39,802 bases of DNA, taken from assembly GCA_944392795.1 (NCBI GenBank), contig CALXXX010000031.1, forward strand, positions 1 through 39,802. The letters are read 5' to 3'. Numbering within the stretch: position 1 is the stretch's first letter; every line of letters begins with the position of its first letter. The notes under the pieces are model-generated. The model worked only from the letters and a program-made list of their open reading frames with translations, ran no database searches and had not been told where the DNA came from. Positions 1-39,802 of the stretch are shown here, piece after piece. This stretch comes from an uncultured Alphaproteobacteria bacterium (GTDB taxonomy: Bacteria > Pseudomonadota > Alphaproteobacteria > CAAHEQ01 > UBA3637). A program made the position numbers and the translations under genes.

Positions 1-369
1 GATAAAAAGGTTGGCCCGTTTGTTTCTTTTGGAAACGGGGGAAAGGTCGAAGGTGGTTTAGGGTATTTTTATCGGGGTGGAATCATAACAACCCCGGTTG
101 GCGGTTATGAAATGTCTATTCCACAAGAAATTGGATTATACAGAATGATTACGGCTAAAATTATTCAAGAAGGGGATAAAAATAATGCCTTAATCAATAT
201 GAGTTCCGGAGCTAGCTTATTCAAAATTTATCGTGGTTCAATTCCGGCAATAGAATATACGGCTGTTTATCATAAACATTTGCCATTTTATCGTAAATTT
301 GTTTTTTCTTTCTTGGAAAACTTAATTAATAAAATTGCGATTCCCATCATAAAAAAGAAAAATTTATGA
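1..369 (+). CDS. C-terminal part of a probable GNAT/FemAB-like transferase (truncated by window edge)
   Basis: The reading frame is open to the left edge, so the gene starts outside the window; an internal ATG at 112 is not the real start. About 122 residues are visible. The segment around SSGASLFKIYRGSIPAIEY, followed by HLPFYRKFVF and a basic tail, resembles the C-terminal end of GNAT/FemAB-like N-acyltransferases, where a conserved FKxxRG...xEYxAVY stretch closes the domain. This is recalled family similarity, not a search result. No membrane helix is obvious, although the last 25 residues are hydrophobic and end in lysines. The TGA stop at 367-369 is the first part of hairpin repeat copy A. 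The exact substrate cannot be told. Confidence 0.5.
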   Translation, partial: DKKVGPFVSFGNGGKVEGGLGYFYRGGIITTPVGGYEMSIPQEIGLYRMITAKIIQEGDKNNALINMSSGASLFKIYRGSIPAIEYTAVYHKHLPFYRKFVFSFLENLINKIAIPIIKKKNL

Positions 370-400
370 TTACCTGACATCAATGTCACTTAATCGAATA
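367..400 (+). repeat. Small hairpin repeat, copy A
   Basis: This 34-base element matches the element at 3846-3879 at 28 of 34 positions. Bases 368-372 pair with 391-395, then 375-379 pair with 384-388 around a TCAA tetraloop. The outermost pair is G-C here and C-G in the other copy, a compensatory change. It begins inside the stop codon of the upstream gene. No T-run follows, so it is not a standard terminator. Confidence 0.6.
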
Positions 401-414
401 TACAAATAAACATC

Positions 415-443
415 TTGCATTCATTTGGTGATTTAGTTATCCT
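415..443 (+). promoter_or_regulatory. Probable promoter of the acyltransferase fusion gene
   Basis: TTGCAT at 415-420 and TATCCT at 438-443 are 17 bases apart and lie 33 bases before the ATG at 476. The hexamers are imperfect, so confidence is moderate. Confidence 0.4.
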
Positions 444-475
444 AAAGTACACTTACAGATAGAAAGGATAATAAA

Positions 476-3400
476 ATGATAAATCCAATACTTAAAACAC
501 AACGTTTTTTACCGTTGTTGATTGTTCAGTTTTTAGGTGCTTTTAATGATAACCTGTTTAAAAATATGTTATTGGTTATGATTGCCTATAAAATGACCGC
601 TCAAGCAGATATTTTGTCATCAGTGGTTGCAGGATTATTTATTTTACCATTCTTTTTGTTTTCTGCTACGGCGGGGCAGTTGGCAGACAAATATAATCGT
701 GATAAAATCGCCCGCATTTTAAAAATCACGGAATTGGTTTTGATGTTATTGGTTGGTGTTGTTTTTTACACCAAAAGTTTAACACTATTAGTTATTTTAT
801 TATTCTTAATGGGAACACAATCAGCGTTTTTTGGGCCAATAAAATATGCCTTATTACCTCAGTTATTAAAAAAGGATGAACTATTGGCTGGTAATGGATA
901 TGTTGAAGGTTCAACCTATATTTCAATTATTTTAGGGGCAGTTCTCGGAACTGTTTTGGATATAAATGTAGCAATTTTCTTGTTAATAGTATGTTCTGTT
1001 GCAGGATATCTTGCATCCACAAAAATACCACAAGCGACAGCCCCCAGACCAGAGTTAACTGTTAATAAAAACATCTTTAAAGAAACATGGCTTAATTTAA
1101 AAATGATACATGGATATCCCGCTGTTTGGAAATCCATTTTAGGCGCAACTTGGTTTTGGACTGTCGGCGCTTTGGTTTTGACTCAGATTTTTCCGTTATG
1201 TAGCCAAATTTTAAACGTGAAGCAATATGTCATCACGTTCTTTTTAATGTTATTTTCTGTTGGGGTTGGGATTGGTTCTTTAAGCTGTAATAAATTATTA
1301 AAAGGTGTTGTTTCTGCTATTTATGTTCCGCTAACCTCTTTAGCAATGGCTATCAGTGCCTATGTTTTCTATGCCCTCACAAAAGATTATGTTACTCCTG
1401 CAGAAAGTTTGGGTTTGATGGATTTCTTTGCAAATGGAGGAGTTTCATTATCTGTTTGTTTGTTCGCAATGGCTTTCTTTGGCGGTTTATACATTGTTCC
1501 TTTAAATTCCTTTATGCAAACAAAAGCACCAAAAGCATATCTGGCTTCTGTTATTGCAGGGAACAATATTGTTAATTCTTTTGGTATGGCTGTGATATCT
1601 ATTATTTCTGCTGGATTATTGGCTGTTAGTTTTACAATACCTCAGTTATTCTTAATGGTTTCTGTGGTCAGTTTTATTGTTGCAATTTATATTATGCAAT
1701 TATTGCCACATGAAACATTAAAGTCTGTTTTACGGATTATTTTAAGCCCTTTATTCCGTATTCGTATCCATAATATAACAAATTTTTATAAAGCCGGAAA
1801 ACGTGTCTTGTTAATCGCAAACCATTGTTCTTTATTGGATGGGATTTTAGTAGCTGCGTATATGCCGGAAAAAATCACTTTTGCAATTAATACGGAATGG
1901 GCGAAAAAATGGTATATTAAACCGTTTGGCATTTTGGTCGATTTATATCCACTAGATCCGACAAATCCAATGGCCATCCGTTCATTGATTGAAGAGGTCA
2001 AAAAAGATAAAAAAGTGATGATTTTCCCAGAAGGCCGTATTACAACCTCTGGTGGTTTAATGAAGATTTATGAAGGAGCCGGAGTTGTTGCTGCTAGTGC
2101 AGAAGCCAAAATTGTACCTATCCGTATCAAAGGCGCTCAATTTTCTAAATTTTCCTATATGGGCAAAAAGTTTAAAACAAGGTTGTTTCCCCACATTTCA
2201 TTGACCTTGTTAAAACCGACGACATTAACTATTCCACAGGATTGTTTTGGTCGGACCCGAAGAGCTTTGATTTCAAAACAACTCTATGACATTATGGCAA
2301 ATATGATGTATCAAACATCTGATTTAGACGAGCATTTATTTAATTCTTTATTGGATGCAGAACATACGTATGGCAAGAAACATAAGATTGCTGAAGATAT
2401 TAAACGAGTCCCGTTAACTTACAAAAAAATGATGACGAAATGCTATGTTTTAGGCCAGGCATATCAAAAAGCATTTCAGGAAGAAGAAAGACTGGGGTTA
2501 TTATTACCGAATTCTTTAGCGAACTTGGTGTCCTTTTTTGCTTTACAGAGCATAGATAAAGTGCCTGCTATGATGAATTTTTCATTGGGGCCAACACAAC
2601 TTGTTTCAAGTGGTAAAACAATAGGATTAAAAACGGTTATTACCTCTCGACAGTTTATTGAGCAAGGACATTTAGAGCATTTGGAAATAGCCTTAAAAGA
2701 TGAATTCAATTTAATTTATCTGGAAGATTTTGCATCTCAAATTTCTTTTGCGGTGAAATTAAAAGGTTTACTGTTATCTCTTATTCGCAAGAGACCTAAA
2801 AATAATGCACAAAAACCGGCCGTTGTTTTATTTACGTCTGGTTCCGAAGGCATGCCAAAAGCCGTTTTCTTATCACATAAAAACATTCAAGCAAATCGTA
2901 ATCAAGTGTTATCTGTTTTAAGTGTTAATGCATCAGATACATTTTTTAACGCGTTGCCGATGTTCCACTCATTCGGTTTATGTGTTGGATCAATTATGAC
3001 AACTTTATCGGGGATTAAAACATTCTATTATCCGTCACCGTTGCATTATCGTATCGTACCAGAATTAACCTATGACAGCAATGCAACCATTATTTGTGGG
3101 ACAGATACATTCTTATCCGGTTATGGCAGAATGGCTAATCCGTTTGATTTCTTTGGGGTTAAATACGCCATCGTTGGGGGAGAAAAACTTAAAGAAACAA
3201 CCGCAGATTTATGGATGAAAAAATTCGGCGTTCGTATTTTAGAAGGTTATGGAGCAACAGAAACAGCCCCTGTTATTTCATTAAATACACCTATGTATTT
3301 GAAATATGGCTCTGTCGGCCGATTATTACCAGGGATGGAAATGAAAATACAATCTCTTCCAGGTATTGAAAGCGGTGGTGAACTGTGGGTAAAAGGTGAT

Positions 3401-3838
3401 AATGTCATGTTGGGTTATATGAAAGCCGAAAAACCAAATGTTTTGCAACCACCTAAAAACAAATGGTATAATACGGGTGATATTGTGTCTTTGGATGAGA
3501 ATGACTTTATTTCCATTCAAGGTAGAGCAAAACGCTTTGCTAAAATTGCTGGAGAAATGGTATCTTTAACCGCAGTTGAACAAGCTCTGGAAAAACTATA
3601 TCCAAATATTTTACAGGGGATTATTACTATTCCTGATGCTAAAAAAGGCGAGCAACTTGTTTTGATAACCTCTGAAGAAAAAGCCAATACAAAAGAAATC
3701 CAAATTTATTTTAAAGAGGCTGGATTATCCGAGCTATGGGTTCCTAAGAAAGTTGTTTACATAAAACAACCGCCGGTATTAGGAACAGGAAAGTTTGACT
3801 ATCAAACAGCTAAAAAATTGATTTTGGAACAAAATTAA
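476..3838 (+). CDS. aas: MFS (LplT-like) / PlsC acyltransferase / AMP-ligase triple fusion (Aas-type)
   Basis: The 1120-residue protein combines three modules. Residues about 1-415 form a 12-helix MFS carrier like LplT, opening with a QFLGAFNDNLFKNM motif. Residues about 420-610 are a PlsC-type acyltransferase with the NHxxxxD motif at N449-D455 and FPEGR further on. Residues about 660-1115 are an AMP-forming acyl-ACP/CoA ligase with the phosphate loop TSGSEG at 787-792 and GYGATE at 924-929. In E. coli, LplT flips lysophospholipids inward and Aas re-acylates them; here both sit in one chain, an arrangement known from alphaproteobacteria. It likely acts at the inner membrane in phospholipid repair. 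The start is supported by an AGAAAGGA site just upstream. No partner gene follows on this strand for about 890 bases. Confidence 0.93.
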   Translation: MINPILKTQRFLPLLIVQFLGAFNDNLFKNMLLVMIAYKMTAQADILSSVVAGLFILPFFLFSATAGQLADKYNRDKIARILKITELVLMLLVGVVFYTKSLTLLVILLFLMGTQSAFFGPIKYALLPQLLKKDELLAGNGYVEGSTYISIILGAVLGTVLDINVAIFLLIVCSVAGYLASTKIPQATAPRPELTVNKNIFKETWLNLKMIHGYPAVWKSILGATWFWTVGALVLTQIFPLCSQILNVKQYVITFFLMLFSVGVGIGSLSCNKLLKGVVSAIYVPLTSLAMAISAYVFYALTKDYVTPAESLGLMDFFANGGVSLSVCLFAMAFFGGLYIVPLNSFMQTKAPKAYLASVIAGNNIVNSFGMAVISIISAGLLAVSFTIPQLFLMVSVVSFIVAIYIMQLLPHETLKSVLRIILSPLFRIRIHNITNFYKAGKRVLLIANHCSLLDGILVAAYMPEKITFAINTEWAKKWYIKPFGILVDLYPLDPTNPMAIRSLIEEVKKDKKVMIFPEGRITTSGGLMKIYEGAGVVAASAEAKIVPIRIKGAQFSKFSYMGKKFKTRLFPHISLTLLKPTTLTIPQDCFGRTRRALISKQLYDIMANMMYQTSDLDEHLFNSLLDAEHTYGKKHKIAEDIKRVPLTYKKMMTKCYVLGQAYQKAFQEEERLGLLLPNSLANLVSFFALQSIDKVPAMMNFSLGPTQLVSSGKTIGLKTVITSRQFIEQGHLEHLEIALKDEFNLIYLEDFASQISFAVKLKGLLLSLIRKRPKNNAQKPAVVLFTSGSEGMPKAVFLSHKNIQANRNQVLSVLSVNASDTFFNALPMFHSFGLCVGSIMTTLSGIKTFYYPSPLHYRIVPELTYDSNATIICGTDTFLSGYGRMANPFDFFGVKYAIVGGEKLKETTADLWMKKFGVRILEGYGATETAPVISLNTPMYLKYGSVGRLLPGMEMKIQSLPGIESGGELWVKGDNVMLGYMKAEKPNVLQPPKNKWYNTGDIVSLDENDFISIQGRAKRFAKIAGEMVSLTAVEQALEKLYPNILQGIITIPDAKKGEQLVLITSEEKANTKEIQIYFKEAGLSELWVPKKVVYIKQPPVLGTGKFDYQTAKKLILEQN

Positions 3839-3845
3839 ATTTTTT

Positions 3846-3879
3846 TCATTAACAGACATCAACGTCAGTTAATGGAATA
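3846..3879 (+). repeat. Small hairpin repeat, copy B
   Basis: Second copy of the element at 367-400, eight bases after the stop codon of the fusion gene. Bases 3847-3853 pair with 3868-3874 (7 bp), then an A-A mismatch, then 3855-3857 pair with 3864-3866. The two copies are in the same orientation and bracket the fusion gene. Confidence 0.6.
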
Positions 3880-3885
3880 AAAAAC

Positions 3886-3912
3886 AACCTCGATTTTTCA
3901 TAAACCGAGGTT
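3886..3912 (-). terminator. Rho-independent terminator for a minus-strand transcript
   Basis: AACCTCG at 3886-3892 pairs with CGAGGTT at 3906-3912. On the minus strand the stem is followed by GTTTTTTATT; on the plus strand no T-run follows. It therefore serves transcription coming from the right, yet the only annotated minus-strand gene there, tRNA-fMet, has its own terminator at 4372-4393. This implies an unannotated transcript in between. Confidence 0.6.
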
Positions 3913-4371
3913 ATGTACTATTCACCTCTTGCCTTTGGGACAGTTTTTGAATATCACATTTGTTAACCTTTGTATATATGTAGGTAGAGGTTGAAATGAA
4001 CAATTATACTGAACAAGTATAGCCTCTCATTGGCTCTCGCATGTAAAGGCCTTGTTGAAAAATGAGCCAATTAACGATGTTGCATTTAATTTTGATGACA
4101 GGGATGTGCCGGTAGGGTTCCCGAGGTCATCTAGATGGCAGGTAGGGCTCCCAAGATGGCAGTAGCAATAAGCGTGTTATAGAAACACTTTTTTCTCATC
4201 TAAGCTCAGTCTGAATACATTCAACAATCTCTGGGATAAAATTTTGACATCCCGACAAGGAAACATTGAAAATAAAGGATTTTTAGTGTTAAGAGTTCGT
4301 AAATTCAAGAAAATGGCCTTTTTTGACACTTAAACATTCGAACTTTTATAAGTGCTTGTAAAATAAAGAAA
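3913..4371 (-). ncRNA. Region without recognised gene; possible minus-strand RNA gene or relic
   Basis: There is no credible protein gene here. Bases about 4100-4166 are clearly GC-richer than their surroundings. They hold two imperfect copies of a block around GGTAGGG(T/C)TCCC, at about 4112-4124 and 4143-4154, plus a direct 8-base repeat GATGGCAG. GATGAC and GTCATC can pair around the first block, and ATTGGCTC at 4029-4036 can pair with GAGCCAAT at 4064-4071. A minus-strand terminator lies at 3886-3912. A possible minus-strand promoter (TTGAAT, 17 bases, TAAAAA) would start RNA near 4268, giving roughly 380 nt. I could not match the sequence to RNase P RNA, tmRNA, SRP RNA or 6S RNA motifs. 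A decayed mobile element is the alternative. Confidence 0.3.
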
Positions 4372-4393
4372 AAGTCGCCATTTCTGACGACTT
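4372..4393 (-). terminator. Terminator of tRNA-fMet
   Basis: AAGTCG at 4372-4377 pairs with CGACTT at 4388-4393 around a 10-base loop. The minus strand continues with TTTCTTTATTTT. It lies 8 bases beyond the encoded CCA end. Confidence 0.75.
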
Positions 4394-4401
4394 GTGTTTT
4401 T

Positions 4402-4479
<78 letters not shown>

Positions 4480-4494
4480 ATAAGATAGGGCTTC

Positions 4495-4522
4495 ATTATA
4501 TCTCTCTTTCTTTTATTGTCAA
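4495..4522 (-). promoter_or_regulatory. Promoter of tRNA-fMet
   Basis: On the minus strand TTGACA (4522-4517) and TATAAT (4500-4495) are perfect consensus hexamers with a 16-base spacer, ending 15 bases before the tRNA. Confidence 0.85.
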
Positions 4523-4728
4523 GACATTTTTTATCTTTTCTTTTTTTTGCTCTATTATGAGAAGTATAACATTATATTGAAATGATTTATTCTTTTTTTA
4601 CAAGCGTTTGAGATTTAATATCTTTTTTTAATATCTTTTAGAAAAAGTAATATTTTTTTGCTTTTTTCTTTACTTTTTTTTCTCTTTGATACTTAATAGA
4701 GAAAATTTGATTTAAAAGAGAGTAAAAT

Positions 4729-5277
4729 ATGATAAAAGCGTTTCATTCTTTTTTTCTTTTTGTTTTCCTTAGCATAATGCTCAGCGCCTGCAACAGTGGA
4801 ACCGACAAACCTTTAATTATTTCAGCTAATGTCATAGAAGCATCTCAAACCACTCCCACCAAAAAACATGATCTAGGAGTGATTGGAGCTGTTGAACCAG
4901 TTTACATTCTTCCTTTACAATCTGCATTATCAGCTAGAATCGATACAGGAGCCGAAACGTCTTCTATTGATGTCAATCATCTTAAACCTTTTGAAAGAGA
5001 CGGAGAAAAATGGGTTTCTTTTGATATAACAAACCCTAAAAATAACGAAACACATCACTTCGAAAAAAAAATACTTCGAGAAGTTAAAATTAAACGACAA
5101 AATCTTCATGAAGAACGTTATGTCGTATTAATGGATATCAGAATCGGAGACCTTATCTTAAAAGAACAATTTACGTTAGCCAATCGAGATAAATTTGAAT
5201 ATCCTGTTTTAATCGGTCGTAATATTCTGACAGGTCGAGCCATTGTTGATACGGCCTTATCTAATACACTTTATTAG
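4729..5277 (+). CDS. Retropepsin-like 'ATP-dependent zinc protease' family lipoprotein
   Basis: A 182-residue protein with a signal peptide and lipobox LSAC (Cys21), so it is probably a lipoprotein facing the periplasm. Residues about 48-180 match the RimK-associated Zn_protease/retropepsin-like family. D72-T73-G74-A75-E76 is the aspartic-protease-like DTGAxxS motif, and the end has the YPVLIGRNIL strand typical of the fold. The family name says ATP-dependent zinc protease, but the visible motif is that of an aspartic protease. It is the first gene of a three-gene operon: nine bases later comes the transglutaminase-like membrane protein, then an ATP-grasp ligase. The start is preceded by AAGAGAG. 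The likely target is a peptide or envelope protein; the substrate is unknown. Confidence 0.85.
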   Translation: MIKAFHSFFLFVFLSIMLSACNSGTDKPLIISANVIEASQTTPTKKHDLGVIGAVEPVYILPLQSALSARIDTGAETSSIDVNHLKPFERDGEKWVSFDITNPKNNETHHFEKKILREVKIKRQNLHEERYVVLMDIRIGDLILKEQFTLANRDKFEYPVLIGRNILTGRAIVDTALSNTLY

Positions 5278-5286
5278 GATTAAAAA

Positions 5287-6825
5287 ATGTTTAAGAAACT
5301 TAAATCTGTTCGTTTTTATTTAACACTTGCTCTAATTATTGCCTCTTTTTGGGCTGCTTTTAGTATCTATTACAAAGTGACATATTGGGGTTTTGCATTA
5401 GAACCAAACAAATTAACAAATGTATGGGCCATCGAAACGCATGTCACCTTTCACCCGACAGGAGCTCCTATTAAAATTTCTATTGCACGTCCAAACACAG
5501 ATAATACTTTTAAAATATTAGATGAAGATGTTATCGCACCTAAATATCAACTAAATCTTGAACAAAATCGTATTATTTTAACAAGTAATCCTCAAAAGAA
5601 AGAACAAAATATTTATTATCGTGTTCTAGTTTATGATAACACAGACGGAAAAGGAAAAGCTTACGCTCCAATGCCAGACGCTCCTATTTCTCCCATATTT
5701 GATGAGCAAACTCAACTCATCATTCGTCAGTTGATTTCAGAAGCTTCAAAATTTGAAGGAAACCCCATACAACAACTTATTAAACTATTCGCTCAGGAGC
5801 CGCCTAACGAAACTGTCCTAGCCTTTATGCCAAAGCGTAAATCCGCCAGAAATACAGCCATGATCATTAAAGATATTCTTGCCTTTCAGAAAATTCCGAC
5901 TCGGCTCGCTTGGGGAATCAAATTAGCTGAAGATAAGAAAAGTTTTTCTGCTGATGTTATGTTAGAAGCTTATTTAAAAGATAAGTGGGAGGTTTATAAT
6001 ATTGAAACCGCTCAAAAAGGTTTACCAGAAAATTTTATTATCTTTCAACATGGCGGAGACTCTTTAGTAGATGTAGAAGGTGGCGAAAATTCGGTCACAA
6101 AATTTTCTGTGATAAAATCAACCAGTACTTCCTTTAATTTAGCTTCTCATCGCGCCAAGCTCATGGGAGACAAAAATTGGTTTGATTATTCAATATACAA
6201 CTTACCTATCGCGCAACAAAATGCTTTAAAATGGTTAATGATTTTCCCTTTGGCTATTTTGGTCGTCGTAGTTGCCAGAAATATGATTGGGATTAAAACA
6301 ATGGGAACTTTCACACCTATGTTGATTGCAATGGCTCTTGTTCAAACAGGTTTTTTATCAGGTTTAGTTTGCTTTTCTCTTATTATCGGAATTGGGTTTT
6401 GCATTAGACTTCTTCTTTCTAAACTCAATCTACTTCTTGTTCCAAGAATTTCTGCCGTTGTTATTTTTGTTATTTTAATTATGCAAATTTTTACTGTCAT
6501 AGGTTATCATTTCCATTTAGACATTGCTTCTTCAGCTTTATTTTTTCCTATTATTATTATGGCTTGGATTATTGAAAGAGCTTCTATTATTTGGGAAGAA
6601 GAAGGAATTAAAAATGCAGCAAAGGAAGTATTTTTTAGCATTATTGTCGCGATTTTAACCTATTTTGTTATTGTTAACCCTTATATTCGTTATATTATGT
6701 TTGCTTTTAACGAGCTCAATTTAGTTATTTTATGTCTTGTCATGCTATTAGGAACTTATACCGGCTATCGTTTGACTGAGCTTTTACGTTTTGCTCCGCT
6801 CTCAAAGGATAAAACAGATGTTTAA
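5287..6825 (+). CDS. Inactive transglutaminase-like protein fused to 7 transmembrane helices
   Basis: 512 residues. One N-terminal helix (about 10-30) anchors a periplasmic domain of about 250 residues, followed by a cluster of hydrophobic helices from about residue 315 to 500. This order matches the family described as inactive transglutaminase fused to seven membrane helices. In the transglutaminase-like stretch (about 150-270) I see RKSARNTAMIIKDIL where an active enzyme would need a catalytic Cys; none is visible, consistent with a binding rather than catalytic role. It sits between the retropepsin-like lipoprotein and the ATP-grasp gene. Its last eight bases overlap the next start, so the genes are probably translationally coupled. 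Confidence 0.85.
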   Translation: MFKKLKSVRFYLTLALIIASFWAAFSIYYKVTYWGFALEPNKLTNVWAIETHVTFHPTGAPIKISIARPNTDNTFKILDEDVIAPKYQLNLEQNRIILTSNPQKKEQNIYYRVLVYDNTDGKGKAYAPMPDAPISPIFDEQTQLIIRQLISEASKFEGNPIQQLIKLFAQEPPNETVLAFMPKRKSARNTAMIIKDILAFQKIPTRLAWGIKLAEDKKSFSADVMLEAYLKDKWEVYNIETAQKGLPENFIIFQHGGDSLVDVEGGENSVTKFSVIKSTSTSFNLASHRAKLMGDKNWFDYSIYNLPIAQQNALKWLMIFPLAILVVVVARNMIGIKTMGTFTPMLIAMALVQTGFLSGLVCFSLIIGIGFCIRLLLSKLNLLLVPRISAVVIFVILIMQIFTVIGYHFHLDIASSALFFPIIIMAWIIERASIIWEEEGIKNAAKEVFFSIIVAILTYFVIVNPYIRYIMFAFNELNLVILCLVMLLGTYTGYRLTELLRFAPLSKDKTDV

Positions 6826-7762
6826 GTTTATTTTGCCTCATACGCTTCACAAAGCGGGAATTCTTGGAATGAATTACCGAAATTATGAAATTATTGGAAA
6901 AAATAACCCTCGACATCTTTATCCGTTAGTCGACGACAAAGTACAAACAAAACAATTAGCTATTCAAGTGGGAATTAACACACCTGAACTCATTGGTGTC
7001 ATAGATGCTCAATTTAAAGTTAAAAATTTTTTAGCCTTAGTAAAAGAAAAAAAAGAATTTGTTATTAAGCCCGCTCACGGAAGTGGAGGAAAAGGTGTTT
7101 TAGTTATCAAAAAATTTACTCAAAATTACTTTAGAACAGCCTCAGAACGCGTCTTAACGTACAACCAAGTCTATCAACATATTTCAAATATATTAAGTGG
7201 TCTTTATAGCTTAGGAGGTCGTAACGATGTTGCTTTATTTGAAGAAATGGTTCATTTCTCAACTAATTTCAACCGGTACAGTTATCGAGGCATTCCAGAT
7301 GTTCGTGTTATTGTTTACAAAGGCTATCCAGCATTAGCAATGATGCGTTTAGCAACCCGAGAATCGGGAGGTCGCGCTAATTTACATCAAGGAGCTGTGG
7401 GCGTCGGATTAGATATTCTTACGGGAAAGGCAATTGCTGCCGTTCAACATAATCGACCTCTTATTCGTCATCCTGACACACATGTTGATTTAATGGGACT
7501 ACAAGTTCCTTTTTGGAAAGAACATTTGTTAATTGCGGCAAAAGGTTATGAAATGAGCGGATTAGGTTATTTAGGGGCTGATATAGTTCTTGATCAATTT
7601 CAGGGGCCTATGATGTTAGAATTAAATGCGCGTCCTGGCTTGGCTATTCAAATTGCGAACCAAAAAGGTCTATATCATCGCTTAAAAGAGATTGAAACTT
7701 TCCCCAAGAATTTAACACCAGAAGAACGCATAGAATATGTTCTTACACCTCAGAAAGCTTAA
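6818..7762 (+). CDS. Alpha-L-glutamate ligase-like ATP-grasp protein
   Basis: A 314-residue cytoplasmic ATP-grasp enzyme. The nucleotide-binding part holds VIKPAHGSGGKGV, and the metal-binding end holds MMLELNARPGLAIQIAN. Members are annotated as alpha-L-glutamate ligase-like or sugar-transfer-associated ATP-grasp. The longer frame beginning with TTG at 6791 is unlikely: the ATG at 6818 has AAGGA nine bases upstream and the usual N-terminus. It overlaps the preceding gene by eight bases. With its two neighbours it forms a recurring proteobacterial gene set that is thought to ligate amino acids to a peptide or polymer and process it at the membrane. The product is not established. Its stop codon lies one base from the stop of the convergent gene. 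Confidence 0.85.
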   Translation: MFKFILPHTLHKAGILGMNYRNYEIIGKNNPRHLYPLVDDKVQTKQLAIQVGINTPELIGVIDAQFKVKNFLALVKEKKEFVIKPAHGSGGKGVLVIKKFTQNYFRTASERVLTYNQVYQHISNILSGLYSLGGRNDVALFEEMVHFSTNFNRYSYRGIPDVRVIVYKGYPALAMMRLATRESGGRANLHQGAVGVGLDILTGKAIAAVQHNRPLIRHPDTHVDLMGLQVPFWKEHLLIAAKGYEMSGLGYLGADIVLDQFQGPMMLELNARPGLAIQIANQKGLYHRLKEIETFPKNLTPEERIEYVLTPQKA

Positions 7763-7763
7763 T

Positions 7764-8831
7764 TTATCTTTCTTTTCCTGAAATATAAATATAAACATCA
7801 TTCAGGTCTATTTTTGTGTTTAGATTATAGGACATTTTTTCTGAATTATTTTGCTCTTTTTCCTCACCAACACCATTGATACTTTTACTTATCTGAATAT
7901 AGTAAGTCATTTTTTTAAACAGCTGAGCATTATCCAACGGTGTTCGCCCTTCACTATCTTTTTCTTGCAATCCTATTTTATGTTCAATCAAATAAGAAGC
8001 TACATTCGCTTCTCCTTTTGATAAATAAGGTCGCTTCATTAAAAAATTCAAAAGAAGATTGATATTCTTTAATGTATTATCTCCTTCTTTTAAAACGGCT
8101 CCTTTTTCAAAAAGTTGAAAGACCATTCCCATCCAACCCTTTTCAAGAGCAAGTTCTAATGCAGACTTACCGGTAAAAGGATTCCGATACGTAACTAAAA
8201 CTTTTCCACTTTTTAACTGTTCTTCAGCTATTCTTTGCCAATTGTTTTCAATCAATTTCATAAAAAGATTTTGACCTGAACTTTGGTCAATGGCATTAGG
8301 TGTATAAATTTTCAAAGCAGTTTCCAAGGTATCATCTAAAATAGTTTTCTGTTTCCCCAATCCTCTATCTTGAAATAAAACATCCCATCCCGTTTTCCCA
8401 TGATTGTCTGTAAGATTTAAATTGACTTGGCTCAAAACCAAAATTTCTGCCAATTCAAAGCGCCCCATCAAACAGGCCAAATGGAAAAGCGGAGCTCGGT
8501 AAGAAGCTATTGAATAAATGCGATTAAAATCTCCTTTCTTTTTAATTAAGTCTAATGCTTTCAGTTTTGCTACTAAAGGAGAGTTTTGACGATCCATTAT
8601 CAATTTTAACATTTGATATGGAGCATCAAAAGAACTGCGTTCATGAATATCAAAAAGAGCTTTTTCATAAGCCCAATTCAATAAACTCATCTGTTCATTT
8701 GCTGATGGGCTACGATTAAGATCCGGATGCCATTTAAAAGAAAGCTTTCGATATGCTTTTTTAACTTCTTCTTCTGTCGCGTCCTGAGGTAATTGTAAAA
8801 TTTCAAAAGGATTTTTTCGTTTTTTTTGCAT
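7764..8831 (-). CDS. J-domain protein with C-terminal ankyrin-like repeats
   Basis: 355 residues. Residues 7-70 are a J-domain with helix II KKAYRKLSFKW and the HPD tripeptide at 35-37, which in the DnaJ family stimulates Hsp70. No glycine/phenylalanine region or zinc-finger follows. Instead, residues about 110-320 contain ankyrin-like units, for example PLFHLACLMGRFELAEILV, GKSALELALEKGW and GRTPLDNAQLF. The likely role is a specialised Hsp70 co-chaperone whose ankyrin part selects a client or membrane partner. There is no signal peptide, so it should act in the cytoplasm. The start has AAGG six bases upstream. The tail-to-tail neighbour is the ATP-grasp gene. Confidence 0.8.
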   Translation of the reverse strand: MQKKRKNPFEILQLPQDATEEEVKKAYRKLSFKWHPDLNRSPSANEQMSLLNWAYEKALFDIHERSSFDAPYQMLKLIMDRQNSPLVAKLKALDLIKKKGDFNRIYSIASYRAPLFHLACLMGRFELAEILVLSQVNLNLTDNHGKTGWDVLFQDRGLGKQKTILDDTLETALKIYTPNAIDQSSGQNLFMKLIENNWQRIAEEQLKSGKVLVTYRNPFTGKSALELALEKGWMGMVFQLFEKGAVLKEGDNTLKNINLLLNFLMKRPYLSKGEANVASYLIEHKIGLQEKDSEGRTPLDNAQLFKKMTYYIQISKSINGVGEEKEQNNSEKMSYNLNTKIDLNDVYIYISGKER

Positions 8832-8928
8832 CTGCCTTTTATATCATATTTTTCATCTGAAATCAATCTAACAAGCTTAAATAAAGAAAATGAAAATATT
8901 CTTTTCAATTGTCTTATTTTAATTCATA

Positions 8929-8957
8929 TTGAAAAAAGTTACATTTTAAAATATAAC
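8929..8957 (+). promoter_or_regulatory. Promoter of the ASCH-domain gene
   Basis: TTGAAA at 8929-8934 and TATAAC at 8952-8957, 17-base spacer, 34 bases before the ATG. Confidence 0.6.
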
Positions 8958-8991
8958 GTTTATAGTTTTTTCAAACAAAGGAAAAATATAA

Positions 8992-9429
8992 ATGAAACAT
9001 TTAGCAGTTCTAACTCAGCCTTTTTTAGATTTAATTTTAAATGGGGAAAAAACAATAGAAACACGTTTTACACAAGTTGCCTGTGCTCCTTTTGGAAAAG
9101 TCAAAACAGGAGATCTTATTCTTTTAAAACAAACCGGTGGATTAGTTTTAGGAGAATTCACCGCAGGAAAAGTCTCTTATTTTACAAATATGACCCCTGA
9201 AAAAATCTTAGAATTAAAACGATTTTCAAAAGAAATTGCTGCTGATGCTGTGACTGATTTTTGGTCGTCCAGACAAAATGCTCGCTTTGTCACATTTATT
9301 GAAGTTAAAAGTCCAAAACGATATAAAAAAGCTTTTCCTTTTCCTAAAAAAGATAGACGTGGTTGGGTTATTTTACCGGAACATCCTCTCGCACCAGAAC
9401 CTGATTTATTTGATCTAGCTTCAAAATAA
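8992..9429 (+). CDS. ASCH-domain protein
   Basis: 145 residues. The N-terminal 100 residues fit the ASCH fold, a PUA-like RNA/nucleotide-binding domain: strand-loop LDLILNGEKTIETRF, then GDLILLKQTGG and VLGEFTAGKVSYF. GEKTIETR matches the conserved GxKxxExR of the family. ASCH proteins are predicted to bind RNA or modified nucleosides, and some are amidohydrolases of acetylated nucleosides; which applies here is unknown. A strong AAAGGA site precedes the start and a promoter lies at 8929-8957. The last 62 bases overlap the convergent ComB-like gene. Confidence 0.8.
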   Translation: MKHLAVLTQPFLDLILNGEKTIETRFTQVACAPFGKVKTGDLILLKQTGGLVLGEFTAGKVSYFTNMTPEKILELKRFSKEIAADAVTDFWSSRQNARFVTFIEVKSPKRYKKAFPFPKKDRRGWVILPEHPLAPEPDLFDLASK

Positions 9430-10048
9430 AATCAAATTTATCGTCTGATTCAAAACATAACCAAAAATCACGTTCTGGAAAATATGGAATATTTTTAAAA
9501 AAACGACCGGCATAAATATTTTTTCTCATTTTCTCTCGCACTTTTTCTAAAGAAACAGGTTCTGATTTTAACTTTTTTTCAAAATAATCGGTAAAAGCTC
9601 CATCTTCAGAATTCGCTCCACCTAAAGCAACCAGGCTAATCTCTTCTATTCCTTTAACTTTAATATATCTCAACATAGCCTTTGTTGTTAGAAAAGAACC
9701 AAATAAGACATCCTGTTTTTTTGAAGCTTTAGTTAAACCTTGTGTTCCTTGTGTTGTCCTTAAGACAACTGTCTTACCGATTAAATTAACGTTTTCTAAA
9801 GCACTCGGCGAATTGCCAAAGTCTGTTCCAATAAAGGCTTCTCCATTATTTTCTCCAACTAGAATATAATTTGGATGTTTTTTCTTTAAAATAAATGCTT
9901 CTTTCAACGTGGAAACAGGAATAATTTTCTCTGTCCCCCTGGCAAAAGCATAGGCAGCTGTTGAAGCAGCTCGTAAAATATCAACAATGATAATCAAGCC
10001 TAAAGCATCTGAAACAGCATCAACACCATATAATTGATGAATTTTCAA
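9368..10048 (-). CDS. ComB-like 2-phosphosulfolactate phosphatase family protein
   Basis: 226 residues resembling ComB, which removes phosphate from 2-phosphosulfolactate in coenzyme M synthesis and is also found in many bacteria. Matching motifs are IIIVDILRAASTAAYAF near residue 20, GENNGEAFIGTDFGNSP near 80, and VVLRTTQGTQGL near 94. The start codon is TTG, chosen because AAGGAGAAG lies immediately upstream and no better ATG exists. No other coenzyme M or sulfolactate genes are in the window, so the physiological substrate is open. The 3' end runs 62 bases into the ASCH gene on the other strand, a long overlap for convergent genes. Confidence 0.75.
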   Translation of the reverse strand: MKIHQLYGVDAVSDALGLIIIVDILRAASTAAYAFARGTEKIIPVSTLKEAFILKKKHPNYILVGENNGEAFIGTDFGNSPSALENVNLIGKTVVLRTTQGTQGLTKASKKQDVLFGSFLTTKAMLRYIKVKGIEEISLVALGGANSEDGAFTDYFEKKLKSEPVSLEKVREKMRKNIYAGRFFKNIPYFPERDFWLCFESDDKFDFILKLDQINQVLVREDVPVK

Positions 10049-10122
10049 TTTCTTCTCCTTACCTACATCCTAACATTGATTTTTATTTATTCAAATGCTA
10101 TTTAAAAATAAAGGAGTATAAA

Positions 10123-10326
10123 ATGACAAACACTGCAGAAGAACGTTTTATTAGAATAGAAATGATTTTAGCTGAACAAAGCCGAAATATCGAAGAATTA
10201 AATGAGGAGATTATTCGGCAAGGTAAAATAATCGACCGATTAATAATCGAAAATAAAGCTTTAAAAGAAGCAATTGAAAATCCTGTCAAATCGCTGTCTG
10301 AAGAAACACCTCCGCCCCACTATTAA
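10123..10326 (+). CDS. slyX: SlyX-like protein
   Basis: 67 residues, almost entirely a charged coiled coil (ERFIRIEMILAEQSRNIEEL onward), ending in ETPPPHY. The PPPHY tail and the length are typical of the SlyX family, whose function is unknown. AAAGGAG lies nine bases before the ATG. A possible promoter (TTGATT, 17 bases, TATTTA) lies upstream, and a strong bidirectional terminator follows seven bases after the stop, so it is a single-gene unit. Confidence 0.85.
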   Translation: MTNTAEERFIRIEMILAEQSRNIEELNEEIIRQGKIIDRLIIENKALKEAIENPVKSLSEETPPPHY

Positions 10327-10332
10327 ACAAAA

Positions 10333-10356
10333 AACGCTTCATAAAAATGAAGCGTT
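10333..10356. terminator. Bidirectional terminator between slyX and the DUF805 gene
   Basis: AACGCTTCAT pairs perfectly with ATGAAGCGTT around an AAAA loop. T-runs follow on both strands, so it ends slyX on the plus strand and the DUF805 gene on the minus strand. Confidence 0.85.
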
Positions 10357-10376
10357 TTTCAGCTTTTTCCTATTTT

Positions 10377-10976
10377 CTATACAGGTTTCTTACCATAGTT
10401 GTTTTCTTCATTAGTCCCTGGCAAACAATAAAAAACAAAAAGAATAATAGACCAAACTAAAATAAATAATAAAAAAATAGTTATCAAAGGAAACATAAAC
10501 AACAGACTAATTTCAGGCATGATAATTTCCGTTGTCATCAATGAATATCCCATCACAAAAGTTATAACAATAGGAAATAAAAAAATCGTTATTAGCGGCG
10601 GAAATACCCACCATCCACCACGATTAATATCATGTAAACGTCTGACAGAAACGGCCAATAGTGGAATTACAGAAAACAAACAATATAATCTTCCAGCAAA
10701 AGGAATAAAATCCGTAATAATCATAATTAAAAAATTAAATAGAAAAAACCACCAATACTCTGAACGACTTGCCCGACCTTGAAAAGTAGCATACTTTTCA
10801 AAACAGCCAATATAACGGCCCAAAGGAGATGTATCTATATTTTCATCACTAACTGTTTCTTGTTCATTTTCAGTAGTTGTCAACAGTTTTTTCTTTTGAT
10901 CTTCAAATTCTTTTTCAGTCAGAATTCCTTTCTTTTTTAAATCTGCTAATTTTTCTAAATCATCAAATTTTGTCAT
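10377..10976 (-). CDS. SHOCT-DUF805 membrane protein
   Basis: 199 residues. Residues 5-33 (LEKLADLKKKGILTEKEFEDQKKKLL) are a SHOCT-type short helical motif. Residues about 52-195 are DUF805: a soluble lead-in FEKYATFQGRASRSEYWWFFLF, then several membrane helices, with the conserved RRLHDINRGGWW between them. DUF805 proteins are small inner-membrane proteins of unknown function, often fused to SHOCT. AAGGAGAAAA precedes the start. It stands alone between terminators. Confidence 0.85.
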   Translation of the reverse strand: MTKFDDLEKLADLKKKGILTEKEFEDQKKKLLTTTENEQETVSDENIDTSPLGRYIGCFEKYATFQGRASRSEYWWFFLFNFLIMIITDFIPFAGRLYCLFSVIPLLAVSVRRLHDINRGGWWVFPPLITIFLFPIVITFVMGYSLMTTEIIMPEISLLFMFPLITIFLLFILVWSIILFVFYCLPGTNEENNYGKKPV

Positions 10977-11328
10977 TTTTTCTCCTTAGAAATATAAGAA
11001 CAAATATTAACAGCGATAGGAATATAAAACGGATCAGCTCGATTAACAGGCTTAACAAACTGATTGAAATGAAATAAATTCAGAGACAATACTAAATAAC
11101 ATTTTATACCGATACATAATTCCTAGAGATTATATTACTGAACTGTATTCCTTCCTTTGTAATCATTTAAAATTAAAATAAAAACTTTATTTTAGAATAA
11201 GAAAGTTTAAAAAAATGCTTCATTTTTACCTCTTTTTTTAGAAGAAATATCATAATAAAATTATATGTCTTTTTTATTAAAGAATATTTAATAAAAAAGG
11301 AAGCTCACGCAAGCTTCCCTTTTTATTA
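10977..11328. other. Intergenic region, no gene seen
   Basis: About 350 AT-rich bases between the DUF805 gene and serS. Apart from the serS terminator at the right end I see no gene or RNA fold. It presumably contains the DUF805 promoter, but no hexamer pair with standard spacing stood out. Confidence 0.6.
11299..11318 (-). terminator. Terminator of serS
   Basis: GGAAGCT at 11299-11305 pairs with AGCTTCC at 11312-11318. The minus strand continues with TTTTTTATT, starting 30 bases from the serS stop. Confidence 0.8.
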
Positions 11329-12615
11329 TCATTTTTTGCGAATTTCTGTCATACCACCCATATATTTTTGTAAAGCAAGAGGGATCTTAACAGAACCATC
11401 TGCTTGTAAATTGTTTTCCAAAAAGGCGATTAACATACGTGGTGGAGCGACAACAGTATTATTTAAAGTATGTGGGAAATACTTCTTACCATCTTTTCCA
11501 GCGACACGAATTTTTAAACGACGTGCCTGAGCATCACCTAACGTTGAACAAGAACAAACTTCAAAATACTTCTTTTGACGAGGAGACCAAGCTTCTACAT
11601 CTAAAGATTTGACTTTTAAATCCGCCAAATCACCGGAGCAACACTCCAATGTTCGAACAGGGATATCTAAACTGCGGAACAGCTCAACTGACATTTTCCA
11701 CATTTTTTCATACCAGCTCATACTATCCTCTGGCTTACAAACGACGATCATTTCCTGTTTTTCAAACTGATGTATACGATACACACCTCGTTCCTCTAAA
11801 CCATGAGCTCCTTTTTCCTTACGGAAGCACGGAGAATAACTTGTCAGGGTATAAGGTAATTTGTCTTCTGGCAAAATTTGATCAATAAATTTTCCAATCA
11901 TTGAATGTTCACTGGTTCCAATTAAATATAAATCTTCTCCTTCAATTTTATACATCATGGCTTCCATTTCCGAAAAGCTCATCACTCCCGTAACAACTTG
12001 AGAACGAATCATAAAAGGAGGGATGCAGAAAGTAAAACCTTTATCAATCATAAAATCACGAGCATAAGCTAAAACCGCTTCATGCAACCGAGCAATATCT
12101 CCCATTAAATAATAAAAGCCATTACCAGCTACTCGACGAGCGCTATCTAAATCTATTCCATCAAAGCTTTCCATAATATCCGTATGATAAGGAATTTCGA
12201 AGTCAGGAACAACCGGTTCGCCAAAACGTTCCAACTCTACATTTTCACTATCATCTTTACCGACAGGAACACTATCATCAATAATATTTGGAATGACCAT
12301 CATCCGATTTTTAATTTCTTCTTGAAATTTTTCTTGCTCAACTTCCAATTCAGAAATTTTATTACCAATTTCTTGACTTTGTAGTTTTATTTTCTCTGCT
12401 TCTTCTTTTTTCCCTGAAGACATCAAACTACCGATTTGTTTTGAAAGCTTTGTTCGCTCTGCTCTCAAGCTCTCCACCTCAGTAATAGCTGCTCGGTTTT
12501 TTTTATCTAGCTCTAAAACTTCATCAACCAATACTAATTTTTGATCTTGAAACTTCTTTTTAATATTAGCCTTTACTAATTCTGGATTTTCACGTAATAG
12601 CTTTATGTCAATCAT
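11329..12615 (-). CDS. serS: Seryl-tRNA synthetase, divergent form
   Basis: 428 residues. The N-terminal 110 residues form the long helical arm that contacts the tRNA-Ser variable arm; the rest is a class II catalytic core. Motif 2 is FRKEKGAHGLEERGVYRIHQFEK, given here only as its ends FRKE and RIHQFEK, and motif 3 is PPRMLIAFLENN. The core departs from the usual bacterial enzyme: TSEHSMIG replaces the TAExxxTN motif, and HTLNNTVVAPPR replaces HTLNGSGLAxxR. These variants resemble my recollection of an archaeal-type or minority bacterial subclass. It is the only serS in view, so it is presumably the essential copy. AAAGGAG precedes the ATG and a terminator follows. Confidence 0.93.
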   Translation of the reverse strand: MIDIKLLRENPELVKANIKKKFQDQKLVLVDEVLELDKKNRAAITEVESLRAERTKLSKQIGSLMSSGKKEEAEKIKLQSQEIGNKISELEVEQEKFQEEIKNRMMVIPNIIDDSVPVGKDDSENVELERFGEPVVPDFEIPYHTDIMESFDGIDLDSARRVAGNGFYYLMGDIARLHEAVLAYARDFMIDKGFTFCIPPFMIRSQVVTGVMSFSEMEAMMYKIEGEDLYLIGTSEHSMIGKFIDQILPEDKLPYTLTSYSPCFRKEKGAHGLEERGVYRIHQFEKQEMIVVCKPEDSMSWYEKMWKMSVELFRSLDIPVRTLECCSGDLADLKVKSLDVEAWSPRQKKYFEVCSCSTLGDAQARRLKIRVAGKDGKKYFPHTLNNTVVAPPRMLIAFLENNLQADGSVKIPLALQKYMGGMTEIRKK

Positions 12616-12768
12616 ATAAAATCTCCTTTTGTCTCGATATGATTTATTTTTAATGTAATTTTCATATTTTTACAGTAAATCCTATAGAAAATCAACTATA
12701 AAATCTGTTTTATTTCATAATAAATTTATACTTTTTTGTCATAAAAAAAACATTTTAATATTTTTTTG

Positions 12769-12796
12769 TTGAAAAGAATATTTTCTTATGTATGCT
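12769..12796 (+). promoter_or_regulatory. Possible promoter of the envelope cluster
   Basis: TTGAAA at 12769-12774 and TATGCT at 12791-12796, 16-base spacer, 43 bases before the lipoprotein ATG. Confidence 0.45.
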
Positions 12797-12839
12797 AAAC
12801 TGTGTATTGTATAAAATATACGAAAAAAGGGAGAGTTCT

Positions 12840-13394
12840 ATGAATAAATTTCTTACTCTGTTTTTTATAATCAGTTTAGGCGGTTGTGTCCTGTTCGAAG
12901 ATTACCAAGCTAATCGATATCGCCTAGAATATAGACTCCAAACTCTTTGTTCTCAAGGCATCGGAGCCCAACAATCCAGTGCAGCATATGCAGAATGCCG
13001 TATTTTTTATGATAAATTGATGATTCAATATGGGGTCAATCAATCACGTCCCTCATCTTATCAAATATCTCAATTAACAGAACGAGCTGAACAATTGGCA
13101 CAGCGTTGTCGCTCTTATGGTCTTTCTCAGGCCAAAATATGGGATTGCATGCAAGAACAGGAAACCATGCAAGCTGATGAATACGAACGGCAAAAAATAG
13201 CACAAGAAAAAGAAGCTGCTATGCAGCGTTCTATAGCCAGCGGTTTGAAAGAAGCTAATGAAGCCGAACGTAGACAAGACATGATAGATGCGGAAAGAGA
13301 AAGAGTTATGAAAGAAACAGGAAAACGCGCTTCTGAAGTTGATTGTAAAGTTTACGAAAAATGGAATGGCGCTGTTGTTGTTAAATGTCATTAG
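12840..13394 (+). CDS. Putative lipoprotein with coiled-coil C-terminus
   Basis: 184 residues. The start at 12840, not the in-frame ATG at 12792, gives a clean signal peptide with lipobox LGGC (Cys16) and has AAGGGAGAG upstream. The mature part contains four spaced cysteines (CSQG, CRIF, CRSY, CMQE) before a highly charged helix (about 120-165), and ends with a further Cys pair in DCKVYEKWNGAVVVKC. I do not recognise the family. It heads a cluster with a SlyB-like lipoprotein 13 bases downstream and an outer-membrane barrel after that, so a role in the cell envelope is likely. Confidence 0.75.
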   Translation: MNKFLTLFFIISLGGCVLFEDYQANRYRLEYRLQTLCSQGIGAQQSSAAYAECRIFYDKLMIQYGVNQSRPSSYQISQLTERAEQLAQRCRSYGLSQAKIWDCMQEQETMQADEYERQKIAQEKEAAMQRSIASGLKEANEAERRQDMIDAERERVMKETGKRASEVDCKVYEKWNGAVVVKCH

Positions 13395-13407
13395 AAAAGA
13401 GGTAAAA

Positions 13408-13866
13408 ATGAAAAAAATATGGGTTATTTTATTTTTATGTGCAGCTGTTATATCCTGTGCACCAACGAATACCAACACGACCTATCGTCAAGCTCAAATT
13501 GGACAACAAGGACAAGTTCAAACAGGTGTTATTGTCTCGATGGAGCAAGTTAAAATTGAAGGAACAAGTGGTGTTGGCACTATTGCCGGAGCTGTTGCCG
13601 GAGCTGCCGCAGGTTCAATGTTAGGTGGAAGTACAGCCGTCAACATTATAGGGGGCACAGCTGGCGCCGTCGTAGGAGGGGCTGTTGTAGGTGGTGCTCA
13701 AAAAGCTCTCACTTCAGGAACTTCTTGGGAGTTTTTAGTAAAACGAGATGACAGTGGTGCTGTTATTTCTGTTGTTCAATCAAATGAACTTAACCTCAAT
13801 GTCGGTGATCATGTTGTTTTAGTCGTCGTTGATGGCGTTACTCGTATTCGTCAAAAGCTTTATTAA
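13408..13866 (+). CDS. SlyB-like glycine-zipper outer-membrane lipoprotein
   Basis: 152 residues. The ATG at 13408 is preceded by GAGG and gives a signal peptide with lipobox VISC (Cys17). The centre, GTIAGAVAGAAAGSMLGG and NIIGGTAGAVVGGAVVGG, is a pair of glycine-zipper segments as in the SlyB/Pcp/17-kDa antigen family. The C-terminal 50 residues form the small domain ending VGDHVVLVVVDGVTRIRQ. SlyB proteins sit in the outer membrane; in enterobacteria they respond to Mg2+ and envelope stress, which is not shown here. It lies in a run with the lipoprotein upstream (13 bases) and the barrel protein downstream (24 bases). Confidence 0.85.
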   Translation: MKKIWVILFLCAAVISCAPTNTNTTYRQAQIGQQGQVQTGVIVSMEQVKIEGTSGVGTIAGAVAGAAAGSMLGGSTAVNIIGGTAGAVVGGAVVGGAQKALTSGTSWEFLVKRDDSGAVISVVQSNELNLNVGDHVVLVVVDGVTRIRQKLY

Positions 13867-13890
13867 TTCACCAAAAAGAAAGGAGAAAAT

Positions 13891-14856
13891 ATGAAAAAAC
13901 TTTTATGTTTAACAACAGCCTTATGCTTAGGAGCCTTATCAGCTCAAGCCCAAGGTTGGGGATACGTACCACAAAATGTACAACGTCCGGCTTATCGTGT
14001 TCCAGTTCAAGCTCAAAAGCAACAACAATATCGCCCGACGAATACAGCTCCAGTTGTTCAACGACAGGATCAACCTGTTTACACAGCTCCAGTTCAAACT
14101 CAAGCTCCTGTAACAAATGCTATAACTCAAATGAATACTTCTTATGTACCGGCACATCAAAAATATGCTATCAGCAACCCAATGTATATGCTAGATGCAG
14201 GTCATTTCATGGGCAATGTTGCTTATCAATATTTGATTTATCCAAAAGATAAAGATTACAGAACGAAAAGAAATGACGCATGGGGTTGGAATTTGGATTT
14301 TGCCGTTGGTTTAACCGATCGTTTATCATTATCTGCTGATTTGGGTTATACTTATGCCTGGGAGAAAAAAGCCATAGACCATACGAAAGAATGGGGTGGT
14401 AGAATTGGTATGCAATATAATCTTATTAACACACCCATTTTAGATATGCATGCCGGTGTGAATATGACATATTTGAAAGCAATTGGAAAAACAGGACAAA
14501 TTAAAGGTAGAACCAGCACGACTTATGTAGAACCATTCCTTCAATTGGGAACAACTGTTAATAATATGTTTACACCTTATTTGAGAGTCGGATATCAATC
14601 CATGCTTTTTGCCAAAGATGAAGCATGGAAAGAAGGATATGTGGCAACTCCAGGACTTTATTTCCAACCCATTCCTCAGCTTGGTGTAGACTTAAATGTC
14701 ACGACAGCTGAATCTATTAATTCAAGTTGGGAGTTACGCTTAGATGTTTATCCTGCTGAAAACATTTCTATTGGTTTATCGGGATATTTAACATCTCCAA
14801 GAGATGCCATTCAAGATATCTATGGCTTTGGAACAAATTTCCGATTTGTTTTCTAA
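13891..14856 (+). CDS. Outer-membrane beta-barrel protein with Pro/Gln-rich linker
   Basis: 321 residues. A signal peptide ends near AQA (about residue 21). Residues 22-85 are a low-complexity Q/P/V-rich linker with repeated TAPV and VQ units. Residues about 95-321 alternate polar and hydrophobic residues with aromatic caps (WGWNLDFAVGLTDRLSLSADLGYTYAW, seen as separate strands) and end in FRFVF, the C-terminal Phe expected of barrel substrates of the Bam machinery. The family is not recognised beyond that. AAGGAG precedes the ATG. A terminator 16 bases after the stop closes the cluster. Confidence 0.8.
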   Translation: MKKLLCLTTALCLGALSAQAQGWGYVPQNVQRPAYRVPVQAQKQQQYRPTNTAPVVQRQDQPVYTAPVQTQAPVTNAITQMNTSYVPAHQKYAISNPMYMLDAGHFMGNVAYQYLIYPKDKDYRTKRNDAWGWNLDFAVGLTDRLSLSADLGYTYAWEKKAIDHTKEWGGRIGMQYNLINTPILDMHAGVNMTYLKAIGKTGQIKGRTSTTYVEPFLQLGTTVNNMFTPYLRVGYQSMLFAKDEAWKEGYVATPGLYFQPIPQLGVDLNVTTAESINSSWELRLDVYPAENISIGLSGYLTSPRDAIQDIYGFGTNFRFVF

Positions 14857-14872
14857 TATGAGCTTTCAAAAA

Positions 14873-14893
14873 AAGCCCTTCATTGAAGGGCTT
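14873..14893 (+). terminator. Terminator of the envelope cluster
   Basis: AAGCCCTTC pairs with GAAGGGCTT around a three-base loop, followed by a run of seven further T on the plus strand. Confidence 0.85.
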
Positions 14894-14903
14894 TTTTTTA
14901 TGT

Positions 14904-14932
14904 TTGATTTTTGATTAAAACAGAGCTATAGA
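14904..14932 (+). promoter_or_regulatory. Probable promoter of the cstA-like gene
   Basis: TTGATT at 14904-14909 and TATAGA at 14927-14932, 17-base spacer, 31 bases before the ATG and just after the preceding terminator. Confidence 0.5.
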
Positions 14933-14963
14933 AAATAAAAAAATATGCTGAAAGGAATAAAAA

Positions 14964-16370
14964 ATGCTGATTTTTTTAGTTTCATGTGCTTTTCTCATCC
15001 TTGGATATGCCTTTTACGGTCTTATTGTCGAAAAAATTTTTAAAATTAATCCTCAACGTTTAACACCAGCGCTAAAGTATACTGATGGCGTTGATTATGT
15101 TCCTTTACCAACATACAAAATTTTTCTCATTCAATTTTTAAATATCGCTGGCCTTGGTCCTGTTTTCGGGGCTATCTTAGGAGCTCTTTATGGTCCAGTA
15201 TGTTTATTATGGATTGTCCTCGGTTCTGTCTTTGCCGGTGCGGTTCATGATTACCTATCCGGAATGCTCTCTTTAAGATACAAAGGTCAATCGATTACAT
15301 TTTTAATGGAAAAATTTTTTGGTCAACGGTTTAAATACTTCTTTCTGCTTTTTTTAACTTTCTTTTTATTGCTCGTCGGAGCCGTCTTTGCTATGAGTCC
15401 TGCACAAATGTTAGCACAGGCTACACATACTTCTTTTTCTTTTTGGATTATTATTGTTTTTGGATATTATTTCTTAGCAACCCTTTTACCGATTGATAAA
15501 ATTATAGGACGCTTTTATCCTCTTTTTGCCTTATTATTACTCTGTGTAACAGTTATGTTAGTATCAGTTCTTTTTACTCGTGATATGCCTTTTTATCCTA
15601 ATCTCAGTTTAATGAATCAACATCCTAATAAACTGCCTATTTTCCCTTTAATGTTTGTCACAATTGCCTGCGGGGCTCTTAGTGGCTTCCATGCGACACA
15701 ATCTCCAATGATGGCTAGATGCTTAACGAACGAAAAATATGGAAGACCTGTTTTTTATGGCGCGATGATTACAGAAGGAGTTATTGCTCTTATGTGGGCA
15801 ACCCTTGGAATCTCTTTTTATCAAGGCTCTCCAGAATTATTTAATGCTATTCAAAAAGGAGGCCCCGGACATGTTGTATCAGAAATTGCTTCTAACTTCT
15901 TAGGTTCCTTTGGAGGTCTTTTAACTATTCTTTCTGTCGTCATTTTATCTATCACATCAGGAGATACAGCTTTTCGTTCGGCTCGTTTAACTTTTGCGGA
16001 TTTTTTAAAATACCCGCAAAGTAAAATTAAAAATCGCCTCATTTTAAGTATTCTCATTTTAAGTGGTGGGATATTACTCTGTTTCTTTGATTTAACAAAC
16101 ATATGGACATATTTTGGATGGGCTAACCAAGTTTTAGCAACATTAACTTTATGGATTTGTAGCCTTTACTTAGCTCGTAAAAAGAAATTTTATTGGATTA
16201 CTCTACTACCTGCTCTTTTTATGACTGCAGTTTGTACAACTTACATTTCTAACGAAAAAATAGGATTTAATATGCCGATTATAACAGCTCAATGGATTGG
16301 TATATCTTTTTCATTAATTTGCTCTGCTTTTTTCTTTAGATATGTCTTTTATATCAAAAAAGAAAGATAA
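14964..16370 (+). CDS. Short CstA-family carbon-starvation carrier
   Basis: 468 residues, almost wholly membrane helices. The CstA signature region is present: NIAGLGPVFGAILGALYGP, VFAGAVHDYLSGMLS and SGDTAFRSARL. CstA/BtsT proteins import peptides or pyruvate. E. coli CstA has 701 residues; this is the shorter subclass, which lacks the extra C-terminal helices. GDTAFRSARL and the GFHATQSP stretch are typical of the core. An AAAGGA site precedes the start. It has its own promoter and is followed 115 bases later by an MFS carrier on the same strand, so uptake of fermentation-relevant carbon sources is a reasonable guess. Confidence 0.85.
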   Translation: MLIFLVSCAFLILGYAFYGLIVEKIFKINPQRLTPALKYTDGVDYVPLPTYKIFLIQFLNIAGLGPVFGAILGALYGPVCLLWIVLGSVFAGAVHDYLSGMLSLRYKGQSITFLMEKFFGQRFKYFFLLFLTFFLLLVGAVFAMSPAQMLAQATHTSFSFWIIIVFGYYFLATLLPIDKIIGRFYPLFALLLLCVTVMLVSVLFTRDMPFYPNLSLMNQHPNKLPIFPLMFVTIACGALSGFHATQSPMMARCLTNEKYGRPVFYGAMITEGVIALMWATLGISFYQGSPELFNAIQKGGPGHVVSEIASNFLGSFGGLLTILSVVILSITSGDTAFRSARLTFADFLKYPQSKIKNRLILSILILSGGILLCFFDLTNIWTYFGWANQVLATLTLWICSLYLARKKKFYWITLLPALFMTAVCTTYISNEKIGFNMPIITAQWIGISFSLICSAFFFRYVFYIKKER

Positions 16371-16403
16371 AGTTTACTAAACATAAGCATATATAAAAAT
16401 CTT

Positions 16404-16432
16404 TTGATTTATCAGTATTTCTTATTTAAAAT
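16404..16432 (+). promoter_or_regulatory. Probable promoter of the MFS gene
   Basis: TTGATT at 16404-16409 and TAAAAT at 16427-16432, 17-base spacer, 53 bases before the ATG. Confidence 0.5.
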
Positions 16433-16485
16433 CAAAACAGGAGGATAGAATACATCATTGTATTTATTAAAATAAAAAGGAGAAA

Positions 16486-17640
16486 ATGATGTATAAACTC
16501 AATCGTAATTTGATTATTCGACTAATCCCTTTAATGCTCACTTTCTTTGCTATGGGATTTGTTGATCTGGTTGGTATTGTGACTAATTACATAAAAAAAG
16601 ATTTTCAATTAACAGATTTTACAGCTAATTTACTTCCCTCTATGGTCTTTTTTTGGTTTTTTATAGGTTCCGTCCCAACCAGTATGTTAATGAACAAAAT
16701 CGGAAGAAGAAAAACTGTTTTAATCAGTTTAATTATCTGTTCAATTGCAATGGTTCTACCTTTACTAGACTATAGCTTCGCATTAATGCTTATTTCGTTC
16801 TCTCTACTTGGAATTGGGAATACAATAATGCAAGTTTCTTTAAACCCCTTGATTTCAAACATTATCCATGGAGACCGTCTTTCTAGTGTCCTAACTTTTG
16901 GTCAATTTATCAAATCTTTCTCTGCCTTCTTAGCGCCCATCATTGCGGCTTGGAGTGTCGCTTGGTGCGGAGATTGGCGTTTATTATTTCCAATTTATTT
17001 AATAGAAGGCGTCATTGCATTCATAACATTAGCCAAAGAAAAAATCCCAGAAAAAATTACTGGCAAAATATCCTCTTTCAAACAATGTTTTTCTCTATTA
17101 AAAAGTCCTCTTATTCTGTTTTGCTTCCTTGGCATTGTTTGCCATGTCGGCATTGATGTCGGAACGAATCTATCTGCTCCAAAAATTTTAATGGATAAAA
17201 CAGGTATAAGTTTAGCATCAGCAGGATATGCAACCAGTATCTATTTTTTATTTCGCTTATTCGGCTGTTTATCCGGTTCAATTATTTTAGCACGTTATTC
17301 TATCAGTCGTTTTTTTCGCTTTAGTACAGCCCTTCTCTGTTCTGCTCTTATTGGTTTATTTCTATTTAAGTCCATATGGACACTCTACATATGTATAGCT
17401 TGTATTGGGTACGCCAACTCAAATCTATTTTCAATTTTATTCACACAAGCCTTACTTTCGAAACCTAATCGTAAAAATGACATCTCTGGTTTAATGATTA
17501 TGGGAATTGTCGGAGGAACTATTTTTCCTGCTCTCATGGGCTTTTTCTCAGATTTATTCAATACACAAACAAGTTCTGTTGCCATTATGGGAATAGCTGC
17601 TTTGTTTTTATTTTTTCTCTCTAAAAAAGTCACAATATAA
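16486..17640 (+). CDS. MFS transporter, sugar/FucP-like
   Basis: 384 residues with about 12 hydrophobic helices. The loop between helices 2 and 3 reads MNKIGRRKTVL, the usual MFS motif A. MGFVDLVGIVTNYIKKDFQLTD, with a second half starting near residue 195, recalls the FucP/GlcP-type sugar symporters, but the substrate cannot be read from the sequence. Two adjacent ATG codons (16486 and 16489) follow an AAGGAG site; either could be used. No sugar-metabolism gene adjoins it. The next plus-strand gene is 3.5 kb away. Confidence 0.8.
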   Translation: MMYKLNRNLIIRLIPLMLTFFAMGFVDLVGIVTNYIKKDFQLTDFTANLLPSMVFFWFFIGSVPTSMLMNKIGRRKTVLISLIICSIAMVLPLLDYSFALMLISFSLLGIGNTIMQVSLNPLISNIIHGDRLSSVLTFGQFIKSFSAFLAPIIAAWSVAWCGDWRLLFPIYLIEGVIAFITLAKEKIPEKITGKISSFKQCFSLLKSPLILFCFLGIVCHVGIDVGTNLSAPKILMDKTGISLASAGYATSIYFLFRLFGCLSGSIILARYSISRFFRFSTALLCSALIGLFLFKSIWTLYICIACIGYANSNLFSILFTQALLSKPNRKNDISGLMIMGIVGGTIFPALMGFFSDLFNTQTSSVAIMGIAALFLFFLSKKVTI

Positions 17641-17875
17641 TTGTTTTTAATTTCGTTTTATCTCTCTTAAATTAAAAAATCCTTTTTATATCTCAACTAT
17701 AAGCAATTTTAAAAATCGGGATTTTCTAATTCCATTTATATATATTTTAATTTTTTCGCTAAGCAATAAAATCTTCTTCTTTAAAAATATTCCAAAATAT
17801 AAGTAAGCCTATAAAATCATCATTTTTTAAATTCTATTCTTTTTATGGATAAAATTTTTCGAAAAATAAAAAAAT
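17641..17875. other. AT-rich intergenic spacer, nothing recognised
   Basis: Very AT-rich sequence between the MFS gene and the tRNA-Lys terminator, without an ORF or convincing fold. Confidence 0.6.
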
Positions 17876-17899
17876 AAGTCCTTGAAAAAACAAGGACTT
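17876..17899 (-). terminator. Terminator of tRNA-Lys
   Basis: AAGTCCTTG pairs with CAAGGACTT around a six-base loop. The minus strand continues with ATTTTTTTATTTTTC. Confidence 0.85.
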
Positions 17900-17902
17900 A
17901 AA

Positions 17903-17978
17903 TGGTGAGCGTGCTGGGACTCGAACCCAGGGCCCTCTGATTAAAAGTCAGATGCTCTACCAGCTGAGCTACACACTC
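17903..17978 (-). tRNA. tRNA-Lys (TTT)
   Basis: A 76-nt cloverleaf on the minus strand: acceptor GAGTGTG/CACGCTC, D-arm with AGCTCAGCTGGTAGAGC, anticodon loop CTTTTAA, and T-arm CTGGG-TTCGAGT-CCCAG. The CCA end is encoded. A consensus promoter and a terminator flank it. Confidence 0.97.
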
Positions 17979-17998
17979 ACAAATAATCAATGGAGCTG

Positions 17999-18027
17999 AC
18001 TATACATAAATCAAACATCTCTGTCAA
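17999..18027 (-). promoter_or_regulatory. Promoter of tRNA-Lys
   Basis: TTGACA (18027-18022) and TATAGT (18004-17999) with a 17-base spacer on the minus strand, 20 bases before the tRNA. Confidence 0.85.
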
Positions 18028-18059
18028 TATTTTTTTTAAATATTTTTTAGAAAAAAAAT

Positions 18060-18386
18060 TTAACGCTCCCGCCAAAACCTTGTTACTGCACGAACGAACA
18101 AATCATAGTTTCTTTCAAACCTAGAAACTGGTGCATAAAAAAGAATACCTCCTTCAATACGATTTACTCTTGTCTCCAAAGGCAACGAAATTTTCTTAGC
18201 AAGATTTCCGATTTCTTTTATTATCTTAATCTCATCTTGCGAACTTAATTCTTTTCGATTTTCAGATCTGAGATGCATAATAAAACCCTGCATATCTGAT
18301 GAATAATAAGCTTCTACAAAATGTAAAAGAGATACTAAAGCTTCAATTTTTTCTTCTTCAGTTAGAAGTTTTTTTATTCTAGGCAT
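18060..18386 (-). CDS. Small conserved-looking protein of unknown function
   Basis: 108 residues with GAAAGGAAAAA before the ATG. It is rich in charged helices (LTEEEKIEALVSLLHFVEAYY), with a C-terminal half GGILFYAPVSRFERNYDLFVRAVTRFWRER. There is no signal peptide or membrane helix. I do not recognise a family. It lies 61 bases downstream of the histidine kinase in the same direction, so it could be read through from the kinase operon, although a weak promoter (TTGTCA, 18 bases, TAAAAT) lies in the gap. Confidence 0.65.
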   Translation of the reverse strand: MPRIKKLLTEEEKIEALVSLLHFVEAYYSSDMQGFIMHLRSENRKELSSQDEIKIIKEIGNLAKKISLPLETRVNRIEGGILFYAPVSRFERNYDLFVRAVTRFWRER

Positions 18387-18447
18387 GATTTTTCCTTTCT
18401 TTATTTTAAGTCATAATATCAATTTTTGACAAAAAAGTAAAGAAATA

Positions 18448-19836
18448 TTAAAGAGGAAAACGCAAATGAACTCTTAATCCCTTCATAGGACTTTCTTCCA
18501 ACTTAATCTCTCCACCATGAGCTAACACAATATCACGTGTGATTGTCAAACCTAAACCGACTCCACCGGTTTTAGAATTACGAGAATCATCTAACCGATA
18601 AAATGCTTTAAAAACATCTTTACGCTTAGTTTCCGGAATACCAGGACCGTCATCGTCAATGATAATATCTAAAAAATTATCACGTACACCCATATTTACA
18701 AATGCCTGCTTTGCATAACGGTGAGCATTTGTCAAAATATTTGTAATTGCACGTTCAAAATCATGCGGCCGTAAAGAAATTTGTTGTGTTTGCTCAACAT
18801 GTAAGTCTATTTCATGACCATTTCGTCGCAGCTTTTCAACAATATTAGTTAATAATTCCGATACCTCTCTTACTTGAGACGGTTCTTTTCCTTCTCCTCT
18901 TGCAAAGGATAAATAGCCCTCTAACATTTGTTCCATCTCATCAATATCCGATAATAAATCATTAACTCCGTCTGCTTTCATCATCGACAACTGTAGCTTC
19001 ATCCTTGTTAAAGGTGTTCGCAAATCATGAGAAACTGCAGATAACATACTGGTTCGTTCGCTTAAATAACGAGAAATACGATTTTGCATCAATAAAAACG
19101 CCTGGCCGGCTTGACGCACTTCAGAAGCTCCTTCCGGTTTAAACTTACCAATCACTCGTCCTGTACCAAAATTTTCTGCGGCATTTGCTAAACGGTACAC
19201 TGCTCTAACCTGATTCTTCATAAACAAAAACGCAATCCAAAACAATAAAATAGAAGCCCCAACCATCCATGCCAGAAAAGCATATGTCGTAGAACTAAAA
19301 AAACGTTTCTTTGGAACCAATATTTCCAAAACACCTGTTTCTAATTGAACATAAATAATCACATGGTCTTGTTTTAAATTTTCTCGTATCAAATAAGGAT
19401 AAGACATCTTTTGCAGCGATGTGTTCAGCTGACTAACAATTGGGCTTGTATCTTTTTCGACTTTATCAAAAATAATGGCCGTATTTGGTAAAAATATAAC
19501 TTCTAATTGTAAATTATCATCATATTGTTCTAAAATTTCATATGTCTGAGCTGTATCAGGAAATTCTTCTAAAATATGAATGAGAATATTCAGCTCTCCG
19601 GTAATATCATTTGCTAACCGACGACTGATTGAACGCCAATGATTATCAAAAAAAACCAAAGATGCAACGACCTGTAATAAAATCAATGGAATTAAAATAA
19701 TAAGAATAAAGCGTGTTAAAAGCCCCTTCGGAGAAATTTTCTTTTTAATCCAACGAAAAACATAACGCATTAAATCCCAAAGCTCAGTTAATGCATCTTT
19801 TGTTTTTCTCAGAAAATTTTTAATCGAGTCACGCAT
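18448..19836 (-). CDS. EnvZ-type sensor histidine kinase
   Basis: 462 residues. Membrane helices lie at about 41-66 and 178-200, flanking a periplasmic sensor of about 110 residues. A HAMP linker follows, then the dimerisation box SAVSHDLRTPLTRMK with the phospho-accepting His270, and the ATPase domain with an N-box (NILTNAHRY), DDDGPGIP and GVGLGLTI. This is the EnvZ subclass arrangement. It follows its response regulator by 12 bases, and an Hpt gene comes before that. An unusual basic N-terminal 40 residues precede helix 1. The stimulus is unknown. Confidence 0.92.
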   Translation of the reverse strand: MRDSIKNFLRKTKDALTELWDLMRYVFRWIKKKISPKGLLTRFILIILIPLILLQVVASLVFFDNHWRSISRRLANDITGELNILIHILEEFPDTAQTYEILEQYDDNLQLEVIFLPNTAIIFDKVEKDTSPIVSQLNTSLQKMSYPYLIRENLKQDHVIIYVQLETGVLEILVPKKRFFSSTTYAFLAWMVGASILLFWIAFLFMKNQVRAVYRLANAAENFGTGRVIGKFKPEGASEVRQAGQAFLLMQNRISRYLSERTSMLSAVSHDLRTPLTRMKLQLSMMKADGVNDLLSDIDEMEQMLEGYLSFARGEGKEPSQVREVSELLTNIVEKLRRNGHEIDLHVEQTQQISLRPHDFERAITNILTNAHRYAKQAFVNMGVRDNFLDIIIDDDGPGIPETKRKDVFKAFYRLDDSRNSKTGGVGLGLTITRDIVLAHGGEIKLEESPMKGLRVHLRFPL

Positions 19837-19848
19837 AAAAAGAGCTCC

Positions 19849-20541
19849 TTAATCAGGTAACAACAAATAACCTTTTCCACGAACAGTTTGTAGATATCGA
19901 GGGCTCTTTGGATCCGTTTCTATTTTTTTTCTTAAACGATTAACTTGAACATCTATACTTCGTTCATTTTCTGTTTTAAAAATACGAGCTAATTCTTCTC
20001 GCGTTACTTCCTGTCCTATTTTTTCGATAAGCACTTTCAACAGTTCGTTTTCCGCTGATGTTAAGGGAACAAATTGTCCATTTTGAGTAAGCTCTCCTCG
20101 TTGTGTGTCATATTGACAAGTTCCCAATTTATATATTGTTTGCTTTTCTTTGGCTGATATTGTGGAAGCTCTACGCAAAATACTATTAATGCGAAGTAAA
20201 AGCTCTTTTGGATCAAACGGCTTTGATAAATAATCATCAACGCCACTTTCCAAACCGGTAATTCTATCTTGAAGTTCACCCATTGCTGTCAACATCAGAA
20301 TAGGAATATTATCCCCTTTTTCTCTGAGCGATTTTGCAAAGGAATAACCATTTTCTCCTGGCATCATCACATCCAAAATTAAAATATCAAATAAAAAAGA
20401 TGACATCAACACGCGTGCTTCAACCGGAGAAGCTGCTTCTGAAACCATAAAACCATTTTCAGACAAATATTGATGCAATAACTTTCTTAATCGTGTATCA
20501 TCATCAATCACTAAAATATGTGTTTTTTCCATTTCGCTCAT
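19849..20541 (-). CDS. OmpR-type response regulator
   Basis: 230 residues. The receiver domain has the acidic pocket D13-D15 and phospho-acceptor D57 in LILDVMMPG, with Lys in LSKPF. The C-terminal winged helix includes NERSIDVQVNRLRKKIE and VRGKGYLL, as in OmpR/PhoB DNA-binding domains. An in-frame ATG further upstream would overlap the Hpt gene; the ATG at 20541 is preferred because GGAGC lies just upstream and it forms an ATGA stop/start overlap with the Hpt gene. It pairs with the adjacent kinase. Target genes cannot be inferred. Confidence 0.93.
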   Translation of the reverse strand: MSEMEKTHILVIDDDTRLRKLLHQYLSENGFMVSEAASPVEARVLMSSFLFDILILDVMMPGENGYSFAKSLREKGDNIPILMLTAMGELQDRITGLESGVDDYLSKPFDPKELLLRINSILRRASTISAKEKQTIYKLGTCQYDTQRGELTQNGQFVPLTSAENELLKVLIEKIGQEVTREELARIFKTENERSIDVQVNRLRKKIETDPKSPRYLQTVRGKGYLLLPD

Positions 20542-20942
20542 GAAAGCTCCTGAATAATTTTCCACATTTCTATTCCACGCTCTCCACCATCTCCCGTCAT
20601 TTTTTTCTCAAGTATTTCTCGCAAAAATGTAATGTGCAATCCTATATCATTTAGTTGTTTTTCTTGAAAAACCGTTTGATGCTCAATATAACGACATAAA
20701 TGATTTGCAATGTCTGTTATCAAGCCATAATTAAAAGTTGCGCCTTGTCCCTTCATATCATGAGCAGCTCGAAAAATATCTTCCTGTATTAATTGACACT
20801 GCCTTTCTGAAGGTGCATATAATGCTTCATCATATGCTTGGGTTAAACGTTCCAAATCTGCAGCTGACCATTTCTCATATTCTTTAGATAGATCGTTAAT
20901 GACTTGCATTGCTTTATCATAATCAGAAAGTATATCGTTCAT
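20538..20942 (-). CDS. Hpt-domain phosphotransfer protein
   Basis: 134 residues, all helical. Residues 52-80 hold the Hpt signature around His61 (RAAHDMKGQGATF), the residue that carries phosphate between receivers. AAGGGGG precedes the ATG. It is the first gene of a three-gene unit with the OmpR-type regulator (4-base overlap) and the EnvZ-type kinase. A simple EnvZ-OmpR pair does not need an Hpt, so it either links another hybrid kinase to this pathway or modulates it. Confidence 0.85.
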   Translation of the reverse strand: MNDILSDYDKAMQVINDLSKEYEKWSAADLERLTQAYDEALYAPSERQCQLIQEDIFRAAHDMKGQGATFNYGLITDIANHLCRYIEHQTVFQEKQLNDIGLHITFLREILEKKMTGDGGERGIEMWKIIQELS

Positions 20943-20971
20943 AAAGCCCCCTTTTATTTATTACCAAGGCC

Positions 20972-21000
20972 ATTATACAAAAACCGTTGGATTTTTCCAA
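20972..21000 (-). promoter_or_regulatory. Promoter of the Hpt-regulator-kinase operon, overlapping the tRNA-Leu terminator
   Basis: On the minus strand TTGGAA (21000-20995) and TATAAT (20977-20972) are 17 bases apart. The -35 box lies inside the terminator hairpin at 20982-21005. Confidence 0.55.
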
Positions 21001-21005
21001 CGGTT
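20982..21005 (-). terminator. Terminator of tRNA-Leu
   Basis: AACCGTTGG pairs with CCAACGGTT, six-base loop. T-runs flank both sides; on the minus strand it ends tRNA-Leu transcription a few bases after the CCA. Confidence 0.8.
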
Positions 21006-21010
21006 TTTTT

Positions 21011-21095
21011 TGGTGCGATCGAAAAGATTTGAACTTTCACGGGTCTCCCCACAGCGACCTCAACGCTGCGCGTCTACCAATTCCGCCACGACCGC
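21011..21095 (-). tRNA. tRNA-Leu (GAG)
   Basis: An 85-nt class II tRNA on the minus strand: acceptor GCGGTCG/CGATCGC with one G-T pair, anticodon stem CAGCG/CGCTG with loop TTGAGGT, a long variable arm, and a T-arm with GTTCAAATC. The CCA end is encoded. Confidence 0.95.
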
Positions 21096-21108
21096 TTAAA
21101 GCATAGAT

Positions 21109-21137
21109 GTTTTATCAGATTTTTTTTATAATTTCAA
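21109..21137 (-). promoter_or_regulatory. Probable promoter of tRNA-Leu
   Basis: TTGAAA (21137-21132) and TAAAAC (21114-21109), 17-base spacer, 13 bases before the tRNA. Confidence 0.55.
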
Positions 21138-21224
21138 CTCTTTTTTTAAAAGCTCTGGACTTTTCATTATTTCTACCCTAGTTTATAGAAAGAAATTTGA
21201 CAAATTATAAAAGGGGAGAAAAAA

Positions 21225-21824
21225 ATGACCTTTGAATTATATAAATTACCTTATGAAGAAAATGCTTTAGAGCCATACATCTCACAAAAAACACTTTTTT
21301 ATCATTACGAGAAGCATCATGCGACTTATTTAAAGAATTTAAATGACCTTATTAAAGGAACAGATCTTGAAAAGTATACTCTGGAAGAAATTATATTAGC
21401 TACAGAAAAGTATCCTTCACAACAAGCAATTTACAATAATGCTTCTCAAGTTTGGAATCATACTTTTTACTGGCAATCCCTAAGTCCAAACGGTGGTGGA
21501 GATATTCCTGATAGCGACTTTAAGCGCATGGTTATTCGTGACTTTGGAAGTGTTGAAAACCTAAAAAATGAGTTTAAAAAAGTAGCAACATCACAATTTG
21601 GAAGTGGATATGCCTGGCTTATTTTTGATAATGGAAAGTTAAAGCTAATGAGCTCTTCAAATGCACAATCTCCGCTAGGTAAATATCGAATTTTATTAAA
21701 CATAGATGTCTGGGAGCACGCTTATTATCTGGACTACCAAAATAAACGTGCTGATCATATAGAAGCTATTTTAACACATTTGATTAATTGGAATTTTGCT
21801 ATACAAAATATAGAGAACTTTTAA
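21225..21824 (+). CDS. sodB: Fe-superoxide dismutase
   Basis: 199 residues, close to E. coli SodB in length. It dismutates superoxide in the cytoplasm. Metal ligands are visible: His27 in YHYEKHH, a His in NNASQVWNHTFYW, and Asp and His in DVWEHAYYLDY. The Gln of the ASQVWNHTFYW stretch is the position that favours the iron form. AAGGGGAG precedes the ATG. The following gene starts 89 bases later with its own ribosome site. An oxygen-detoxifying enzyme suits a bacterium that meets oxygen at low level, but this is inference. Confidence 0.95.
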   Translation: MTFELYKLPYEENALEPYISQKTLFYHYEKHHATYLKNLNDLIKGTDLEKYTLEEIILATEKYPSQQAIYNNASQVWNHTFYWQSLSPNGGGDIPDSDFKRMVIRDFGSVENLKNEFKKVATSQFGSGYAWLIFDNGKLKLMSSSNAQSPLGKYRILLNIDVWEHAYYLDYQNKRADHIEAILTHLINWNFAIQNIENF

Positions 21825-21913
21825 ATAGAAAACAAATAATTATCTTTTCTTCTTCACGCTTTGTTAATTTTTCTTTTATATACTTGCAAAGCAAAAAGAA
21901 AGAAAGGAAGATT

Positions 21914-22417
21914 ATGTATAAAGAATTATTAGCTCAAATGGAAGAAATGGGCGGTGTTTTTAAGACAAAACCTATTTCTGAAGCATCATTAACACAAACT
22001 TGCGAAGATTTAAATTCTTTTCATTTATCTTTGCCTGAAGAATATGCTGATTTTCTTGGAATAACAAACGGTCTTTATTGGGGAGGACTTGAATTTTTCG
22101 GTTCAAGTATTGTTGTTGACAAAAAAAATGGGTTCAGCATCACAGATTTAATTTCGCAGAATCGGATTTATCAAGCTCTAAATCCCGGTGTCCAAAAAGT
22201 CTTTCTCGGACGTTCAGACGAAGAAAACTTCCTTTACAATGAAACAGATAAAAAATTCGAAATTGTTGATGAGTTTTCAGGAGAACTTGTTAAAAGTTTC
22301 CCTTTATTCGAAGCTTTGTTTGATTACATTGTCAGTGAACAGATTGAGTTGATACAAAATTATGTTGGCTTCAACGAAGACGATATCCGTGATGAAAAAA
22401 CAGACGCAGATTTTTAA
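21914..22417 (+). CDS. SMI1/KNR4 (SUKH)-family protein
   Basis: 167 residues from the ATG at 21914, which has AGAAAGGAAG upstream; the longer in-frame start at 21788 overlaps sodB and lacks a site. The core LSLPEEYADFLGITNGLYWGGLEFFG is the SUKH signature (LPxxYxxFLxxxNG). SUKH proteins often act as immunity proteins against contact-dependent toxins, but many are single-gene housekeeping members. No toxin gene adjoins this one. Its stop codon touches the queA ATG with no gap, so the two are probably co-translated. Confidence 0.8.
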   Translation: MYKELLAQMEEMGGVFKTKPISEASLTQTCEDLNSFHLSLPEEYADFLGITNGLYWGGLEFFGSSIVVDKKNGFSITDLISQNRIYQALNPGVQKVFLGRSDEENFLYNETDKKFEIVDEFSGELVKSFPLFEALFDYIVSEQIELIQNYVGFNEDDIRDEKTDADF

Positions 22418-23452
22418 ATGAAAGTAGATCTTTTTCAATTTGAATTACCAACAGATAGAATTGCTGCTTATCCTGCAAATCCAAGAGATTCTGCTCGCCT
22501 TTTGTATGTAAAAAAAACAGGGTTGGAAGATCTGCATATTTATGATTTACCTCATTTATTTACTGCTTCAGATGTATTAGTCTTTAATGATACAAAAGTT
22601 ATCCCTGCTCGCATTTATGGAACTCGAGGACAAGCTCACATTGAAGTAACCCTCATGAAGCAACTTTCCTTGAATAGCTGGGAGTGCTTAATCAAGAATG
22701 CTCGTCGCCTCAAACCAAAAGACGAAATCTTCTTTTCCGCAGATTTTTATGCGGAGGTCATTGAAAAATCTCCTGACGGTCCTGTCACATTATGTTTCAA
22801 CAAAAGTGGAGCTGAGTTATTTGCTGCGCTGCATACACATGGTATTATGCCTCTTCCTCCCTATATTAAAAGGACGAAAGAAGGATGTGAATCAGATAAA
22901 ACTGATTATCAAACTGTTTATGCAAAACATGAGGGAGCCGTAGCAGCTCCGACAGCAGGTCTCCATTTTACCAAAGAACTTTTAAAAACTTTCAAAAATA
23001 TTGGCGTTCAAGAAGAATTTATTACTTTACATGTCGGAGGCGGAACATTTTTACCCGTCAAAGAAGAAGATACAGAAAAACATAAAATGCATGCAGAATA
23101 TGGCATTATTACAGCCGAAGTAGCTGAAAGACTAAATCAAGCTAAAAAAGAAGGAAAACGAATTATTCCCATAGGAACAACCGCTTTAAGACTTCTGGAA
23201 AGCGCTGCCGACGAAAATGGCGTTCTACATCCATTTTGTGCTGAAACCTCTATTTTTATTACACCAGGCTATCGATTTAAATTCGCAGATATGCTTTTCA
23301 CGAACTTTCATTTGCCAAAATCAACATTATTTATGCTCGTTTGCGCTTTTTCAGGAATTGAACAAATGAAATCAGCATATCAACATGCCATTGATAATCA
23401 CTATCGCTTTTTCTCCTATGGAGACGCTTGCTTACTCGAAAAAAAAGATTAG
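22418..23452 (+). CDS. queA: S-adenosylmethionine:tRNA ribosyltransferase-isomerase
   Basis: 344 residues, the usual QueA length. It converts preQ1 at tRNA position 34 to epoxyqueuosine using SAM. Typical parts are FELPTDRIAAYPANPRDSARL at the N-terminus, VFNDTKVIPARIYG, the conserved EGAVAAPTAGLHFTKELL, and THVGGGTF-like LHVGGGTFLPV. No Shine-Dalgarno sequence is evident; the ATG follows directly on the TAA of the SUKH gene, suggesting coupling. The end overlaps the convergent zntB-like gene by four bases. No other queuosine gene is in the window. Confidence 0.95.
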   Translation: MKVDLFQFELPTDRIAAYPANPRDSARLLYVKKTGLEDLHIYDLPHLFTASDVLVFNDTKVIPARIYGTRGQAHIEVTLMKQLSLNSWECLIKNARRLKPKDEIFFSADFYAEVIEKSPDGPVTLCFNKSGAELFAALHTHGIMPLPPYIKRTKEGCESDKTDYQTVYAKHEGAVAAPTAGLHFTKELLKTFKNIGVQEEFITLHVGGGTFLPVKEEDTEKHKMHAEYGIITAEVAERLNQAKKEGKRIIPIGTTALRLLESAADENGVLHPFCAETSIFITPGYRFKFADMLFTNFHLPKSTLFMLVCAFSGIEQMKSAYQHAIDNHYRFFSYGDACLLEKKD

Positions 23453-24423
23453 AACCACTTACGCCATTTCAGTAAGAGGACCATTAATATCCCAATAACT
23501 AATAAGATCAGACTAACATACCAAAATCCAAAAGGATGTTCGTTCCACGGAATGCCACCGATATTAGAGCCAAGCAAACCAGTGAATAAAGTTAATGGAG
23601 CAAAAATAATAGTCATAACGGACAACAAATACATTGTTTGACTAATTTGTAAACTAATACGACTATCTAATTCTTCTTGACTAACCGTAATATGATCACG
23701 AGCATAATCCAAATCTTCAACCGATTTACTTAAATCTCGACTGATTTCACGAAGGACTACTCGATCTTTTTTAGAAATTGCATCATTATCTAAACTTTTT
23801 AGAGCAATGAAAACATCACGTTGAGGACCTAAATAGCGACGTAACCCTAAAATTCTATGCCGAATTTCAGAAATTTGAGAACGCATCAAATTAGAACTAG
23901 GACGATCCGCATCTATTACAGCCTCTTCAATATCGTCCAACTCATCTTCTATTCTGGAAACAACCGTTGAAATACCATCATTCATCACTTCCGCAATCCG
24001 AATAAAAACATTCATTGGTGTCGCCGGACCTTTTCCTTTTTCAAGTAATGCACCTATTTTTTCTACAGATGGCAACTTCTGATGAGAAACAGAAATAATC
24101 TGCCGCCGATCAATCCAAATACGCAAAGCTATCATATCTTCAACATCAGCATGTCGATTTAAATTTACTCCACGAAGAACAATAAAGATGCCTTGTGGCA
24201 AAGTAAAATAACGTGGTTGAGGATCCTCATCCAATAAATTATCAATAACAACCTCATCTAAACCACTTTTTTCACGCAACCATTCTGCATGTTCCTTATC
24301 TTCACCATCAATATGTATCCAAACTGGTTTATTTTTTATCTTTTCAGCTCTTTTTAAAGAAAAAGATTCTGCTTTACCTGTTGAAGAAAGGATAAAACAA
24401 AATTCTGATGTAACTGTTGACAT
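23449..24423 (-). CDS. zntB: ZntB-like CorA-family metal transporter
   Basis: 324 residues. A long soluble N-terminal domain ends in a charged helix, then two C-terminal membrane helices. The pore motif is GSN in LLGSNIGGIP, where ZntB proteins carry GxNxGGIP and CorA has GMN. In enterobacteria ZntB moves zinc; the exact metal and direction here are not shown. GGAGAGAG precedes the ATG. It lies nine bases after the hemolysin-III-like gene, so both belong to one operon driven from 25114-25142. Confidence 0.88.
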   Translation of the reverse strand: MSTVTSEFCFILSSTGKAESFSLKRAEKIKNKPVWIHIDGEDKEHAEWLREKSGLDEVVIDNLLDEDPQPRYFTLPQGIFIVLRGVNLNRHADVEDMIALRIWIDRRQIISVSHQKLPSVEKIGALLEKGKGPATPMNVFIRIAEVMNDGISTVVSRIEDELDDIEEAVIDADRPSSNLMRSQISEIRHRILGLRRYLGPQRDVFIALKSLDNDAISKKDRVVLREISRDLSKSVEDLDYARDHITVSQEELDSRISLQISQTMYLLSVMTIIFAPLTLFTGLLGSNIGGIPWNEHPFGFWYVSLILLVIGILMVLLLKWRKWF

Positions 24424-24432
24424 TCTCTCTCC

Positions 24433-25092
24433 TTACACAAAAACACATGAAAATAAAACAGCAAAAAAATGCATAATACTCCCGGCTAAAACAAACAAAT
24501 GCCAAACGGCGTGCGTATAGGCTCGACTTTTCCAAATATAAAAGAAAATGCCTAAAGTATAAAACAAACCACCTAAAATCAAAAAAGTCAGACCTCGCGG
24601 AGAAATAACAGAAATTAACTGATTAGAAGCAACTAAAATCAACCACCCCATTGCCAAATAAAGTCCTATCGACCATAATTTTGTTCCAGAAGCTGAACTG
24701 AATAGTTTCAATATTGTTCCCAAAAGAGCTAATCCCCATACAATTCCAAACAAAGTCCATCCGATTGGTCCTCGCATTAAAACCAACAAAAATGGAGTAT
24801 AGGTTCCTGCAATCAAAAAATAGATTGATATATGATCCATTTTTTTTAACTTTTTCTTTAAATTTGAGGGAGGAATTAAATGATATAAAGTAGATGAAGT
24901 ATACAGTAAAATTAAACTGGAACCAAAAATTGAACAAGAAACGATAGACCAAACATTTCCGTAAATAGAAGATAAACAAACTAAAATAACCAATGCAGCT
25001 ATACTTAACGCAATACCCAAACTATGCACTAAAACATGACATAACTCTTCTTTTGGAGTATAAGAACGTAGTTGTTTACTCTTAAAAGCCAT
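24433..25092 (-). CDS. Hemolysin III / YqfA-like (PAQR) membrane protein
   Basis: 219 residues from the ATG at 25092, preceded by AAGGGGAAA; the longer frame to 25203 would cover the promoter. Seven hydrophobic helices. The PAQR metal-site motifs are present: EELCHVLVHSLG in helix 1, SSTLYHL in helix 3, DHISIYFLIAGTYTPF, and a C-terminal HAVWHLFVLAGSIMHFF. Bacterial members are named after hemolysin III but are inner-membrane proteins, often linked to membrane lipid or metal homeostasis. It is co-transcribed with the zntB-like gene. Confidence 0.88.
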   Translation of the reverse strand: MAFKSKQLRSYTPKEELCHVLVHSLGIALSIAALVILVCLSSIYGNVWSIVSCSIFGSSLILLYTSSTLYHLIPPSNLKKKLKKMDHISIYFLIAGTYTPFLLVLMRGPIGWTLFGIVWGLALLGTILKLFSSASGTKLWSIGLYLAMGWLILVASNQLISVISPRGLTFLILGGLFYTLGIFFYIWKSRAYTHAVWHLFVLAGSIMHFFAVLFSCVFV

Positions 25093-25113
25093 TTCTGTTT
25101 CCCCTTTTTGTTC

Positions 25114-25142
25114 AAAATAAAACCTCTGAAAAACTCTGTCAA
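25114..25142 (-). promoter_or_regulatory. Promoter of the hemolysin-III/zntB operon
   Basis: TTGACA (25142-25137) and TATTTT (25119-25114) with a 17-base spacer on the minus strand, 21 bases before the ATG. Confidence 0.65.
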
Positions 25143-25159
25143 ACAAAATAAGCGAATAA

Positions 25160-25188
25160 TTGACTTTTTCTCTTTTTTTTGTTAAAAT
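25160..25188 (+). promoter_or_regulatory. Promoter of the 25218 gene
   Basis: TTGACT at 25160-25165 and TAAAAT at 25183-25188, 17-base spacer, 29 bases before the ATG. It is divergent from the promoter at 25114-25142. Confidence 0.65.
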
Positions 25189-25217
25189 AAATCTCTTATT
25201 CATTAAATGAGGACGTT

Positions 25218-25994
25218 ATGTCAAGCCAAAAACCACTTCCTTATAGTTTTAAAGAACACCGTATTATGTTGTTAACAGAAGATGAAAGCTATCGTAAGGA
25301 AGAGCTAGAAAAAGTTATTATCCCTATTTTCTTAAAAAAACTTCCCGATATATGTCCTAAATTTCTAAACAGACATTTTGATGCAGAAGATATTTCCTCT
25401 ATTCTTTCGGGTAAAATACCTATAGGCTGGACTATTTATGTACAAAAGCCTTTAAGCTGGGGAGGAACGGCTATTGCTAAAGAAGTTTTTGATCAAATCA
25501 CCAATATTCAAACATCTTTTGAACCCATTTCTTCTAAAACGCCGAAAAATTTGCGTTTAAAGACCTTTTCTTATCAATTATCAACTTATATCAATTCTAT
25601 TCAAAAAAAAGGACGACGGAATTTCTTTTTTCAATTCTCTAAAATGTTTAAAGAGCATCTTGTCCTCATGAAAAAATCTAATGCTTATCTTTTAGAAAAA
25701 GATTATATCAGACCATTACAAAAACAAATGCATATGACTGATTTAACAGGCTGTATTGTTTCTCTTCCCTGTTTTACAACACCTATTTACACACCGGAAG
25801 ATTTCATCAATCGCTCAGAAGAATTTGGAGAAAAAATGCAACCCCTTTTAAAGCGAACTTGTCGTTGGACCATTCCTATACATAATTTAAAAGAAGGTTC
25901 GGCTCATCATGTCCGTAAATGGCGATCAATGATGCAAGAATGTGATGATTTACCGGCACAACTTCGAGCTCACATCTTGGAACGAATTAAATAG
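25218..25994 (+). CDS. Protein of unknown function, 258 residues
   Basis: A clear single-gene unit: promoter at 25160-25188, AATGAGGACGTT before the ATG, terminator 36 bases after the stop. The protein is soluble, basic and mixed alpha/beta-looking, with no signal peptide or membrane helix. Notable stretches are KPLSWGGTAIAKEVFDQIT (about 75-93), a basic RRNFFFQFSKMFKEH (about 134-148) and LTGCIVSLPCFTTPIY (about 176-191). A tail with SAHHVRKWRSMMQECDDLPAQ follows. I do not recognise the family. Confidence 0.75.
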   Translation: MSSQKPLPYSFKEHRIMLLTEDESYRKEELEKVIIPIFLKKLPDICPKFLNRHFDAEDISSILSGKIPIGWTIYVQKPLSWGGTAIAKEVFDQITNIQTSFEPISSKTPKNLRLKTFSYQLSTYINSIQKKGRRNFFFQFSKMFKEHLVLMKKSNAYLLEKDYIRPLQKQMHMTDLTGCIVSLPCFTTPIYTPEDFINRSEEFGEKMQPLLKRTCRWTIPIHNLKEGSAHHVRKWRSMMQECDDLPAQLRAHILERIK

Positions 25995-26030
25995 AACGAC
26001 AATTCTATTCATATATAACTTTCATAAAAA

Positions 26031-26054
26031 AATCCTCCCATTTAAGGGAGGATT
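26031..26054. terminator. Bidirectional terminator
   Basis: AATCCTCCC pairs with GGGAGGATT around ATTTAA, with short T-runs on both strands. It closes the 25218 gene and the minus-strand pair ending at 26079. Confidence 0.8.
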
Positions 26055-26078
26055 TTCGGTAGAACAAAGAGAGATTTT

Positions 26079-26918
26079 TTAGTCTCCATAAACACGAACA
26101 TTTGTCTTGGAAACATCCATTTCTTTTGTAGAAACAGTCGTTGGTAAAATGACAGCCTTTCTTACCGCCCCTGTTTCTGAAGGGCTATAAAAACCAGATA
26201 CCTGTCCCTGACGTTGAACCACTTTCCCATTGACCGTTGTAATGTCTGTCACAGCACGATTTGAACGAACCGTTAAATGCTCAACAGTCCCATTTCCATT
26301 TTGAGAAAAGGTATAATCTGATGTAGCAGGCATTGTATCCATCAAACGTTGTGAACTTAACAACATTTCTGCTGGTGTTTTTGCACGATAAGTGCCATCT
26401 TTTTGATAACCATATGTACCACCTTGAGCAGTAGAATTTGTTTCAGAACGTTGTGCATTCACAATAATAGTTGTACCCCCTTGATTAACAGGAACATTTT
26501 GCTTTTCAGCTACTTGTTTCTTTAAATCAGCAATTTGTTGCTGTAAATCTTTTAGCACATCGACAGATACCTCAACTGTTTTTGGTTTTTCCTCAGCTAA
26601 AACTTTTCCTGCCTCCTCTTGGACAGATACATTTTTATTTTCTGTATTGCCCTGCGCCACATTTTCCTGTTCTGGTGTCGTATTTTCTTTTACGGTTTGA
26701 GCTGTATTCTCTGTTTTTTTCTCGATAACCGGCTCTTTGTTCTCTTTTTCTGCCGGAGCATAAGCATAGTACAATGCACCCGCCAGACCTAAAAGAGCAA
26801 CAATACCTGTTATAGACCATAAAGCACAACCGGAACGACTTTTCCGAGTAGTTTCTGTTGCCTGATTTCCTTCTACATTTTGTCCTGCAGAAGAATCTGT
26901 TTTCTTATTTTCTTCCAT
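26079..26918 (-). CDS. Single-pass membrane protein, unrecognised, second gene of exported pair
   Basis: 279 residues from the ATG at 26918 (AGAGGGAAAA upstream); the longer in-frame start overlaps the previous gene. Residues 1-30 are charged and cytoplasmic, 31-53 form one helix (LWSITGIVALLGLAGALYYAYA), and 55-160 are an E/K/T/Q-rich stalk with a coiled coil near VLKDLQQQIADLKKQV. Residues about 168-279 look like a folded periplasmic domain rich in Thr, Ser and Val, with TPAEMLLSSQRLMDTMP and VRSNRAVTDITTVNGKVVQR. The topology (N-in, C-out, long stalk) suits an envelope-spanning component. Sixteen bases separate it from the gene upstream. No family recognised. Confidence 0.75.
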   Translation of the reverse strand: MEENKKTDSSAGQNVEGNQATETTRKSRSGCALWSITGIVALLGLAGALYYAYAPAEKENKEPVIEKKTENTAQTVKENTTPEQENVAQGNTENKNVSVQEEAGKVLAEEKPKTVEVSVDVLKDLQQQIADLKKQVAEKQNVPVNQGGTTIIVNAQRSETNSTAQGGTYGYQKDGTYRAKTPAEMLLSSQRLMDTMPATSDYTFSQNGNGTVEHLTVRSNRAVTDITTVNGKVVQRQGQVSGFYSPSETGAVRKAVILPTTVSTKEMDVSKTNVRVYGD

Positions 26919-26934
26919 TTTTCCCTCTTTTAAA

Positions 26935-27876
26935 TTAACGACTCCAGCTCCAAGAATTGTTACCAATGCTGACACCAACGCCAGTTGCTGCATTTGCAAC
27001 TTCACCAAAAAGCTGATTAATAGCTCGATTTGTTGAAGCATCAACATTAGCAGCTTGACGTAAGATTTGGTTTTTTTGTTGATTAAAAGCTACGTTCGCC
27101 TGTTGCATCATTTTATTATGCCAATTTTGTTGTCCTTGTTTCTTTTCTGCGGCAATTTTGCTTGTTACAGTCAAAACTTTAGTCATATCATAAACATTAC
27201 TTTTACATTTTTGAATCGCAGCAAGCATTGCGGGTGCAGTTGAATTTGGAGCTTCGCCATCTCCAATATTTGTTGCCATTTCTAAAGCTTTATAATAAGC
27301 CTCAGCTTCTTTTACTGCTTCATTTGTTTTTCCCTGTTTTGTAAGCATATAGGAGCGATTATAAGCTTGACAAGCCTCGCGAACCAAAGTCGTTATCCTA
27401 TCAATTGCTCCTGTTGTTGGAGTATTCCAAAAGTTCGTTGACTTTTGAATAGATTGTACATTGACATAATAAGCAGCACTCACATCAGCTGCTTGTTTTT
27501 CAAGCCCTTGTTTAAATTTATATCCATAAATAGATGTATCAATTGTTGAATATAAACTTGCACCAACACGAATTAATTGACCTAAATTTCCATTGGCCCA
27601 TAAATTTGTCCATGAATAGCTATCAGCTTTTGCTTCTGTCGGAGCCATCGCTGCACCAACAACAGCAGCACCACCAGCCAATGCTGCACCGCCAGAGAGT
27701 AAATTACCGGCAGCAACTAATCCTGCCGCACCAATCGAAGCTGCTTTCTTTTTAAAAACCTTAAAGAAGCCCTTATTACCAAAAGCTTTAGTTTCTTTTG
27801 ATTTCTTTAAGAAATCATTTGTTTGAGACGCCTCAATCGGCGTTCCAAAATCTTGTTCATTGTTGCGTTCTACCAT
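26935..27876 (-). CDS. Exported helical protein with extended N-terminus, unrecognised
   Basis: 313 residues from the ATG at 27876, preceded by AAAAGGAGAG. Residues 1-50 are polar and basic. Then comes a long Ala/Gly-rich hydrophobic stretch (AASIGAAGLVAAGNLLSGGA and onward to about 82), ending in TEAKA-DS, which looks like a signal-peptidase site after an unusually long leader. The mature part is helical and Gln/Asn/Ala-rich, with two cysteines (REACQAYN, IQKCKSN) and an ending VGVSIGNNSWSWSR. It lies behind two strong promoters, so high expression is expected. No family recognised. It is the first gene of a two-gene unit. Confidence 0.75.
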   Translation of the reverse strand: MVERNNEQDFGTPIEASQTNDFLKKSKETKAFGNKGFFKVFKKKAASIGAAGLVAAGNLLSGGAALAGGAAVVGAAMAPTEAKADSYSWTNLWANGNLGQLIRVGASLYSTIDTSIYGYKFKQGLEKQAADVSAAYYVNVQSIQKSTNFWNTPTTGAIDRITTLVREACQAYNRSYMLTKQGKTNEAVKEAEAYYKALEMATNIGDGEAPNSTAPAMLAAIQKCKSNVYDMTKVLTVTSKIAAEKKQGQQNWHNKMMQQANVAFNQQKNQILRQAANVDASTNRAINQLFGEVANAATGVGVSIGNNSWSWSR

Positions 27877-27919
27877 TTTTCTCTCCTTTTTTTTAATAAA
27901 CCCTGTTCTTATACTTTTT

Positions 27920-27948
27920 ATTTTAATGTCTTTTATTCGTTTTGTCAA
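27920..27948 (-). promoter_or_regulatory. Proximal promoter of the exported pair
   Basis: TTGACA (27948-27943) and TAAAAT (27925-27920), 17-base spacer, on the minus strand, 43 bases before the ATG at 27876. Confidence 0.75.
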
Positions 27949-27973
27949 CATTTTTGTTTTATTTTTTTCTTTT

Positions 27974-28002
27974 ATTTTAAAAACCAAGCAAACACTTGTC
28001 AA
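27974..28002 (-). promoter_or_regulatory. Distal promoter of the exported pair
   Basis: The same hexamers and the same 17-base spacing as the proximal promoter, exactly 54 bases upstream: TTGACA (28002-27997) and TAAAAT (27979-27974). Confidence 0.7.
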
Positions 28003-28013
28003 GTCTTTTCAAA

Positions 28014-28038
28014 AAAGCCTCCTTCTATAGGAGGCTTT
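28014..28038 (-). terminator. Terminator of gyrB
   Basis: AAAGCCTCCT pairs with AGGAGGCTTT around TCTAT. The minus strand continues as TTT after the stem. It lies just before the promoters of the next unit. Confidence 0.85.
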
Positions 28039-28056
28039 CTCTTTCTTATCAACAAC

Positions 28057-31688
<3,632 letters not shown>

Positions 31689-31698
31689 TTTATTTCCT

Positions 31699-32823
31699 TT
31701 ACACGCGCATCGGCATTAAAACATATAAAGCCGAAGGATCGTTTGCATCCTGTATAACGACAGGAGAAGTTCCATCCAGCAAAGAGAAACGCACAGTCCC
31801 TCCTTTTACTTGAGCTAAAATATCCAACAAATAACGATAGTTAAAGCCGATTTCCAAAGGTTCAGCATCATATCCGGCTTCCATTTCATCTTCTGCCATA
31901 CCTTCATCTGAGCTATTTGCGGAAACGATTAATGCTCCTTTTTTCAAAGACAATTTAATACCGCGAGACTTTTCAGAAATAACAGCGACACGATCGACAA
32001 CGGTTGTTAAAGCGCCAGAATCAACTTCCAAGAACTTATCATTTCCCTGAGGAATCACTTTATCATAATCTGGATAAGTTCCATCGATTAAGCGAGAAGA
32101 TAAAATAACATCGCCGAAAGAGAAACGAATCTGATTTTCCGAAACCCAAATTGTCACATCTTGAGCGGTTTCAGCTATTAACTTAGTTAATTCACCGATT
32201 GTTTTGCGAGGGATAATAACGCCTGGCATACCAGAAGCTCCCTTAGGCAGAGCAACTTCTGCCGTAGCCAATCGATGACCATCTGTCGCAGCAGCTTTCA
32301 AAACAGGGTTCTCTCCTGTTTTTTCGTGCAAATAAATACCATTTAAATTATAACGCGTTTCCTCTGTTGAAATAGCGAACTGCGTCCGGTCAATTAAACC
32401 TTGTAATTCTGCGGTAGTCAGCACAAAAGAAAATGGTGCACTTTCCAAAGTCATTGTCGGGAACCCCTCTGCAGGAATCGTTGGCAATGCAAACCGAGCA
32501 CGACCTGATTTCACCATAAGTTGAGCTGTATCTTCTTGATAAGCGCATTCAATTTGAGCGCCATCTGGCATTTTCTTTACGATATCATAGAGCTTATGAG
32601 CGGAAACTGTAATTGAACCCGTTTTTTCGACGTTTGCCTGAGTTTTATCTGAAATTTCCAACTCATTATCGGTCGCTCGAAGTAAGAGTGTCCCGCCGTT
32701 TTCCGTATTTGCTTCCAATAAGACATTAGAGAGAATAGGAATAGTTTGACGCCGTTCTACGACACTTTGAACATGAGACAAAGACTTTAAAAGCAAATCG
32801 CGTTCAATGACAAATTTCACCAT
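31699..32823 (-). CDS. dnaN: DNA polymerase III sliding clamp (beta subunit)
   Basis: 374 residues. It forms the ring that tethers polymerase III. Typical parts are MVKFVIERDLLLKSLSHVQSVV at the N-terminus, PILSNVLLEA, GHRLATAE, and the closing YVLMPMRV, where the family ends in MPMR(L/V). AAGGAAGGAAT lies ahead of the ATG. A -10-like TATACT at 32885-32890 (minus strand) is the best promoter candidate, without a clear -35. It heads the dnaN-recF-gyrB unit. Confidence 0.97.
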   Translation of the reverse strand: MVKFVIERDLLLKSLSHVQSVVERRQTIPILSNVLLEANTENGGTLLLRATDNELEISDKTQANVEKTGSITVSAHKLYDIVKKMPDGAQIECAYQEDTAQLMVKSGRARFALPTIPAEGFPTMTLESAPFSFVLTTAELQGLIDRTQFAISTEETRYNLNGIYLHEKTGENPVLKAAATDGHRLATAEVALPKGASGMPGVIIPRKTIGELTKLIAETAQDVTIWVSENQIRFSFGDVILSSRLIDGTYPDYDKVIPQGNDKFLEVDSGALTTVVDRVAVISEKSRGIKLSLKKGALIVSANSSDEGMAEDEMEAGYDAEPLEIGFNYRYLLDILAQVKGGTVRFSLLDGTSPVVIQDANDPSALYVLMPMRV

Positions 32824-33041
32824 TTTTTATATTCCTTCCTTTTTAAATTGGCCCAAAACAGGACCTTTTGCCTTAACTTTGCTCAGTATACCAAATTTCA
32901 GGAAAAAGCCTAGCAAAAAATGTAAAAAATCATGAAAAAAATAATGTTTTTTTTATTGACAAAATCTTGTTTTTTTACCTAACTAACAAGTTGTTGAAAA
33001 AACACAAAAACTAAAGCAGATTTAATTTGATGGGGATACAA

Positions 33042-34148
33042 TCAACGAACACGCACTTCGTCGGCGATATCGCGCATCCGAGCCAATTTTAAAGCTTCTC
33101 GTACTTTTAATCGTTCAACATTAACCGCCTCATTATAACGTTCTTTTTCGTCTTGAATACGGTTTCGTATCTCTTCTTGACGATTTCGTATTTCTGATTT
33201 TCGAACCATTTCAACAGCATAATTTAACATATAATTTTGAAGTGTCCGATCTATGCCCTTAGCAAGCTTCAAAAAACTTTTTTCCATAACTTTATCTTGC
33301 TGTCCCACTGTTTTTTGACGAAAACGTCCAAATAAAATTAGCCCCTTAGAATCTTTAGGATTTAATTCTAGCGCACGTCGAAAAGCTTTATCCGCCAGCT
33401 GCGTGTCATATACGCCTAAAATCAAGCCTAAATGTAGAGCTAATTGAGACGCCTCTTTCCGAGCATATTGTTGCAGCAACTTATCTCGCAAGCCAAACAA
33501 AACTTGTTGCTGATGAACAAGCTCTTTTTTCATCAAACGCGTCGCTCGCTCAGGATGACCAAGAGACATTTCTTTAAGAGCTCGAGCATAATCTTTCTTT
33601 TCTCTAGATTTGGGATCCAAAATTTTACGAGCAGCTAAATCCCTAAAAGAACGAATAGCATCTACCATTGGTAAAATATCAATTAGCGAGATATTTGCTG
33701 GCAAAATTTTAACAATTTCGGAATCTGCTAGACCTTGATTAACCGCCGTAATAATCTGTTGTAATAATGCGGAACCATAACTTGTATATTCTGAATGAGG
33801 TGCTTTTTTATTTTTTTGTTTTATGGAGGAGTCTTCTATTTCAAAAATTTCCTTCAAGTCTTTTAATGAACGTTTTTCATCCTCCATTTGAAAACGTTCC
33901 CAAAACTCCAATTCCACACCAGAAGATGTTGAACGAAAGAAAGTGGCATGCCTCCAACCTAAGGCCCATTTTAAAACCAATCGAAGCAAAATAAACATAA
34001 CTGTTAAAACAAACAGTGCAAAAATATATCGTAAATAAACAATGTAATCATCAAAAAACTTCTCCACTTGGGCCAGCGGTTTTTCCATAAACTTATAATC
34101 ACTAAGCCACAAGCGGATCTTTTGCCACGTGGTGAAGCCGTCTATCAT
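33042..34148 (-). CDS. Membrane-anchored TPR-like protein, unknown function
   Basis: 368 residues. One helix at about 38-62 (YLRYIFALFVLTVMFILLRLVL) is followed by a soluble helical part. Residues about 205-290 look like TPR-type repeats (RKEASQLALHLGLILGVYDTQLADKAFRRALELNPKDSKGLILFGRF, seen as two helix pairs). The C-terminal 60 residues are a charged coiled coil (EIRNRQEEIRNRIQDEKERYNEAV). GGAAGACGA precedes the ATG. A TATACT box lies about 25 bases upstream. It stands alone between dnaN and the divergent LonB-like gene. No family name can be given. Confidence 0.75.
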   Translation of the reverse strand: MIDGFTTWQKIRLWLSDYKFMEKPLAQVEKFFDDYIVYLRYIFALFVLTVMFILLRLVLKWALGWRHATFFRSTSSGVELEFWERFQMEDEKRSLKDLKEIFEIEDSSIKQKNKKAPHSEYTSYGSALLQQIITAVNQGLADSEIVKILPANISLIDILPMVDAIRSFRDLAARKILDPKSREKKDYARALKEMSLGHPERATRLMKKELVHQQQVLFGLRDKLLQQYARKEASQLALHLGLILGVYDTQLADKAFRRALELNPKDSKGLILFGRFRQKTVGQQDKVMEKSFLKLAKGIDRTLQNYMLNYAVEMVRKSEIRNRQEEIRNRIQDEKERYNEAVNVERLKVREALKLARMRDIADEVRVR

Positions 34149-34287
34149 TCGTCTTCCTTATTTCGTTGTTCAAGAATAGTATAACTTAAAAAAAATATTT
34201 TTACTATAAAAATAATTTCTTATTTTAACGGCTTGTTAACAGAAAACAGGGAAAAATAAAAAATGTTACAATTTAAGAGGAAAAAAA

Positions 34288-36705
34288 ATGACAAAACATG
34301 AGCTGTCCGTAAAAGAGCTTTATCATCCCTGTTCTTTAAAATCTTTAAACTTTACATCTACTAAAGAGCTGGAAAACAATTCTGATGTCATTGGTCAAGA
34401 GAAAGCTATCAAGGCTATAGAATTCGCTATGAATATGCCAGATGATGGTTATAATGTTTTTTGTTTAGGTATAGAAGGAATCGGTAAAAAAAGTTTAGCC
34501 TTACAACTGCTGCAAAAAGAAGCTCTCACACGTAAAAGCCCTGACGACTGGTGCTATGTTAACAATTTTGATTTTCCTCATAAACCAAATGCTGTAAGAT
34601 TACCGACAGGAAAAGGACGCATCTTTGTTAAAGATATTGAAAAATTTATAACAGCTGTAGAAGAAGCTCTGCCTTCTGTCTTTGAGGGCAATAAATACAA
34701 TAGCCAAGTTAAACTTATTCAAGAACGTTTTAAAAATCAAAGAGAAGCTTATTTTAACTCCTTACAGTCTGTTGCAAAAGGTAAAAAAAATGTTGCTATT
34801 CTGCGCATGCCAACCGGGCTGGTCGTTGCTCCGACAAAAGATGGAGAAGTTCTAACTCCAGAAGTCTTTGATAAACTGCCAAAAGAAACACGCAAGCATA
34901 TCTTAGAGCAAATGAACGAAACTCAATTAAAATTAGAACAGGCCGTTAAAGAAGTTCCTAAATGGGAAAAAGAAGAAAAAGAACAAATCGACTTTTTAAA
35001 TCAGCAAATGACACAAGATGCTGTTCAAGGGCTTATTCAAGATCTGTTAAAAAAATATGCAAATATACCAGACGCCAAAAAATATATCTCCGAAATGAAA
35101 GAAGATATTGCGGAAAATGTTTCACTCTTTTTAGACACAAAAGATGAAACCGAAGAAGATCCTCTTTCTAATTTTATTAAACGCTCCAAAAAAAGCACTC
35201 ATATTCATAATCGTTATCGAGTGAATTTATTGATACACAATTCCGAAAAAAAAGGAGCTCCTGTTCTGTATTTAGATCATCCTAACTTACCCAATCTAGT
35301 TGGACGAATGGAAAGGATGCAACAGTTCGGAACACTTGTCACCGATTTCAGTTTAATTAAGCCAGGTGCTCTTCATCAAGCAAATGGCGGATTTTTAATC
35401 ATCGATGCCAGAGATATTTGTAATCATCCTGCAGCTTGGGAAAGCTTAAAAAGGTCTTTAAAATCAAAAAAAATACATATTGAATCTGCTGAAGAAGAAG
35501 CAGGTGTTGTAAGCACAACAACTTTAGAACCAGAACCAATTCCTTTAGACATTAAAATTGTTCTGATCGGAGATAATGCTCTTTATTATGCTTTATCAGA
35601 AAATGATATGGATTTTCATCGTTTATTTAAAGTTGAAGCTAATTTTTATCCTCGAATTGACCGCACGCATGAAAATATCAAAAAATATGCAGCCTTAATT
35701 GCAACGCTTGGTCGAAAGTATAAGTTAAAACCTTTTTCAAAAAATGCTATTGAACGGTTGATTGAATATGCCTCCCGTGTCTCGGAAGAAGCAGGCAAGT
35801 TAACAACTAGATTATCTATGGTCTCTGATTTAATGAAGGAAGCAGATTACTTTGCTAGAGCAGAAAAATCTATGTTAATTGAAAAAAAACACATTAATCA
35901 AGCCTTAGAAGCAAAAATTAGCCGTTCAGATAACCTCCATAAACGTGAGTTAGAACACATTAAAAATGGAACTATTTTAATCAATACTGACACCCATGAA
36001 ATAGGTCAAATCAATATTCTTGCCGTTCAAGAATATGGACATATTCGTTTTGGAAAGCCCAGTCGATTAACCTGTCAAGTTCGCGTAGGAGAAGGCAATA
36101 TTATCGATATTGAACGAGAAGTTGAGTTAGGCGGACCATTACACTCGAAAGGCGTTTTGATTTTTTCATCATTTTTGGCATCTCAATTTGCAAAAGATGA
36201 ACCTTTGTCTTTAGACGCAAGTATTGCCATAGAGCAATCTTATGGTCCTATAGACGGTGATTCAGCTTCTTCTGCAGAGCTTTATGCTCTTCTGTCTGCT
36301 ATTTCCGGTATTCCTCTTTATCAGGGTATCGCTGTTACCGGTTCTGTTAACCAGCTAGGACAAGTACAAGCTATTGGTGCTGTCAATGAAAAAATAGAAG
36401 GCTTTTATGATGTCTGCGCACTAAAAGGATTAAATGGAAAACAAGGTGTTATTATCCCTAAAGCCAATATTCGCAATTTAATGTTACGCACCGATGTCGT
36501 AGATGCGGTTAAAAAAAAGAAATTCCATATTTATGCTGTCGAAACAATTAGTGAAGGAATTGAAATTTTAACAGGAAAAAAAGCAGGAGCACTGACAAAA
36601 CAAGGGAAATATCCTCCTCATTCCGTATACGCAGAAGTGGCTAAGAATGTTCATGCCTTATTTAAGGCTTCACAAAAAAAAGGAAATCAATTTAAAAAGG
36701 AGTAA
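34288..36705 (+). CDS. LonB-type AAA+ protease
   Basis: 805 residues. The N-terminal ATPase has Walker A G61-I-E-G-I-G-K-K-S69 and a large inserted helical segment (about 150-280). The C-terminal Lon protease domain has catalytic Ser659 in DGDSASSAE and Lys702 in GAVNEKIEG. The spacing of 43 matches E. coli Lon Ser679/Lys722. The N-terminal Lon substrate domain is absent, which fits the bacterial LonB/YcbZ-like subfamily. Membrane helices like those of archaeal LonB are not seen. It likely degrades damaged or regulatory proteins; targets unknown. AAGAGGAAA precedes the ATG. Confidence 0.93.
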   Translation: MTKHELSVKELYHPCSLKSLNFTSTKELENNSDVIGQEKAIKAIEFAMNMPDDGYNVFCLGIEGIGKKSLALQLLQKEALTRKSPDDWCYVNNFDFPHKPNAVRLPTGKGRIFVKDIEKFITAVEEALPSVFEGNKYNSQVKLIQERFKNQREAYFNSLQSVAKGKKNVAILRMPTGLVVAPTKDGEVLTPEVFDKLPKETRKHILEQMNETQLKLEQAVKEVPKWEKEEKEQIDFLNQQMTQDAVQGLIQDLLKKYANIPDAKKYISEMKEDIAENVSLFLDTKDETEEDPLSNFIKRSKKSTHIHNRYRVNLLIHNSEKKGAPVLYLDHPNLPNLVGRMERMQQFGTLVTDFSLIKPGALHQANGGFLIIDARDICNHPAAWESLKRSLKSKKIHIESAEEEAGVVSTTTLEPEPIPLDIKIVLIGDNALYYALSENDMDFHRLFKVEANFYPRIDRTHENIKKYAALIATLGRKYKLKPFSKNAIERLIEYASRVSEEAGKLTTRLSMVSDLMKEADYFARAEKSMLIEKKHINQALEAKISRSDNLHKRELEHIKNGTILINTDTHEIGQINILAVQEYGHIRFGKPSRLTCQVRVGEGNIIDIEREVELGGPLHSKGVLIFSSFLASQFAKDEPLSLDASIAIEQSYGPIDGDSASSAELYALLSAISGIPLYQGIAVTGSVNQLGQVQAIGAVNEKIEGFYDVCALKGLNGKQGVIIPKANIRNLMLRTDVVDAVKKKKFHIYAVETISEGIEILTGKKAGALTKQGKYPPHSVYAEVAKNVHALFKASQKKGNQFKKE

Positions 36706-36707
36706 AA

Positions 36708-36761
36708 ATGGATATATTAGAGAGTTTTCTCGATAACATTTTGACTTATATCTTTTTCTAA
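36708..36761 (+). CDS. Possible 17-residue ORF after the LonB gene
   Basis: Two bases after the lonB stop is an ATG with an excellent AAAAAGGAG site, which itself lies in the lonB 3' end. The frame gives MDILESFLDNILTYIFF and then a stop. It is entirely, bar nine bases, opposite the 3' end of mltG. It may be a true small hydrophobic peptide, or the remnant of a lost downstream gene whose start survived. Confidence 0.3.
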   Translation: MDILESFLDNILTYIFF

Positions 36762-37814
36762 CTGATAAGATGGTGGTAGGTCCGGTGGTATCGGAATATT
36801 CTGTATTTTTTTAATCTGACGTTTTTGACGTCGTATTTGACTATTATTTTTTATTTGTCTCCACTCTCTTACATTTTCCAAATGCTCTTTATAAGTTGAA
36901 GCAAAAATATGTCCTCCAGTCCCATCCGCGACAAAAAATAAATCATCACTAATAAAAGGATGCAAAACAGCTTCTATAGAAGCTCTTCCAGGATTAGAAA
37001 TAGCTCCAGGCGGTAAACCATAAATAACATAAGTATTATAAGGGTGCTGAACTTTTAAATCATTAGACCATAATTTACGTTTAAAAACCCCTGTCCCGTC
37101 TGTTAAAGCATAAATCACTGTCGGATCAGATTGAAGACGCATATTTTGTGCTAAACGATTCAAAAAAACAGACGCTACATGATTTCGCTCAGCGTGAATT
37201 GAGGTTTCTTTTTCTACAATAGAAGCTAAAATAACAGCCTCTTGAGGTGTTTTAAAAGGTAAATCAGAAGCTCTTTGAGGCCATAGTTCATTTAGCGTTC
37301 GATTCATGGCATTTTGCATTCTTTGAATAAGCTGCGCCTTTGTATCTCCAAAGGAATAGTAATAAGTCTCAGGCAATAAAGTCCCATTTGGAGGAATCTC
37401 AGAAATTTCTCCTTGTAAGCCATCTGCTTTATTTAATAGTTCTACGATTTGATAACTTGTCAACCCTTCTCGAATAGTAATCCTTCGAATATAAGTTTGT
37501 CCTCCTGTTAAAATATCCATAACCATTTTAGCACTGGCACGCCGCGGAATAGAATATTCTCCAGCCTTAAGAGAACCAGCTTTATTACTAGCTCTTACAC
37601 CCAAAGTAAAAATAGCAGGACTGTTAATAACTCCTTCTTTTTTCAAAAGAGAAGCAATTTTACGCAATGGCATTCCCTTTTCAATCATGACTTCTTTTCG
37701 TTCTGTTAAAGGACCTTCTGCAATAAAAAACTCATACGTTGAAAAAACACTTCCACCGATTAAAGAGGTCAATATAAAAAATAAAAGAATATATAAAATA
37801 GCCGTGCGACGCAT
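36717..37814 (-). CDS. mltG: Endolytic murein transglycosylase MltG
   Basis: 365 residues. MltG cuts nascent glycan strands and sets their length. One membrane helix (about 5-28) anchors a periplasmic LysM-like domain (RKIASLLKKEGVI, then the ITIREGLTSYQI segment). The catalytic domain has Glu201 in ASIVEKET and LQSDPTVIYAL, followed by PYNTYVIYGLPPGAISNPG. The C-terminal 35 residues are a basic extension beyond the usual end. AAAGGGGATTAA precedes the ATG. The usual neighbours fabF, acpP and pabC/tmk are not adjacent. Confidence 0.93.
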   Translation of the reverse strand: MRRTAILYILLFFILTSLIGGSVFSTYEFFIAEGPLTERKEVMIEKGMPLRKIASLLKKEGVINSPAIFTLGVRASNKAGSLKAGEYSIPRRASAKMVMDILTGGQTYIRRITIREGLTSYQIVELLNKADGLQGEISEIPPNGTLLPETYYYSFGDTKAQLIQRMQNAMNRTLNELWPQRASDLPFKTPQEAVILASIVEKETSIHAERNHVASVFLNRLAQNMRLQSDPTVIYALTDGTGVFKRKLWSNDLKVQHPYNTYVIYGLPPGAISNPGRASIEAVLHPFISDDLFFVADGTGGHIFASTYKEHLENVREWRQIKNNSQIRRQKRQIKKIQNIPIPPDLPPSYQLEKDISQNVIEKTL

Positions 37815-37901
37815 TTAATCCCCTTTTTATGGATAAGTTAAACTTTTTTATTTCCGTAAGCAAGAAAATTCTAGCAAGATCTTCTTTTACCAAGAAAAAG
37901 A

Positions 37902-37918
37902 ATAATTTGTATAATTAT
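37902..37918 (-). terminator. Weak terminator candidate after the Cys-rich gene
   Basis: ATAATT pairs with AATTAT around TGTAT; the minus strand then reads TCTTTTTCTT. The stem is only A-T pairs, so it would be weak. Confidence 0.3.
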
Positions 37919-37940
37919 CTAAAAAGTAAAAAGAATATTC

Positions 37941-39802
37941 CTACTCATCTTCACAATATGTATAAATACCATTGCCGCATGAAGCCGTTGCTTTTGTTCC
38001 CTTACAACAAACCGATCCATATTGATATGTTTCCGGACTATCTCCACAAGCAACCACAACGACTAAGTTAGGAGTTTCAAATGGACAACAAGCATATTTA
38101 GTATAAGGTCTATCATCTTCATAAGAATAAGATGGATATTCAATCATGTTACCATAACAACATCTAGGATAATAGAAGCCGTAAGAAGGCCCTTCCATAT
38201 AAGCTCCTGTGACAGGAATACCGTTAGATACTGCCTCACAACAAGTACTAGCACCGTCCGTTCGACCTGAAATAGGAACAACTTTTCGTTCAATTATATA
38301 CTCTTCTCCTGTTTCATAATTATATCCTGGATAAGAATTACAACATTCTGGAACTTCTGTTCCCATATACGGTTCACCAGAACAACATTGTGCATTATAT
38401 CCGTATCCATCGCTGCCTGTCCAATAAGCTTTTTGCCCGACAGGACAACAAGCTTTATCACTCGTAGGATGATCCCGACCAAAATCAGAGAACTCTATAT
38501 CTACTAATTCTTTTGGAGTGGTTCCACTGGAAGGACAACATTCATAATCTGTTTGATTCGGCGGAACATATACAGATCCATCGCAACAATAACCAGAACC
38601 AGAATTCAACGGCCAATAAGCTTCTTGATCTTCTCCGCAACAAGTTAAAGGATCTTCATATTTAAAAGACTTTGCTTTTTTCAAAACGCCATTGCAACAT
38701 TGATTCCCATATTCCATATGCCAATAGGCTTTGGTAAAATCAAGATTACAACACATCCATACTTCGCCATCTGGATGTCCTGTCACTGGAAAAGCGTGTT
38801 GTCCCCAACAACATGAATAATAGCCATCTGGTTGAGGTGCTATTTCTCCATCACAACAAGAAGGATAACCATTTTCACTAGAAACATAAGCTTTTTGACC
38901 GATAGGGCAACACATTTCTCCTTGATCTAATCCGTAAATTTTGGAAACCCACATTCCGTCTGAAGTATTGCAACATCCCCAATTTCCATTCCTATCTTCA
39001 TAAGGCAGTCCAAAGCAACATTCTCCTGATGTCCCATTCCAAAATGCGTGTGGTATCGGTTCTCCGGAACAATTTAAGCAACATCCGTCCGGCTCTCCAC
39101 TCGGCTTCCCTTTTATCTCTACAGACCAATATCCTTCAGAGCCATCAGAACAAGTCTTGCCACTATTCAACAAATGTGCACTACCACATCCCGTCGGACA
39201 ATCTGTCGTCGTCGGTTCACATTCCCCCAAACAGTCTTCCTCATCAATCTTGCAACATTCAACCGCCTCATTGCAACAAGCTCCTCCGGCTATAGTGACT
39301 GTCGTACCACCCATATCTTCACAGGAACAAGCTTCTCCAGGTGTACAAGAGCAATCTTCATCGGTTAACGGACAACAGGTTCCATTCTCAACTGTACAAC
39401 ATTCTCCAGATAATTTTGGTATCGTCTGATCTTCACTACAGGTAGGACAACCTTTTTCATCTGTCATTTGAATTCGACAACCCTCACATCCGTTAAACTC
39501 TGGACAACAACCAGGAATTACCTCACAACTACAGGTCTCATAGTTCGGTATAGTGCATTCCTCATTACAAACTAAATCTGGACACTTCTCTATACAGCCT
39601 TCTATACAGCCACACTTATCATAGCCACTCGCTTCTTGCCCCTCAGGACAACTCTCTATAGAACAAGTATTCTTAATACATTGACGCAAACTCTCATCAC
39701 ATGTGTGACACTCATCACACGGCGGATCACATTGGGTAGGCTTGACACAACTACAGCTGTCCTCATCAAATACATCATCCGGTCCACAATCCGGCGCAGG
39801 AC
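37941..39802 (-). CDS. C-terminal part of a giant cysteine-rich modular protein (truncated by window edge)
   Basis: The frame is open to the right edge, so the gene begins outside; a TTG at 39689 is not the start. 619 residues are visible. Residues up to about 190 are acidic and crowded with single Cys and CxC pairs (DECHTCDES, CSCEVIPGCCPE). The remainder has CC doublets every 12-30 residues, 23 in all, in repeating modules of the type CC-x(3-5)-(K/E/H)-A-(Y/F)-W-...-G-...-CC-x-G; examples are CCPVGQKAYWTGSDG, CCGEDQEAYWPLNSG and CCNLDFTKAYWHMEYG. No membrane helix or anchor is seen at the C-terminus, which ends in GIYTYCEDE. Such a protein must be disulfide-bonded outside the cytoplasm. I recognise no named family. 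Confidence 0.85.
   Translation of the reverse strand, partial: PAPDCGPDDVFDEDSCSCVKPTQCDPPCDECHTCDESLRQCIKNTCSIESCPEGQEASGYDKCGCIEGCIEKCPDLVCNEECTIPNYETCSCEVIPGCCPEFNGCEGCRIQMTDEKGCPTCSEDQTIPKLSGECCTVENGTCCPLTDEDCSCTPGEACSCEDMGGTTVTIAGGACCNEAVECCKIDEEDCLGECEPTTTDCPTGCGSAHLLNSGKTCSDGSEGYWSVEIKGKPSGEPDGCCLNCSGEPIPHAFWNGTSGECCFGLPYEDRNGNWGCCNTSDGMWVSKIYGLDQGEMCCPIGQKAYVSSENGYPSCCDGEIAPQPDGYYSCCWGQHAFPVTGHPDGEVWMCCNLDFTKAYWHMEYGNQCCNGVLKKAKSFKYEDPLTCCGEDQEAYWPLNSGSGYCCDGSVYVPPNQTDYECCPSSGTTPKELVDIEFSDFGRDHPTSDKACCPVGQKAYWTGSDGYGYNAQCCSGEPYMGTEVPECCNSYPGYNYETGEEYIIERKVVPISGRTDGASTCCEAVSNGIPVTGAYMEGPSYGFYYPRCCYGNMIEYPSYSYEDDRPYTKYACCPFETPNLVVVVACGDSPETYQYGSVCCKGTKATASCGNGIYTYCEDE

Follow-up and report, generated by a model that had tools for sequence, protein, structure and literature searches.

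The stretch of DNA analysed here, called the window, is contig C31 of an alphaproteobacterial genome (the source genome, G000; 1.29 Mb in 41 contigs) over its full length of 39,802 bp. Close to one end of it, an open frame read from the minus strand has its stop at 37941 and continues unbroken to 39800, where it runs off the contig (Table 1). The 619 visible residues of the window protein include 81 cysteines and 23 CC doublets, against a mean of 9.3 and a maximum of 18 doublets in 5000 shuffles. The core pattern CC-x(3-9)-A[YF]-x(5-18)-CC is found five times in residues 229-619, compared with 0.015 times in shuffles (maximum 2), and six aromatic cores (AFW252, AYV304, AFP336, AYW358, AYW394 and AYW458) can be distinguished. 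Depending on whether the definition is strict or relaxed, this gives five or at least six CC...A[YF]W...CC modules. The initial annotation, made from the letters alone, had counted 23 doublets and at least six imperfect modules preceded by an acidic CxC-rich segment: the first number is exact, the six cores bear out the second, and the segment is indeed there (residues 1-228). It had also assigned the module to no known family, in agreement with our sequence searches of Pfam, NCBIfam and PDB, in which the window protein had no family match. Elsewhere in the window, one protein of 1120 aa (positions 476-3838) unites MFS, acyltransferase and AMP-binding domains; it is probably an unremarkable fusion for lysophospholipid recycling.

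Table 1. Features of the window and copies of the second family that carries the CC/AYW module
Feature	Position	Strand	Basis
3' part of modular type IVb prepilin gene (very probable), 619 codons + stop	37941..39800	-	frame open at contig end; full-length orthologues
Acidic CxC-rich segment, residues 1-228, between missing pilin module and CC rod	39117..39800	-	translation
CC/AYW module region, residues 229-619, predicted continuous beta-hairpin rod	37944..39116	-	AlphaFold2
Module 1, residues 240-277, CC...AFW...CC...CC	38970..39083	-	segmentation of translation
Module 2, residues 297-331, CC...AYV...CC...CC	38808..38912	-	segmentation of translation
Module 3, residues 330-351, CC...AFP...CC	38748..38813	-	segmentation of translation
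Module 4, residues 350-388, CC...AYW...CC...CC	38637..38753	-	segmentation of translation
Module 5, residues 387-422, CC...AYW...CC...CC	38535..38642	-	segmentation of translation
Module 6, residues 451-487, CC...AYW...CC...CC	38340..38450	-	segmentation of translation
mltG (YceG-like), downstream neighbour, syntenic also in G002 and G017	36717..37814	-	Pfam YceG E=3e-83; synteny
39-bp site without pilin gene, between TPR-like gene and dnaN	33001..33039	.	blastn blocks vs G002 L071
Second-family copies	L186 (G000:C19:73327), L104 (G000:C27:32820), L170 (G000:C8:364), L062/L064/L066 (G002)		

Full-length orthologues of the window gene were found in two genomes, G017 (L072:1227-3572; 63-64% identical to the window protein) and G002 (L071:3878-6523; 57%), and a scan of the genomes' contigs returned none other than these. 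They encode 781 and 881 aa, respectively, and thereby support the expectation of a much longer protein. Both are flanked by fabF upstream and mltG downstream, and the window gene likewise has mltG as its neighbour; the fabF orthologue expected to flank its 5' end was not found in the MAG, which yielded only paralogues of 35-41% identity. Both orthologues start with a prepilin leader (G|RSMIEMLAVLAVIG), followed by a type IVb-pilin-like domain and then by the cysteine-rich part. At their N-terminus, the leader is short and the motif GRSMIE[ML]L leads into a hydrophobic helix; the globular module that comes next has a single conserved pair of cysteines. The class III leader G|xxxxE and the hydrophobic N-terminal helix are shared by the complete paralogues described below; in the window gene this part, with the pilin module, lies beyond the contig end and is missing because the contig breaks inside the gene. 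Given that the orthologues carry leader and pilin module in the same neighbourhood, the window gene very probably encodes the C-terminal portion of a modular prepilin, and its own leader, promoter and homopolymer tract would resemble theirs. Two proposals of the initial annotation can be judged from this. Export to the cell surface gains support from the leader of both orthologues and of the complete paralogues, that of the window gene itself falling outside the assembly. A free-standing giant fibre or sheath does not: the protein appears instead to be the C-terminal portion of a type IVb prepilin that is modular, about 780-880 aa long and one of dozens per genome.

The relationship of the N-terminal module to type IV pilins was examined by profile and by structure. 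Of 12 rows obtained with the pilin-module profile (A3) against PDB, 11 were type IV pilins (best E 0.008). The N_methyl (PF07963) and TIGR02532 models match at the expected place, with 11.6-16.2 bits (below the cut-off of 21.2) and 10.6-12.4 bits (below the cut-off of 16.3), respectively. The best structural matches of the predicted module are TcpA (Z 5.1, rmsd 2.7, 72 residues aligned) and S. Typhi PilS (Z 5.0, rmsd 2.4, 75 aligned), both with modest Z scores and from a low-confidence part of the model. Contig C40 of the source genome encodes TcpQ, a secretin, PilO, a T2SSE ATPase and a T2SSF membrane protein, then a prepilin of the same family at the contig edge; judged by these genes, the assembly machine of the source genome is a TCP/R64-type type IVb pilus locus. 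On its other side the pil genes are adjoined, in opposite orientation, by VirB4-, VirB3- and VirB2-like genes (L073, G000:C40:8000-20673), the VirB3 and VirB2 matches being below cut-off. A prepilin peptidase gene is present in the source genome, as is a gene for DsbA, in line with the idea that a Dsb enzyme would accompany such a cysteine-rich protein.

The window gene belongs to a large family. With a complete source-genome paralogue as query, matches were obtained in all 33 genomes of the same bacterial family, and the pilin-module profile gave 18 to 57 matches per genome in seven genomes of 1.2-1.5 Mb, counts that include partial copies at contig ends, so that exact gene numbers are uncertain. 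This holds for the source MAG in particular, since its contigs C9, C20, C22, C23, C24, C28, C35 and C40 end inside the conserved pilin module. When the search was widened to 385 sampled genomes of the class, 24 gave a match; most of the frames matched outside the bacterial family are short, about 150-300 aa, as would be expected of ordinary pilins. A search of 31 paralogues for the AYW/CC module in its strict form showed that it is largely confined to the window's orthologue group, and it is therefore the pilin module, not CC/AYW, that defines the family as a whole. Among other heads, one paralogue (L071:11499-14678) has five DUF7107 stretches, and another (L091:3299-5119) a borderline EGF-like stretch.

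The two parts of these proteins differ greatly in conservation: median identity within G017 and G023 is 84-86% for the pilin module (86% in G017) and about 25% for the heads. Recent gene conversion was considered as the cause of the conserved module and mostly dropped, because four-fold degenerate sites agree in only 44% (1848/4155) between the pilin modules of G017. As synonymous sites have not been homogenised, most copies are old, and purifying selection on the module explains most of the conservation. Between the two orthologues of the window gene, identity is about 59-60% for pilin modules and heads alike, and the pilin module of the G017 orthologue reaches up to 88% identity to paralogues within that genome.

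Comparison of syntenic sites suggests that such genes are gained and lost as units. The counterpart in G002 of the 39-bp window site that lies between a TPR-like gene and dnaN is occupied by an insert of 3355 bp, in which a modular pilin gene stands behind a poly-G promoter of its own; the flanking blastn blocks pair L071 6564-11355 with window 37832-33040 and L071 14711-16000 with window 33000-31709. Similarly, a gene lying between the rplM/rpsI genes and gpsA in G001 is absent from the syntenic site of the source genome (about 160 bp vs 2.9 kb). The 3' 1.74 kb of this G001 gene is 84% identical to a source-genome gene that lies elsewhere and has a different pilin module. For this pair, local recent exchange is likely, as it is for a 210-bp stretch inside the acidic segment of the window gene, which is 92% identical in DNA to a paralogue on contig C15.

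For residues 229-619, AlphaFold2, working from three sequences, gave an all-beta stack of hairpins with a mean pLDDT of 80.2. The model thus predicts a continuous beta-hairpin rod, in place of the tandem of separate small disulfide knots first imagined. A Foldseek search with the rod returned no row at E below 0.001, with TNF-receptor-like cysteine rods among the insignificant rows, and a VIA structure comparison gave no convincing relative (best Z 2.5); the predicted rod is possibly a new disulfide-rich fold. The same CC/AYW module is also carried by a second family, made of proteins of about 150-300 aa whose Sec-like leader is broken by a run of poly-C (PPPP) and precedes the module. One of these copies (L104) lies directly downstream of the DsbA gene of the source genome.

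Homopolymer tracts are a recurrent feature of the pilin genes. Poly-G runs of ten or more, tallied in the source genome, G002, G017 and G023, number 11, 59, 69 and 9, respectively, the run lengths in MAGs being uncertain. We asked how many are followed by a pilin start at most 480 bp downstream, observed and expected values alike being restricted to the pilin starts listed. In G017 this is the case for 29 of 69 runs, against 1.1 expected; the corresponding values are 12 of 59 against 0.39 in G002, 4 of 9 against 0.10 in G023, and 2 of 11 against 0.05 in the source genome. Among 51 distinct runs of nine or more, at loci whose sampling was biased to the pilin family, 18 have TTGAC or TTGAT at most 14 bases ahead (background 3.4%). 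Many such runs come with a TATAAT-like box (spacer 17-19), and the tract often stands between TTGACA and that box. Both orthologues of the window gene carry a poly-G run. Other copies of the family have a poly-C run inside the leader codons, and 6 of the 10 examined are without an in-frame start. This layout looks like the anatomy of phase variation, transcriptional in the former case and translational in the latter. Over all four genomes, fewer than half of the poly-G tracts precede a listed pilin start, and further phase-variable genes, beyond the listed pilins, are therefore likely.

The explanation we consider probable is that the window gene encodes the exposed part of one member of a phase-variable repertoire of modular type IVb pilins, which bear a disulfide-stitched beta rod as adhesin. 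It is drawn from sequence: the leader and pilin module of the orthologues, the machinery, the copy number, the conserved module with its variable heads, the tracts and the syntenic presence or absence of genes. In this scenario, the chromosomal prepilin peptidase would remove the leader, and assembly of the prepilin would fall to the TCP/R64-like type IVb pilus machine. Its C-terminus of about 600 residues, oxidised in the periplasm, would form a long disulfide-stitched beta rod, to be displayed by the pilus, most likely at the tip, as an adhesin; the adhesin role offered in the initial annotation is thus retained as the likely function. The family would consist of dozens of dispersed single-gene cassettes, each joining the conserved pilin module to a highly divergent, mostly cysteine-rich head. 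Many copies could be switched at random, by slippage of poly-G in the promoter spacer or of poly-C in the leader codons, so that each cell would present a different subset of heads. Processing, display, adhesion and switching of these pilins are all inferred.

Several other readings of the same data were weighed. As in R64 and TP114, the heads might choose mating partners, the pilus and the neighbouring type IV secretion genes acting jointly in conjugation or DNA transfer. PilV variants are indeed recipient-specific adhesins (PMC9045228), and the VirB-like genes next to the pil locus on C40 would fit; however, two of these three matches are below cut-off, and the family is dispersed over the chromosome and does not form a single shufflon locus, such that we find this role unlikely. 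Another reading is a variable surface coat that would hide the pilus from phages or host antibodies, and for which diversity and switching would matter but ligand binding would not. Highly divergent heads on a conserved carrier, many copies per genome and switch-like tracts are what it predicts, yet a pure escape coat has no need of a head module kept across genera, at 53-64% identity, as in the window's orthologue group. We hold it to be improbable.

The prepilins might also feed a type II secretion-like pseudopilus, or stay anchored in the inner membrane, with a periplasmic cysteine part engaged, for example, in metal binding. The leader is weakly similar to GspG/GspH models and the cysteine content is high, but TcpQ and PilO mark the machine as one of the TCP/R64 type, and the paired CC doublets, aromatic cores and predicted beta rod suit disulfides better than metal, which makes this very improbable. 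Finally, the tracts themselves could be sequencing or assembly artefacts, in which case the genes would not be phase variable and the modular pilin reading would stand without its switch. Two-colour Illumina chemistry is known to produce artefactual poly-G, and for several tracts the nearest contig end is no more than about 250 bp away. Yet several MAGs have tracts in mid-contig, and these favour a single gene family and are in register with -35 and -10 boxes; we give an artefactual origin hardly any credence.

A repertoire of phase-variable modular pilin adhesins would be of interest beyond this locus. Known switching of pilus tips involves single genes or one shufflon locus, whereas here genomes of 1.2-1.5 Mb appear to carry dozens of separately switchable modular pilins, amounting to a combinatorial surface system in which single cells could display different surface attachment proteins. 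This gives a testable account of attachment and diversification in these uncultured bacteria, and the family accounts for the assembly breaks at these genes. Searches of the literature that combined these bacteria with prepilins and phase variation yielded nothing relevant, and we found no description of the combination, the copy number or the head module in the literature searched, from which subscription journals were mostly absent, so that novelty is unproven. The broadest version of the claim could go either way: that a small-genome lineage of Alphaproteobacteria has a large, dispersed repertoire of independently phase-variable type IVb adhesins with undescribed disulfide-laddered beta-rod heads, gained and lost between species as cassettes of promoter and gene, the head module being also borne by phase-variable secreted proteins.

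Each element of this system has a counterpart elsewhere. The predicted rod would be, like TNF-receptor-type rods, an elongated stack of disulfide-linked hairpins, although no sequence or fold match to them is significant. Granulin-type cysteine-rich rods are likewise elongated stacks of disulfide-linked hairpins. Among pilins, CofB is a large minor pilin found at the tip of the type IVb pili of enterotoxigenic E. coli (PMC8179133). Our proteins would resemble it as large type IVb minor pilins with extra C-terminal domains, their tip placement being inferred, but these domains are a beta-repeat and a beta-sandwich in CofB and cysteine-rich rods here. Modular type IV pilins are also known as tip adhesins, for example PilB and PilC of Streptococcus sanguinis (PMC8179133), in which, as proposed here, a small N-terminal pilin module displays a bulky grafted module on the filament for adhesion. 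However, the modular pilins of S. sanguinis number one or two and carry vWA or lectin modules, whereas dozens per genome are found here, in a type IVb system, with cysteine-rich heads that match no known domain.

Homopolymer phase variation is described in the gonococcus, with poly-C in the fetA promoter and poly-G in the pilC coding sequence (PMC5320596). The tracts reported here, read from assembled sequences, are placed in the same way, either between the -35 and -10 boxes or as putative frame-changing tracts in the 5' coding region, but differ in that both types occur on one modular pilin family. The R64/TP114 thin pilus, with its shufflon and alternative PilV tips (PMC9045228), is comparable both in its machine (PilO, a TcpQ-type protein and a secretin) and in PilV itself, a minor pilin of type IVb whose N-terminus is conserved and whose C-terminal part, the adhesin, exists in alternative versions. 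In that system, however, the heads are swapped at one locus by a site-specific recombinase, whereas here they belong to separate, dispersed genes, each with its own tract.
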